Part shown: in pieces, positions 1 through 64,000 of the stretch
Position numbering within the stretch: position 1 is the stretch's first letter
Layout of the letters: each line of letters starts with the position of its first letter
Assembly: GCA_025352365.1 (NCBI GenBank)
Contig: JANXTO010000099.1
Location: 1-64,000 of the forward strand
Source: Undibacterium sp.
GTDB lineage: Bacteria; Pseudomonadota; Gammaproteobacteria; Burkholderiales; Burkholderiaceae_D
Direction: 5' to 3'
Length of the DNA stretch: 64,000 nt
Program-made: the position numbers and the translations under genes
The notes under the pieces: model-generated
The model's database searches: none
The model's input: the letters and a program-made list of their open reading frames with translations, nothing else
Told to the model about the DNA's origin: nothing

Positions 1-407
1 CACTTGAGACATTCATGCGACTCCCACCATTTGAACCGTCCTGAGGAGCCAATGCTGATGTTTGTGGTTGTGTCTCTATTTGAGCAGTCGCAAGATTATC
101 TACAGATATAACCGGTACTTTTGGAGCAAAACCTGCAAACGGACTTCTAGCTTCATTAAGCGACTGATTCAGCGCCTGAGGATTATGGATCGTGTTATTG
201 GCCAGAATTGTCGGTGCTTTAACGATAGATTCTGCTCTCGCTAATGCATTCCTCATCGGATGAGCGGTGGCTGTGTTGGCACGCACATCTCTTAGCAAAG
301 GCCAACGTTGTTTGGCTTGCTCATTTAACTCATCACGATGAATTTCTTGATAGGAATCTCCCTCCCCATCAATTTTCTTGAAGAGATTTTTAGTATCATT
401 TTCCATA
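1..407 (-). CDS. Cellulose biosynthesis protein BcsP/BcsR-like, N-terminal part (runs off the left edge)
   Basis: Manual translation from ATG at 407 (minus): MENDTKNLFKKIDGEGDSYQEIHRDELNEQAKQRWPLLRDVRANT...; open to the window edge. The Y-x-E/D-I...RWPLL motif resembles BcsR/BcsP (YhjR-like). Adjacent to bcsD and bcsQ. Not in the supplied ORF track. Confidence 0.6.
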
Positions 408-445
408 ATATAAGCCCCAACTTTGTTCTGCAGACAATGATCTGA

Positions 446-943
446 TCAGCGACGAGTAAAGTAAGCCTGCTCCTCAACTTGCTTTTTTAATTGAAACACA
501 ATCAAGAGACCATCATCCACTACGGCTCCCCGTTGTGACAAACGCAAAGATTTATCAATACCCATCGATTCAAACCAATAAGAATAAACACCCTCTAACA
601 AAGCAGGAGACCAATCCAGAGCTTGTTCACCAAAAGCCACTTTAAGAGGACTTGCGTTATGCTCGATCAATAGACAGTCCGACTCGTCGCGCAATTGCAC
701 CCAACCCCAATCGAGGTCGGCCCAAACTTTGTTGATCCCAGATTCAAGAGTAAGCAAAGTTTCACCGCCATCAACTTTAAAACTAGCGGCCATTGTCACC
801 CCCAACTTGTACATAAAAGTGCGCAAGTCGTTTGCATCACCCTGCGCGGAAAATTCAACAGAGAATGCGTTTAAGAATGCACGCCACTGAACAGAGCATT
901 GCTGCTGTTCGTAATAATTAATATTGCTGACTGGTTTACTCAC
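446..943 (-). CDS. bcsD: Cellulose synthase subunit D-like protein (BcsD family)
   Basis: 165 aa ORF; resembles BcsD in length and content; lies between a BcsQ-like ATPase and a BcsP-like ORF. Confidence 0.6.
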   Translation of the reverse strand: MSKPVSNINYYEQQQCSVQWRAFLNAFSVEFSAQGDANDLRTFMYKLGVTMAASFKVDGGETLLTLESGINKVWADLDWGWVQLRDESDCLLIEHNASPLKVAFGEQALDWSPALLEGVYSYWFESMGIDKSLRLSQRGAVVDDGLLIVFQLKKQVEEQAYFTRR

Positions 944-1311
944 ATCGAACCTTTACGTACATAATCCAATCATAACTACTGACCAAACTGGGCATTAATA
1001 GCATGATGAACTATAGCATTTCAATAAGACTATCGTCCAGTGAACAGAGATAGGCAAATGTTAAGTATTTATAACTTAGTATCGAGATATTTAACAATTC
1101 AATCTACGTTATTTAACATAGGCAGATAAGAACTAAGCAATGATTAGGCCATAGTTGCATGTTTCCTCATAAAAGTAATGGTTTATCAATAATGACTCTT
1201 AACAAAGAATATAGATTACTTTCTTTAGCTAGCGCTGCACTCTTGAAAATACGATTTTTACAATCATCAAACCTAATTCAATGCTGCTAGTTCATAAAAA
1301 TAAAGTATTCA

Positions 1312-2088
1312 TCATTTTGATTGTATTTCATACAACGTCTGCATTAAATCCATAACCAGCTCTTGAACGGCCTTTGCTGCCGCGCTATCGGGTTCAGATT
1401 GAATAATCGGATATCCAAATGCAAGTGCCTCTTCCAGTTGTGTACTTTCTGGTATCACACAAGGCAGCATTCTGCTGCCCAGCCGCTCAGAGAAAAGTGC
1501 AATCACATCTTGCGCCAGTTGTTTCTTTGAGCCTTGGTTCACCACATAAGCAGACGGTTTGAATATAGTGGATCTGGCATTGTGGGAATCAATCAAGGAT
1601 TCCATCTCTGGAATAGTGGCATACGAGGCAGCATCGGCCAGCAATACGACTAATAGAAAGTCCGCCGCATTTATTGCTTGAGTTAAGTAGATAGATGGAC
1701 CAGGAGGTGTATCTAAAAAGACAAACGTGTCTTTTGGCAAATTAGCGCGCAATAGCTGGTTGAGTAACCAGTCCTCATCTTGCTCCAGCACTTGTTCAAA
1801 AGCGATGCGTTGTTGCTCGCCTGCACTACCGTAGGGCACAAAATCAACCCCAAAAGTACTTGAGTAAGCGGCATCCCACAACCGGGAATTAGCCCGGCTA
1901 ACAATTGTGCTAATTCCGTTAGTGTCAGATTGATCTAAGCCTCCCATATGCCATTGCACAGCATTTTGTGGATCAAGATCAATCACTAGGCTCGGGTAGC
2001 TGCGCTGTGCGATACCCGCGCTCAGGTTGGCGGTGGTCGTCGTTTTACCCACGCCGCCTTTGGCAGAAACAATAGCGATAACAATCAT
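1312..2088 (-). CDS. bcsQ: ParA/MinD-like ATPase, cellulose biosynthesis protein BcsQ (YhjQ)
   Basis: MIVIAIVSAKGGVGKTTTTANLSAG deviant Walker A; 258 aa; next to bcsD-like gene. Confidence 0.75.
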   Translation of the reverse strand: MIVIAIVSAKGGVGKTTTTANLSAGIAQRSYPSLVIDLDPQNAVQWHMGGLDQSDTNGISTIVSRANSRLWDAAYSSTFGVDFVPYGSAGEQQRIAFEQVLEQDEDWLLNQLLRANLPKDTFVFLDTPPGPSIYLTQAINAADFLLVVLLADAASYATIPEMESLIDSHNARSTIFKPSAYVVNQGSKKQLAQDVIALFSERLGSRMLPCVIPESTQLEEALAFGYPIIQSEPDSAAAKAVQELVMDLMQTLYEIQSK

Positions 2089-2149
2089 GAGCCGTACCTT
2101 TGGGCAAGGCTAAACCAGTTTAGAATTTTATCTGTCAACATCGTTAAGA

Positions 2150-3610
2150 TCAAGCCGTGCCGCCCACAGTAAGACCATCAATACGCAAAGTAGGCTGACC
2201 AACACCAACAGGCACACTCTGCCCTTCTTTGCCGCAAACACCGATACCAGAATCCAGACGTAAATCATTACCAATCATCGACACACGATTTAAAACATCG
2301 GGGCCGTTACCGATCAAGGTTGCACCTTTTACCGGGTAGGTGACTTTGCCGTTTTCTATCATGTAGGCCTCGCTCGCGGAGAAGACGAACTTACCATTCG
2401 TGATATCGACCTGTCCGCCACCAAAATTAACGGCGTAGATACCATTTTTAACGGACGCCAAAATCTCAGCGGGATCTTTGTCGCCAGCCAGCATGTACGT
2501 ATTAGTCATACGCGGCATTGGTAAATGGGCGAAAGATTCACGGCGGGCGTTGCCAGTGACTGGCATTTTCATCAAACGGGCGTTCATCGTGTCTTGGATA
2601 TAGCCTTTCAAAATCCCGTCTTCAATCAAAGTCGTGCATTGAGTCGGATTCCCCTCATCATCAATATTTAAGGAACCACGACGGTCCTGAAGGGTACCGT
2701 CATCCACTACGGTCACGCCTTTTGCGGCAACGCGCTCACCAATGCAGCCGGAGAAGGTGCTTGAACCCTTACGATTAAAGTCGCCTTCTAATCCATGGCC
2801 GATTGCCTCGTGCAGTAAAATACCAGGCCAGCCAGATGCCAGTACAACCGTCATGGGGCCTGCAGGTGCGGGTCGGGCATCCAGGTTCACTAAGGCTGAT
2901 TTCACTGCTTCACTCGCATATTGATCCAACAAAACATCCGAGAAATAACCGTAGTCATAGCGCCCACCACCACCACTAGACGCCATCTCACGGCGTCCAT
3001 TTTGCTCTACGATCACGGTTAAGGAAACCCGTACCAGTGGGCGGATATCTGCAGCAATCACGCCATCGCTACGCGCGACTAACACGACGTCGTACTCACC
3101 GGACAAACTAGCCATTACCTGCACCACACGCGGATCTTTAGCTCTGGCGATTTTTTCTAAGCGCTCTAACAAAGTGACTTTTTGAGTTGCGTCTAAAGAC
3201 GCAAGTGGATCGTTTTGCAAATACAAACTACGGCCACCCACCCCTTGCATGCTGGACGCGACTTTGATTTTGCCAGCGCCCTGGCGTGCAATCGTGCGGG
3301 TGGCATTGACGGCATCTTGCAAGGCTTGCTCAGAAATCTCATCCGAATACGAGAATGCTGTTTTGTCGCCAGAAATTGCCCGTACGCCCACGCCCTGGTC
3401 GATAGAAAAACTACCGGTTTTGACGATACCTTCTTCCAGGCTCCAGCCCTCGCTTTTAGTGAACTGGAAATACAGGTCAGCGTAATCCACCTTATGGGTA
3501 AACATAGAACCAAGTACTTTGACCAGCTTGGATTCATCCAGACCGAACGGGGTCAATAAAATATCACGGGCAATCGCCAGGTGGCGCAGATTGGGTTCAA
3601 ATGGTGTCAT
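2150..3610 (-). CDS. tldD: Metalloprotease TldD
   Basis: 486 aa with [22 protein letters not shown] (HExxxH) and [21 protein letters not shown] motifs of TldD/PmbA. Confidence 0.95.
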
Positions 3611-3776
3611 AGTGTTCTATCCGTGTTTTTGAGTATTCTAAGTGTGCCAATTACAGAATAAGAATGGCGAATGAATAGATTGTAGAGCATGTCTGGCATA
3701 TAAATAAATTTGCGCAAAGTATGGTTTTGTATTGATCGACTGATGGGACAAATTATCGAACAAGTTAGCAGAGAAA

Positions 3777-4589
3777 TTAGCAGGCTAATTTTCTATGCTT
3801 TAAAGCAGGCAAGCTAGTCCTGACGGCGCTCAGATTGGCCCAATCTAACTCACCACCAATCACACCTTCGCCTTCCGCTAGCACATCCACAATCTTGCCC
3901 CAAGGGTCGATCAACATGCTGTGCCCCCAAGTACGGCGACCATTAACATGCTGCCCACCTTGCGCCGAAGCCAGCACATAACATTGGTTTTCTATGGCTC
4001 TGGCGCGCAATAGGATTTCCCAGTGCGCTTGTCCTGTCGTGAAAGTAAAAGCCGCTGGGACCACAATCAAAACACAATCCCCCATGGACCGATACAGTTC
4101 CGGAAAACGCAAATCGTAGCAAATCGATAAACCAATTTTGCCAAAACCAGCATCAAAACTCACCACATCATCGCCAGCCTTAATGGTGCGGGATTCTTCG
4201 TAGGACTCTGTACCTTTGGTAAAACCAAATAAATGAATTTTGTCGTAACGGCTAACTAGCTCGCCTTGCGGGTTGTAGACCAAAGTCGTATTCAAGACTT
4301 TATCCAACTCTGTTGATACCAACGGCAAAGTACCACCGATAATCCAAACGCCCAGACTGCGTGCGCTATCCGCTAAAAATTGTTGAATCACACCCGGCTG
4401 CTCAGCGTTGCCAATATGCTCGGCAATCTTAAATTTATCCGCTTCATGCAGTCCCATGATGGGCCAGTACTCCGGCATCAATATCAATCCGGCGCCTGCA
4501 TCGGCGGCCTGCTTGAGCAAGCGTTGTGCAGTCGCCAGATTCTCTTGCAAGACAGGCGTAGAGATCATTTGTATCGCGGCGATTTTCAT
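3777..4589 (-). CDS. Carbon-nitrogen hydrolase (nitrilase superfamily, Nit1-like)
   Basis: MKIAAIQMIST..., LILMPEYW, YDKIHLFGF, LSICYDLRFPELYR: nitrilase Glu-Lys-Cys catalytic context. Confidence 0.93.
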   Translation of the reverse strand: MKIAAIQMISTPVLQENLATAQRLLKQAADAGAGLILMPEYWPIMGLHEADKFKIAEHIGNAEQPGVIQQFLADSARSLGVWIIGGTLPLVSTELDKVLNTTLVYNPQGELVSRYDKIHLFGFTKGTESYEESRTIKAGDDVVSFDAGFGKIGLSICYDLRFPELYRSMGDCVLIVVPAAFTFTTGQAHWEILLRARAIENQCYVLASAQGGQHVNGRRTWGHSMLIDPWGKIVDVLAEGEGVIGGELDWANLSAVRTSLPALKHRKLAC

Positions 4590-4657
4590 TTATTTCCTCT
4601 GAAAAAAACAGCAGGCGCAAGCTAGCGAAACCAAGATATGCAGCAGAGGGGATTTCA

Positions 4658-4744
4658 ATATACTCCCCATAATTTCTAATAAAAATAGCTTATTGTCCAA
4701 TGATTATATGGACGATTAAAATATACATACATCCAGTATATATA
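4658..4744 (+). repeat. Dispersed palindromic element, family A, copy 1
   Basis: aatatactccccataatttctaataaaaatagcttattgtccaatgattatatggacgattaaaatatac...ccagtatata; terminal ATATACTCC/GGAGTATAT-type ends and TTGTCCA/TGGAC core. Confidence 0.8.
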
Positions 4745-4778
4745 ATCATAGGAACAATTACATCAATCGATTCAGCAA

Positions 4779-7700
4779 CTATTTAACCAATATCGCCTCA
4801 GCTTTAGGTAAGGTATTTTGTGCTTCTTTATGATCCATCTTGGTGACTGTCGGTTCTTTCCAAGAGCCAGCCACCGCGTACTCGTACGTGAAGGCTCTCG
4901 CCAATGGTTCACGCAAAAATAGTTGTGCCAAAAATGTACCCAGACCAATCACAGGATTAACAGCTAAACCGTAGACAACTGAAGCAGTGCCCGCATTAAT
5001 TTCGGGAATCACTGCCACGTGCAGATTTTGCGACTCCTTCACAAGATCGGCGGTGCCGTCCATCAATACGGTTGCGTTCACGCTACGCATTTTTAAGTTT
5101 TCTGTTCTTGCCGTGCCCTGCTGAATTTGGGCTGTTCCCAAAATCGAATCAAACGCAAACCCATCTGAAAAGACATCCCGAAAATCCAACGTCAAACGTC
5201 GCGGCAAGGATTGCAAGCTCAGCACGCCCAATAATTTAGCGGCGCCTGGATCTACTTTTAAAAACTGCCCTGCGGCCAATTCCAACTGTACCTGGCCCGT
5301 CATACTTGGCACATCCAGCGCAAACGGCAAACCGTTCCACGTTACATCGCCCTGCAATTTGCCACGACCGCCACGCAACACGTTGGCAAAACCTAATCGA
5401 TCTAATAATTTGCCTGCATCGCTAATATCTAAAACATAATTTAAATTAGTTAAGCCTTCGCCAGCACGACTACTCCATTTGCCAGACCCCTTTAACTCTG
5501 CATCCTCGTTCTTAAGCGATATCTTTTGCATGCGCCATTCGCGCCCGGTCGATAACGGGAAATTATTAGCAATCAACTCCAGACGACCCAATTTTTTATT
5601 AAACAGCTCAAAATTATCCGCCACAATATCTAAACTTGGAATTTGGGTACCGCTGCTTTTGCCTTCCAACAAATCAGTCACGTCTGAAGCTGCCGACTGT
5701 GGAATAGTCAACTTGCTCAAGCGTGCCAGTACGTTGCCCAGGCCTTGCACATTTGCGGACTCGCTCCAGCTCAAATAACCCGAGGCTTGGCTGGAATCAA
5801 TATTTGCCTGCCATAACCCCTTTTGATGGGTAGCACCCAACACGACGTTATCCAGCTTTTTACCCATCACGTGTAGCTCGGCAGTACGTACTGCCAACAC
5901 ACTCGGTTCTAAATAAGCAGACACATCAAAATCAGCTTGAGTATTTGTATTGCCAATAGCTCCGGCCACAATATCGCCACTCTCGCTAGTGTTGACACCC
6001 TCTTTAGTAACAGCAAGCCTAGTGTTTGCATTAGCACCTAAGCTCATCAAACTACGCCATTCATCCACATGCAGAGATTTAAAATCGATATTTGCGTTCA
6101 GCCCGCTATCTGGCTCTGGCGCAGGAGCATTAACGCCAATCCCACCACGCAGAACTTGCCAATTGGCATTATTCTCAGCGGACTTTTGGCGTTGGTATTT
6201 GATGGCAATAACATTCCCTAAATTCAGCTTCAGCTCGTCGCGTATTAGATTCGCATCAGTAGAAAGCTGCGGCTGCATTTCAAAACGTAATGCCATATTC
6301 TCGTTAGCAAGCTTACGTAAAGGCGCGGGGAAATTCAGGGCTAGTCCTTGCAGGGACGATTCAATCAAAATTTCTGGCTGACGTTTTTTGACGGAGATAC
6401 TGGTCGTGTAATGCGCAGAGCCTTGTATCTTGTCGACCAAACGCTCTTTGGCTAAGGCCGGAAAGTTTTTACGTAAGCCGTCGGCAGTCGCAATACCATC
6501 TAGCTTAACGCGGATACTGCCGTCTTTTTGAGAGCCGCCTGTGACCACCGCAGCACCGCCCAATATTGTGCCTTTAAGCGTATTTAGCGCTACGCCTTTT
6601 TCATTAAATTCTAGCTTGCCATTGACGCCACCGATCATGGGAATACTACTTTGCAGCAGCACGTCATTACCTGCAAACTGCAAGGCACCCTGGACTTTGG
6701 AATCGATCATATGACGCAAAGGTAGTTGCAATTTCAAGCCTAGTTGCGCCGCCGCGCTAGCCTTGCTGTCTTTGAGAAAATGACCAAGCCAGCCGTCGAT
6801 AGGACTGGCGTTCACATACTGCAACATGGTTTGCAAATTGCCGTTGACTGTACCGTCAATATTCAAAATCCCATCATGCGACAACAGATCAGGAATTAGC
6901 GCTCTCACTTTGCTTAAATCGGCACCATTGGTTTTTGCAGTCTCGCCACGGATCTCCATTTTGGCGCGGTCAAATATAAAGCTACCGTTAATACTATCAA
7001 TCACTGGCCAGAGCGGATTCTTGCCGTCTTCCGACAAATGTCCGGGAGCGAAATCGAGTTTTCCGTTGACGATATTGCCTTTAACCCAAAATTCACCCTG
7101 ATGATTTGGGCGTCCCTCATGGATAGCAAACGGGAAATGTGCCAGATCACCTTTAACCCGCAAAGTCACATCATCTGCGCGACCATCCACCAAGGCACCG
7201 ATCAGCCAGTGACGCAAATCCTCTGGCGCATTAGCCGGGATAAAGCGATCGATTTGCTTAAAGTCAAAGCCCGAGAGTTTGCCCATCAGATCAACTTCAC
7301 TGGACTGCGTAGCCGCAGCGGATTGATTAGCTTGATTAGGTGAAGGTAGATGGTTCTGCCGCATCGACATAATGTATTTTCCAGACAAAGAACCCGTCAT
7401 CTGGTCTTGCTGAAACTCCATCTGATTCAACTGCACGGCTAATTTATCTTGCGCTAAAAATTGCCAGCTCGCTTGCATTTGCAGCTTTTTAAACGGCATC
7501 AAAGGATCGACAAAATACCCCGACATTTGCAACGCCAGGTCTTGCGAGTCAATCGTAAAGTTGCCGCCTTTATCGCTGGCATCTAAAGTGCCTGACAAAT
7601 TATCAAAACCAGGAATCGCAGGTACCGCAGCTTTGGCAGACGTATTGCCGCTTTTGGATTCTGCCAAACGCGCCGATTGCGGCTGCATAGACAGGTTATT

Positions 7701-9143
7701 GAATTCACCAGTGACGCTGTAGGATGCAATCGCTGGATAACTACCCTGCCATTTCGCTCTAAAATTTTTGAGCTGTCCCTTGGGCGCAAAATCAATTAGC
7801 ATGCGGCGCTGATCTGCTGGCAAAGGCAAATGTTCGGCGAAATTTGCTAAGGTTTGCAGATCTAATTGCCTAGCGTACAGCTCCACTTTTTCTGGCTGCC
7901 CATTGGCACCAGGAGTAAAGTTTTCGGTAATACTGGTTGCTGGCAACAACTGTCCGTCCCGCGCCTTCATAGAAAAATTAATCAGCGCAATCTGATGTCC
8001 AGCCTGACCAAATAAACTAGGCAGATAGCGCACGCCTAAGGCCGCACGCTCACTCGCTACAATACGTCCACTGACTTGCTGCATATCCAGCACGGGTAAG
8101 TCTTTGCGAAAGGTTCCCAGGACATCGGTCAATTTGATATCTGCGGTCAAATCGGCAATCCGTCCATCGTCCCAACGCACCCAGGATCGTACTGAGCCAA
8201 AGGCTGTTTTAATATCCGCAGGCAAATCGATATACGCTTTCACGGTCGCCAAATCGGATTGGCTCACATCGGCATATAAGTCGCCAGTCCAGTTAGAGAA
8301 ATCAGAAATTTTTCTGGTAAAAACCGGATGCTGAAAATCACCACGGATATCCAGGGGCGCTGCCAAGGTTGCTGGCGGAACTGCCTTAAGAGCAAACTGG
8401 TGGCGCCGCCATTGGTTGGTCAAGACAAAATTAACGCCTGACAATTGCAATACAGGGGCTTTGCGCTGCAGATCAGTCCAACTTACGCTGCCGTCACGGA
8501 TCACAATTTCATGTTGCGCTAAGACCCAATCGAGGCCTTTACCTTTATCCGCATCCTCTTCAGAGGGTTTGGTATCGATCAAAAAACCTGCGACATAGAG
8601 CTTTCCATCGGGCTGTTTTTCTATCGCCAGCGATGGGCGCATGACTTCTAATTTATCCAACCTTAACTCAGCGAAAATCACTGATGTCCAGGATAGGCTG
8701 GCAGATACTTGTGGCAGCACAAGAGCTACTTTGCCCTGCTGATCGTGGATGATGATATTGCCCAGCTCCAACACAGGATTAAGCTTATTCCAGGATGCAC
8801 GCAAGGTCGTAATGCGCAGATCACGACCGATGGTCTTGCTGGCAAATTGCTCGATGTCGCCCTTATAGCGATCAACGTTGGGCAATACGCCATAGCGTAG
8901 CACCAAAAACAAAGCGCAAAACAGGAAATAACAAATGACAAGCAGTTTAAAAGTGACACGCAACAGGGTAAATAAAGCCAGACCGCAAGCCCAGCCAAAA
9001 GAATTACAGGAGCGCAACACTACACCGAAGGGGGAAGATCGGAGCTGTTGGGTTGGCAACGGCGCAGGCACATCAGCAAGCTGACCGATAGGCTGATGCG
9101 GATCGTTTGTAGGAAAAGGTGGCAAAGGCGGCGTATTTTTCAT
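4779..9143 (-). CDS. yhdP: YhdP family AsmA-like envelope protein
   Basis: 1454 aa, N-terminal TM segment, C-terminal LPRRLTLDFRDVFSDGFAFDSILGTAQIQQG...YEYAVAGSWKEPTV typical of YhdP/TIGR02099. Confidence 0.9.
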   Translation of the reverse strand: MKNTPPLPPFPTNDPHQPIGQLADVPAPLPTQQLRSSPFGVVLRSCNSFGWACGLALFTLLRVTFKLLVICYFLFCALFLVLRYGVLPNVDRYKGDIEQFASKTIGRDLRITTLRASWNKLNPVLELGNIIIHDQQGKVALVLPQVSASLSWTSVIFAELRLDKLEVMRPSLAIEKQPDGKLYVAGFLIDTKPSEEDADKGKGLDWVLAQHEIVIRDGSVSWTDLQRKAPVLQLSGVNFVLTNQWRRHQFALKAVPPATLAAPLDIRGDFQHPVFTRKISDFSNWTGDLYADVSQSDLATVKAYIDLPADIKTAFGSVRSWVRWDDGRIADLTADIKLTDVLGTFRKDLPVLDMQQVSGRIVASERAALGVRYLPSLFGQAGHQIALINFSMKARDGQLLPATSITENFTPGANGQPEKVELYARQLDLQTLANFAEHLPLPADQRRMLIDFAPKGQLKNFRAKWQGSYPAIASYSVTGEFNNLSMQPQSARLAESKSGNTSAKAAVPAIPGFDNLSGTLDASDKGGNFTIDSQDLALQMSGYFVDPLMPFKKLQMQASWQFLAQDKLAVQLNQMEFQQDQMTGSLSGKYIMSMRQNHLPSPNQANQSAAATQSSEVDLMGKLSGFDFKQIDRFIPANAPEDLRHWLIGALVDGRADDVTLRVKGDLAHFPFAIHEGRPNHQGEFWVKGNIVNGKLDFAPGHLSEDGKNPLWPVIDSINGSFIFDRAKMEIRGETAKTNGADLSKVRALIPDLLSHDGILNIDGTVNGNLQTMLQYVNASPIDGWLGHFLKDSKASAAAQLGLKLQLPLRHMIDSKVQGALQFAGNDVLLQSSIPMIGGVNGKLEFNEKGVALNTLKGTILGGAAVVTGGSQKDGSIRVKLDGIATADGLRKNFPALAKERLVDKIQGSAHYTTSISVKKRQPEILIESSLQGLALNFPAPLRKLANENMALRFEMQPQLSTDANLIRDELKLNLGNVIAIKYQRQKSAENNANWQVLRGGIGVNAPAPEPDSGLNANIDFKSLHVDEWRSLMSLGANANTRLAVTKEGVNTSESGDIVAGAIGNTNTQADFDVSAYLEPSVLAVRTAELHVMGKKLDNVVLGATHQKGLWQANIDSSQASGYLSWSESANVQGLGNVLARLSKLTIPQSAASDVTDLLEGKSSGTQIPSLDIVADNFELFNKKLGRLELIANNFPLSTGREWRMQKISLKNEDAELKGSGKWSSRAGEGLTNLNYVLDISDAGKLLDRLGFANVLRGGRGKLQGDVTWNGLPFALDVPSMTGQVQLELAAGQFLKVDPGAAKLLGVLSLQSLPRRLTLDFRDVFSDGFAFDSILGTAQIQQGTARTENLKMRSVNATVLMDGTADLVKESQNLHVAVIPEINAGTASVVYGLAVNPVIGLGTFLAQLFLREPLARAFTYEYAVAGSWKEPTVTKMDHKEAQNTLPKAEAILVK

Positions 9144-9150
9144 TACTTAT

Positions 9151-9280
9151 AAGACTTACGCACAATTATTCCGGCAAGGTAGATCGAAGAAAACCACAGA
9201 ACCGAGTGGCGAAACACTGTTGACAGCACAGTAAAGAGAGTAGCGGGCACCGTTCTGCGCAAACGGTTTTGCGTAAGTTC
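9151..9280. repeat. Dispersed inverted-repeat element, family B, copy 1
   Basis: aagacttacgcacaattattccggcaagg...gcgcaaacggttttgcgtaagttct; terminal GACTTACGCA / TGCGTAAGTT. Confidence 0.65.
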
Positions 9281-9368
9281 TACATTACACCGACGCATTT
9301 GCCAGGGAATATCACCCAGCATTGACAAAAACTGGTCTGCCAACACGCTGCTCTTTACATCAAAAACC

Positions 9369-9453
9369 AATATACTCCCCCATTAATTATAGAAAAATGC
9401 CTTATTGTCCAAGTTTTATATGGACAATTAAATATACTTATAGAGAGTATATT
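9369..9453 (+). repeat. Dispersed palindromic element, family A, copy 2
   Basis: aatatactcccccattaattatagaaaaatgccttattgtccaagttttatatggacaattaaatatacttatagagagtatatt. Confidence 0.85.
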
Positions 9454-9588
9454 TTATTTATGCGTATTTCTGTACGCTATCTCACTTATACAAACGATCG
9501 AAATTATCCTGAAAAATCTGCCTTCAAAATCCTACCGGCACTTGTCATTTGCCTTAAAATCATTTCTCTACTTCACCAATACAAGCAT

Positions 9589-12363
9589 ATGAACAAGCTT
9601 ACGGCAAACAATCCCGATATGCTTTTAGATGGCGGCTCAGATGGCCGTTCAGATGATCTATCGGACCAACTCCCACATTGTTTGTCGCGCTTTGTAAGTC
9701 GCTGGCTGCAAGCGGACAGCAGCCGCATCACCATGTTGCAAGAGACAGCTAGATTATCGTTGAGCCGAGTGATTTTTGCTCAGATTTTACAAAAAGAAAT
9801 ACAAGCAGGTGCCAGCTTGCACAAAGTGATGCGCCGCTTGCGTAATCTGGTGATTTCTAGCCTGATTATCCGTGACTTGAATGGACAAGCCGATCTGGAT
9901 GAAGTCGTCACAACAACTAGCAGTTTTGCCGATTTTGTCGTGCAACAGCATTTAACTGCCTTGATGCAAGAGGCTGTTGCCCTCCACGGCACGCCGATTG
10001 GAGAAGAATCCGGTGAGCCGCAAGAATTAATCGTGCTCGGTATGGGTAAGCTAGGGGGCGACGAACTGAATGTATCTTCTGATATCGACTTGATTTTTTG
10101 TTATGCCGAGAACGGCGATACCAATGCTAGTGCCGAGCAACGTGGCTTATCCAACCATGAATTTTTTAGCCGGCTTGGTAAAAAATTAATCGCAGCAATT
10201 TCTGAAGTCACCGAAGACGGTTTCAGCTTTAGAGTTGATATGGCCTTGCGCCCCAATGGCAACTCCGGTCCATTAGTCGCTAGTTTTGCGATGGTTGAAG
10301 AATATTTTATGGTGCAAGGCAGAGAATGGGAGCGTTACGCCTGGGTTAAAGCACGTGCGCTCACTGGCAAACCTTTGGATATTCTGGCGCTAGATAAAAT
10401 TATTCGACCGTTTGTATATCGACGTTACCTGGATTATGGCGTGATCGATTCGCTGCGCTCGATGCACGCACAAATCCGTGCGGAGGTCATACGACAGGAA
10501 ACCCGTCATCCAGAACGTAGCAACAACGTTAAACTGGGGCGAGGCGGTATACGGGAGATTGAATTTTTAAGCCAGGTATTTCAGTTAATACGGGGCGGAC
10601 GCGAAGCCAGCTTGCGCGACCGGTCTACTCGCAATACTCTGCGTATCCTTGCAGAGAAAAATATCCTAGAGTCTGCCGTCGTTGATCAATTGCTGACCTC
10701 ATACGATTTTTTGCGCAATCTGGAACATCGCTTGCAATATCTGGATGACGCGCAAACACACACATTCCCAGCAAAAGAGGAAGATCAGCTGATCATCGCG
10801 CAAATGATGGGCTATGGTTCTACCCGCGAATTACTCAATGAACTAAGCCTGCACAGACAATTTGTTGCCGAACAATTTGATGCTATTTTCAAAGAGAAAA
10901 AATCGCTGAAAAAAACCGGTGATGATAGCGTGCTGGCAGCGACTTTATCTGGTGCAGATGGTGACGAAATGCTGGAAGTTTATCTCGTCTCATTACATTT
11001 CCATGATGTACCAAGTGCAGTAAAAAGACTGATGAGTACGTGGCGAGCGCCGCGCCTGCAATCGCTGTCCGATAATAATCGTAATAAATTAGTCGCCATC
11101 ATCAATAGCGCCTTAGCACTGATTGCCAAACAAAGTAGCGGTCAGTTGGCAACACTAAATCGTCTATTGGATTTTATTGAAGCGATCGCCAAAAGATCGG
11201 CCTATCTCGCGCTGCTGACCGAGTATCCATACGCATTAGAGCGCGTCGTCAGGATGATGGGCGCGAGCGATTGGGCAGCTAAATTTTTAACCCGCCATCC
11301 AATATTACTTGACAGTGTTCTGGACGAAACAGCCCTACATCAAGATGTCGACTGGGACAATTTTAGTACCGAACTACAACAACAATTAGACCAGCACCAA
11401 GGCGATACTGAGCGCCAGATGGAAACCCTGCGTGAGATGCATCACGCCCTGCTATTCCGTTTGCTCGCGCAAGATTTAGAGGGTAAAGCCAGCGTAGAAC
11501 ATTTGGCCGATGCCTTGTCGCAACTGGCGGATGTGATCGTGGCAGCGACGATACAAGCAGCCTGGCAAACGATTTCCACTCGCCACCGGGAGCAACCGCA
11601 ATTTGCCGTCATCGCCTACGGTAAATTAGGTGGTAAAGAATTGAGTTATGCCTCCGATCTGGATGTCATTTTTTTATATGACGACGACGATCAAGACGCA
11701 CCGGCCAATTACGCTAAACTGGCACAGCGCTTTATTACCTGGATGACTTGCCACACACCTGCCGGAATTTTGTTTGATGTTGATATCGCCTTGCGACCGG
11801 ATGGTGCTAGTGGTTTGTTGGTATCGTCGGTTGCCGCATTTGCCAAATACCAGGAAAAATCTGCATGGCTATGGGAACATCAAGCACTAACACGAGCACG
11901 ATTTTGTGCCGGTGATGCGCGTATCGCAACGCAATTTGATCAGATTCGGGAGCAAGTTTTAAGACAAGTACGTAACCCGGACAAACTCAAAGAAGAAGTG
12001 ATCAAGATGCGCAAAAAAATGCGCGATGCACATCCCAATCGCTCTAATTTATTCGACCTGAAGCAAGATGCAGGCGGCATGATAGATATTGAATTTATCG
12101 TACAATTTTTAGTCTTGAAGCATGCCCATACCTACCCGCAATTAACCGCGAATATCGGCAACATCGCGCTGCTTAAACTATGTGGAGAATTAGGCTTAAT
12201 CGATGCTACTCTGGCAGATCAAAACGCCAACGCTTATCGACTGCTACGCAAGCTTCAACACAACCAGCGCCTGCAAGGAGAAGAGCAAGCCCGTGTTGCA
12301 CCAGAACAGATTACAAAGGAAGTTGCCAGCACGCGCACGCTTTGGCATAGTTTGCTGGAATAA
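9589..12363 (+). CDS. glnE: Bifunctional glutamine synthetase adenylyltransferase/adenylyl-removing enzyme
   Basis: Two nucleotidyltransferase motifs (LGMGKLGGDELNVSSDIDLIF; IAYGKLGGKELSYASDLDVIFLYD). The ORF is open from 9322, but homology appears to begin around MNKLTANN at 9589, so this start is preferred. Confidence 0.93.
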   Translation: MNKLTANNPDMLLDGGSDGRSDDLSDQLPHCLSRFVSRWLQADSSRITMLQETARLSLSRVIFAQILQKEIQAGASLHKVMRRLRNLVISSLIIRDLNGQADLDEVVTTTSSFADFVVQQHLTALMQEAVALHGTPIGEESGEPQELIVLGMGKLGGDELNVSSDIDLIFCYAENGDTNASAEQRGLSNHEFFSRLGKKLIAAISEVTEDGFSFRVDMALRPNGNSGPLVASFAMVEEYFMVQGREWERYAWVKARALTGKPLDILALDKIIRPFVYRRYLDYGVIDSLRSMHAQIRAEVIRQETRHPERSNNVKLGRGGIREIEFLSQVFQLIRGGREASLRDRSTRNTLRILAEKNILESAVVDQLLTSYDFLRNLEHRLQYLDDAQTHTFPAKEEDQLIIAQMMGYGSTRELLNELSLHRQFVAEQFDAIFKEKKSLKKTGDDSVLAATLSGADGDEMLEVYLVSLHFHDVPSAVKRLMSTWRAPRLQSLSDNNRNKLVAIINSALALIAKQSSGQLATLNRLLDFIEAIAKRSAYLALLTEYPYALERVVRMMGASDWAAKFLTRHPILLDSVLDETALHQDVDWDNFSTELQQQLDQHQGDTERQMETLREMHHALLFRLLAQDLEGKASVEHLADALSQLADVIVAATIQAAWQTISTRHREQPQFAVIAYGKLGGKELSYASDLDVIFLYDDDDQDAPANYAKLAQRFITWMTCHTPAGILFDVDIALRPDGASGLLVSSVAAFAKYQEKSAWLWEHQALTRARFCAGDARIATQFDQIREQVLRQVRNPDKLKEEVIKMRKKMRDAHPNRSNLFDLKQDAGGMIDIEFIVQFLVLKHAHTYPQLTANIGNIALLKLCGELGLIDATLADQNANAYRLLRKLQHNQRLQGEEQARVAPEQITKEVASTRTLWHSLLE

Positions 12364-12385
12364 AAGCGGAGTAAGGCGGGAAATA

Positions 12386-12432
12386 AAAAACGGCTGACAA
12401 GGATCATCAAATCCCTATCAACCGTTTTTTTT
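12386..12432. terminator. Stem-loop terminator between convergent glnE and pbpG
   Basis: aaaaaacggctgacaaggatcatcaaatccctatcaaccgttttttt. Confidence 0.6.
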
Positions 12433-12493
12433 AACCACTTACAAAACCCGATTCGCCAAATTAGCCGAGCCAGATTTAATTTAGATTGAAAAA

Positions 12494-13501
12494 TCAGGCT
12501 TGCGGTTTAATTGTTTCTAACCACTTGCGGATACGTCCCGCATCAGCCAGCCGGGAATATTTACCTTTGGAGTCAAGAAATACCATCACAATCGCACGGC
12601 CTTCTATCATTGCCTGCATGACCAGACAACGACCCGCCTCGGAAATATAACCAGTTTTTTGTAAGCCGATTTCCCAGGTAGGATTTGCGACTAATTTATT
12701 CGAACTTGAATACTGTAAAGGACGTCCGCCTGGAGAAACAATATAGCTGGTGTCCGTTGAATATTGGCGAATTACTGGATGCTGGTAGGCCGCGTTAACC
12801 AAGCGCACCAAATCCTGAGCACTAGCGACATTGTGGCTAGATAAGCCGGAAGAATCGACGTAATGCGTTTCGGTCATGCCTAATTCTTTTGCCTTGGCGT
12901 TCATCGCAGCGACAAATGCTGGCAAACCACCGACGTAGTTTCTACCCAAAGCAGAAGCAGCGCGGTTTTCAGAACTCATCAAAGCAATATGCAATAGATC
13001 GGCACGGGATAATTTGGAGCCAATTTTCAGACGCGAGCTTGTCCCTTTTTCTTTGTCGAGATCATCGTTCGTGATTTCAATCTCTTCACTCATGTTTTGC
13101 TTGGCCTCGACCACAACCAAACTCGTCATCAATTTAGTGATCGATGCAATCGGCAACGAAACATTCGAGTTTTTTTCAAACAGGACTTTAGAACTGGCTT
13201 GGTCTACAACGAAGGCAACATTGGATTGCAACGCCAAAGGATCTTGCGTGTGCTTAAGACCTGCGATATCACCCATTGTTGCTTTTTCAGCGACAACGGC
13301 TATGACCGGGACGCGTTGTGTGACCACACGCTTCTTGCCATTGACGATAATCGTGTGTGTCACAAATTTGCTTGCAGCAAGTTTCGTGACTACTTTTTTG
13401 TGCACATGCTTCTTGTGGTGCACAACTTCGGCAAATACGGCTGATGCAGGTAGCATCGCAACGCAAAGAATAAGTGCCTTACGAGCAAATTTAAGCATCA
13501 A
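12494..13501 (-). CDS. pbpG: D-alanyl-D-alanine endopeptidase (PBP7 family)
   Basis: SIASITKLMTSLVVVEA (SxxK), SSENRAASALG (SxN), KTGYISEAG (KTG). Confidence 0.93.
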   Translation of the reverse strand: MMLKFARKALILCVAMLPASAVFAEVVHHKKHVHKKVVTKLAASKFVTHTIIVNGKKRVVTQRVPVIAVVAEKATMGDIAGLKHTQDPLALQSNVAFVVDQASSKVLFEKNSNVSLPIASITKLMTSLVVVEAKQNMSEEIEITNDDLDKEKGTSSRLKIGSKLSRADLLHIALMSSENRAASALGRNYVGGLPAFVAAMNAKAKELGMTETHYVDSSGLSSHNVASAQDLVRLVNAAYQHPVIRQYSTDTSYIVSPGGRPLQYSSSNKLVANPTWEIGLQKTGYISEAGRCLVMQAMIEGRAIVMVFLDSKGKYSRLADAGRIRKWLETIKPQA

Positions 13502-13689
13502 TCGCTCCCAAATATAAATGTAGAAAATTTGATGCAGTGTAGCAAAATTGTGAAAATTCGCAAGAGAATTAAAGACTTATGCGCATTACTTGAACAAAAG
13601 TCTAGTGTCACAGATTAGTCATAATCAATTTTTCCCGACCTAGATCGGATAATTTAAGCAATTGATAATTATCTCAAGCCGAAGCAATC

Positions 13690-13790
13690 TACAAAATTAG
13701 CCCGGCAGGCGTAGCAACAAAGACAGCATCTTAGTCGAAGTGGGAGCTGCAACGCGGCCGGGACGGTGGCAATGATGGCTTTAGCTACGT
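13690..13790. repeat. Degenerate family B-like repeat
   Basis: caaaattagcccggcaggcgtagc...gtcgaagtgggagctgcaacgcggccggg resembles 14510-14618 (cgactaggctctgcaacacagctgggg). Confidence 0.35.
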
Positions 13791-13791
13791 T

Positions 13792-14487
13792 CTAATCTAA
13801 AAACTTAACGAAATCATCAACTGCATCACGTTCTGTGATCAAGGTATTTTCTATCTTGCTGTGATCGGCATAGCCAAGCGACATGCCGCACACCAGCATC
13901 TCGTTTTCTGGTAAGTTTAATACCTCTTGAATAATTTTATGATACTGAGTGAAGGCCGCCTGAGGGCAAGTATCAAGACCGCGCCCCCGTGCCGCCAGCA
14001 TAATATTTTGCAAGAACATTCCATAATCTAGCCAGGAACCTTGCTCCATAACGCGATCAATCGTAAAAATCAAACCGACCGGGGCATCAAAAAATCCGTA
14101 ATTTCGCCCGTGCTGCGCGTGGATGCCAGATTTATTTTCTCTACCGAGGCCCAATAAGGCATATAAACCCCAACCGACCTTGCGACGGCGCTCCTGATAA
14201 GGCGTGATCCACTTGACTGGGTAATAGTTATATTCTTGTTTATGCTCTTGAGCCTTCTCTACATCATTGTGTGCTGCGAGTATGCTGGTTGACAACAATC
14301 GCAATTTATCCCCGGTTAAGACATACACTTTCCAAGGCTGAGTGTTACTGCCAGAAGGCGCACGGGCAGATACCGTTAAAATTTTGCGCAGCTCTTCCTG
14401 ATCAACTGGCGTGGGTAAGAAAGACCGGATTGAACGTCGGGAAACAATAGCTTCATCAACATGTTGTTGGCTTGGGGTATTAATCAT
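13792..14487 (-). CDS. Nitroreductase family protein
   Basis: ISRRSIRSFLPTPV, ARAPSGSNTQPWKVYVLTG, GLDTCPQAAFTQYH, LVCGMSLGYAD. Confidence 0.92.
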   Translation of the reverse strand: MINTPSQQHVDEAIVSRRSIRSFLPTPVDQEELRKILTVSARAPSGSNTQPWKVYVLTGDKLRLLSTSILAAHNDVEKAQEHKQEYNYYPVKWITPYQERRRKVGWGLYALLGLGRENKSGIHAQHGRNYGFFDAPVGLIFTIDRVMEQGSWLDYGMFLQNIMLAARGRGLDTCPQAAFTQYHKIIQEVLNLPENEMLVCGMSLGYADHSKIENTLITERDAVDDFVKFLD

Positions 14488-14509
14488 TATTACTCCGTGT
14501 ATAGTTTTC

Positions 14510-14618
14510 AGGACTTATCAGAAATTGTCTCGGCAAAGCTTAGCGACCAGCGCCGCACATATCAAAGCACGACTAGGCTCTGCAACACAGCTGGGGTTAT
14601 CTTGCGAAGGCTCTACGT
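14510..14618. repeat. Dispersed element, family B, copy 2
   Basis: aggacttatcagaaattgtctcggcaaagcttagc...cgactaggctctgcaacacagctggggttatcttgcg; matches the reverse complement of 15084-15183. Confidence 0.6.
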
Positions 14619-14619
14619 T

Positions 14620-15066
14620 TTAAATTGTTATTGTTTTTAACAAATCCCTTACACGGTCTGGGATAACCACTGGCCTGCGGGTAATCCGGTCAACATAAAC
14701 ATGAACAAAATGACCTTGTGCTGAGGCAGTGCCTTCATCGTTTTTAAAAATGCCTACCTCGTAACGGACACTAGAATTACCAAGTTTAGTGACGCTGACA
14801 CCAGCGCTGACCACATCCGGAAAAGCTACTGAATCTAGGTAATTGCACTGAGTTTCAATTACTAATCCGATGAATGGACTTTTCTCGATATCAAGCACGC
14901 TGTTGACAATCAGAAATTGGTTTACGACGGTATCAAACCAACTGTAATACACCACATTATTTACATGTCCATAAGCATCATTATCCATCCAGCGGGTGCT
15001 GATGACATGAAAATGTTTAAATGCACTTCTCTGTTTTGCCTTTATTGCCATTTTGTCTCGCTCCAC
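14620..15066 (-). CDS. Acyl-CoA thioesterase (4HBT hotdog fold)
   Basis: RWMDNDAYGHVNNVVYYSWFDTVVNQFL 4HBT signature. Confidence 0.9.
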   Translation of the reverse strand: MERDKMAIKAKQRSAFKHFHVISTRWMDNDAYGHVNNVVYYSWFDTVVNQFLIVNSVLDIEKSPFIGLVIETQCNYLDSVAFPDVVSAGVSVTKLGNSSVRYEVGIFKNDEGTASAQGHFVHVYVDRITRRPVVIPDRVRDLLKTITI

Positions 15067-15083
15067 ATGTGTGACTCATATTT

Positions 15084-15183
15084 AGGACTTACACAAAACT
15101 GCCCCAAATCGTTACAGCACCTAGTCTTACTAAAGTACTGCCTTCTTGGCTAAGCCCCGCCGGGACAATTTTGCGTAAGTCCC
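15084..15183. repeat. Dispersed element, family B, copy 3
   Basis: aggacttacacaaaactgcccc...gccgggacaattttgcgtaagtccc; terminal inverted repeats. Confidence 0.7.
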
Positions 15184-15490
15184 AATCTTAATGAAATACT
15201 ATTTCCTGTAAAAATAATACATGAAGCTGCGGGATGATTTCATCCCCTGGTCACAATTAGCTTCGATAATCGCTACAGATTAGAAAGAATTTGCGACCAA
15301 TCGTTTATCTACTATTTCTAATCGTGCCATTATTTTTAATAAGGACAATTTTGTTGCAATGCACAATTTTCTTGACTTCGCTCAATTAACCAATAAAATG
15401 CTCCATGCAGCATTGCACAATATCAACCATAAGTAGTTTCAAAAATGCAACCCCTGTCATCAAATTGAACAATCCTTCTAGGAGAAATCT

Positions 15491-16057
15491 ATGTTTTCTG
15501 CACCAGAACAATTTTCCGCTGCCACTAAAGCAAATTTCGATGCTCAACTTGCGATGATGACTGCGCTAACCACTAAAGCATTTGAGAGCGTAGAAAAATT
15601 TGTAGAATTAAATTTGACCGTTGTTAAAACATCTATGGAAGAATCTACAGCAAATGCTAAGGAATTAATGGCAGCTAAAGATCCACAAGAATTCTTTACA
15701 TTATCAGCTGCCCACGCACAACCGAATACAGAAAAAGCGTTGGCTTATGGTCGTCATTTATCCACGATCGTTTCCAGCACACAAGCAGAATTTACGAAGG
15801 CAGCAGAATCCCAAATTGCAGAAACAAACCGCAAAGTCGTAGCCTTATTTGAAGAAGTCTCAAAAAATGCCCCTGCTGGCACAGAAGGCGTGGTTACTTT
15901 CGTTAAAACGGCAATCAACAATGCTAATGCTGGTTACGACCAATTGAGCAAAACGACCAAACAAGCTGTCGAAGCGATAGAAACAAATATGACAACGGCA
16001 GTAGCGCAAATCACCAAAGCAACAGAAAAAGCAACGCCTAAAGCAGCCAAGAAATAA
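15491..16057 (+). CDS. Phasin family protein (PHA granule)
   Basis: 188 aa MFSAPEQFSAATKANFDAQLAMMTALTTKAFESVEKFVELNL...; Ala/Lys-rich C terminus; SD aggaga upstream. Confidence 0.92.
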   Translation: MFSAPEQFSAATKANFDAQLAMMTALTTKAFESVEKFVELNLTVVKTSMEESTANAKELMAAKDPQEFFTLSAAHAQPNTEKALAYGRHLSTIVSSTQAEFTKAAESQIAETNRKVVALFEEVSKNAPAGTEGVVTFVKTAINNANAGYDQLSKTTKQAVEAIETNMTTAVAQITKATEKATPKAAKK

Positions 16058-16104
16058 GTTTTAATTTGAATTTGAATTTGAAAATTCAAATTAAATAAAC
16101 ACAA

Positions 16105-16135
16105 AAAAAGCCCCGAGTGAAATCAGGGCTTTTTT
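16105..16135. terminator. Rho-independent terminator between phasin gene and livF
   Basis: aaaaaagccccgagtgaaatcagggcttttttg. Confidence 0.8.
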
Positions 16136-16163
16136 GTATTTATCGCTTTGTCATTCGAGTAAT

Positions 16164-16886
16164 TTACTCACCCAAATAAGCCGCCTGGACTTTAGGATCA
16201 TTCAGCATATCTTTAGCATTACCAGACATAGTAATAGCCCCCGAATCCATGACGTAACCTCGATGCGCTGCTTGCAGTGCCAGCTTCGCATTTTGCTCTA
16301 CCAATAAAATAGTTACCCCTTGAGCGGAAACATTTCTGACTACTTCAAAAATCTTTTCCACCATGATTGGGGACAAACCCATAGAAGGCTCATCAAGCAA
16401 CAGTAAATCTGGATGACTCATCAAAGCACGTGCCATCGCCAACATTTGTTGCTCGCCACCGGACAAAGTACCTGCCAATTGCGCCGCACGTTCTTTCAAG
16501 CGAGGGAAAACAGCAAACCACTTTTCAATGTCTGCATTAATCCCTGCTTTGTCGTTGCGAATGAACGCACCCATCATGAGATTCTCTAAAATGCTCATAC
16601 GCGTAAAAACACCGCGCCCTTCCGGCACCATGGCTAAATGGTTATTTACCAGTTCAAATGAAGTTACCCCTTTAATGGATTTGCCGTTATAGAGAATTTC
16701 GCCTTCTACTTTAGAGCTTGGCAGCGTACCGGTGATTGCTTTAAGCGTCGTTGTTTTGCCGGCACCGTTGGCACCAATCAAAGTAATCAACTCACCTTTA
16801 TTCACTTCAAGATCAATACCTTTGACCGCTTTGATACCGCCGTAAGCAACCTTAAGATTGCTGATTTTCAATACGTTATCAACCAT
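16164..16886 (-). CDS. livF: Branched-chain amino acid ABC transporter ATP-binding protein LivF
   Basis: GANGAGKTTTLKAITG, LSGGEQQMLAMARALMSHPDLLLLDEPSMGLSP. Confidence 0.92.
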   Translation of the reverse strand: MVDNVLKISNLKVAYGGIKAVKGIDLEVNKGELITLIGANGAGKTTTLKAITGTLPSSKVEGEILYNGKSIKGVTSFELVNNHLAMVPEGRGVFTRMSILENLMMGAFIRNDKAGINADIEKWFAVFPRLKERAAQLAGTLSGGEQQMLAMARALMSHPDLLLLDEPSMGLSPIMVEKIFEVVRNVSAQGVTILLVEQNAKLALQAAHRGYVMDSGAITMSGNAKDMLNDPKVQAAYLGE

Positions 16887-17656
16887 TAGTGAGAACCTCC
16901 CAAATACGCTTCAATCACTGCAGGATTTTTTTGTATGTCTGCAGGTACACCCTCGGCTATCGGTTTACCGTAGTCCAGAACCGTAATACGGTCACATAAA
17001 CCCATCATTAATTTGACATCATGTTCAATCAGCAAAATAGTTTTACCCTCTGCTTTGATTTTTACCAGTAGCTCACGTAACGCTAACTTCTCAGTGGCGT
17101 TCATACCGGCAGCAGGCTCATCAAGCGCCAATAATTTTGGATCAGTCGCTAATGCGCGGGCTATTTCTAAACGACGCTGATCGCCGTAAGACAGAAATTT
17201 AGAAGTCCGGCTAGCAAACTGACCAATACCAACGAAGTCGAGCAGCTCCTGCGCACGAAGGCGGATTTCTGCCTCTTCTTTTACCGCCGCTGGGAAACGA
17301 AACACCGCACCAAAAACACCTTGATGAGTTCTGATATGGCGTCCAACCATGACATTTTCTAAAGCGGTCATTTCACCAAACAAGCGGATATTTTGGAAAG
17401 TCCGCGCAATACCCGCCTTGGCAACTTCATGCGGGGCAGAGGGTGAGTAAGGTTTGCCATCCAATTCAAATACACCAGAATCAGGTTGGTATAAACCAGT
17501 AATCACATTAAAAAAGGTGGTTTTACCCGCGCCATTTGGACCAATTAGGCCATAAATTTGGCCTTGCTTGATATTGATGCCGACATTCGATAAAGCTTGC
17601 AAACCACCGAAGCGTTTGTTTGCACCTTCAATTTTTAAAATAGTTTTTTCAGTCAT
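16886..17656 (-). CDS. livG: Branched-chain amino acid ABC transporter ATP-binding protein LivG
   Basis: GPNGAGKTTFFNVITGLYQPDSG, IARTFQNIRLF, LSYGDQRRLEIARALATDPKLLALDEPAAGMN. Confidence 0.93.
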   Translation of the reverse strand: MTEKTILKIEGANKRFGGLQALSNVGINIKQGQIYGLIGPNGAGKTTFFNVITGLYQPDSGVFELDGKPYSPSAPHEVAKAGIARTFQNIRLFGEMTALENVMVGRHIRTHQGVFGAVFRFPAAVKEEAEIRLRAQELLDFVGIGQFASRTSKFLSYGDQRRLEIARALATDPKLLALDEPAAGMNATEKLALRELLVKIKAEGKTILLIEHDVKLMMGLCDRITVLDYGKPIAEGVPADIQKNPAVIEAYLGGSH

Positions 17657-17667
17657 GTCGATATCCC

Positions 17668-18864
17668 TTAAGCCTCGGCAGTTTTGTCATTGCTGCTAGT
17701 CGGTCGGTCTTCGTGTTTTGGCGCTGGCCACAAACCGGCAGGTCGATTCAGCATGATTAGGACCATCGCCAGACCGTATAACAATTGACGCAATACTTCG
17801 GCTTCAACCAAAATTTTGCCAAATAAAAGATTTTGCAAAGGCTCAACGCTGTGACGCAATATTTCAGGCAAGGCTGCTAACAAAATTGCGCCCAAAATAA
17901 CACCTGGAATATGCCCGATACCACCTAGCACCACCATCGCTAACACGACAATAGATTCAGTCAATGAGAAAGATTCTGGTGATACAAAGCCCTGGAATGA
18001 GGCGAACATCGCACCGGAAACACCACCAAAGGAAGCGCCCATTGAGAATGCTAATAATTTAATGTTGCGAGTGTTAATACCCATTGCCTTAGCGGCAATT
18101 TCATCTTCACGTATTGCAACCCAAGCCCGGCCTAAGCGCGAATTTTGCAAACGCAGTGAGACAAAAATAATGACAATACAAAGTGCTAAAAACAAGAAGT
18201 AGTAGGCATTCACTGAAGGCATGCTAAAACCAGCGATATTCAGTGTCGCATTTGAGCCAGCCTCACCGGACAAGGACATACCAAAAATCCGGATAGGATC
18301 AATCATGTTGATACCTTGTGGACCATTCGTAATATTCACTGGCGAATTCATGTTATTCATGAAAATACGAATAATCTCACCGAAGCCCAAGGTAACAATA
18401 GCTAGATAATCACCACGCAATTTGAGAGTAGGAGCACCTAACAAAGCACCAAACAACCCAGCCACAGCCGCTGCAATAGGTACGATTATCCAAACGGACA
18501 AATGCAAACCAGTCTGAGCGATCTCGGGACCGAACACTGCCATCAAGAAATTACCGACCACAGGATAATTATTGACAAAAGATTCCAGCACCACTGCAAA
18601 CTGCGGCGAGGCCAGCAAAGCGGCAATATAGGCACCAACTGCGTAGAACGCGATATAACCTAAATCGAGTAAGCCAGCAAAACCAACAACAATATTAAGC
18701 CCTAACGCCAACATAATATAGAGCAGGGCAAAATCAATAATACGTACCCAGGAATTACCGAAATTGGCGGCAACAAAAGGGAATAACACTAAAATAACGG
18801 CAAGTATTGCGAAGCTAGAGTAAGCCTTGCTAGGATTTGCTTTTATATCAAATAAATTCGACAT
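17668..18864 (-). CDS. livM: Branched-chain amino acid ABC transporter permease LivM
   Basis: LGLNIVVGFAGLLDLGYIAFYAVGAY; start chosen at MSNLFDIK (ORF open to 18900). Confidence 0.92.
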   Translation of the reverse strand: MSNLFDIKANPSKAYSSFAILAVILVLFPFVAANFGNSWVRIIDFALLYIMLALGLNIVVGFAGLLDLGYIAFYAVGAYIAALLASPQFAVVLESFVNNYPVVGNFLMAVFGPEIAQTGLHLSVWIIVPIAAAVAGLFGALLGAPTLKLRGDYLAIVTLGFGEIIRIFMNNMNSPVNITNGPQGINMIDPIRIFGMSLSGEAGSNATLNIAGFSMPSVNAYYFLFLALCIVIIFVSLRLQNSRLGRAWVAIREDEIAAKAMGINTRNIKLLAFSMGASFGGVSGAMFASFQGFVSPESFSLTESIVVLAMVVLGGIGHIPGVILGAILLAALPEILRHSVEPLQNLLFGKILVEAEVLRQLLYGLAMVLIMLNRPAGLWPAPKHEDRPTSSNDKTAEA

Positions 18865-18874
18865 TGTTTTCTCC

Positions 18875-19804
18875 TTAGGCTCGGTCGGCAACACGTTCAC
18901 CCATGATGCCGGATGGGCGCAGCGTCAACACAATGATCAAAACAACGAAGGCAAAAATGTCCTGGTACTGACTTCCCAGTAAGCCTCCGGTTAACTCGCC
19001 GATGTAGCCAGCACCGAGACTTTCAATCAATCCAAGAATAATGCCACCGACCATCGCGCCATAAATATTACCAATGCCTCCTAGTACCGCAGCAGAGAAT
19101 GCTTTTAATCCGGGTAAAAATCCCATTGCAAATTGTGCAGAAGAATAGTTTGCGGCCCACATCACCCCTGCGATTGCAGCCAGTGACGCACCAATCGCAA
19201 AGGTCGCGACAATCACTTTATTCGAATCGACCCCCATCAATCCGGCAACTCTTGGATTCTCTGCGGTAGCACGCATAGCACGTCCCATTTTTGTTTTTTC
19301 CACGAGTAAGACCAAACCAACCATGGCGAGCGTCGCCAAAACTAGCAGTAGTACTTGTGTTTGTGAAATCACCGCGCCGCCAATCGCGATCGGCGTGGAG
19401 GGCATAATACTTGGGAAAGAAATTGGGCTGCGACCCCAGATAATCATCGCAAAAACCTGGACTAATTGCGAGATGCCGATCGCTGTAATTAATGGAGCCA
19501 ATCGCGGTGCATTTCGTAGCCTTCGGTAGGCTACCCTCTCAATCACCACGTTCAAAATAATACAAACTGGTATTGCGCCCAAAATCGCGATGATTAATTT
19601 GACGATCCCCGGGAGATCAGGAGCGACATGCTGAAGAAAACTAATAATCGTTAATCCTGCCATCGCGCCGACCATCAACACGTCGCCATGAGCAAAATTA
19701 ATCAGATTCAGTACGCCGTACACCATCGTATAACCTAGTGCGACCAAGGCATACATGCACCCTAGTACCAGTCCATTAATAATTTGTTGGATAAATGTAT
19801 CCAT
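18875..19804 (-). CDS. livH: Branched-chain amino acid ABC transporter permease LivH
   Basis: QQIINGLVLGCMYALVALGYTMVYGVLNLINFAHGDVLMVGA. Confidence 0.93.
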   Translation of the reverse strand: MDTFIQQIINGLVLGCMYALVALGYTMVYGVLNLINFAHGDVLMVGAMAGLTIISFLQHVAPDLPGIVKLIIAILGAIPVCIILNVVIERVAYRRLRNAPRLAPLITAIGISQLVQVFAMIIWGRSPISFPSIMPSTPIAIGGAVISQTQVLLLVLATLAMVGLVLLVEKTKMGRAMRATAENPRVAGLMGVDSNKVIVATFAIGASLAAIAGVMWAANYSSAQFAMGFLPGLKAFSAAVLGGIGNIYGAMVGGIILGLIESLGAGYIGELTGGLLGSQYQDIFAFVVLIIVLTLRPSGIMGERVADRA

Positions 19805-19904
19805 ATTGCTTCTCTCTTTAAGAACTAATCGGGATTTTTACTAAGATATCAACATATCTCAATCTGCAAAACACTCAGCAAAAACCATTCCTGATAACAA
19901 AAAA

Positions 19905-19930
19905 CGGCACTCCGTCTTTCATGAGTGCCG
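19905..19930 (-). terminator. Hairpin plus T-run (minus direction) between a leader ORF and livH
   Basis: aaaaaacggcactccgtctttcatgagtgccg: 7-bp stem followed on the minus strand by a T-run. Confidence 0.7.
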
Positions 19931-19947
19931 CTCAATTTCGACGCCTG

Positions 19948-20004
19948 TTAGCCTAAACGACGTGTCATGTAATCCGGAGCAATAAAAATGTGCTGATAAC
20001 GCAT
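19948..20004 (-). CDS. Putative 18-aa leader peptide MRYQHIFIAPDYMTRRLG
   Basis: Minus-strand ATG at 20004 preceded by GAGGAGAGTTTCAT (strong SD), TAA at 19950-19948, followed by the 19905-19930 hairpin. Confidence 0.45.
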   Translation of the reverse strand: MRYQHIFIAPDYMTRRLG

Positions 20005-20342
20005 ATGAAACTCTCCTCTGCAACTTTGAATAAAAAGCTTTTTGTAATATTTTTAGGTGCTACTTATATGCTACTTATATTTCATGCACTTCAATGATGC
20101 AGTTTATTAAAACAGGAGGAATTATAAAGAGATTGAACATCAACACAATGACAAAAATATTGCAGATATGTTTTGTTCGTCTCCATACTACACCACCACT
20201 ACCGCCTGTAAAGCAGAAATCAGCGCTACTGCCGATCAAAGCATAGCTATGTTAATGATGAGTAGACGAAATAAAATACTGAATAAAAACAGACTTGCAA
20301 TTTAAAATTTGCAAGCGACGAAGGAACAATTCATTTTGCTGA

Positions 20343-21278
20343 TTACTTTATGCCAGTCAATCCTTTTGGCATAGGAAAAGTCACACGCTCCTCAGCACCG
20401 TCTAGCGTGCGTACGCTTAAGGCGCCTAACTGTTTTAAGCGATCAATGACTTGTTGAACCAGTATTTCAGGGGCGGATGCGCCTGCTGTGACACCAATAC
20501 GGCGACAATTCTCTAACCAATCAGGTTGAATTTGTGTCGCGTTATCGACCATATAGGATGCCGCACCCTTCTTTTGCGCAACTTCACGCAGACGATTAGA
20601 GTTAGAACTATTGGCGCTGCCAACAACGATCACTAAATCAACTTGCGGCGCCATAAATTTAACTGCCTCTTGACGATTTGTTGTTGCGTAACAAATATCG
20701 CCTTTTTTGGGCTCGCTAATTTGGGGGAATTTACTCTTGAGGGCACCAATAATCTCTATCGTGTCATCGACAGACAAAGTAGTTTGTGTGACATAGGCAA
20801 GTAAATCCGGATTTGCAACTTCCAATAAAGCAACGTCTTCGACCGTTTCAACCAAGTGCATGCCACCCTCGGTTTGACCCATCGTTCCCTCAACTTCAGG
20901 ATGTCCCTGGTGACCGATCATGATAATTTCACGGCCTTCTTTCCGCATTTTTGCAACTTCTATGTGTACTTTAGTGACCAAAGGGCAAGTTGCATCAAAC
21001 ACGGTTAAGCCTCTTGCCTCAGCTTCTTTTCTAACCGACTGTGATACGCCATGCGCCGAAAAAATAACCGTGTTCCCGGCAGGTACATCATCTAATTCTT
21101 CAATGAAAATAGCGCCTTTTTCTCGAAGATCGTTTACAACATAAGCGTTATGCACAATCTCATGACGCACATAAATGGGAGCACCAAATTGTTGTAATGC
21201 GCGCTCAACGATTTCTATCGCTCTGTCAACGCCGGCACAAAAACCTCGTGGTTGCGCCAATAAAATTTCTTTGTCCAT
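20343..21278 (-). CDS. ispH: 4-hydroxy-3-methylbut-2-enyl diphosphate reductase
   Basis: [43 protein letters not shown]. Confidence 0.97.
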
Positions 21279-21286
21279 TTGTCGTT

Positions 21287-21742
21287 TTATAAAATGCCGA
21301 TAATTTTTGTTTCAAACAAAACGGTTTGTCCTGCAAGAGGATGATTGAAGTCAAATAATGCACCCTCGGCGTCGATAGATCTCAAAATTCCGGCAAAGCG
21401 CCCACCCGAAGGGGCTGCAAACTCAACCAAATCACCGATCACATATTGCTCACCAAAAGCGGAATTTTCTTTCAATGTAGCGCGCGACACACGCTGAATC
21501 AGCTCAGGATTACGTGGCCCGAACGCATTTTCTGGTGCCAGTTCTTGCGTAATTTGCGAGCCCTCTTCCAGACCTAATAAAGCGCGCTCAAGTTCTGGCG
21601 CCAGTTGGCCCATACCCATTTGTAATGTGGCAGGACTTTCTTCGAAGGTACTAATAATATTTTCACCGTCCAAAGTAGCTAAACGATAGTGCAAAGTCAG
21701 ATATGCATCTGATGTAACGACTGGAATGACGGGATTTGACAT
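21287..21742 (-). CDS. fkpB: FKBP-type peptidyl-prolyl cis-trans isomerase (SlpA/FkpB-like)
   Basis: [45 protein letters not shown]; adjacent to ispH as in many proteobacteria. Confidence 0.9.
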
Positions 21743-21916
21743 GATAATAAGGATGTTCGATCAAGGCACTATTGTATGTCATTCCAATTCTAATGAAATA
21801 GAAGAACTCAGTGCGCACGTATGAGTTCTGAGCAGACTTAATACAAAACACATATAACCTGGGTGTGGATAAATGATTTTTCTTAAGATATTTGATTACT
21901 TCAATTTTCTTTTTTT

Positions 21917-22002
21917 ATATACTCCCCTTTATTTTTCTTAAAAATGCCACATTGTCCAATTAATATATGGACAATTAAAATATACTTAATAGGAGTATAT
22001 TA
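21917..22002 (+). repeat. Dispersed palindromic element, family A, copy 3
   Basis: atatactcccctttatttttcttaaaaatgccacattgtccaattaatatatggacaattaaaatatacttaataggagtatatta. Confidence 0.9.
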
Positions 22003-22246
22003 AATGGATTAACTTGAAATCTTATTGGCGCAACGACAAAATTCAATCAAATTCAATACAAATATCGTAGAAGATTGAATAATCTCACCCCATAGATTGC
22101 GACACATTCCTTGTTCTTACCTCAGATTAAATTACGCCATGACTAAGAAAAATTGCAATATAATAATTGCATTTTAATTAATATTGAAATTAATTAGCCT
22201 CTTTACCTTTAATAAAATCAAGCTCGTCGTTACTAAGGATAAATTT

Positions 22247-22921
22247 ATGGCAATCACTGATTGGCCTGAAGATCAACGCCCAAGGGAACGGCTGATCAAG
22301 TTTGGAGCAAAAGCTCTGTCTGATGCTGAACTGCTGGCTGTTTTTTTACGTGTCGGGGTAACCGGAAAAAGCGCCGTTGATTTAGGGCGCGATATGCTGA
22401 GTCAATTTGGATCATTGACGGGTTTGTTTGCCGCGGATATCAAAGAATTTTCATCCGTCCATGGCTTGGGTAATGCGAAATATGCGCAACTTCATGCTGT
22501 GTTAGAGCTAGCTAAACGCTCTATTTCTGAAGAGTTGCAAGCGGCGCCAATGCTGTCGTCACCGCAAGCGGTAAAAAGTTACTTACAACTTCTCATAGGG
22601 AATAAAACTTACGAATCTTTTGCTGTACTATTTTTAGATATAAAAAATCGCTTGATTACATCAGAAGAACTCTTCCGTGGCACGCTTAGTCATGCGAGTG
22701 TGTATCCAAGAGAAATTGTGAAAGCGGCGCTGCACCACAATGCTGCCAGCGTTATCCTTGCTCACAATCATCCTTCTGGCAACGCAGAACCTAGTGACGC
22801 AGATATCACGCTTACCAAAACATTAAAGCAAACATTATCCCTGGTCGATGTCCGGGTGCTAGATCATTTTATTGTGGCGAATCCCAATGTTTATTCGTTC
22901 GCAGAACATGGTCAAATTTAA
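22247..22921 (+). CDS. radC: RadC/JAB domain DNA repair protein
   Basis: [57 protein letters not shown] motif. Start at 22247 preferred over 22184. Confidence 0.93.
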
Positions 22922-23080
22922 ATATTCACGTCAAAAGCGGTGAAGTTGATCATAATAGATTGAATGTTAAATATAAAAATTTATTTAGACACATTTGTTT
23001 TTCGCAAGTCGTTGATAATTATTAGAATTTTCGTTATACTTCATTTTTTTCCAAATTCGGAAACCATTAAGGAGTGAAAC

Positions 23081-23317
23081 ATGGCGCGTGTCTGCCAAGT
23101 TACTGGGAAGGGGCCAATGGTTGGCAACAATGTTTCCCATGCAAACAACAAAACCAAACGTCGCTTTTTGCCTAATCTGCAAAATCGTCGCTTTTTCGTA
23201 GAGTCAGAAAATCGCTGGGTTTCCCTGCGTCTGTCTAACGCAGGCTTACGTGTCATCGACAAAATCGGCATTGATGCTGTTTTAGTTGATCTGCGTGCTC
23301 GCGGCGAAAAAGTTTAA
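23081..23317 (+). CDS. rpmB: 50S ribosomal protein L28
   Basis: [38 protein letters not shown]. Confidence 0.98.
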
Positions 23318-23343
23318 GCGAAAACTATTGTTAGGAAAATATC

Positions 23344-23511
23344 ATGGCTAAATCTGGTCGCGACAAAATCAAACTGGAATCGACTGCTGGTACAGGTCAT
23401 TTCTATACCACATCAAAAAACAAGCGTACTATGCCTGAAAAAATGGAGATCATGAAGTTTGATCCAAAGGCACGTAAGCATGTGATCTACAAAGAAACTA
23501 AAATTAAATAA
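23344..23511 (+). CDS. rpmG: 50S ribosomal protein L33
   Basis: Manual translation, 55 aa: [55 protein letters not shown]; absent from the ORF track because of length. Confidence 0.97.
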
Positions 23512-23525
23512 CTTTAGTTATCTTA

Positions 23526-23556
23526 AAAAAACCTGCATAAATTGCAGGTTTTTTTT
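23526..23556 (+). terminator. Rho-independent terminator after rpmB-rpmG
   Basis: aaaaaacctgcataaattgcaggtttttttt. Confidence 0.85.
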
Positions 23557-23735
23557 CGTCTATTGAATCATGAGCGATTATTCATAAATCAATACTTGGT
23601 CTAGCTCATCCAGTATCAAAATTCAATTAATGCGTATATCTATGAGGAACCGTTAATGCGTTTACGACAATTCAACCCATTGTAGAGCCACGCGCTAGTA
23701 TTGATTTTTATATCTCAAGTCTTTTAAACACAATA

Positions 23736-23768
23736 AAAAACGACGCCATCTGGCGTCGTTTTTTTGTT
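23736..23768. terminator. Bidirectional terminator
   Basis: aaaaaacgacgccatctggcgtcgtttttttg. Confidence 0.8.
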
Positions 23769-23786
23769 TAACTACCTCATCTCAAA

Positions 23787-24989
23787 TCAAGCGTAACTGC
23801 GCAATCTACGAGAGAAGTCATGTAAAGCCTGAATACCAGATGCCTCGGCACGAACGCACCAATCTTGCAATTGATGTACCAGTTGCTCGCGGCTAACAGT
23901 AGAACGTTCCCAGATCAAGCCTAACTCAACGCGCATATCATGCATAGTCTTTAAAGCGTTGCTATGAGCTAAAACTTCAGACAAATGCTGTTTTTGCGGC
24001 GCTTCTAATTTGGTTGGCTCACGTTGCAAAAGCTTTTTAGCTGATTTCAAGAAGCCATCTTCAAAATGAGCTTTCTCACGCAACAAAGCAACTTCCTGAG
24101 ACCAAGTACGACGTAAGGATTTTGTGTACTTCGCCATTACATCATAGCGATTAGAAATAACCGCTTGTAAGGTTTCCATGTCAATCGCTGATTTGATTTC
24201 AGCAAATTTAGGCTCAGGAGCAACCTTTTTCACTTTAGCAAGACCAACAACTTCCAGGCAGCGAATATACATCCAGCCAATATCAAACTCATACCATTTG
24301 GAAGACAATTTTGCCGATGTACCAAATGTGTGGTGATTATTGTGCAACTCTTCGCCGCCAATCAAAATACCGAACGGAATGATGTTAGTCGCAGCGTCTG
24401 GGCAATCATAGTTGCGATAGCCCCAGTAATGTCCGATACCATTAATAATGCCGGCAGCTGTCACTGGAATCCACAACATTTGTACAGCCCAAACGGTGAC
24501 ACCGATGACACCAAACAACATGAAATCAATAATCAGCATCAGTGCAACACCCTGCCAACTGAAACGGCTATACAGGTTTTTTTCGATCCAGTCGTCAGGT
24601 GTGCCATGACCATATTTTTGGATTGTTTCAAGATTTTTTGATTCTGCGCGATACAGTTCAGCGCCTTCTAATAAAACTTTTTTAATGCCGCGTGTTACGG
24701 GGCTGTGCGGATCTTCTTCAGTTTCGCATTTAGCGTGATGCTTGCGGTGAATCGCAGCCCATTGCTTTGTAACCTGGCCGGTAGTCAACCATAACCACAT
24801 ACGGAAAAAATGGCTAGGAGCCGCATGCAAGTCTAATGCGCGATGCGCTTGGCAACGATGCAAAAATATCGTGACGCTGATAATAGTGATGTGCGTGACT
24901 ACGGCGGTAAAAATAAATACCTGCCATCCGCTTGCACGAGTCAAACCGTTAGACAAAAAGTCAATTATCATATCCATAAAAGTGCTCAA
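23787..24989 (-). CDS. Acyl-CoA/fatty acid desaturase
   Basis: HRCQAHRALDLH, HRKHHAKCE, EELHNNHHTF histidine boxes. Confidence 0.92.
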   Translation of the reverse strand: MSTFMDMIIDFLSNGLTRASGWQVFIFTAVVTHITIISVTIFLHRCQAHRALDLHAAPSHFFRMWLWLTTGQVTKQWAAIHRKHHAKCETEEDPHSPVTRGIKKVLLEGAELYRAESKNLETIQKYGHGTPDDWIEKNLYSRFSWQGVALMLIIDFMLFGVIGVTVWAVQMLWIPVTAAGIINGIGHYWGYRNYDCPDAATNIIPFGILIGGEELHNNHHTFGTSAKLSSKWYEFDIGWMYIRCLEVVGLAKVKKVAPEPKFAEIKSAIDMETLQAVISNRYDVMAKYTKSLRRTWSQEVALLREKAHFEDGFLKSAKKLLQREPTKLEAPQKQHLSEVLAHSNALKTMHDMRVELGLIWERSTVSREQLVHQLQDWCVRAEASGIQALHDFSRRLRSYA

Positions 24990-25087
24990 AATGAGAAGTA
25001 CTCCTTAGTTAATGACACTATCGTAGCTTAATTGATAAAAGCAAAGCGTCAAAATTTTTTGCGAATTCTTGTATTGTACGCGTTTTT

Positions 25088-26443
25088 TTAAGTTGGCCCA
25101 AAAACTTTGTCTGGCGCATTATTTTCTGGTGCACTAGTACTTGGCATATTGATCAGTGTTACGGCGCGTTGCGCGCAAGGTAATTCAATTTTGTGCTCCT
25201 GCAAAGCTTTCCAGATAGCACGATTTACCTCTGATAATACATTAGAGCGGCCGTTTTCAGGGTCACCAATCCAGAATCCAACCCGTAGTTCTAGTCCATC
25301 GGCACCAAACTTAAGTAAGTAGGCAGATGGAGGAGATTCTTTTGAAACCCGTGGCACTTGCGCCACTACCTCGGCCAAAATAGGAAATAGCGCCTCAATA
25401 TCTGTCTGATAAGCAACAATTACATCGGTTCCCATTGCCACAGCACGATCACTGAGTGAGAAATTTTGCACAGGAGTAGACACTAACATTTCATTTGGGA
25501 TAACCGACTCACCACCGTCCAAGCCCTTTAATACCGTATAACGAGTATTGATTTGAGTAACCCGTCCACTAAATTTATCCACTGTGATCATGTCACCAAT
25601 CGACATGCTTCGATCTAACAAAATAATGAAACCAGAAACATAGCTACTGGTAATTTTCTGCAAACCAAAACCCAAGCCAACGCCCAACGCACCGCCAAAT
25701 ACGGACAAAACAGTAAGATCAATGCCAACGATCGTCAGGCTGACTAAGATCGCCAATAAAATGAGCACGGCTCTTCCGAAGCGAGATAACACCACCTTCA
25801 ACGAAGAGTGCATGCTTGGCAGCAACATCAAGCGTGCTTCTAAGGCCGCACTAGCCCACAGTGCGACGATCAAAGTTAAGGCGACGGAGACTAAAGCTTG
25901 CGCTATAGAAAGTAGTGAGACTTTGTTATGACCGATAGGTAAAACGGTGTCGTCTAGCGCAGCAAAAAGTTCTTGCCACAAACCAGTGAAGTGCAAAACC
26001 ACGCCGAGCCAGACGATAAGTGCGAACAACTTCTCAAACGTCGCAAGGAAGCTGCCTATCTTGCCGTCTTTGGCAAAAGTACGGCGCACCACATAAAAAC
26101 CAAAGCGTATCAGCGCCAGAGAGCCGATGATGGGAATAAGCAAGCTCAGTAAATGCGTATGCTGCCAACGCCCCAGGATAATCTTGGCAATAAAAATAAA
26201 TACTAAAGCCAATAATGGAAATACGACTCTATGAAAACTGCTGGCACTAATCTGTAATACGCCTGCTGATGTCCCAGTTTTAGAGAAATTTCTCTTCAAC
26301 AAGGTCGCTACGTACCACGCAAGCGCGAAACAAATAAATACTGTTCCGATTTGCCATAGAAAATTCGTATTCTGCAAATCATCGGATAAATCGGCAGTCA
26401 AACTTGCTAACAAGCTTGCGTTAGTAGTTACATTTTTATCCAA
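25088..26443 (-). CDS. MscS family mechanosensitive ion channel
   Basis: GALGVGLGFGLQKITSSYVSGFIILLDRSMSIGDMITVDKFSGRVTQINTRYTVL. Confidence 0.92.
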   Translation of the reverse strand: MDKNVTTNASLLASLTADLSDDLQNTNFLWQIGTVFICFALAWYVATLLKRNFSKTGTSAGVLQISASSFHRVVFPLLALVFIFIAKIILGRWQHTHLLSLLIPIIGSLALIRFGFYVVRRTFAKDGKIGSFLATFEKLFALIVWLGVVLHFTGLWQELFAALDDTVLPIGHNKVSLLSIAQALVSVALTLIVALWASAALEARLMLLPSMHSSLKVVLSRFGRAVLILLAILVSLTIVGIDLTVLSVFGGALGVGLGFGLQKITSSYVSGFIILLDRSMSIGDMITVDKFSGRVTQINTRYTVLKGLDGGESVIPNEMLVSTPVQNFSLSDRAVAMGTDVIVAYQTDIEALFPILAEVVAQVPRVSKESPPSAYLLKFGADGLELRVGFWIGDPENGRSNVLSEVNRAIWKALQEHKIELPCAQRAVTLINMPSTSAPENNAPDKVFGPT

Positions 26444-26481
26444 GTTCTTATCCTGACGTCAAAATAACTACGTGAAAAATA

Positions 26482-27753
26482 TTAAGCAACTTGCGGTTTA
26501 TTGCGCTCCAATACCGCGGCGAAGAAACCATCCGTCTGGTGCAAATGTGGCATTAACTTTAAATAATCACCCATTTCCAGGTCGATTTTTTGCTCTGCCA
26601 GCACTTGTGACATCGGGACCAGCGTGAAGTCGGGATGTGCTGCGATAAAAGCAGACACGATGGCTTCATTCTCTTCCTCTAGTACGCTGCAAGTTGCATA
26701 CACCAGTCGTCCACCCGATTTTACTAATCGGGCGGCGCTATCAAGGATCGCTGTCTGTTTGACATTGAGTTCTGCAATACCGACCAAGTTCTGACGCCAT
26801 TTAACATCAGGATTACGGCGCAAAGTGCCAAGTCCGCTACATGGTGCATCGACCAAGACGCGATCCAGCTTACCGGCCAGGCGTTTTATTTTAGCGTCAC
26901 GTTCATGCGCAATCACCACTGGATGGACATTGGATAAACCACTACGTGCCAGACGTGGCTTGAGCTTGGCTAAGCGCTTTTCTGAAATATCAAACGCATA
27001 CAAACGACCGGTATTGCGCATACTTGCACCCAGCGCCAAAGTTTTACCGCCGGCACCCGCGCAAAAATCAGCTACCATTTCGCCGCGTTTAGCGCCGACT
27101 AATTGGGCTAAAAGCTGACTACCCTCATCCTGCACCTCGATCGTGCCATCTTGGAATAAAGGTAAATTCTGAATCGACGGCTTTTTCTTGACACGCAGAC
27201 CAAGCGCCGAATAAGGCGTTGGTTCTGCCACAATCGGTGCCAATGCCAGACTGGCGATCACTTCTTCACGGCTAGACCCTTTAATGGAATTGACCCGCAA
27301 ATCCAACGGTGCCGGAGCGTTTAATGCCTGAGCCAAGACCAAGGCCTCAGTCTCGCCCATTTTTTCAACAAACTTTTCCCATAGCCAGGTGGGCAAATTT
27401 GATTGTAATGAGACTGGCAAATGAGCACGGTCGATTTCCATTACACGTTGCAACCAGCCCGTTTCTTCCTCAGTCAAACCACCTAAAGAATCAATCCCTG
27501 CAGCATCAGCCAAGCCCAGTAATGCAAGGCGGCGCATAGAAGCACCGCTACCAGACTCTGAAAAACTGGTAAAAACGCTTTTATTTCTTAACAAGCCGTA
27601 GATACTTTCTGCGATGACGCCGCGCTCACGAGAGCCCAAACGTTGATGGTCACGGAAGTAGCGTGATAAGACCATGTCTGCAGGTCCGGTAAAACGCAAA
27701 ATTTCACGTAACACTTCTTCGGTATGGCCGACTAGGGCGGGAGGTAATCTCAT
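26482..27753 (-). CDS. RsmB/NOP family class I SAM-dependent RNA methyltransferase
   Basis: FCAGAGGKTLALGA, DAPCSGLGTLRRNPDVKWR, YATCSVLEEENEA. Confidence 0.92.
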   Translation of the reverse strand: MRLPPALVGHTEEVLREILRFTGPADMVLSRYFRDHQRLGSRERGVIAESIYGLLRNKSVFTSFSESGSGASMRRLALLGLADAAGIDSLGGLTEEETGWLQRVMEIDRAHLPVSLQSNLPTWLWEKFVEKMGETEALVLAQALNAPAPLDLRVNSIKGSSREEVIASLALAPIVAEPTPYSALGLRVKKKPSIQNLPLFQDGTIEVQDEGSQLLAQLVGAKRGEMVADFCAGAGGKTLALGASMRNTGRLYAFDISEKRLAKLKPRLARSGLSNVHPVVIAHERDAKIKRLAGKLDRVLVDAPCSGLGTLRRNPDVKWRQNLVGIAELNVKQTAILDSAARLVKSGGRLVYATCSVLEEENEAIVSAFIAAHPDFTLVPMSQVLAEQKIDLEMGDYLKLMPHLHQTDGFFAAVLERNKPQVA

Positions 27754-27875
27754 GGTGTTTCCTTCTTTATTTCTTAATGAATTTCAATTTGCGGTGATGT
27801 CGTTAAAGATTGAACCGTGTTAAAGATCATGCGGCAAACAAACTATTCGCTGCGTATTTGTCACTTATTTGTCAC

Positions 27876-28484
27876 TTACTCGCCAATGACATGAACCCGA
27901 TTTTCAATCATTTTTAGCTTACCCTCGATAAACCATCGCACCGCTCTTGGGTAAATGACGTGTTCTTGTTCCAAAACACGCTTAGAAAGACTATCGACCG
28001 TGTCGTCATTCAATACCGGAACCGCCGCCTGGGCGATGATGGGTCCATGATCAAGCTCCGGCGTCACAAAATGCACAGTAATGCCATGCAATTTAACGCC
28101 TGCGTTCAATGCCTGCTGGTGCGTCGCCAAACCGACAAAACTAGGTAGCAGCGACGGATGCACATTGATCATGCGTTCTGCATAGTGTTGTACAAAAGCG
28201 CTGGTCAGGATACGCATAAAACCAGCCAGCACGACTAAATCCGGGGCAAACTGGTCAATCTGCTGCTGCAATACTGCATCGAAAGCTTCGCGGGAGGTAA
28301 AGCTTTTACTCTCAACTACCACTGTGGGTATGTCCATCTGGGCTGCGTAGTCCAATCCGGGTGCATCTGGACGATTACTGATGACAGCAACAATCTCGGC
28401 TTGCCATTGCTCTACTTTGGCTGCCTGGACAATGGCTTGCATATTGCTACCTTGTCCAGAAATGAGGATAACAATCTTTTTCAT
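27876..28484 (-). CDS. purN: Phosphoribosylglycinamide formyltransferase
   Basis: MKKIVILISGQGSNMQAIV, AGFMRILTSAFV, NVHPSLLPSFVGLATHQQAL, HFVTPELDHGPII. Confidence 0.96.
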   Translation of the reverse strand: MKKIVILISGQGSNMQAIVQAAKVEQWQAEIVAVISNRPDAPGLDYAAQMDIPTVVVESKSFTSREAFDAVLQQQIDQFAPDLVVLAGFMRILTSAFVQHYAERMINVHPSLLPSFVGLATHQQALNAGVKLHGITVHFVTPELDHGPIIAQAAVPVLNDDTVDSLSKRVLEQEHVIYPRAVRWFIEGKLKMIENRVHVIGE

Positions 28485-28673
28485 GGCGGCATTGTACAGT
28501 GCTGGAGGGGCTAGGTCTCATTAACGACAAAAGGTCAAGGGAAAAATCTATAAAAAAGCGGAGAATATAAGGAAATACCAGAGACTACTTGGTAAATCCG
28601 CCTCAAATAATAATGCCGACTTTAAAAGTCGGCATCGTGTCTGGATTGGCGCTTTTTTGCACTGCCGGGAGTC

Positions 28674-29177
28674 TTATTCGAAGGAGTAAAACACTCTGAA
28701 AGCAACTTTTCTGTCAGACCAAAAATCGGCCGCATCACGGAATACATCGAGCAAAATTTCCCGCGCTTCTTTATCAAACTTAGGTGTATTCGGTAACTGC
28801 TCTAGTACGACAACAAAGCCCGGTTGTGGACCCGATTTATAAATTAAGTCCGTCAGACAATCGGATAAGGCATCAAAATTTTTCCCCACATGTTTTGGGA
28901 AGCCGAACGAGGCTGCGATTTTGCCCAACACTTGTTGTTTGGTCGTCGCTTCTAAACAATAGGCATACAAAAAATGCTGCCCGAGTTGAGCTGCTTCTGC
29001 CTGTAAATCAGGCACACGAAAAGCGCGAATCGATTGCACGACATTCGGCGTTACGCTTGTTAGCAAACTCATTTCTCCCTCTGGTGGTGAGATTATTGTC
29101 ATATTGGTGTGGCTTGCTTTGTGGTGAATTGAATGTTGACTTGGTACTGCTTTTTTCGGCTGCCGTTTGTCTGGCAC
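28674..29177 (-). CDS. Barstar family (RNase inhibitor-like) protein with N-terminal extension
   Basis: C-terminal ~95 aa: YCLEATTKQQVLGKIAASFGFPKHVGKNFDALSDCLTDL...GFVVVLEQLPNTP resembles barstar; directly downstream of the RNase gene. Confidence 0.85.
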   Translation of the reverse strand: MPDKRQPKKAVPSQHSIHHKASHTNMTIISPPEGEMSLLTSVTPNVVQSIRAFRVPDLQAEAAQLGQHFLYAYCLEATTKQQVLGKIAASFGFPKHVGKNFDALSDCLTDLIYKSGPQPGFVVVLEQLPNTPKFDKEAREILLDVFRDAADFWSDRKVAFRVFYSFE

Positions 29178-29194
29178 TGCTTTTAAATCTGAGG

Positions 29195-29632
29195 CTACTC
29201 TTTGATTTGCTTAAAACTTTCGTAATGGTCATCGGTGTAGTAGTACTCACCTGATGTCGCTGGCTCTCCACCGGCGATAACACGGCGCACGCCACGGTTT
29301 CGGGCTCTGGGTGTTTTTACTGTGTATTCATGGTAATAACCGCGTTTTTGCTTAGGCAGCCTGGACTCATAATTGCCAAATACCACGCCATCTTTATCAT
29401 ACGCAAATGGACCGCCTTGCTTGATCGAGAGTAAAGTCGCCTGTGCTTCTTTCGGTAGTTCTGCCAGCGCAATAGTCTGCATACTGGCGTTTGCGGCATG
29501 GGTTTCTTTGGCGTGTAACATGGAAGCACCAGAGAAAGCAAAAGAGGCCGATGCCAGCATCACGATTGTGAGCAGAGCAAACCACTTTTTTAAGAATGTT
29601 GCTTTGAAATTGTTCATCATTTTATGCGGCAA
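29195..29632 (-). CDS. Secreted barnase-like guanyl-specific ribonuclease (N1/T1 family)
   Basis: Signal-peptide-like N terminus; YYHEYTVKTP, RGVRRVIAGG, YYTDDHYESFKQI match the barnase-type Glu/Arg/His catalytic context. Confidence 0.88.
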   Translation of the reverse strand: MPHKMMNNFKATFLKKWFALLTIVMLASASFAFSGASMLHAKETHAANASMQTIALAELPKEAQATLLSIKQGGPFAYDKDGVVFGNYESRLPKQKRGYYHEYTVKTPRARNRGVRRVIAGGEPATSGEYYYTDDHYESFKQIKE

Positions 29633-29839
29633 CAGATTTAATTAAGTGACATAGATTAACGTTTTGTGTCGGGTGAATCAACCTTTAATAAACTAAAGAC
29701 AATGAAATTGGTCTCGATTTTGCGACAGCCGCGATTGTGTTAAGAACATTTGCAGAGCCGTATTAAAGATCGCTAAAACAAGCAACCCGGCGATAACGTG
29801 CAGCGCTTTTTTACTAGTTGGTCATTCTCAACATAAAAA

Positions 29840-29923
29840 TTACTCCCCATGGGTATATATTATTTGTCCATATAAAGTTTGGACAATAAGGCATATTTTA
29901 TTAAATTAAAGGGGAGTATATTA
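29840..29923 (-). repeat. Dispersed palindromic element, family A, copy 4 (inverted orientation)
   Basis: attactccccatgggtatatattatttgtccatataaagtttggacaataaggcatattttattaaattaaaggggagtatatt. Confidence 0.9.
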
Positions 29924-30014
29924 AACATCCATCAAAATTCACTTCTCTTTTAATCAAGAAAGTAAATTATGGCACGCAGATATGCGTCTCGCACCTAAGA
30001 TCTAGTTCTAGCCT

Positions 30015-31190
30015 TTACTCGGCAAAGAATTGAGACACATCAGCGCGTCGCGCCCAGGTATCTTGCTTGCCCAACTCAATTAATTCTCTGGTGTAGCTGG
30101 ATTCAAACAAGAGGTAAGACGCCAGCGCCGAGCCGCGTACCTCGGTTGCACCGATGCCGCCCAACATGGTTCTGACGGGCAGTGGCAAGCTACCGATATG
30201 GCGGCTAGCGATGTCGTCCAGCCGTTGCGACGGTGCAATGACTAACAGATCAATCGGTTTTAGCGGCGTGTTTTTTAATACCTCGGGTGGCAACATGGAC
30301 AGGGTTTTATTAATACGCATTAAGCGTTCGATATCCACTGCCAGGCTGTCCAAAAATATGCTGGACATGGCATGACCGGCAATTTGCGCCAGACTAGGGT
30401 AACGGGCAATCTCGGTGTTCTCTCTTCTTGGCTCAGACAATCTGCCAGCACCGACGATCAACACTTTTTGTGCGCCCAGATGGATGGCAGGAGAAATTGG
30501 TGCCAATTGGCGCATAGAACCATCACCGCAAAACTCCAGAGAGCCGCCCCAGTTCAGCGCCACCGCGGGAAACATGAAGGGAATCGCAGAGGACGCCAAT
30601 AAATGGGGCACGCCGATGAAATCTCTTTGCGCCAGACGCTGGCTTCTGACCCATGGCTCGATCTCTGCCAGAGTCTGATAAAACGTCAGATGCTGACCTG
30701 CGGTATAGGAGGATGCCGTCACCGCCAGTGCATGTAGCGCACCGCTGGCTAGCGCCTGATCTAGCCGCGGCAAATCCAGCATGCGGTTTAATAAATCCGC
30801 CAGCGGGGAATTATCCAGCAGCGAGTTGGGCGGCGATTTACGCCATTTATTGAGCAGCCAGCCAAAGGACATTAACGACAACCAGCGTGCGCCGGAGCGT
30901 ATTACTCCCAAAGAATCAGCGCGATACACTTGCGCCGCCTCGAAGTTCTCCCAGACGTGCACGATACTGGCGACAGAATGGTTGAAATCGTCCGACCGGC
31001 AAGCCAGCGCCGTGGCATTAATGGCACCCGCAGAAGTACCGCAAATGATGCCAAAAGGATTGCGCTCTGGCGCCCAGCCATCTTCCAGCAAAATATCGGC
31101 AATGGCCTTCAGCACACCTACTTGATACGCAGCCCGCGCGCCGCCGCCAGTCAAAATCAAACCTGTAGTCGCATTGCTATTCATAGGCAT
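30015..31190 (-). CDS. Patatin-like phospholipase family protein
   Basis: [37 protein letters not shown] (GxSxG). Confidence 0.93.
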
Positions 31191-31314
31191 TTCTAAAGTA
31201 ATAGGTGTGACGAAAACTGTTTCGGCATCGTTCTCCTCGTGCTATTTGCATGGGATGCGCGAGTGAGCCTTGCAGAGAAAATTGACGGCGTACGTCAACA
31301 TCACGCCTAAATAA

Positions 31315-31341
31315 AAAGGGCAAGCTAAAAAGCTTGCCCTA
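31315..31341 (-). terminator. Terminator hairpin
   Basis: aaaaagggcaagctaaaaagcttgcccta. Confidence 0.6.
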
Positions 31342-31426
31342 GTGTATTAGCGGCGTCTCAAAATGTCATGCTGCAGGACGATATTTGCGACGGCGGGTCA
31401 ACATTTATTCTGCAATTTACAACGGA

Positions 31427-32185
31427 TTACTTCGGTTGCATGCGGATCGCACCGTCTAAACGTATGGTTTCACCATTCATCATGACGTTTTCAATGATGG
31501 TTTTTGCCAGATGCGCATATTCGTCAGGCTTACCGAGGCGTGGTGGGAACGGTACCATTTTCCCCAAAGCGTCTTGCACTTCTTGCGGCATGCCTAATAA
31601 CATCGGTGTTTCAAAAATACCTGGGGCTATCGTCATCACGCGGATGCCGCTGCGGGACAAGTCACGCGCCATTGGCAAAGTCAGACCGACCACAGCCGCT
31701 TTGGAAGAGGCATAAGCAGCCTGACCGATTTGCCCGTCGTACGCGGCAACCGATGCTGTGTTAATGATCACACCGCGCTCACCGTGCTCTGCTGCGTCTG
31801 TCTTGCCCATGGCATCGGCGGCCAGACGGCACATGTTGAAGGTACCGATCAGATTGATGTTAACGACGCGCTGAAAAACGTCCAGCGGATGCGGGCCATC
31901 TTTGCCGACCGTTTTGATCGCGGGCGCTACACCTGCACAGTTGACCAGCCCGCGCAAAGTACCCATCGCGGTTGCGGCGGCAACGACTGCCAGGCCATCG
32001 GCTTCGGACGTGACGTCGCATTTAATGAACTGACCTTGTAATTCGGCGGCTAGTTTTTCGCCCGCCTCAACCTGCACATCGGCCAGCACCACTTTGCCGC
32101 CATTGGCAACAATCATGCGGGCAGTCGCTGCGCCCAGACCTGAAGCACCGCCGGTGATGATGAATACGCTATTTTGGATTTGCAT
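31427..32185 (-). CDS. SDR family oxidoreductase, 3-hydroxyacyl-CoA dehydrogenase type II-like (HSD10-like)
   Basis: [66 protein letters not shown]. Confidence 0.9.
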
Positions 32186-32290
32186 TTGTTGTCTCTCTTT
32201 TTTGATGTGGGTCGTTTTACTGACGTTGATTGAGGTTGGAATTTAGGCTCAGATTGACGCTTACATTAACGCGTAAATTGACGAGTACAT

Positions 32291-32310
32291 TGACGTTTAC
32301 GTAAACGTCA
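32291..32310. promoter_or_regulatory. Perfect 20-bp palindrome, candidate LiuR-type (MerR family) operator upstream of the SDR gene
   Basis: TGACGTTTACGTAAACGTCA, perfect palindrome ~105 bp upstream of the SDR start; a degenerate second copy ttgacgcttacattaacgcgtaaa is adjacent (32254-32277). Confidence 0.6.
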
Positions 32311-32436
32311 TTATGGCAACATTGTACTCAATTTTATTCCAGCAAAACAGAGCTAGCTTAGACAAAAGTCTGATTAAAATACAGGCCGGTAGCCAGAAAT
32401 CCACCATTTAACAATAAGTTAAAAATAAAGGGATTC

Positions 32437-32520
32437 AATATACTCCCCACTTTTTAACGAAAATTGCCTTACAGACCAATGAATATATGGACATATAAAC
32501 ATACTTACCATGAGTATATT
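32437..32520 (+). repeat. Dispersed palindromic element, family A, copy 5
   Basis: aatatactccccactttttaacgaaaattgccttacagaccaatgaatatatggacatataaacatacttaccatgagtatatt. Confidence 0.8.
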
Positions 32521-32612
32521 TATTGCGACTTAATAAGATCGTCAAAATAAAACGCAGATAAAGTGATCATTGCGATCAATGTATATCGAATTTATCTGCG
32601 CCTCATTAGCTT

Positions 32613-34796
32613 TTAGAGTTTGCTTTTAGGGCTGACGTCTGCTGCGACGAGCTTAGTCGCTATCTTGGCTGGCATCACCACAGACTGGCTGACAGCTACA
32701 TTTGCTGCGTGAGAGGCATTTTGCGTACCAGCAGCATGCGGTACAAAAGGTGCCGAACTTGGCAACAAAGGTACTAACAGCAGCGCCACAATATTAATAA
32801 TTTTGATCAGAGGATTGATCGCGGGACCCGCTGTATCTTTGTAAGGATCACCGACCGTATCGCCCGTGACCGCTGCTTTATGCGCCTCCGAACCTTTGCC
32901 GCCATGATGTCCGTCTTCAATATATTTTTTAGCGTTGTCCCAGGCGCCGCCACCGGTAGTCATCGAGATCGCGACAAACAGTCCTGTCACGATCGTACCC
33001 ATCAGCAAACCACCCAAGGCCGCTGGCCCGAGTAGCAAGCCCACCAGCACGGGGACGATAACTGGCAACAGCGACGGCACGATCATCTCTTTGATGGCGG
33101 AGGTCGTCAGCATATCCACAGCCTTGTCATATTCTGGCTTGCCGGTACCATCCATGATGCCTTTGATCTCTTTAAACTGGCGGCGCACCTCTACCACCAC
33201 AGCACCCGCTGCACGCCCTACCGCCTCCATCGCCATGGCACCAAACAAGTAAGGGATCAGGCCACCGATAAACAGGCCGACGATCACTTGTGGGTTCGAT
33301 AAATCAAACGAGGTACTTTTACCGACCGAATCCAACGCATGCGTGTAATCAGCAAACAAGACCAGCGCTGCCAGACCAGCAGAACCGATTGCATAGCCTT
33401 TGGTGACTGCCTTAGTGGTATTGCCGACTGCATCTAATGGATCGGTAATTGCCCGCACTGATGCTGGCATCTCTGACATTTCGGCAATGCCGCCTGCGTT
33501 ATCGGTGATTGGGCCATAAGCATCCAGCGCCACGATAATGCCTGCCATCGACAGCATCGACGTTGCGGCAATCGCAATCCCATACAAGCCCGCCAGCCAA
33601 TAGGAGGCCAAAATCGCGGCGCAGACTGCCAGCACTGGGTAGGCAGTGGATTTCATTGAGACGCCAAGACCAGCGATGATATTGGTACCATGCCCGGTGG
33701 TCGATGCCTGGGCGATATGTTTGACCGGGGCAAAATCAGTACCGGTGTAATACTCGGTGATGTAGACCATTAAACCAGTCAGCACAATCCCGATCACGGT
33801 AGAGCCCATCATCGGCACACGCATATCTGCAGGCATGATCTGCCACGTTACAAGAGCAAACCCGATCAGTGATAAACCCGCCGCCCACCACAAGCCTGTG
33901 TATAAAGCGGACATGATTTTTTTGCCGGGCTTGGCTTTTACCATAGAGCAGCCAACGATCGACGCCAGAATTGAGACGGCACCCAACATCAGCGGATAAA
34001 CAATGGCCTCACTTGTCGCATTGGGAACAATCAAGGCACCCAATAACATGGTGGCGATTAAGGTCACGACATAGGTTTCAAACAAATCGGCTGCCATGCC
34101 TGCGCAGTCGCCCACGTTGTCACCCACGTTGTCGGCAATCACGGCGGGATTACGCGGATCGTCCTCTGGGATACCCGCCTCCACCTTTCCAACCAGATCA
34201 GCACCGACGTCGGCACCTTTGGTAAAAATGCCGCCGCCAAGACGGGCAAAAATAGAGATCAGCGAAGCGCCAAACGCTAAACCGATGAGCGGTTTAAGTA
34301 CATCATGCTGAGACAACACAAGCTCAGGGTGACCTGCGGCGGAAACCACCAGCCACCAGTAAAACAAAGTGACGCCCAGCAAGCCCAGACCGACCACCAG
34401 CATGCCGGTAATTGCGCCGCCTCTGAACGCGACATCCAAAGCCTCGTTAATGCCTTTCGTTGCTGCTTGCGCCGTGCGGACATTGGCACGTACCGAGACA
34501 TTCATCCCGATAAAACCACATGCACCAGATAACACAGCCCCCACTAAAAACCCTGATGCGGTCATCAGACCCAAGCCGGGCGCCACCGCAATGGCAATAA
34601 ATAATACAGCACCAACCATTGCGATGGTTCTGTATTGTCTGGCCAGATATGCTGCTGCACCTTGCTGTATTGCAGCAGCAATTTCTTGCATGCGAGGGTT
34701 GCCCGCATCTTGTTTCAAAATCCAGCTACGCGAGACCAGACCATAGGCCACGGCGACGATACCGCATGCAATGACGTACCATAAGTTTGTAGACAT
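32613..34796 (-). CDS. hppA: Proton-translocating (H+-PPase) membrane pyrophosphatase
   Basis: [66 protein letters not shown]; start MSTNLWYV at 34796. Confidence 0.97.
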
Positions 34797-34982
34797 ATTG
34801 ACTCCTCCAATTGTTATGGGCTTCTTTTGCATGGGCAGCGTCAACTACCAAGTGCAAAATTGCCCTATGTAATTATCGTAAGTTCGGTAAGTATCAAAAA
34901 TAGAGAATAGAACTGAAACTAAGACAGAGCAAAAACATGGAGCAAAACAGATCACAAAAAATCGTGATGAGATAAACCGAGA

Positions 34983-35142
34983 TTTTTCATCAGGCGCACC
35001 AGAGGTGCTATTTGAGTGCTGACGGCGCATTTCCGGTCATTTTTGACGTTCTTCGTTGCTCATGGGCTCGCCATGAGCGTCTCATTCACGCCAAAACTGC
35101 CTCGAAAAGTGCATCCGTCATCATCTCAAATCCTGATGAAAA
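34983..35142. repeat. Long imperfect palindrome / foldback element
   Basis: TTTTTCATCAGG...ATTTGAGTGCTGACGG...GCTCATGG-gctcg-CCATGAGC...CCGTCATCATCTCAAAT-CCTGATGAAAA; nested complementary blocks around centre ~35068. Confidence 0.8.
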
Positions 35143-35407
35143 CTCTCGGATAAAACGGTGAAAAAGTAAAACAACGACAAATCTCACTTCTTGATGATGC
35201 TTGATACGTCATACGTGGCGCGTGATGCTGCGTAATGTGATCGGTGTCGGCATCACAAAGTGATGGCTACAAGGTGCTGCAAAACTCAATCATTAGAGCT
35301 GAACCTTTAGAGCTGAATCCTTAGAACTGAATCCATACAACTTAGTCGTTACAACTTATCCGTGGCCCGTTTTTAGAGGAAGATTTGTCTGGGGGCAGTT
35401 GACAAGA

Positions 35408-35436
35408 AAAAAGCGGACAATCTTGTCCGCTTTTAT
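35408..35436 (-). terminator. Terminator downstream of adk
   Basis: aaaaaagcggacaatcttgtccgctttta. Confidence 0.75.
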
Positions 35437-36132
<696 letters not shown>

Positions 36133-36471
36133 TTACATCCCAACCCGAGGTCGTGATGCCGTATTTTTTTGTACTGAAGAGATATTTGCCGTGCCTGTTA
36201 TTTTTTAAGACTGAACCAAATCCCTTGCAGCAATGTTGCTGAATCGGTTTTGATTCAATCCTATTTTATTCAAATGCAGCACTACTAATATCACAGTATC
36301 TTTTCACGAAACTTACCACAATTTTTTATATTATTGATGCTTTGCCATGAAATCAGCTGCGCAGCAAAGTATTTTCATGCAATTCGCACATTTCGCTGGC
36401 CAATTCTATCGATTCTGAAAACACAGATCAATTCTGTTATTGAACGCGCAACAGATCGATTTCTCGGCATC

Positions 36472-37218
36472 TCAATAGAATTGTCTTGCCCGAATCAAAT
36501 CCTCTGGCGTGTCCACACCGGGAGCAGGACTGGTGTCTGTGACATGCACCGCAATCGCATGACCGTTCCATAAGACCCGCAGTTGTTCTAAGGCCTCAAT
36601 TTGTTCAAGCGGAGAAACTTCCAGATTGGGATAAGCCAATAGAAAATCATTGCGGTATGCATACAAGCCAATGTGTCGCAAAGGCGCGTAACCGGTCGGC
36701 AACACATCTCTATTCAAAGCAAAAGCATCACGATGCCAAGGGATCGTTGCACGCGAAAACATCAGCGCTCGACCAAACTTATCCAGCACAACTTTCACGA
36801 CATTGGGATTAAACACATCCTCCACGTCATGCAAAGGATGCGCGGCGGTTGCCATGGGTACTTGCGTAGTAACAAGCGCGGCAGTCGCCGCAATCAAGGC
36901 CGGATCAATCAAAGGTTCATCGCCTTGCACGTTGACTACCACTGCGTCCGCCGCCAAACCCAACAATGCTGATACTTCAGCGATTCTGTCAGTGCCGGAG
37001 GGATGATCGCTGCGGGTCATACAGGCTGGTATGCCATGCTCACGGCAAGCCGCCAGAATGTCAGCATGATCGGTCGCTACGATAATTTGCGACGCGCCGG
37101 ACAGCATGGCACGCTCAGCGGTACGTACCACCATCGGCTTGCCGCCCAGATCTGCCAGAGGTTTATTAGGTAAGCGGCTGGACGCTAAACGCGCTGGAAT
37201 AATGACACTAAAACTCAT
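36472..37218 (-). CDS. kdsB: 3-deoxy-manno-octulosonate cytidylyltransferase
   Basis: [44 protein letters not shown]. Confidence 0.97.
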
Positions 37219-37231
37219 CTTACAAGCCCGT

Positions 37232-37411
37232 TCAGACAGGTGGAAAAGCAGGCAACTGACGCGCCTGATCTACCCACATGATGGGAATATCGTCACGAAT
37301 AAGGAAAGCCAGTTTGTCTGCATTGCAAATCAATTCTTTTGCTGGCTTGTCGTACACCAGCGGGCCTTTGCACAAAGGGCAGACCAAGACATCAAGCAAG
37401 CGTGCGTCCAT
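37232..37411 (-). CDS. Trm112 family protein (small zinc-binding)
   Basis: Manual translation: [59 protein letters not shown]; between lpxK and kdsB; absent from the ORF track. Confidence 0.92.
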
Positions 37412-38423
37412 GTTGTTTCTCCGAAATCAGTTGAATTATATTTGCCACAAAAGCAGCATCGAGTTGCGCATCGATTGGCACTACCCAGAGTCGAGCATCT
37501 TGTTGCAATGCAGAGATTTGCCGACATTTTACTGCATCCTTTTCTGTCATCAGGATGATGTCAGCATCTATCTTCGCAAAACTTGTCGCAGTGAACAAAT
37601 GGTGATCTGGCAAAGCCAGCGTCGTGCATTTCACGCCAGCGATTTGCAGCATGCTAAAAAAACGCTGTGGATTGCCAATACCTGCAGCAGCGGTGATTTT
37701 CAGCTTGCCGGCGCTGAGGGCAAGCAAGCTTTGTTGGTGCTCGATGTTTCCAAGCTGATAAATTTGTTCTGGCACTAAGCGCATGCGGACAAAGGATTGG
37801 CCGATGCCGGACGGTGTGAATTCTGGCGGTGCATTTAACACCGTCACATCACGACGTCTTTGCACCGGCTCTCGCAGAGGTCCAGCAGGCAACATCCAGC
37901 CATTACCAGCACCACGTTGATCAAACAACATAATTTCAACATCTCTGGCAAGGGCGTAATGCTGTAAGCCATCGTCAGAAATGATTACATTCGTTGCCGG
38001 ATGCAATGCCAGCAGCGTCTGCGCAGCCAACACACGCTGCCGTCCGACTACCACTGGGGATTGCGTACGCAGGTGGATCAGCAAAGGCTCATCACCGACA
38101 ATGTGCGCTAAGGAATCTGCCTTCACCTCGGTAATGCTGTCCGCTTGTGCGCCATAACCTCTGGAAATCACGCCCGGCGTCCAACCAGCCGCTTTTAATT
38201 GTTGCACTAAAAAAATTACCAGTGGCGTTTTACCGGTACCACCGACAAAAATATTACCAACCACGACGACCGGCACTGCCAGACGTGTTTGCGGTTTGTA
38301 GCCCATCATGATCAGACCAAAACGAAAACTCACCAGCATCTGGAACAATTTAGCCATCGGCCATAGCAAACAGGCGAGTAAACCACGCCGCTGCCAGGCG
38401 CGCATCAAAACGGCTTCGAGCAT
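37392..38423 (-). CDS. lpxK: Tetraacyldisaccharide 4'-kinase
   Basis: [50 protein letters not shown]; start chosen at [10 protein letters not shown]. Confidence 0.95.
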
Positions 38424-38639
38424 TGAACGCAAGGAAAGTACTCCAGAGAAATAAGTAATCAGGTTAAAGCAAGAATATATAGAAACATACTCCATACCAG
38501 TACCAGCATCACGAAGGGGATCGTCCAAGTATTGTTTGGACAAATGAGCATCTAACTAAGATACTCCCCCATTTCTCATATCAATACACAGCTAGCAATA
38601 ATATATTGAGCTTAATGACGCTGATTGACTACTTCGTGA

Positions 38640-39089
38640 TTATTTGGACTTAGCAGACGCCTGTGCGGCAAAGGTCACTTTCGCCAAACCAGCGATCCTC
38701 GCGGCCTCTAATACGTCCACCACTGACTGATGGGTAGTAGCCCGGTCAGCATTGATGATGATTACTGGATCAACTTTGGTACCCGTTTTACCTGCATCCA
38801 TCGCCGTGACTACTTGTTTTAAATCTTCTGCCAATGTCGCCGTATCCAAAAACGACACTGGCTGATTATTGATTTTGTAGCGACCTTGGGCATCAATCCC
38901 GATATCGATCTGATTCGGCTTGTCTTGCGCTTTTTCTGCATCTGCCGTCGGCAAGGTGATTTGCAATTCTGTAAAACGGCTATATGTCGTCGTGACCATC
39001 AAAAAAATCAAAATCACCAGCAACACGTCGATGAAAGGGATCAAATTGATTTCGGGGTCTTCTCGCCCCTGACCTTTGCGGAAATTCAT
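38640..39089 (-). CDS. exbD: ExbD/TolR biopolymer transport protein
   Basis: INLIPFIDVLLVILIFLMVTTTYS. Confidence 0.92.
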   Translation of the reverse strand: MNFRKGQGREDPEINLIPFIDVLLVILIFLMVTTTYSRFTELQITLPTADAEKAQDKPNQIDIGIDAQGRYKINNQPVSFLDTATLAEDLKQVVTAMDAGKTGTKVDPVIIINADRATTHQSVVDVLEAARIAGLAKVTFAAQASAKSK

Positions 39090-39694
39090 TATTTTCTCGC
39101 GCTGTGTACGGTATCAACAAATTTCACCGCCTGCTGCTCCATATCGACCACCAAGCTATCGACCAGTGCGCGGAAATGACGATAAAAAATCAAGGCCGGC
39201 ATCGCAATCATCAGGCCAAAACCGGTGTTGTACAAAGCCACAGAAATACCATGCGCTAATTGCGCTGGATTGGCGCCGGAGGCATTTTGCGAGCCAAAAA
39301 TCTCGATCATACCGACCACCGTGCCGAACAAGCCCATCAACGGCGCCAGCGATGCAATGGTGCCCAGCGTCGTCAAAAAGCGTTCTAATTCATGCGCTGC
39401 GCCACGACCAGCTTCTTCAATGGACTCTTTCATGACTTCACGGGGCGCGTTGACATTACGCAAACCAGCAGCCAGCACTTTTCCCAATGGAGAGTTATTG
39501 GACAATTGATCAATCACCTCCTGCTTGATTTTGCCAGCGTGATACACGCGGATCACTTCATCCAGCAAGGTGCGCGGCAAAATACGCTGACGGCGCAGGG
39601 ACAAAGTACGTTCGATAATTAATGCCAGCGCGATAATCGATGCGACTAACAAAAGGTAAATAGGCCAGCCAGCCGCTTGAATAATGGCAAACAA
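39089..39694 (-). CDS. exbB: ExbB/MotA/TolQ proton channel protein
   Basis: APLMGLFGTVVGMIEIFGSQNASGANPAQLAHGISVALYNTGFGLMIAMPALIFYRHF. Confidence 0.92.
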   Translation of the reverse strand: MFAIIQAAGWPIYLLLVASIIALALIIERTLSLRRQRILPRTLLDEVIRVYHAGKIKQEVIDQLSNNSPLGKVLAAGLRNVNAPREVMKESIEEAGRGAAHELERFLTTLGTIASLAPLMGLFGTVVGMIEIFGSQNASGANPAQLAHGISVALYNTGFGLMIAMPALIFYRHFRALVDSLVVDMEQQAVKFVDTVHSARK

Positions 39695-39854
39695 AAGTGA
39701 CTCCTTAGTCCTGGATTTGTAATGTGTGGAGGGAAAGCATCTAACCCAGCAATGTAGCGCGTTGTCTGCTTGCGAGCAAGTATCGTCGGCGAAAATCTTA
39801 AATTATCTTTTAGACAATCCGATAATGTAGTCCGATCGTGAAGTTAAGATAGTT

Positions 39855-40565
39855 TTGCACAAATTCTGTGTGCAAGATTGTGGATAACTCTGGGGTAGCT
39901 TGTTAAGCTTCTGATTTTAATCAGTTTTATCTTGCTGCTACAGAATTAAGCAGCGGCTTATCCGCAATTTTGATGGAGTAAGCAATCTCAAAACGAGATA
40001 AGTTCTGCACAGTTAATGTGGATAACATTGTGAACAAGGCAGGCAGATAACCCTAAGTGGCTGATTTATAAGCTAATTAACTTGCTGCTTAATTAACGGG
40101 CAAATTGATATTTTTGTGGGTAAACCACTTACTTATGCCCGGTTATCGTTCGTAAGCCGCAAAATCACAGATCGCACCCAGGTTCTGCACATATTTTGTG
40201 GATAAGACTGTGAAGAAGCTTTGTGAATAATGCCAAGTCCATGATTTTTATAGCGATTTAGAACATGCCTTTAAATTGAGCAAACAGGATAATAAGACCC
40301 TTTTTGCTTAAATTTTAAGCGTAACTGGATTTCGACATCTACTTATTCACAGGTAGCGACTATTTCTGCACACATTTTGTGGATAAGATTGTGCACAAAC
40401 CCGGTGATTGTCGCTAAGTCATTGTTTTCATTAAATATTAGCTTACTGCAAATAAAATAGGCAGCAGATCAAGCTAATTGATGACCAATCAAATCGCCAT
40501 ACTGTTTTTGTATAACAAGATATAAGTGCCCGCTGATACTGTGGATAAGTTTGTGAACAAGATCA
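39855..40565. promoter_or_regulatory. Intergenic DnaA-box repeat array (datA/DARS-like candidate)
   Basis: Perfect TGTGGATAA (complement of the TTATCCACA DnaA box) at 39879-39887, 40017-40025, 40197-40205, 40378-40386, 40540-40548, all same orientation; additional TTATCCGCA (39958-39966), TGTGAATAA (40222-40230), TTATTCACA (40343-40351). Confidence 0.75.
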
Positions 40566-40743
40566 AGAAGCTTCGCTAAAGTCCTTGATTTATAAGGATT
40601 TTCTTTTTTTCGCTGCAATTTACCAAGAATAATATTCTTTTTAAAATCAATGACTTAAGAAAGACTCGGGAAATATTTTTGACATCATTAACACTTAATG
40701 ACATTCTGATGACCAACCCTTCCCTCTGTGGACAGCTTTTGAC

Positions 40744-42117
40744 TTGCTCAGCTTTATGAATCCAGAATCCCGTACTGAAACTCCAATATTGACGCCATCT
40801 GTAATCACAGTATCTGCGCTAAACCAAGCAGTTGCGCAATTATTAGAACGAAACATCCCACTGACGTGGGTTTCCGGCGAAATATCTAATTTTACCCGCG
40901 CCACCTCTGGACATTGGTACTTCACGCTAAAAGACGCGCAGGCACAAGTGCGGGCAGTCATGTTCCGTGGCCGCTCGCAATACGCAGACTTTATGCCGCG
41001 CGAGGGCGATAAAGTTGAAGTCCGCGCATTGGTCGGTTTGTATGCCCCGCGCGGCGATTATCAAATAAATGTAGAAGCAATCCGTCGCGCCGGCGTGGGT
41101 AATTTGTACGAAGCTTTTTTGCAGTTAAGAGCACAACTGGCAAAAGAAGGTCTGTTTGATCCAGAGCATAAGCGCCCTATTCCGCATTTTGTTAAAACGA
41201 TAGGGATTGTCAGTAGTCCGCAAGCGGCGGCATTGCGCGATGTGTTGACCACGCTGCAACGACGCGCGCCGCATGTCAACATCATCCTTTACCCTACACC
41301 AGTGCAAGGCGAAGGTGCGGCAAATAAAATTGCACAAGCAATTGCTACCGCCTCGGCGCGTGAAGAATGTGATGTGCTGCTGGTCTGTCGCGGCGGCGGA
41401 AGTATTGAGGACTTATGGGCATTTAATGAAGAAATCGTGGCGCGAACAATCAGCCATTGCGCGATGCCTGTAATCAGCGGCGTGGGCCATGAAACTGACT
41501 TCACCATTGCCGATTTTGCCGCCGATGTACGTGCAGCTACGCCAACGGCAGCGGCTGAATTAGCGGCAGCACCGCGTGAAGACTGGCTAGAAACGTTGCT
41601 GCAATATCGCAATCATATGCAAAGAGGAATGCAAAGACAACTGGCGAATCAACACCAGAATGTCGATTGGCTGACACGGCGTTTAGTGAGTCCGATCAAC
41701 GCCATCAAAGCGAAAAAATTAGCTCTCGAAAGTGCTGTGCAACGCCTCAAATTTGCCAGCGCAATCCCACGCCAACAGGCGCATGCCAACTTGCATCAAT
41801 TACGAACCCGGCTTCAAGGCAATCGGCCAGATATGCAGGCATATCGGGCCAATTTGCAAGAATCACAACGCAGGTTGAGCACCACTTTTAAACATCAGAC
41901 GGATACTCAAAGAGTAGCGCTGGCGGGCTTAAAAGCGCAGCTAGAAATGCTCAATCCACAAAGAACACTGGAGCGCGGCTACGCTATTTTGAGTGACCGT
42001 AAAGGCAAACTAATACGCTCTGGTAAGGACTTGCATCCGAATAGCCAGATTGCAGTGCGATTGGCTGACGGGACGACTGAGATCAGCGTGAATGGCGTGC
42101 AACCAAGTCTGGATTAA
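40744..42117 (+). CDS. xseA: Exodeoxyribonuclease VII large subunit
   Basis: [70 protein letters not shown]. Confidence 0.96.
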
Positions 42118-42169
42118 TTTTTAATTGAGCTGATTTATTTATACATCCCCAGCAAACCATATCGACAAA

Positions 42170-42195
42170 AAAAGGGATGCCAGCGGCATCCCCAA
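42170..42195. terminator. Hairpin terminator
   Basis: aaaaaaagggatgccagcggcatcccc. Confidence 0.6.
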
Positions 42196-42290
42196 AGTAC
42201 AGCGGCAAATGGATTTTTCAAATGCCGCCACTACATGATCGTCAAAGCGCACTTTATATTGCGACCATGATTGGTCGCACTATCTCTCGA

Positions 42291-42830
42291 TTACATCGCT
42301 TTGTAAAAGTAATAATCTGCTTGATACTTGACCAACTTTTTAGCGCCAACATTGGCAGCAGCACAGCTATCTGATGGCGCAATGCCACCCATCGTATTTA
42401 GACGTTGGATATAGCTGATATCAGTCATCGCGCCATTACCCATAGATGGATTGGCTTTAACCAATTGCAAAGGAATCGCATTGGCTGCGCCAGGAGTCAC
42501 CGCCAATTGCTTACCAGTGACTTTGCTACCGTCATTGGCTTCCCAAGTCGGGCCAGCATAATATTTGCCTACCGCTTTACCGCTTTGATCTGACAACACG
42601 GCAGTCGGTCCAGCAAACACCCACTCATAAGCACCTGGCATCGCTGCTTTTACGCGGCATTCGTATACCAGGTCGCCAGCACCAACCGCCATCATGACCA
42701 GTTTATTGCCTGCAGGTACAGCAACTGCGGCTGGCGCATCTGGTGCTTTCATCATAGAGCTCATAGAACTGCAAGCGGCCAAAGAGGAGATGAGTGCCGC
42801 GCCGGATAATAAGCGTAAAGAAGTTTTCAT
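42291..42830 (-). CDS. DUF3455-like lipoprotein
   Basis: Lipobox ISSLAAC; YECRVKAAMPGAYEWVFAGPTAVLSDQSGKAVGKYYAGPTWEANDGSKV...YQADYYFY. Confidence 0.75.
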   Translation of the reverse strand: MKTSLRLLSGAALISSLAACSSMSSMMKAPDAPAAVAVPAGNKLVMMAVGAGDLVYECRVKAAMPGAYEWVFAGPTAVLSDQSGKAVGKYYAGPTWEANDGSKVTGKQLAVTPGAANAIPLQLVKANPSMGNGAMTDISYIQRLNTMGGIAPSDSCAAANVGAKKLVKYQADYYFYKAM

Positions 42831-43178
42831 AACATTTTCCTAATGGTTTGTATGCAAGATAGTAAATAAGGATACGTTTTCTGTTGATCTGCTCGTGATT
42901 TTGGCAGTCACATAAAGATACGCAGCCAGATACCAGTCGGTTTCAAATTCTTACAAATTCTTTACATATACTTACAAATCAAGTTTTAATGTTCTCCTTG
43001 GCAATTTTTTACGCGCATTCTTTGATGCACTATTGGCTACCTTATTGAACACCATATTGGGAACAGTTTTCCCTCTCACTATCTGATTTGTTAACAATAA
43101 AATAGGAATATGCAAGCTTGACGCGAAGCTATTACAATGGGGGTTTTCCCCTGAACCACGAACAACAAAGGATGCAAA

Positions 43179-43760
43179 ATGGAACATACCCTACCGGCAC
43201 TGCCCTATGCACTGGACGCACTCGCACCGCATATCTCTCAAGAGACTCTGGAATACCACTACGGTAAGCATCATCAGACGTATGTTACGAATTTAAATAA
43301 TTTGATCAAAGGTACTGAATTTGAAAATGCTAGCCTGGAAGACATCGTCAAAAAATCTTCCGCCGGTATTTTCAATAATTCCGCTCAAATCTGGAACCAC
43401 ACGTTTTACTGGAACGGCCTGAAGCCAAACGGCGGCGGTGCTCCAACTGGTGCCTTAGCTGATGCAATCAATGCAAAATGGGGCTCTTTTGATGCATTCA
43501 AAGAAGCCTTCACCAAATCCTGTATCGGTAATTTTGGCTCTAGCTGGACTTGGCTGGTCAAAAAAGCTGATGGCACATTAGATATCGTCAACACATCTAA
43601 CGCGGCTACGCCATTGACTACAACAGACAAACCACTGGTCACTTGCGATTTGTGGGAACACGCTTATTACATCGACTACCGCAATGCACGTCCAAAATAT
43701 CTGGAAGCATTCTGGGCTTTGGTGAACTGGGATTTTGCAGCTGCTAATCTGGCTTCATAA
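43179..43760 (+). CDS. sodB: Superoxide dismutase (Fe type)
   Basis: [65 protein letters not shown]. Confidence 0.96.
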
Positions 43761-43808
43761 GCCGCTACAAAAAGCCGCTATAAAAATTAACGTCTCCGAC
43801 CGTAATAA

Positions 43809-43838
43809 AAAAATGTCTGCTATGCAGGCATTTTTTTG
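43809..43838. terminator. Terminator after sodB
   Basis: aaaaaaatgtctgctatgcaggcattttttt. Confidence 0.8.
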
Positions 43839-43942
43839 GCCGAACACAAACGATCTTGGTTTAGCTATAAAACTTTTCTTGCCAACTCATTCAATTTATT
43901 CATTGAATATATAGTCAACGTAGTGAGTTCGACTGAACTTAT

Positions 43943-45664
43943 TCAACTTAATTCAAACGCCACTTGATTGTACCCTCGTCGTTTTGCTGCATACAAATGT
44001 TGATCGGCCTCTGTCAGAGCGGTATTGTCATTATCATGCGTCATCAACGCCATTGCGACACCAATGCTGATCGTTACTTGCCCTACATCGGGTGACACGG
44101 CTTGATTAACAATATGAACAATTTTTTCCGCAATTCCCACAGCACCCTCTAACTGTATTGCAGGTAACAACGCGAAAAATTCTCCTCCGCCAAAACGTCC
44201 GACAAAATCGCTGGAACGTACTGCGTCTTTTATCATCGATGCTACAGACATCAATACTTTGTCGCATGCTTCGTGTCCGTAGGTATCATTGATTTTTTTG
44301 AAGTGATCAATATCCATCATCAGCACGGCATATTGTGTATGCGTTCGCTGCATACGAGCAAATTCTGCATATAAAGTTTCATTGATCGACAAGCGATTCG
44401 CCAGCCCTGTCAACAAATCACGCCGTGCCATATGATGTAAAGCCTGATTGGCGGCAGCCAGCTCGGCTGTGCGCTCGGTGACTTTGCGCTCAAGCGATAA
44501 ATTCGCTTCTAGCAGGGCTCTCTTACGATGTAAAAGTTGATCCGTCATGCCGCTTAATGCATCGACTAGCGCACGGAGTTCGTTGGAACCCGCATTCGAT
44601 TCTAATACGGCGTTTTCATCACCGCGCTCGATTTGTCTGGCAGTGCTTGCCAGCCGCTCCAACGGACTGCTGACTTTGGAAGCGACCCAATAAATACTAC
44701 TGATAAAAAGAATCGCTGCGACGATCCCAAATAATAATAAAGTACGTCGTAATTCAGTCACTGGCGCTAGCGCTATCTCTGCCGGTTGCCTGACTACAAT
44801 GCGCCAGTTGAGCGGACGTGTCGCAATCACCTCTGTGACGAGGATGGAGCTACTCAGATACGCTGTGTTACCACCCCAGTTATCCAGCACAAAACCTTTT
44901 TCAGATAACACCAGTGGTGGGATTTTTTGCGCATGCAATTCCGGTAGGTCTGGATAAATGATTTCATGATCTGCGTTCACGATAAAAATTTCCTGTTTAT
45001 TCATGCGGGCATTTTTCGGCTCCAAGACACGAATTACATCACCCGCCCAACGCCAATGGGCATGCGCAGCTAGTACCCCACGCAGTACACCGTTATCATC
45101 GAATACGGGCGCTGCAAAATCGATAAACCGCACTGGCCCTTGACCCTCGCTCTGCGGTAAAAGCTTGGCCAATAATTTTGCCTCATGCAGATCGCCGACA
45201 TAAGCCCCTTCTTTGCCACGCTTAAACCAAGGGCGTTCTGCGACGCTGTTACCTTCTAGCAAACCGGCAGCGGCAGATTGGACTATGCCAACAGTGTCTG
45301 CGACACCAAGCCAGCTGTAGTAAGGATAAGAACGCCGCAAGCGATTGACGGCATCTTTTGTATCGCTGCTAGACAATGGCAATCGACGGAAGACGGGACT
45401 GCCTGCCATTAACTCAATCTCTCTTTGCCGCTCTTGCAGATTGGCAGTCAGCACTGCGGATACGGCAACTGCCAGATCCCTGACTGCATTCCCACGTTCG
45501 ATAATCAAACGCTCAGAAAACACGTGATTCACATGGTAATAAACAGGGACGCCGATCAGCAACGCTAGTCCACCAAATAAACCGACCAGGCGACTTTTAA
45601 AACTATTGGGTAAGAGATTCATGAGAGCTGCCATCAAGTTTTTCAAGAGTTGCATATGCATCAT
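43943..45664 (-). CDS. Membrane sensor protein: periplasmic dCache-like domain, HAMP, GGDEF domain with GGGEF motif
   Basis: Two TM segments flanking an ~270 aa extracytoplasmic region; DLLTGLANR, MDIDHFKKINDTYGHEACDKVL, FGGGEFFALLP. Confidence 0.9.
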   Translation of the reverse strand: MMHMQLLKNLMAALMNLLPNSFKSRLVGLFGGLALLIGVPVYYHVNHVFSERLIIERGNAVRDLAVAVSAVLTANLQERQREIELMAGSPVFRRLPLSSSDTKDAVNRLRRSYPYYSWLGVADTVGIVQSAAAGLLEGNSVAERPWFKRGKEGAYVGDLHEAKLLAKLLPQSEGQGPVRFIDFAAPVFDDNGVLRGVLAAHAHWRWAGDVIRVLEPKNARMNKQEIFIVNADHEIIYPDLPELHAQKIPPLVLSEKGFVLDNWGGNTAYLSSSILVTEVIATRPLNWRIVVRQPAEIALAPVTELRRTLLLFGIVAAILFISSIYWVASKVSSPLERLASTARQIERGDENAVLESNAGSNELRALVDALSGMTDQLLHRKRALLEANLSLERKVTERTAELAAANQALHHMARRDLLTGLANRLSINETLYAEFARMQRTHTQYAVLMMDIDHFKKINDTYGHEACDKVLMSVASMIKDAVRSSDFVGRFGGGEFFALLPAIQLEGAVGIAEKIVHIVNQAVSPDVGQVTISIGVAMALMTHDNDNTALTEADQHLYAAKRRGYNQVAFELS

Positions 45665-46062
45665 CAGTCAGACCAAAGCACCGCTGTCGACACTGCAAAA
45701 AATCAGTGCTGATATAAGCTTGAATGCAGGTGCAAATACAGGTGCGAGACATAGAATCAAGCCTGATGAAAATCACGGCATGCAGAAAAATTGATGTAAT
45801 TGTTGTAATTGTTGTACGCCGTCTCCTCCACTTTGGTTAAATAGGCAAGACAATAATGCAAATAAATGTTAAGCCCGTTTTTGCCTTAGCCGCGTTACAT
45901 CAAATGCGATGAAATAATTTCGTCTAAACATCGTGTAGTGCAGAATTAAACCTATTCATTTCATCCATAGAAAAAATAAAATTAGCACACTCCTATGAGA
46001 TTATGGTGGTTACTTTATTTAAGGCAACTCGCTGCAGAGCGCGTTGTTAGCCCACTCTTCGT

Positions 46063-46932
46063 ATGATCAATTCATCTTCACGACTCCGCTTCCTCCCCGC
46101 CATCTTTATTTTTATCTGGGCCTCTGGCTACGTCGTTGCTAAATACGGCCTGCCTTATGCCGAGCCGCTAACTTTCTTATGCTTGCGGTACTTGGGTGTC
46201 ATCCTGTTTATGGGGGTACTGGCAGTGACCATGCGGGCGCCTTGGCCTGCACGATCCGCCTGGCCACATATAGCGGTGGCAGGTGTGCTGATGCAAGCTG
46301 GGTATCTGGGTGGCGTCTGGTGCGCAGTCAAGCTTGGCATGCCAGCCGGGCTGGCAGCCTTGATCGTTAACACTCAGCCCATATTGACCGCCGTATTGGG
46401 GTCAGCAATTGGAGAAAAAACGCAAGGCAGACAATGGATCGGTCTAGGCTTCGGGATCATCGGTGTCGGTCTGGTGGTGGCCAACAAAATCTCTGTCGTA
46501 CATTTATCGGCAGCCAGTATCGCGCTGGCAGTCATGGCACTGTTATCGATGACCATCGGCACTTTGTATCAAAAGAAAACCTGCCCCTCCTTTGATGTAC
46601 GCACAGGCCAGGTAATCCAGTTTTTGGCATCGCTGATCTTAACGCTGCCGTTTGCACTCATGTTGGAAACCCAAACCATACTCTGGACACCAGAATTTTT
46701 CGGCGCAATGGCATGGTCTATCTTTGTCTTATCTGGCGTCGGTATCTCGGTACTGTTTATCCTGATACGCAACGGAGAGGCGACCAAAGTCACCAGTTAT
46801 ATGTATCTGGTTCCTGCAGTCACTGCGGTCATGGCGTGGCTGATGTTTGGCGAGCGCTTTACCGTCACCGCCGCTGTGGGCATGGCAATCGCGTTGCTGG
46901 GCGTGGCTTTGGTGGTTAAACCCGGGCGTTGA
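46063..46932 (+). CDS. EamA/DMT superfamily transporter
   Basis: 10-TM-like hydrophobic protein; FIWASGYVVAKYGLPYAEPLTFLCLRY. Confidence 0.9.
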   Translation: MINSSSRLRFLPAIFIFIWASGYVVAKYGLPYAEPLTFLCLRYLGVILFMGVLAVTMRAPWPARSAWPHIAVAGVLMQAGYLGGVWCAVKLGMPAGLAALIVNTQPILTAVLGSAIGEKTQGRQWIGLGFGIIGVGLVVANKISVVHLSAASIALAVMALLSMTIGTLYQKKTCPSFDVRTGQVIQFLASLILTLPFALMLETQTILWTPEFFGAMAWSIFVLSGVGISVLFILIRNGEATKVTSYMYLVPAVTAVMAWLMFGERFTVTAAVGMAIALLGVALVVKPGR

Positions 46933-46969
46933 CTAAAGACAAAGAACACCACATAAGACACATAGTATT

Positions 46970-47054
46970 AATATACTCCCACTACGTATATTTTAAGTAC
47001 CCAGAAGAATAATGGACAATACGCCATTTTTAAAATAAAAAATGGGGAGTATAT
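46970..47054 (-). repeat. Dispersed palindromic element, family A, copy 6 (inverted orientation)
   Basis: aatatactcccactacgtatattttaagtacccagaagaataatggacaatacgccatttttaaaataaaaaatggggagtatatt. Confidence 0.8.
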
Positions 47055-47456
47055 TCAACTTAAGAAATTACAAAGATAACAGAACAAAACTCTGCGCAAG
47101 CAACTTTAGCATCAAATTCAGATTAAGCCAGATCAAGCGCACCCATCAGATGACCACCATACCAGTTCGCCAATCTGGCGTTTCTGCGTCATTAACACCA
47201 CAAATTACGTGGCTCGAAAATGGGGAGTTAATCGTCATTGAGAACTTTTTATGATTGATTAAAAGAATTTATCTGATTTTTTTAAATCAAGCACCTCAGT
47301 GGAATTAAAGTGGCATTATTTAAACAAAACCAGTTGACCTGAGATTTCTCGCCTTGTATGTTGTCCGCTGAGACAAATGGATAGCATTCTTCCACTGCCT
47401 ACAAGCCGCAGCGGGCAAAACAATAATCTAGCCGAAAACCCTGAGAGATCATCAAG

Positions 47457-48737
47457 ATGAGCACTGAACAGACCACTCACCGTCATCCTATGCGCTGGAT
47501 TCCTACGCTGTATTTTGCGCAAGGCTTGCCATTTTATGCCGTCGCATTGGTCGCGGGCCTGATGTATAAAAGTATGGGGATGCCCAACGATCAGATCGCA
47601 CGATGGACCGGACTGATCGGCGCTGCCTGGGTCTTCAAATCCTTATGGAGTCCATTTCTGGAATTGGCCAGTAGCAAAAAATCCGTCGTGGTTATTTTTC
47701 AGCTCATCGGTGGCGCGAGCTTAGGTCTGGTTGCACTTTCACTGCAACTTCCCATGTATTTCGCAATCAGTATTGCCTTGCTCGCGGTGGTGGCATTTGC
47801 CTCTGCAACTCATGATATTGCCTGCGACGGTTTGTATATGGCAAGTCTGAGCAACAAACAGCAGGCCGCCTATGCAGGATGGCAAGGTGCATTTTTTAAC
47901 GCCGCCCGATTTTTTTCGTTAGGCGGCTTAGTTTATTTGGCCGGCTACCTCGAAAAACATATGGACCCAGCCCATGCATGGATGATCATCTTTGGGATTC
48001 TGAGCGTGATGCTGATCGTGCTTGCGCTCTACAATTTGTGGGCACTACCAGGAACCAAAAACGCGCCGATGAAAACCTCACTCAAAGGTGCATTCTGGAT
48101 TCTAAAAGATGTGATCATTGATTTTTTTCAAAAACCAGGTATCTGGATCGCCATCATTTTCATCATCTTGTTCCGTGCCGGAGAAGGCCAAGTACAGACC
48201 ATAGGGCCACTATTTTTGCGGGAGGCCAAAGAGCTTGGTGGTTTGGGCTTGACCACCGATGAAGTTGGCATTGTCTATGGAACTGCGGGCACCATCGCAT
48301 TTTTAACAGGTAGTGTACTCGGTGGTTATTTCACCTCATGGCTGGGATTAAAGCGCGCACTGCCTTATCTGATTATTGCAATGAACCTGCCTATTTTGGC
48401 CTTTGTTTTCCTGAGCAGCACTCTACCTGGCAACCTAGGCATCATCACTGCCGCATTGTGTATAGAAATGTTTGGTTATGGCTTTGGCTTTGTCGGCATT
48501 ATTTTATTCATCATGCAGGTGGTAGCGGTGGGCAAATACCAGACTGCGCATTACGCATTGGGATCAGGCGTCATGCAGTTGGGTTTCATTATTTTTAAAA
48601 TGATCAGTGGCGATATTCAGATCGCCTTAGGATATAAAAATTTCTTTGTCTGGGCGCTGATTTCTGCCGTGCCGGTCTTGATCTTATCTCGATTTTTAAA
48701 ATTCGAGGCAGAGCAGAAAGTACCTGTAATAGTCTGA
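47457..48737 (+). CDS. MFS transporter, AmpG-like
   Basis: WIPTLYFAQGLPFYAVALVAGLMYKSMGM; SATHDIACDGLYMASLS. Confidence 0.85.
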   Translation: MSTEQTTHRHPMRWIPTLYFAQGLPFYAVALVAGLMYKSMGMPNDQIARWTGLIGAAWVFKSLWSPFLELASSKKSVVVIFQLIGGASLGLVALSLQLPMYFAISIALLAVVAFASATHDIACDGLYMASLSNKQQAAYAGWQGAFFNAARFFSLGGLVYLAGYLEKHMDPAHAWMIIFGILSVMLIVLALYNLWALPGTKNAPMKTSLKGAFWILKDVIIDFFQKPGIWIAIIFIILFRAGEGQVQTIGPLFLREAKELGGLGLTTDEVGIVYGTAGTIAFLTGSVLGGYFTSWLGLKRALPYLIIAMNLPILAFVFLSSTLPGNLGIITAALCIEMFGYGFGFVGIILFIMQVVAVGKYQTAHYALGSGVMQLGFIIFKMISGDIQIALGYKNFFVWALISAVPVLILSRFLKFEAEQKVPVIV

Positions 48738-48786
48738 TTATGCTATCGCAGAGTGGGTCTAAAAACTAGCAAGCATCAATTGCGCT

Positions 48787-48822
48787 AGAGCGCATTCAAA
48801 GAAACAGAGTGCGCTTTTTTTT
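48787..48822. terminator. Terminator
   Basis: agagcgcattcaaagaaacagagtgcgctttttttt. Confidence 0.65.
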
Positions 48823-48847
48823 CTCTCATACCTAGGGAACAAAACAT

Positions 48848-49975
48848 CTAGGCGCGGCAAGCCTGACCTGATGCATCAAACAAATGGCAACGCGATAAAG
48901 GCATCACCACATCGATCTGGCTACCTGCCTTTAACACGGGCAAGGTCGCGCACAGATCGGCATTCAATTTAATGGAAAGGCTTTGCTGATCGTTCTTAGC
49001 ATTGGTGAGGTGTCCGTAAATCACTGAGGCATCACCTAGATGTTCAACAAAATCGATGGAAATCTGTAATATAGGCGCTTCCGGTGATCCACTTATTGTA
49101 TGCGGTAAAGCTAGTTGCTCTGCACGCACGCCCAACGTAACAACATCACCGATAGCGACTTGTGATGCAATCACAGGCAAGGTCAAGCTAGTTCCATCTT
49201 TTAACCTAAGCTGCGCATCCTTGCCATTGAGCGCGGTCACTTCCGCACTCAGAAAATTCATTTTCGGCGCGCCTAAAAATCCTGCAACAAACAGATTGGC
49301 GGGGCGTTCGTACAACTCTAGTGGCGTGCCGACCTGCTCAATTTTTCCGGCATTGAATACAACAATACGTTGACCCAAGGTCATCGCCTCCACCTGATCA
49401 TGGGTCACATAAATCATTGTCGTTTTTAAATCCTGATGCAGCCGACTCAACTCAATCCGCATCTGCACACGCAGACTGGCATCGAGATTAGAGAGTGGTT
49501 CATCAAATAAAAATAGCTTGGGCTGACGCACAATCGCGCGACCAATCGCGACACGCTGACGCTGACCGCCAGACAGATCTTTTGGCTTACGTTGCAGCAG
49601 ATGCATGATTTGCAATATCCGAGCGGCCTGCTGCACGGCATCGTCAACTTGCTGCTTTTTTTGCCCTGCCATTTTCAAGCTGAACGCCATATTTTCATAC
49701 ACAGTCATATGCGGATACAAAGCATAGGACTGGAACACCATCGCCAGACCGCGCTTGGCTGGCGGGATATCATTGGCGCGTTCCCCATCAATGAATAGCT
49801 CGCCATCCGTGATGTCTTCTAATCCGGCGATCATGCGTAGCAAAGTCGATTTACCGCAACCCGAGGGTCCGACGAACACAATGAATTCGCCATCATTGAT
49901 ATCGAGATTAATACCTTGGATGACTTTGGTGTCGTTGTAGTGTTTGGTGATATTGCGTAGTTGGACTTGAGCCAT
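48848..49975 (-). CDS. Sugar ABC transporter ATP-binding protein (UgpC/MsmK type)
   Basis: [61 protein letters not shown]; start MAQVQ at 49975. Confidence 0.92.
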
Positions 49976-50024
49976 TGTTGTTCCGGTGTTCTCTCGAACT
50001 AATATTTTTATACTTCGTAGTGAC

Positions 50025-50100
50025 ATGCCGGGAGTGACCCGGCGGCCACTTACTTTTCTTTGCTTCACCCAAGAAAATGTAAGCAAAAGAAAGGCGACTG
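50025..50100. repeat. Palindromic intergenic element (GC hairpin plus TTACTTT...AAGAAA-type stem)
   Basis: gccgggagtgacccggcggccacttacttttctttgcttcacccaagaaaatgtaagcaaaagaaaggcgac. Confidence 0.55.
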
Positions 50101-50265
50101 CAACAGTTGCAATTCAACATCCAGAGCCAGTTCAAAAACCTAATACGGATGTCCAATATTCATGCGGCTGGTGGCAGCATTTCCTTTGCAACCCCTTATG
50201 TTTATTGGGCAAGTAAAAGTAATGATTAGGGTGCGTCATGCACACCACTCCTGCTATCAAATTTC

Positions 50266-51780
50266 TCAAACGTCAAAACCAACCACAGGCAATTTACCTT
50301 CAGCAAGAATATCTCCACGGAACCAAGCAGCAACGGCATCAATCGCTGGCGTAGCAAAACCATAGGTAATCAATGCAGGCGATTGAATGTCCAGCGACTG
50401 AAACGGGTTCCATAACACCAGATGCAAATCAGGTTTCCACTCCCGACGGATTTTATCGCTGTAACGCAAACGGATTGTCGAGGCGAGTATCGTGAATCGG
50501 CCATCATCGGGTAATGCGCTCCAGTCAAATTCGTTCGCCCGATCAAATTCTACGGTTTCAACATCATAAATTTCACTCAACATCGCGCTAACTTTTTCGG
50601 AGCGGATACCCGCTTCCGAGACGCCGTCACTGACCACATTAGCGCTGATCACCAAGCGGACTTTACTACCGGATAAAGGGGCTTTAGGGTTGTGGTAAGG
50701 CGTCAATCCTCGCTTCCAGCCCTCTGCCATTAATTGCAAATCTTGTGCTTCGGTTTGATAAGCGATTTGATGCCCCGTTTGCTGGCATGGATACTGTTGC
50801 GTCAGTTTGGTGATGCGAGCCAGACGTTGCTGCAATCCAGCTGCGTCGATCTGCTCGCTTTGTATGGCGTCGGTCAAGGCGGCCAGTGTCTCGATCTGAG
50901 TTTCTCTGGTGCCCAATGCCATCACCAGATCAGCGCCCGCATCCAAGGCAATCACGGCGGCTTTGCCTGCGCCATAGCGACCGGCAATTGCGTGCATGTC
51001 CATGCCATCGGTGATAACGACACCCTGATAATTCCATTCATCTCGCAAAATGCCAGTCAGGATTTTTTTCGACATCGTGGCGGGATAATCGGCATCTAAT
51101 GCAGGGTAAACAATGTGTGCCGTCATCATGGCTGGTGCCGCCTCTTTAGCAATACGGAAAGGCGCAAACTCAAGCGCATCCAGTTCTGCACGAGACTTAT
51201 CGACCGTCGGCAAATCACGGTGCGAATCGACATTGGTGTCGCCATGCCCAGGGAAATGTTTCACGCAGCACGCCACGCCCTCGGACAAACTGCCTTCCAT
51301 CCACGCTATTGCTAATCGGCTTGCCTTCTGCGGATCAGAGCCAAATGAGCGTTCAGAGATGACGGGATTATCAACGTTATTATTGAGGTCGAGCACCGGA
51401 GCGAAATTCCAGTTAAAACCGAGAGACTTCACGCCACGCGCAACCGCCGCACCTACCGCGCGACATAGCTCAGGATCATCACTTGCTCCCAATGACATTG
51501 CAGCGGGCGGCTGCGGCACCCAAGTCGCTCGCACGACCGCGCCGCCCTCCTGATCAATACCAATCAAGGCATCCGGCCCCATGACGTCTCGCAAATCCGC
51601 CGTGAACTTAGACAGCTGCTGAGCATCCGTCATATTCTGGCGAAACAGGCAAACTGCGCGGATATGATTGTCACGTAAAAATTGCGCCATCTCTGCATCG
51701 AGCGAGGTACCCGGCATGCGTATCATGATCAGTTGACCTGCGATTTTTTTTGCCGCTGCGTTAGTCATTATGTTTGTCAT
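50266..51780 (-). CDS. nagZ: GH3 beta-N-acetylhexosaminidase (NagZ-like) with C-terminal extension
   Basis: GIDQEGGAVVRA, CCVKHFPGHGDTNVDSHRDLPTVD, VVITDGMDMHAI; 504 aa, with ~150 aa C-terminal to the catalytic domain. Confidence 0.9.
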   Translation of the reverse strand: MTNIMTNAAAKKIAGQLIMIRMPGTSLDAEMAQFLRDNHIRAVCLFRQNMTDAQQLSKFTADLRDVMGPDALIGIDQEGGAVVRATWVPQPPAAMSLGASDDPELCRAVGAAVARGVKSLGFNWNFAPVLDLNNNVDNPVISERSFGSDPQKASRLAIAWMEGSLSEGVACCVKHFPGHGDTNVDSHRDLPTVDKSRAELDALEFAPFRIAKEAAPAMMTAHIVYPALDADYPATMSKKILTGILRDEWNYQGVVITDGMDMHAIAGRYGAGKAAVIALDAGADLVMALGTRETQIETLAALTDAIQSEQIDAAGLQQRLARITKLTQQYPCQQTGHQIAYQTEAQDLQLMAEGWKRGLTPYHNPKAPLSGSKVRLVISANVVSDGVSEAGIRSEKVSAMLSEIYDVETVEFDRANEFDWSALPDDGRFTILASTIRLRYSDKIRREWKPDLHLVLWNPFQSLDIQSPALITYGFATPAIDAVAAWFRGDILAEGKLPVVGFDV

Positions 51781-52604
51781 TTCACTGCTCCATCCATGCC
51801 GCGCATAAAAAAGCGCTGAGTAAATAAAAAGGCGACGAGTATCGGCGCGATCGTCAAAATAGTGCCCGCAGCAATCACCCGTGTACTGCTGCCGTAAGTA
51901 CCACGCAGATACAGCACACCTGCCGACAAAGGAAAATCATCGGGCTTGCTAATTACGATAGAAGGCCAGATATAGTCATTCCAGGCTTCCACCGCAGTCA
52001 AAATACCGACCGTTGCTAACCATGGCGAGATCAATGGCAACACGATTTTCCAGAAAATAATCCGCTCCGGTGCACCATCTACTCTTGCGGCATCAATCAG
52101 GTCTTGTGGTACTTCATCGAAGGCTTGTTTCAACAGCAGTATCGATACCGCGGTCACCACATTCGGCAAGATCACACCGGTATAAGTATTGACCAAGCCT
52201 ATCTTGGTTAAGGTGATAAAGTTGACTAGAAAATTCACTTCTGACGGCAAAATCATGGTTGCCAATATCAGCCCAAAAACTAACTTACTACCGCTAAAAC
52301 GCATGCGTGACAGCGGATAAGCAGCCAGTGAGCACAGCAGTAATTTCCAACACACAGTCGCTACGGTAATCAACAAAGAATTTTTATAAAACGCGATCAT
52401 CGGGATCACGCGAAATACTTCAATAAAATTGTCCATTGATACCGCTTGTGGCATAAAGCTGGGCGGGAATTCAAAAATATTGCCCTCAGTCGATACCGCC
52501 ACTACCAGCGTCCACCAGAACGGGAATACGCACAGCACGGCCAATCCGATTAGCACCGTATATTGCACAACAACTTTAAACAAACGTTCAACGGAATAGG
52601 ACAT
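51777..52604 (-). CDS. Carbohydrate ABC transporter permease (MalG-like)
   Basis: LPNVVTAVSILLLKQAFDEVPQDLIDAARVDGAPERIIFWKIVLPLISP (EAA loop); start MSYSVERLFK at 52604. Confidence 0.9.
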   Translation of the reverse strand: MSYSVERLFKVVVQYTVLIGLAVLCVFPFWWTLVVAVSTEGNIFEFPPSFMPQAVSMDNFIEVFRVIPMIAFYKNSLLITVATVCWKLLLCSLAAYPLSRMRFSGSKLVFGLILATMILPSEVNFLVNFITLTKIGLVNTYTGVILPNVVTAVSILLLKQAFDEVPQDLIDAARVDGAPERIIFWKIVLPLISPWLATVGILTAVEAWNDYIWPSIVISKPDDFPLSAGVLYLRGTYGSSTRVIAAGTILTIAPILVAFLFTQRFFMRGMDGAVK

Positions 52605-53473
52605 CACCGGTGCCTCGGCTTCAGATAGCGCAGACAAGCCAGTGCGATGGCAATACAAGATAATGACATCACAAAACTGGCAGCAAGACCGCGTGGCAAT
52701 TTCAGATGTTTTAAACCCTGATCGTAGGCATAGTAGAGCGCGGTAAAAGTTGAATTCATCGGACCGCCCTGGGTCAGGACATCGACCTCCTGATAGGCCT
52801 TCAGCGCAGCTAAAACGGACATGATGGTGCAGACCATGATGGTTGGAAATAGCATAGGTACGGTGATCTTCCAAAACCGTTGCCATAGATTTGCTCCATC
52901 GAGCACAGCGGCTTCTTGCATCTCAGCGGGAATGGATTGCAACGCAGCCAAGTACATCACCATATACCAGCCGAGCCCGCGCCAGAGGGAAACAAACATA
53001 ATCGAGAAGATCGCTAGACTGTCATCCGATAACCAACCCAGCGGTTGATTGATGGCGTGAAGTTTCAGAAGCACATAATTCAATGCGCCCTGATCGTGAA
53101 ACATAAATCCCCACATAATCCCGACTACCGCAACCGTCGTCACTACCGGAACATAGTATGCGGCACGGAACCAGCGTATTGCCGGCAATTGGGTATTGAC
53201 CAGCGTTGCCAATACGATTGCGCCAATCTGGATAAACGGGACGATGAATAAAAATAGCAGGGAGTTTTTAAGACCGCTGACAAACATTGCATTGCCAAAG
53301 ATGTAGCGATAATTATCCCAACCAACCCAATGCGTCGTGCGGACTAAACTAAAATCGGTAAAGCTCAGATAGGAGCCATATAACACTGGCCAGAACGAGA
53401 ACAACGCGAGCAACAACAAAGCCGGTGCAAGGAATACATAGGCCAACATAGTATGTCGTCGGAAAGCGGACAT
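52604..53473 (-). CDS. Carbohydrate ABC transporter permease (MalF-like)
   Basis: YVFLAPALLLLALFSFWPVLYGSYLSFTDFSL; ALQSIPAEMQEAAVLDGANLWQRFWKITVPMLFP. Confidence 0.9.
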   Translation of the reverse strand: MSAFRRHTMLAYVFLAPALLLLALFSFWPVLYGSYLSFTDFSLVRTTHWVGWDNYRYIFGNAMFVSGLKNSLLFLFIVPFIQIGAIVLATLVNTQLPAIRWFRAAYYVPVVTTVAVVGIMWGFMFHDQGALNYVLLKLHAINQPLGWLSDDSLAIFSIMFVSLWRGLGWYMVMYLAALQSIPAEMQEAAVLDGANLWQRFWKITVPMLFPTIMVCTIMSVLAALKAYQEVDVLTQGGPMNSTFTALYYAYDQGLKHLKLPRGLAASFVMSLSCIAIALACLRYLKPRHR

Positions 53474-53475
53474 GA

Positions 53476-54858
53476 TCAGTTGTCCTTCTTCGCCATCGTT
53501 CTGGCGTGGGTTTGTGCATTAACATCAGCAGCCAGCTTTTTATTCCAGATCGCCACTGCCTCATCGAGTGCCAGCTTGATATCTTTTTTACCCGTCATTC
53601 CCGCCTCTACTGCCTGCACCAGAAACCGCCGCAACTCATCGTAGTCAGTAATGCCATCCACATACAAACTGCGTGAATACTGCATAGAACCAGCAGCAAC
53701 GGTCTGCGCAATTTCTGCTGCGCCCGCATGATCCGGTATCTGTGCAAAGTAAGGATGTGCAAGTGCCTTGACCGTGGTCGGCATGACTTTGGCAATCTTA
53801 GCAAAGGCTAATTGATTCTCGTCGTTCGTCAGAAATTGGGCAAACTCAGCAATCGCGGGCAGCGATCGGGGATTGACGCCTTTTGGTACAGCGAAGTTGA
53901 ACATCCAGCCACCGTCAGCAATACCGGTTGGACCGACAGGCGCAGGGAAAATCGCGGTATTCGCATAGATTTCGGCGGAGTCGGCCTGAATACGTTTTAA
54001 GGCAGTCGGTGCGCTGACCATCATGCCTAGGCGACCGCCCAGATAGGCATCTACCACAGCGGGGAAATTATCTTCGGCGAATAATTTATCTTTCAAAAAA
54101 CCGTTCGCCCTATACGTGTCAGCGAGCTTTTTGATCAGGATGATATGGGCGGGCGAATTAAAAACTGCCTTACCATCTTTGATGAGCGGCAAACCTTGCT
54201 GCATTAAAAAACCATCGATCTTCCCTAGCGCAGGCGCGTAGCCAGCCTTGCCAGTTTTGGCTGCAATCTGGCGTGCATAGGCTAGCAGCTCGTCCATATT
54301 TTTCGGTGCTTGCGTGATCCCGGCGGCGCTGAGAATTTTGCGATTATAGGCAATCACATTGACGTTGCTGTAATGCGGAAAACCGTAGAGCTTGCCGCGA
54401 AAGGTCAGATCATCAAGCGCGCCTTTGGTGTAGAGCGCTTTGTTTTTGATCAGACCGTCAACCGGTTCGATTAATCCGTCACGCGCAAATTCCTCCGCCC
54501 ATGGCACGCTGAGATTGACCAGTGATGGCGGTGTACCAGCGGCAATCGAGGTGATGAGTTTCAGTTGCAAAATATCCCAGGGGAAATCAACCCACTCGAC
54601 TTTAACACCGGGGTGTTGCGCTTCGTAAGTTTTAACCAACGCTTGAAAATACGGAATGAACTTCGGCTTTAAGCTCATAGTCCAGAATTCGATTTTTTCT
54701 GTCGCGTTGGCAGTAACACTAATGCTGAGCATTGCAAGCACAGTGAACCTGACCGTCAGGGAGAAAACGACTCTGGCACACCATGTAAATGCCGCTAGCC
54801 TTGCAAGGATTTTGCTAGCTCGCTGCCCCATCACTGAACGCCACATTCTGCCTGACAA
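53476..54858 (-). CDS. Carbohydrate ABC transporter extracellular substrate-binding protein
   Basis: VEKIEFWT-type mature start, LVKTYEAQHPGVKVEWVDFPWDILQLKLITSIAAGTPPSLVNL; signal peptide upstream; start codon uncertain (TTG at 54858 or internal). Confidence 0.88.
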   Translation of the reverse strand: MSGRMWRSVMGQRASKILARLAAFTWCARVVFSLTVRFTVLAMLSISVTANATEKIEFWTMSLKPKFIPYFQALVKTYEAQHPGVKVEWVDFPWDILQLKLITSIAAGTPPSLVNLSVPWAEEFARDGLIEPVDGLIKNKALYTKGALDDLTFRGKLYGFPHYSNVNVIAYNRKILSAAGITQAPKNMDELLAYARQIAAKTGKAGYAPALGKIDGFLMQQGLPLIKDGKAVFNSPAHIILIKKLADTYRANGFLKDKLFAEDNFPAVVDAYLGGRLGMMVSAPTALKRIQADSAEIYANTAIFPAPVGPTGIADGGWMFNFAVPKGVNPRSLPAIAEFAQFLTNDENQLAFAKIAKVMPTTVKALAHPYFAQIPDHAGAAEIAQTVAAGSMQYSRSLYVDGITDYDELRRFLVQAVEAGMTGKKDIKLALDEAVAIWNKKLAADVNAQTHARTMAKKDN

Positions 54859-54861
54859 AGG

Positions 54862-54945
54862 AATACTCCTCTATTTTTTTGTAAAATATCGCTGATTGTC
54901 CTTACTTTATATGGACAATTTAAATATACTAATTAGGAGTATATT
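54862..54945 (+). repeat. Dispersed palindromic element, family A, copy 7, inside the nag operon
   Basis: aatactcctctatttttttgtaaaatatcgctgattgtccttactttatatggacaatttaaatatactaattaggagtatattt. Confidence 0.85.
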
Positions 54946-55018
54946 TATAAACAGTTTTAAAAAAAGCCTTATGCTCTTTCGTTACCAAATGCGCACTAGT
55001 ATTTTTCCTCGTGCGATT

Positions 55019-56041
55019 TCAATTCGTCTTGGTCACTTTGCTTAAATGCCGTGGCTTGTCAGGATCTAATCCGCGGGCAATCGACAAGTGTGCCGCCATA
55101 ACATAAAACGCCTGAATCGCCACAATCGGATCAAGGTCAGGGGTCGCTGCGGTTGGCAATGTCAGGTTACGTTCTTTGACGTCAATGGGTGCTGCCAGCA
55201 ATACATTGGCGCCACGGCCACGCATCTCTTCTGCCAGCGCGATCAAGCCTGCTTGGGTAGGACCACGCGTTGCAAAAATCAGCAGAGGATAGCCATCATC
55301 AATCAAGGCCATCGGGCCATGTTTGATCTCTGCACCACTAAATGCTTCTGCCTGTATGACCGAGGTTTCTTTAAATTTCAACGCTGATTCCAGTGCGACT
55401 GGGAAGCTGATACCGCGTCCGACGGTCATGATGCGCGACGCTGGGGTTAGCACTTCTAAAGCATTAGACCAGTCGCAACGGGTAGCCGCCTCTAAGGCTT
55501 CTGGCAATGATTCAATCGCACTCAAAAATTCTGCGTCGTTTTGCCAATTGCCTGCAACACGCGCACCGGCAACCAGTGAGGTAATAAAACTCTTGGTCGC
55601 GGCGACACTCAATTCTGGCCCTGCATGCAAAGGCAAAGTCCATTCGGCACTCTGTGCTAATGGCGATGTCGCATCGTTGACTAATGCGACGGTGGAGGCG
55701 CCACCTTCACGAAAATAACGAATCGGCTCAATCACATCCGGGCTTTGTCCCGACTGCGAGATTGCAATTGCCAGCGCATCGCGGGCATACAACGGTGACT
55801 TATTCAATGTCACTAAAGACATCGGCAAAGAGGCAACGATACGACCCAAACGCGACATGATCAGGTAGGCCGCATAATTGGCGGCATGGTCTGAACTACC
55901 ACGTGCCACCGTTAATACCGTTGAGGGCGGATGATCTCTGAGATGCTTTCCCAAAGCGATATAACGGTCTTTGTCCTGCGTCAGTTGATGTGCCACAAAC
56001 TCGGCGGACGAACAGGCTTCTTTAAGCATTTGCGAGGTCAA
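55019..56041 (-). CDS. nagB-II: SIS domain glucosamine-6-phosphate deaminase (NagB-II type)
   Basis: LTVARGSSDHAANYAAYLI, ISQSGQSPDVIEPIRYFREGGASTVALVN; next to nagA. Confidence 0.85.
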   Translation of the reverse strand: MTSQMLKEACSSAEFVAHQLTQDKDRYIALGKHLRDHPPSTVLTVARGSSDHAANYAAYLIMSRLGRIVASLPMSLVTLNKSPLYARDALAIAISQSGQSPDVIEPIRYFREGGASTVALVNDATSPLAQSAEWTLPLHAGPELSVAATKSFITSLVAGARVAGNWQNDAEFLSAIESLPEALEAATRCDWSNALEVLTPASRIMTVGRGISFPVALESALKFKETSVIQAEAFSGAEIKHGPMALIDDGYPLLIFATRGPTQAGLIALAEEMRGRGANVLLAAPIDVKERNLTLPTAATPDLDPIVAIQAFYVMAAHLSIARGLDPDKPRHLSKVTKTN

Positions 56042-57134
56042 TCTTTTCTCCTTCTACATACACAGCAATCAGGTTGAGCTTGCGGTCAAGCACGACGATG
56101 TCGGCATAACTATCCACTTGCAAACGACCACGATCAGATAAGCCGAGATAATCGGCGGCATAAGTGGAAACACGCTTAGACGCATCCTCAATGTCGAGAC
56201 CGATGCTGACCAGATTGCGTAAGGCTTGATCCATCGTCAAGGTGCTGCCCGCCAGCGTGCCGTCTTCTAGCCGCACGCCGCCCAGACATTTATGTACTAC
56301 CTGACGGCCGAGCATGTACTGACCATCTGGCATGCCAGACGCAGCGGTAGAATCCGTCACGCAATACAGATGCGGAATCGCCCGCATTGCTGCCTTGATC
56401 GCACCGGGATGTACATGCATCAGGTCGGGAATAATTTCAGAAAATTGTGCATGCGCCAGTGCTGCACCGACCATGCCAGGCGCGCGATGATCAAGCCGCG
56501 ACATGGCGTTATATAAATGCGTAAAACCCTTGGCACCATTTTCTAAAGCAGCGACACCCTCTTCATAGGTACCCAGTGTATGACCGAGCTGCACCACCAT
56601 ACCCATATCGGTCAGCTCACGCACCAGTTGTAAATGCCCTTCCATTTCTGGTGCAACGGTGATCAGTTTGATCGGTGCAATATCGTGTAAATGCCTGACC
56701 TGTTCCAGCGAGGCAATCCTTGCAAAATCGGGTTGCGCACCGAGCTTGCCCGGATTGATATACGGGCCTTCCAGATGGACGCCAAGTACCCGCGCTGCGC
56801 CTTTGGTTCTGGTTTCGCATACTGGCTTTAAAGCGTGCAGTGCTGCTTCCAGATCGGCCATGGGCGCGGTCATGGTAGTTGCCAGCAAACTGGTCGTGCC
56901 GTGCTGTGCGTGCATGCGTGCAATGACCTCGGCAGCATCACCTGCTTCCATCGTGTCTTTGCCGCCAGCGCCATGCACATGCAGGTCAACAAAGCCGGGC
57001 AAAATATATACTTGCTGATTTTGTGCCGGATCCATTGTCGCACCATGGATTGCCGTCACGCGCTCTGCAAAATCGATAGAGCCGCTAACCCAACCGGAAG
57101 AAGTCAGGACATTGCCTTGCAAAGTTCTACTCAT
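56022..57134 (-). CDS. nagA: N-acetylglucosamine-6-phosphate deacetylase
   Basis: ILPGFVDLHVHGAGGKDTMEA, GVHLEGPYINPGKLGAQ, GFTHLYNAMSRLDHRAPG, VTDSTAASGMPDG. Confidence 0.95.
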   Translation of the reverse strand: MSRTLQGNVLTSSGWVSGSIDFAERVTAIHGATMDPAQNQQVYILPGFVDLHVHGAGGKDTMEAGDAAEVIARMHAQHGTTSLLATTMTAPMADLEAALHALKPVCETRTKGAARVLGVHLEGPYINPGKLGAQPDFARIASLEQVRHLHDIAPIKLITVAPEMEGHLQLVRELTDMGMVVQLGHTLGTYEEGVAALENGAKGFTHLYNAMSRLDHRAPGMVGAALAHAQFSEIIPDLMHVHPGAIKAAMRAIPHLYCVTDSTAASGMPDGQYMLGRQVVHKCLGGVRLEDGTLAGSTLTMDQALRNLVSIGLDIEDASKRVSTYAADYLGLSDRGRLQVDSYADIVVLDRKLNLIAVYVEGEKIDLANA

Positions 57135-57865
57135 CTGAACAGCTCCGCAACGAAATCATAATAATCGCTGCGACAAAACGAGTGCGTCAGTTCTACCGCA
57201 GCACCGGTCGGTAAGTAACCAACGCGGGTGATGTAGAGCATTGCCGCACCTTGTTTAATGCCTGCCAGCTTGGCTTGCTCGGCCGTCGCATTGACAGCAC
57301 GGATGTGTTGCAAGGCGCGGGTCGGCGTGACGTTATGCGATTCCAGATAACCATACAAACTGTCGGTGACTAATTTAGGATTGGGTAAATAGATTGCCGG
57401 TATGGTCGTGCTCTCTATCGCCATCACTACATTATCAGCAGTGCGCAAGCGCTTTAGCCGCGATACCACAGTGTTAGGCGACAAACCTAATGACAAAATC
57501 TCTTCCGGTGCGGCGATACCGGTTTCGCGTGAAATCCATTGCGAACCCGGTGCAAAACCACGTTGACGCAGCTCTTCACTAAAGTTAGTCAGACGGGATA
57601 AAGGTTGCTCTAATTTTGGGGTGATGTACGTTCCAGAGCCATGCTTGCGGGTGAGCAGTCCACGCTCGCACAACATATCGATGGCTTTGCGCGCAGTGAC
57701 GCGAGAAATCTCTAATACCTCGGACAATAAACGCTCTGATGGCAATGCCTCGTCTGGCTGCCAGATGCCGCTATGGATGCCTGTTGCTAATTTATTCGCC
57801 AATTGCAGATACAAGGGCGTAGAGCTTTCGCTATCTGGTTTGAAATCACTTAATTGCGCTTGCAT
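57131..57865 (-). CDS. nagR: GntR/HutC family transcriptional regulator (NagR-like)
   Basis: PLYLQLANKLATGIHSGIWQPDEALPSERLLSEVLEISRVTARKAIDMLCERGLLTRKHGSGTYI wHTH plus UTRA domain. Confidence 0.85.
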   Translation of the reverse strand: MQAQLSDFKPDSESSTPLYLQLANKLATGIHSGIWQPDEALPSERLLSEVLEISRVTARKAIDMLCERGLLTRKHGSGTYITPKLEQPLSRLTNFSEELRQRGFAPGSQWISRETGIAAPEEILSLGLSPNTVVSRLKRLRTADNVVMAIESTTIPAIYLPNPKLVTDSLYGYLESHNVTPTRALQHIRAVNATAEQAKLAGIKQGAAMLYITRVGYLPTGAAVELTHSFCRSDYYDFVAELFR

Positions 57866-57948
57866 AGTTTTTTCCTAGTGAAGCGTTTTTACAAATTACT
57901 CATGAATTTGCGATTAAATTTTTACGGTATCTGTTGTGTTGTTCTGTA

Positions 57949-58908
57949 TTAATCATTTATCTGACGCTGAATCAAAATCAATGCACCCGCTGCTGAGTCC
58001 GATTTTGGCTTTACGATGCGAGACAATAAATCTAAAGGCAAGTAAGGCAACATCGGCTCTGCCAAGCCACCGCACAAAGCAATCGGCAACAATTCCGACG
58101 GATCTAATGCGGACGCCATTTTAGCGACTTCGCTACCCGCAGCCAGCATGATGCTACCAGCACTGGTCGTCGTGGGTGCATGAGCAATCACGATCGGTGC
58201 CAGCTGAGCATAGTTTGTTTGATTTGCCTTGGCTAGCCAGTTGAATATGAGATCACGACTCTCAGTGTTGCTTCTGTTCGCTTTATGTTCAGTCTCATTT
58301 TCAGCTTCAGCTTCAGTAAGAGCATCAGGGCCAGCACACACTTGCAACAATGCTGCAGAAAACGCATCCTCTGGACTGCGTCCATCCAGCACATGCTGAA
58401 TATGATTGATGGCTCTTAAACCCAACCAAGCCCCACTGGCTTCATCGCTGGATGGAAAACCCCAGCCACCGACCTCACGACGGGTGCCATCCACTAACAT
58501 CGCCTCGCCTGCACTGCCTGTGCCTAACGCAATAATCGCACCAGCCGCGCCTTGATGCGCCCCTAACAAAGTTGTCTCGGCATCAGTTCCGATCGCCAAG
58601 GAACCAAAGCCTGGATTTTTTACATAGAATTCTGTTGCCCATTGCTTGTTATGAATACCCGCCAAGCCACAACCTGCAGCAATTTCTCGTAAGGGCGGCA
58701 TCGCCAACCCCGCATCAAAAAACGCTTTTCTGGTAGCGGCAAGAATCGATTGCCAGGCTGACTCAATCCCATGCATCAAACCAGATGGTCCCGCACTGCC
58801 CTGACCGACTTCAGTACCGCCAACCTGCACCAGACGCACTCGGGTTCCGGTGCCGCCGCCATCGACGCCTATCAGGTATTGGTATTGATCAATCACTTTC
58901 TCGCCCAT
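57949..58908 (-). CDS. nagK: BadF/BadG/BcrA/BcrD-type ATPase, probable N-acetylglucosamine kinase
   Basis: LIGVDGGGTGTRVRLVQVGG, IALGTGSAGEAMLVDG, GGWGFPSSDEASGAWLGLRAI; start chosen at MGEKVIDQ. Confidence 0.85.
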   Translation of the reverse strand: MGEKVIDQYQYLIGVDGGGTGTRVRLVQVGGTEVGQGSAGPSGLMHGIESAWQSILAATRKAFFDAGLAMPPLREIAAGCGLAGIHNKQWATEFYVKNPGFGSLAIGTDAETTLLGAHQGAAGAIIALGTGSAGEAMLVDGTRREVGGWGFPSSDEASGAWLGLRAINHIQHVLDGRSPEDAFSAALLQVCAGPDALTEAEAENETEHKANRSNTESRDLIFNWLAKANQTNYAQLAPIVIAHAPTTTSAGSIMLAAGSEVAKMASALDPSELLPIALCGGLAEPMLPYLPLDLLSRIVKPKSDSAAGALILIQRQIND

Positions 58909-58972
58909 AGAATTTTTATTGGTTTTCACTAAGTTCTTACTGTTAATTCTGCATTTTGCAGTGCAATAAGAC

Positions 58973-59021
58973 ATCCTAGAGCTTTTACATAGTGGTTGTC
59001 AATAGGTATTTAAGTGGTATT
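58973..59021 (-). promoter_or_regulatory. Predicted promoter/operator of the kinase-led operon
   Basis: Minus strand AATACCACTTAAATACCTATTGACAACCACT...; -35 TTGACA (59002-58997), 18-bp spacer, -10-like TAGGAT (58978-58973); 26/31 identity with 62360-62390. Confidence 0.6.
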
Positions 59022-59164
59022 TAAAAATCTTTTGTACTAGCGAATCATTATTTCTTTTATTGTGCAGAACGATGGGGGTCGCTAACTGTACCTATATTAA
59101 TCACATCTATCTCAATCAAGAGATCGGATGACAGCTTAGACCAGATTACTTTCACTAAGAAAAA

Positions 59165-59190
59165 GGTGACGGAGCATATGCCCCGTCACC
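59165..59190 (-). terminator. Terminator downstream of the TonB-dependent receptor gene
   Basis: aaaaaggtgacggagcatatgccccgtcacc; on the minus strand followed by TTTTT. Confidence 0.8.
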
Positions 59191-59257
59191 GATAATTTGA
59201 GGGGTTTGAAATCAGCACTAGCATCGGCATCGATATCAAACATCTCAGTCACTCATA

Positions 59258-61999
59258 TTACATTTTTGCGTGCAAAGTCAGATAGAACTGACGACCACTT
59301 TGGTACACAGAACGTGGCTGATCTTCATTTAAGGCATAGTATTTTAGCGTTGGATTATTCAAATTTTGCGCATCTAAAGTAATACCAAAATTCTCATTAA
59401 TCTTATAACCAAAAGAAGCTGACACTGCTCCGGTTGCCGCCTGCGAGAATGCAGTCTGACGATCTAAGCCACTGTAGAAGCTGGACCGATAACTATAGGA
59501 CAGACGCGCATTAAACTTATCATCTTCGTAGTAACCACTCAGATTGTAAGTATTTTTGGAAGCACCCACGACGTCTTTTGAATCAGCATCTTTGGCATCA
59601 GCATAAGTATAGTTAGTAGAGAAACCAAAGTTCTTACCGACTGGCTGCTCATACGCTAACTCGATACCTTTAACCTTGGCGCTGGTATTGGTTGGAACCG
59701 ATAAAATATACGGCACCATCGCACCTTGTGGTGTCTGAGCACTGTAGGTCATATAGCTCTTAGAGACTTGTCCTATCCCAACATAGCTAGTCAAATCCAT
59801 ATAGAACAAACCTGCGGATAACAAAGAACGCGGTGCAAAATACCATTCTAAGGACGCGTCAAAGTTATTCGAGCGAATCGGTTTCAGATCAGGATTAGCG
59901 CCACTACCGCTACCTACACCACCGGCAACTGCTGGCGGACTCAGGCTGATCGCACTTGCCAGTGCGCCGTAGTCTGGGCGAGTCATCGTCTTCGATACAG
60001 CAAAACGGGCAACCAGATCTTTGGTGACATCAAGACGTAAATTCCCACTTGGTAAAATATCGTTGTAGGTATTATCGAATTGCTGACGGATGAATGGACC
60101 AAACAGGGATGTTGTGATCGCACCAGGCGTCGTAGCGGTGGCAGCAAATGGTAAGGTCACGCTTTCTTTAGTTTGTACAAAACGGATACCAAAGTTACCG
60201 CTCCAGCCTTGACCTTCCAGATTGCTTTGGATATACACGGCACTGGTGTTTTCTTTAAGTGCGAACTCAGACGCCCAGTTTTCACGAGAGCCATCGGTCG
60301 GACGCAAGGCATATTGCGCGTCATAAGCCGCTAACTGACCAGCGGTATAGGACCAGACGTTGGTTGGAAAATTGCCACCAAGACCACTACCAAAATTACC
60401 TGGGTATGACACTGTTCCGCCAGCAGGTAAATTGTTGAATGCAGAGCCATCCAAAACCGGACGTTGATTATTCACAAAATCATTGTTGCGCTTATGCTCG
60501 GTCGCACGGACACCAAATTTCAGGTTGGTAAAGACACCCTGATTAATCGCATACTCACCATCTAACTTAGCCCAAGTCTCTTTATCTTTGACACTGACTT
60601 GCTGATCACCGAAAATCCAATCCAGACCAGTATTGGCATTGCTGGAATTATTAGTCGTACCCAGATTCCAGTTGGCGGCGCTGCCAATGCCGTTCAAGCC
60701 CCAGGAAGCACCACTACCTTTGCCTGTATCCCATTCAGCCACGTCTTGTGTCAAGGTTTTTCCTGTACCACTGGAAGTTCCCAACTGACCATTTAACTTG
60801 AAGGACGAATTGACACGCCAGCTTGCTTCAACGCTGACAAAATTAGTATCAGAACCAGCATCAGGACGGGAAATCTGATCGTAGATGCCGTATTGCGTAC
60901 CAGCGACACCAGTGAAGTTAGCATTGGTCAGAGTTTTTACGCCGTTGGTCGTGCTCACAACATAACCAGGATCAGGCGCTTGTCCTGCACCGCCATTGAT
61001 GAAGTGGGTGCCCCACATCATATAGTTACGATTATAGTTAGCAGCATCCATCGTCGAACTAAAGGCATTAACATCGATTGTAAAATCATTGCTTGGTTTG
61101 AATTGCAAATCAATCAAACCACCCTGACGCTTACGTACTTGTTCAAATAATGCAGAGCCCATTAATCCTGGGTAGTACACTCCAGCCAAATCAGGATTAG
61201 ACAGGGCAACTTTGCTGTTAGGTGCAATTTTTTCGTAACCCAAAATCTCTTGTCCATCACGGCGCAGGCTACGCTTTTCAGAGAAGGCTTGGATCATGAC
61301 ACCAAACGTATTGGCATCATTCTTCCAGTTCAGCAACGCGCTGATTTGTGGATCGGTCTTCTTAGGCAGATCGGCATACACCGCACCGATAGTCGCTTCA
61401 GCAGTAAATTGCTTTTTAAAATCCAGCGGCTTACGGGTAATGATATCGACGGAGCCAGCAACACCGCCCTCAACTAAACTGGCCTCAGATGATTTATGGA
61501 CTTCAACACGGCTAACCAACTCAGACGGCAACAAGGTATAGCTGACACTACGTCCGACACCAGGACCACTTTGGTTCAGGACAAACCAGTCACCTGCCGC
61601 CATGTTGTGACCGTTGATTAAGGTCTGAGTCAAACTTGGGTTGGTGCCGCGCATACTGACGCGATCGTTTTCATCAAAGCCACCTTCGTTACCACTAGCA
61701 GAACTTGTTGTAACACCAGGCAAACGCTGCAATGAGTCAGCGACGTTTTTATCTGGCATTTTGCCGATATCTTCGGCAGTGATTACATCCAGATGTGAAT
61801 CCGCGTTACGTTTTTGATTTAAAGACTGTTGTGCAGCAGCGCGAATACCCGTAACTACCACTTCTTGTGCTGCCGGATCGGCTTGCTGCGCTTGTGCTGA
61901 CATTGCGACTGTCATGATTAGCACTGCAACACCGGACGCGATTGGCGTCAGTTTAGGCGTTGATTTAGGTGCTAACTTAAGTGTCAGATTACTTTTCAT
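59258..61999 (-). CDS. TonB-dependent receptor (Xanthomonas/Caulobacter-type carbohydrate receptor)
   Basis: Signal peptide, EVVVTGIRAAAQQSLNQKRNADSHLDVITAEDIGKMPDKNVADSLQRLPGV plug, C-terminal FYLTLHAKM beta-strand. Confidence 0.95.
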   Translation of the reverse strand: MKSNLTLKLAPKSTPKLTPIASGVAVLIMTVAMSAQAQQADPAAQEVVVTGIRAAAQQSLNQKRNADSHLDVITAEDIGKMPDKNVADSLQRLPGVTTSSASGNEGGFDENDRVSMRGTNPSLTQTLINGHNMAAGDWFVLNQSGPGVGRSVSYTLLPSELVSRVEVHKSSEASLVEGGVAGSVDIITRKPLDFKKQFTAEATIGAVYADLPKKTDPQISALLNWKNDANTFGVMIQAFSEKRSLRRDGQEILGYEKIAPNSKVALSNPDLAGVYYPGLMGSALFEQVRKRQGGLIDLQFKPSNDFTIDVNAFSSTMDAANYNRNYMMWGTHFINGGAGQAPDPGYVVSTTNGVKTLTNANFTGVAGTQYGIYDQISRPDAGSDTNFVSVEASWRVNSSFKLNGQLGTSSGTGKTLTQDVAEWDTGKGSGASWGLNGIGSAANWNLGTTNNSSNANTGLDWIFGDQQVSVKDKETWAKLDGEYAINQGVFTNLKFGVRATEHKRNNDFVNNQRPVLDGSAFNNLPAGGTVSYPGNFGSGLGGNFPTNVWSYTAGQLAAYDAQYALRPTDGSRENWASEFALKENTSAVYIQSNLEGQGWSGNFGIRFVQTKESVTLPFAATATTPGAITTSLFGPFIRQQFDNTYNDILPSGNLRLDVTKDLVARFAVSKTMTRPDYGALASAISLSPPAVAGGVGSGSGANPDLKPIRSNNFDASLEWYFAPRSLLSAGLFYMDLTSYVGIGQVSKSYMTYSAQTPQGAMVPYILSVPTNTSAKVKGIELAYEQPVGKNFGFSTNYTYADAKDADSKDVVGASKNTYNLSGYYEDDKFNARLSYSYRSSFYSGLDRQTAFSQAATGAVSASFGYKINENFGITLDAQNLNNPTLKYYALNEDQPRSVYQSGRQFYLTLHAKM

Positions 62000-62342
62000 T
62001 TACTCCCCCAAGATTTATCAATCAAAACAATTTGATGCCCTGCTGCGAGATATTTTTTTCTATACAGAAGAGCGTTTCGATACCACCCGCGATACTGCAA
62101 CTTACCAATTCAAACATACAAAACCACTTAAATGCCACAATTTAAAACTAACTCTATAAAACGACACAAGGTCTTTACTTGCTCAATCAGGCCATGGCGT
62201 TTCAAATGCGCAGACCATGGTTAAATAAAAACTAAATCTGATTGAGAAAGATAAAAAATCTCTAGCAAGATCACTCTCATGCTTTTTATCTTTGAGGCGA
62301 CTGATACTTTGATTTTCGCCTGAAATAGGAAGCAGTGGGCTC

Positions 62343-62390
62343 ACTGTAGTTAGCGTAAAAGTGGCTGTCAAGCGGTATCTACGTGGTATT
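62343..62390 (-). promoter_or_regulatory. Predicted promoter/operator upstream of the TonB-dependent receptor
   Basis: Minus strand AATACCACGTAGATACCGCTTGACAGCCACT; -35 TTGACA (62371-62366), 17-bp spacer, -10-like TACAGT (62348-62343). Confidence 0.6.
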
Positions 62391-62908
62391 ACTGATACTC
62401 ATATTGGTACTAATAAGAAGAATTAAACAAACATTACAAGCCATTGATTTACATGAATAATTATTTAATTCAAATATGTTTTTTATAAAAGTGGACTGAT
62501 TAGTTTTTACAACAAACAAATAAGCTTAATCATTTATCAGATAAACGATATTACAAAGAAATTTTTTCTGACGGGAGCTTTTCTTGGACGTTCTCGCTTG
62601 AACAACAGGCTTAAAAATCGATACAAAATTTGTCCATTGTCATAGACAGAAACCGTCTATTTTTTTGAAAAATAAACAAAGGAAATCAAACTCATCGCAA
62701 TCCAATTAGCGAATGAGTCATAAAATACCATTCAGGACTGGATATATAATTGGTATTAATGTCTTATCTAACGATGAAGTACACTCAGCGTCATTCGTGA
62801 TTTTTTGAATCAAAACAAGGCAGCAACCCGACCACAACCACCCGCTTCGCCAGTATGAATTTGAGAAGCCAGATCAAAGTACATCGTTACTTTTAAAGAA
62901 TACAACTC

Positions 62909-63877
62909 ATGTCAAACCTTGAATTGAAGCCACTGAGAGAATTTGATCAACTAGATGAAACAACTTTTTTGCGCGATGTAATTGGTGCGCACCAGCCCTG
63001 CGTCTTACGCGGATTTGTTAAACATTGGCCCTCAGCTCAGCAAGCGTCGGCAGAGGCTACTTATCGTTATTTAAAAAATCTGGATAACGGTGCTGCCGTC
63101 GATGCGATACTGACACCGCCCCAAGAGGACGGCCGTATTTTTTATAATGAGACGTTGGATGGTTTTAATTTTTTACGGAATAAATTATCAATCTCGGCAG
63201 TGTTAGATCAAATCATGCGCTACAGTCAGTTTGATCAAGCACCTTCCGTAGCGATACAAAGTGCATTGATCGCTGAATGTCTTCCCGGCTTTTTGGTGGA
63301 CAATGTTTTGCCATTCATGAGTGAGCAAATCGCTCCCCGAATCTGGCTTGGCAACAAGGTGACGACACCTGCTCATATTGACACTTCCTACAATATTGCC
63401 TGTGTTGTCAGCGGTAAGCGACGTTTTACGATCTTCCCACCAGATCAGGTAGCCAACTTGTATATTGGCCCTTTAGACTTTGCACCAACCAACTCACCGA
63501 TAAGTCTGGTGTCGTTCAAACAGCCGGATTTTCAGCAATTCCCCCGATTCAAACAAGCACTGGAACATGCTCTCGTTGCAGAGCTGGAGCCTGGTGATGC
63601 AGTCTATATCCCAACTTTGTGGTGGCATCATGTGGAGTCGCTGAGCAAGTTCAATATCTTGATCAACTATTGGTGGGGCGGCCCGATCCGCACTGAACAA
63701 ACGCCAAGTACGCCCTTTGAATGTCTGGTGCATTGCCTGACAAATTTAAAACAACTACCGCCAGATCAAAGAGCCGCCTGGGGTGCCTTGTTTCAACATT
63801 ATGTATTTTCCAAAGACGATCCTGCAGCGCATATTCCGTCACATAGACGCGGCGTTATGGATGGCAGAACTGAATGA
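62909..63877 (+). CDS. Cupin-like (JmjC/FIH-type, Cupin_8) protein
   Basis: CVLRGFVKHWPSA; HIDTSYNIACVVSGKRRFTIFPP (HxD); LWWHHVESLSKFNILINYWWGG. Confidence 0.88.
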   Translation: MSNLELKPLREFDQLDETTFLRDVIGAHQPCVLRGFVKHWPSAQQASAEATYRYLKNLDNGAAVDAILTPPQEDGRIFYNETLDGFNFLRNKLSISAVLDQIMRYSQFDQAPSVAIQSALIAECLPGFLVDNVLPFMSEQIAPRIWLGNKVTTPAHIDTSYNIACVVSGKRRFTIFPPDQVANLYIGPLDFAPTNSPISLVSFKQPDFQQFPRFKQALEHALVAELEPGDAVYIPTLWWHHVESLSKFNILINYWWGGPIRTEQTPSTPFECLVHCLTNLKQLPPDQRAAWGALFQHYVFSKDDPAAHIPSHRRGVMDGRTE

Positions 63878-63940
63878 TTTGTCTTAGCTGGCGAACACGC
63901 ATTTTTCACGCGCGACTAAAAAGAAATTACTTTTGAATGA

Positions 63941-64000
63941 TTAGCGCAAGGTCTTTTGCGCTGCCTCGTGAACCATCGAAGAAATACGATCCAGATAAGT
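63941..64000 (-). CDS. C-terminal end of an unidentified CDS (possibly tryptophan halogenase-like)
   Basis: Minus-strand reading to the edge: ...TYLDRISSMVHEAAQKTLR stop; convergent with the cupin gene. Confidence 0.25.
   Translation of the reverse strand, partial: TYLDRISSMVHEAAQKTLR

Follow-up and report, generated by a model that had tools for sequence, protein, structure and literature searches.

A tandem array of DnaA-box units with DARS-like geometry between an exbB-like gene and xseA in Undibacterium and its family

In Escherichia coli, the DnaA-reactivating loci DARS1 and DARS2 share a core in which DnaA box I is opposed to boxes II and III at a common spacing (PMC5742627). ADP-DnaA is bound head to head on boxes I and II (PMC8682772), and this contact between the opposed boxes leads to the release of ADP; DARS2 in addition needs IHF and Fis (PMC8682772, PMC5742627, PMC4245941). 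According to a paper from 2014, the DARS2 core occurs only in E. coli-related gamma-proteobacteria (PMC4245941), and a later review mentions both beta and gamma species, leaving the beta ones unnamed (PMC5742627). In the open-access literature we found nothing relevant on DARS in beta-proteobacteria, and no report of a DARS at xseA or priA or of DARS in a tandem array. Clusters of multiple DnaA boxes outside oriC are reported as datA-like repressors in Bacillus and Streptomyces (PMC5742627), and resemble the present locus in that respect.

The locus lies in a 64,000-nucleotide stretch of an Undibacterium chromosome, the whole of which was analysed and is referred to as the window. The gap between an exbB-like gene and xseA carries five DnaA-box repeats in tandem (Table 1). 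The first-pass annotation had listed five perfect TGTGGATAA boxes in one orientation at intervals of 138-181 bp, four of them followed by a weaker box at an offset of 12 bp and three preceded by TTCTGCACA, with further boxes between the units. All of these were recovered at the positions in the table, and the degenerate tandem character that had been read into the region was found independently by automated repeat detection. The naming of the flanks held for xseA, the start of which is ATG 40756 or possibly a TTG upstream (40744), and for exbB only as far as an ExbB/TolQ-like product with a score under the curated cut-offs of both models. Since TTATCCACA occurs 52 times in the genome (4.02 Mb in 362 contigs), about 0.009 copies are expected per 670 bp; five of the 52 fall inside the 670 bp of the array, which is thus beyond chance.

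Table 1. Features of the array and its flanks in window coordinates. Bit scores refer to R1, a profile built from Undibacterium units only.
Feature	Position	Strand	Remarks
exbB/tolQ-like gene	39089..39694	-	left neighbour
Unit 1	39853..39916	+	46.3 bits
Unit 1 box I	39853-39861		TTTTGCACA
Unit 1 box II	39867-39875		TGTGTGCAA, degenerate
Unit 1 box III	39879-39887		TGTGGATAA, perfect
Unit 1 IHF-like site	39904-39916	-	1 mismatch
Additional DnaA box	39958..39966	+	TTATCCGCA, 1 mismatch
Unit 2	40003..40066	+	62.2 bits
Unit 2 box I	40003-40011		TTCTGCACA
Unit 2 box II	40017-40025		TGTGGATAA
Unit 2 box III	40029-40037		TGTGAACAA
Unit 2 IHF-like site	40054-40066	-	
Unit 3	40183..40246	+	62.5 bits
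Unit 3 box I	40183-40191		TTCTGCACA
Unit 3 box II	40197-40205		TGTGGATAA
Unit 3 box III	40209-40217		TGTGAAGAA
Additional DnaA box	40222..40230	-	TTATTCACA, fits TTWTNCACA
Unit 3 IHF-like site	40234-40246	-	
Additional DnaA box	40343..40351	+	TTATTCACA
Unit 4	40364..40427	+	66.5 bits
Unit 4 box I	40364-40372		TTCTGCACA
Unit 4 box II	40378-40386		TGTGGATAA
Unit 4 box III	40390-40398		TGTGCACAA
Unit 4 IHF-like site	40415-40427	-	
Unit 5 (anchor unit)	40540..40590	+	36.6 bits; adjoins xseA
Unit 5 box I position	40526-40534		degenerate
Unit 5 box II	40540-40548		TGTGGATAA
Unit 5 box III	40552-40560		TGTGAACAA
Unit 5 IHF-like site	40578-40590	-	1 mismatch
IHF consensus	40645..40657	+	AATCAATGACTTA, perfect; at +105 relative to anchor-unit box II
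xseA	40756..42117	+	right neighbour; exodeoxyribonuclease VII large subunit (TIGR00237)

A stack of 150 box-centred units from the genus Undibacterium gave a consensus unit in which an inverted box I (TTNTGCACA) is followed after 5 bp by box II (TGTGGAYAA) and after a further 3 bp by box III (TGTGNANAA), box III having the orientation of box II and box I being opposed to both. The second conserved block that had been noticed downstream of the boxes, TAAGNNNNTGATTTTTA, begins at +37, counted from the first base of box II. Read on the opposite strand it is the IHF consensus WATCAANNNNTTR; the spacing is exact, and an A/T tract lies on the expected side. A search for IHF sites, proposed in the first-pass annotation as a check, returned an IHF-like site in every unit, at +37 or +38 from the box II start in the internal units, and a perfect site beyond the last one. 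The DARS arrangement (box I opposed, spacers of 5 and 3 bp) is exact in units 2-4, which have the complete three-box core. The perfect box of unit 1 is its box III, since a box I and a degenerate box II precede it, and unit 5 is without box I; the incomplete cores of these two units count against the DARS2-type reading set out below.

A composite pattern, TTNTNCACA-N5-TGTGGAYAA-N3-TGTGNANAA with up to three mismatches, matched five times in the genome, four times in the array and once between hemE and priA, and the reversed pattern used as a control in the same genome had no match. All close pairs of box-like 9-mers were also counted, without use of R1, in 91 distinct exbB-xseA spacers. The two most frequent arrangements were the inverted pair at 5 bp (n = 275; 0.10 in shuffled spacers) and the direct pair at 3 bp (n = 205; 0.00 in shuffled spacers); since relatives share ancestry, the counted pairs are not independent events, yet the spacing is clearly precise. 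The only other dense group of perfect boxes in the genome is made up of two divergent pairs of perfect TTATCCACA (four in all), with 158 bp within a pair and the repeat 741 bp on (G000:C113:9513-10420, L001).

E. coli DARS1, DARS2 and datA were scanned by the same box and IHF procedure. Both the DARS1 core (TTATCCACT, 5 bp, TGTGGATAA, 3 bp, TGTGTATTA) and the DARS2 core (TTATTCACC, 5 bp, TGTGGATAG, 3 bp, TGTGAAGAA) exhibit a three-box geometry identical to that of the array unit. When 400 kb of E. coli DNA, picked to contain the known DnaA sites, were scanned with strict geometry, DARS1 ranked first (2 mismatches to the composite pattern) and DARS2 second (3), followed by another DARS2 site (5) and then by datA and others (6). 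Against the same 400 kb the R1 profile scored polA at 19.1 bits, DARS2 at 17.0, DARS1 at 16.2 and datA at 13.3; the DARS2 and DARS1 matches span boxes I-III, whereas those to polA and datA cover boxes II-III only. Since the polA double box outscores DARS2, R1 matches outside the family are not all DARS, and only matches inspected for box I and for their neighbours were counted as DARS-like.

Like the array, DARS2 is intergenic, lies mid-replichore and has its IHF consensus on the box III side, but it has one core where the array has five, and its neighbours differ. DARS1 is likewise a single core, and no IHF consensus was found in the stretch of it that was scanned. Neither uvrB nor mutH, the genes downstream of DARS1 and DARS2, was found next to the sites described here, the neighbours of which are exbB-like/xseA or hemE/priA. 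In DARS2 the IHF scan gave two sites with 3 bp between them, matching the described IBS1 and IBS2 (PMC4245941). The plus-orientation site is at +95 in DARS2 and at +105 in the anchor unit, one helical turn farther. On the other hand, the internal site at +37/38 is without a counterpart in DARS2 (IBS at +79 and +95), which counts against the DARS2-type reading. Among relatives, an IHF consensus with at most one mismatch was present at +36 to +39 in 205 of 250 internal units, and one at +103 to +108 in 50 of 75 last units (46 perfect); at the latter position it occurred in only 4 of the 250 internal units, and in none of 200 shuffles. Single-copy cores from both loci, mostly of other families, had the plus-orientation consensus at +105/106 in 14 of 21 cases.

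A cluster of Fis sites such as FBS2-5 of DARS2 was not identified in the array. A Fis-like palindrome at +70 to +72 was found in 69 of 137, 68 of 165 and 8 of 13 units (background 1.8, 2.4 and 0.2), albeit with a loose motif. The element has the form GCC-A/T-GGC; roughly half of the units fit the loose Fis consensus there, the Y position often being A, and the Fis consensus scan also matches inside DnaA boxes. A Fis site in the units is therefore tentative, which counts against the DARS2-type reading. A palindrome, TTGCC-(A/T)-GGCA, lies at +70 to +86 of box II, between the core and the +105 IHF site, and is kept in several families at both exbB-xseA and hemE-priA sites; it may be a site for Fis or for another protein. 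As to the partner proteins, the genome encodes IhfA, IhfB and Hda (all above cut-offs), dnaA is also present, and a Fis family protein of 77 residues scores 121.9 against a cut-off of 122.

In a closed genome with 98% identity over the array, the array lies 1.34 Mb from dnaA, and in closed relatives the distance is usually about 0.28 genome lengths, as calculated from coordinates with partly rounded genome sizes. The values are 0.285 (G037), 0.27 (G022), 0.26 (G023), 0.28 (G015 and G017), 0.34 (G006) and about 0.21 (G038) in Undibacterium, and mostly 0.26-0.34 in other genera (0.28 for G193, G265 and G162; 0.34 for G266). The position varies, with 0.08 (G281) and 0.15 (G044) as exceptions among the closed relatives, and this counts against the DARS2-type reading. 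A mid-replichore array falls between DARS2 (0.21) and DARS1 (0.33) of E. coli, unlike datA (0.10), but the position serves as supporting evidence only, because synteny alone could preserve it. The same distance bears on whether the region is a second or the true replication origin. Dense DnaA boxes with IHF sites would suit an origin, and near dnaA there is only one perfect box; however, dnaA is 1.34 Mb off, no GC-skew switch occurs across the 64-kb window, the number of units is variable and single-core counterparts exist. An origin is extremely improbable here and was rejected on the dnaA distance and the GC skew, in line with the initial view that the region was not the origin.

The first-pass annotation had proposed a datA/DARS-type locus, and a datA-type locus would promote IHF-dependent hydrolysis of DnaA-bound ATP. 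The array shares with datA its nature as an intergenic cluster of DnaA boxes with IHF and its 3 bp double boxes; the five strong boxes in about 1 kb and the IHF sites between same-direction boxes of successive units also give a datA-like arrangement from unit to unit. The scan of datA, however, found the 3 bp double box and no opposed box at 5 bp, its IHF site is on the strong-box side, beyond box 2, the R1 match is limited to boxes II-III, and datA is nearer oriC (0.10 versus about 0.28), all of which makes this reading improbable. Of the two halves of the proposal the evidence favours DARS, because box geometry, IHF placement and mid-replichore location fit DARS and not datA.

The exbB-xseA region was also compared among relatives, another check named at the outset, and the array was present across the family. 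A DNA search matched the region in 41 of 44 Undibacterium genomes, and in the three without a match at the DNA level (G009, G014 and G031) the array was recovered by profile search; in the fetched Undibacterium loci retaining both flanks it lies between exbB and xseA. R1 matches were found in 294 of 296 genomes and 43 of 44 genera of the family, many genomes having 5-12, and in nearly all fetched loci of other genera exbB and/or xseA adjoin the array (L116 and L130-L132 are without exbB or xseA, and L129 is the hemE-priA site). The number of strict units per spacer ranges from 1 to 8 in genus and family; in other families, all 13 spacers had a single strict unit. Among 200 genomes sampled from the order, 155 had an R1 match, mostly 1-2 per genome; most of the inspected matches are at exbB-xseA or hemE-priA, some having neither pair in the fetched stretch, and two genomes (G317 and G492) have exactly one core at each. 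At the level of the class, 100 of 140 sampled genomes had R1 matches, nearly all of them isolated; these are bare profile matches that will include plain double boxes, and no array comparable to that at exbB-xseA was seen in these 140 genomes. None of the sequence-level outcomes that the first-pass annotation had named as telling against the candidate locus, such as a lack of conservation in relatives or comparable box density at many unrelated intergenic sites, occurred.

The hemE-priA site of the Undibacterium genome (G000:C266:3088-3122; L073:1501-1535) is a single core, ATATCCACA-5-TGTGGATAA-3-TGTGGACAA, with an IHF consensus about 106 bp off, and a core at this site is also found in several further families of the order. 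Upstream of hemE there is also a double box, TTATCCACA and CTATCCACA at a distance of 3 bp, without an opposed box I (G000:C266:4716-4736). Exact core-plus-IHF matches were seen in metagenome-assembled genomes labelled Bacillota (RGIG5631, L176) and Neisseriaceae (RGIG9985, L179), and the contig of the former may be mislabelled. Outside the family, paired profile matches 290-480 bp apart (G553:C122:3889-4423 and G458:C5:54836-55195) are possibly small independent arrays.

The anchor-type element with its +105 IHF spacing is common to the single-copy sites of other families, and in most relatives some 210 bp separate the last unit from xseA downstream of it. From these sequences we infer that the anchor unit may be the ancestral single site, and the units with IHF at +37/38 a later tandem expansion. 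Distances between units peak family-wide at 138, 149, 160, 170, 181, 192 and 203 bp, in steps of about 10.7 bp, with a best period of 10.55 bp in the genus (R = 0.77); a jitter test with unique distances only gave 0.024 for the genus, 0.006 for the rest of the family and 0.056 for both pooled. This suggests that the units sit on one face of the helix, although it falls short of proof because relatives share spacings.

The place of the last unit, in an intergenic region between divergent genes, could likewise be that of a DnaA-controlled regulatory region of xseA and/or the exbB-like gene, and DARS1 and DARS2 are also upstream of repair genes in E. coli (uvrB and mutH). Yet the number of units goes from 1 to 8 while the genes stay the same, a like core is found beside the unrelated hemE-priA pair, and promoter-like sites are no commoner than in shuffles. 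We therefore consider a purely regulatory region very improbable, and such a role would be compatible with a DARS role. Two further candidates were rejected: a promoter cluster, as promoter-like sites were not in excess over shuffles, and an RNA element, with no Rfam match to E 0.1 and no terminator found in the region.

The main rival is a titration array, in which high-affinity double boxes would retain DnaA until the sites are duplicated by replication, and nucleotides would not be exchanged. It could draw on about 14 boxes in the window array and on up to 8 strict units in relatives. E. coli DnaA prefers double boxes with 2-3 bp spacing (PMC11317965), and much of the titration in that species is due to datA, DARS1 and DARS2 (PMC12371093). 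Titration, however, needs neither a box I that is inverted and exactly 5 bp away nor exact IHF offsets, both of which are conserved in hundreds of units, and the same features recur in single-copy sites, where one core titrates little. We regard titration by itself as unlikely, and it could coexist with DARS; a locus with closely packed double DnaA boxes is bound to titrate DnaA in addition to any other role, a point which counts against the DARS2-type reading.

As judged from sequence, then, the region is probably a tandem-expanded, DARS2-type DnaA-reactivating locus. ADP-DnaA would bind head to head on boxes I and II of each unit, box III would add an adjacent DnaA protomer, and IHF would bend the DNA at +37/38 in internal units and at +105 in the anchor unit. 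ADP would then leave, and the apo-DnaA take up ATP again, such that ATP-DnaA would rise ahead of initiation. DnaA binding, IHF binding, nucleotide exchange and an effect on initiation timing are thus all predicted for the array. The xseA-side anchor unit, common to other families of the order, would have been multiplied in the Undibacterium family to give more reactivation capacity or cooperativity; whether several units act additively or cooperatively is a matter of speculation. More tentatively, and with slightly less than even confidence, we propose that a two-locus DARS system (exbB-xseA plus hemE-priA) is widespread in the order, with a helically phased tandem DARS-IHF array at xseA in the Undibacterium family, the copy number of which sets the amount or sharpness of DnaA recharging.

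Many families of a beta-proteobacterial order are now seen to have DARS-like cores, which recur at two loci and in one family form natural tandem arrays. DARS cores are repeatedly found paired with genes of replication or repair, each DARS or DARS-like locus being directly upstream of a gene of repair or replication restart (uvrB and mutH in E. coli; xseA and priA here). The variation in unit number amounts to a natural copy-number series with which to ask whether DnaA recharging, titration or both act in initiation timing, and the findings suggest that the array is a multi-copy switch timing chromosome replication.
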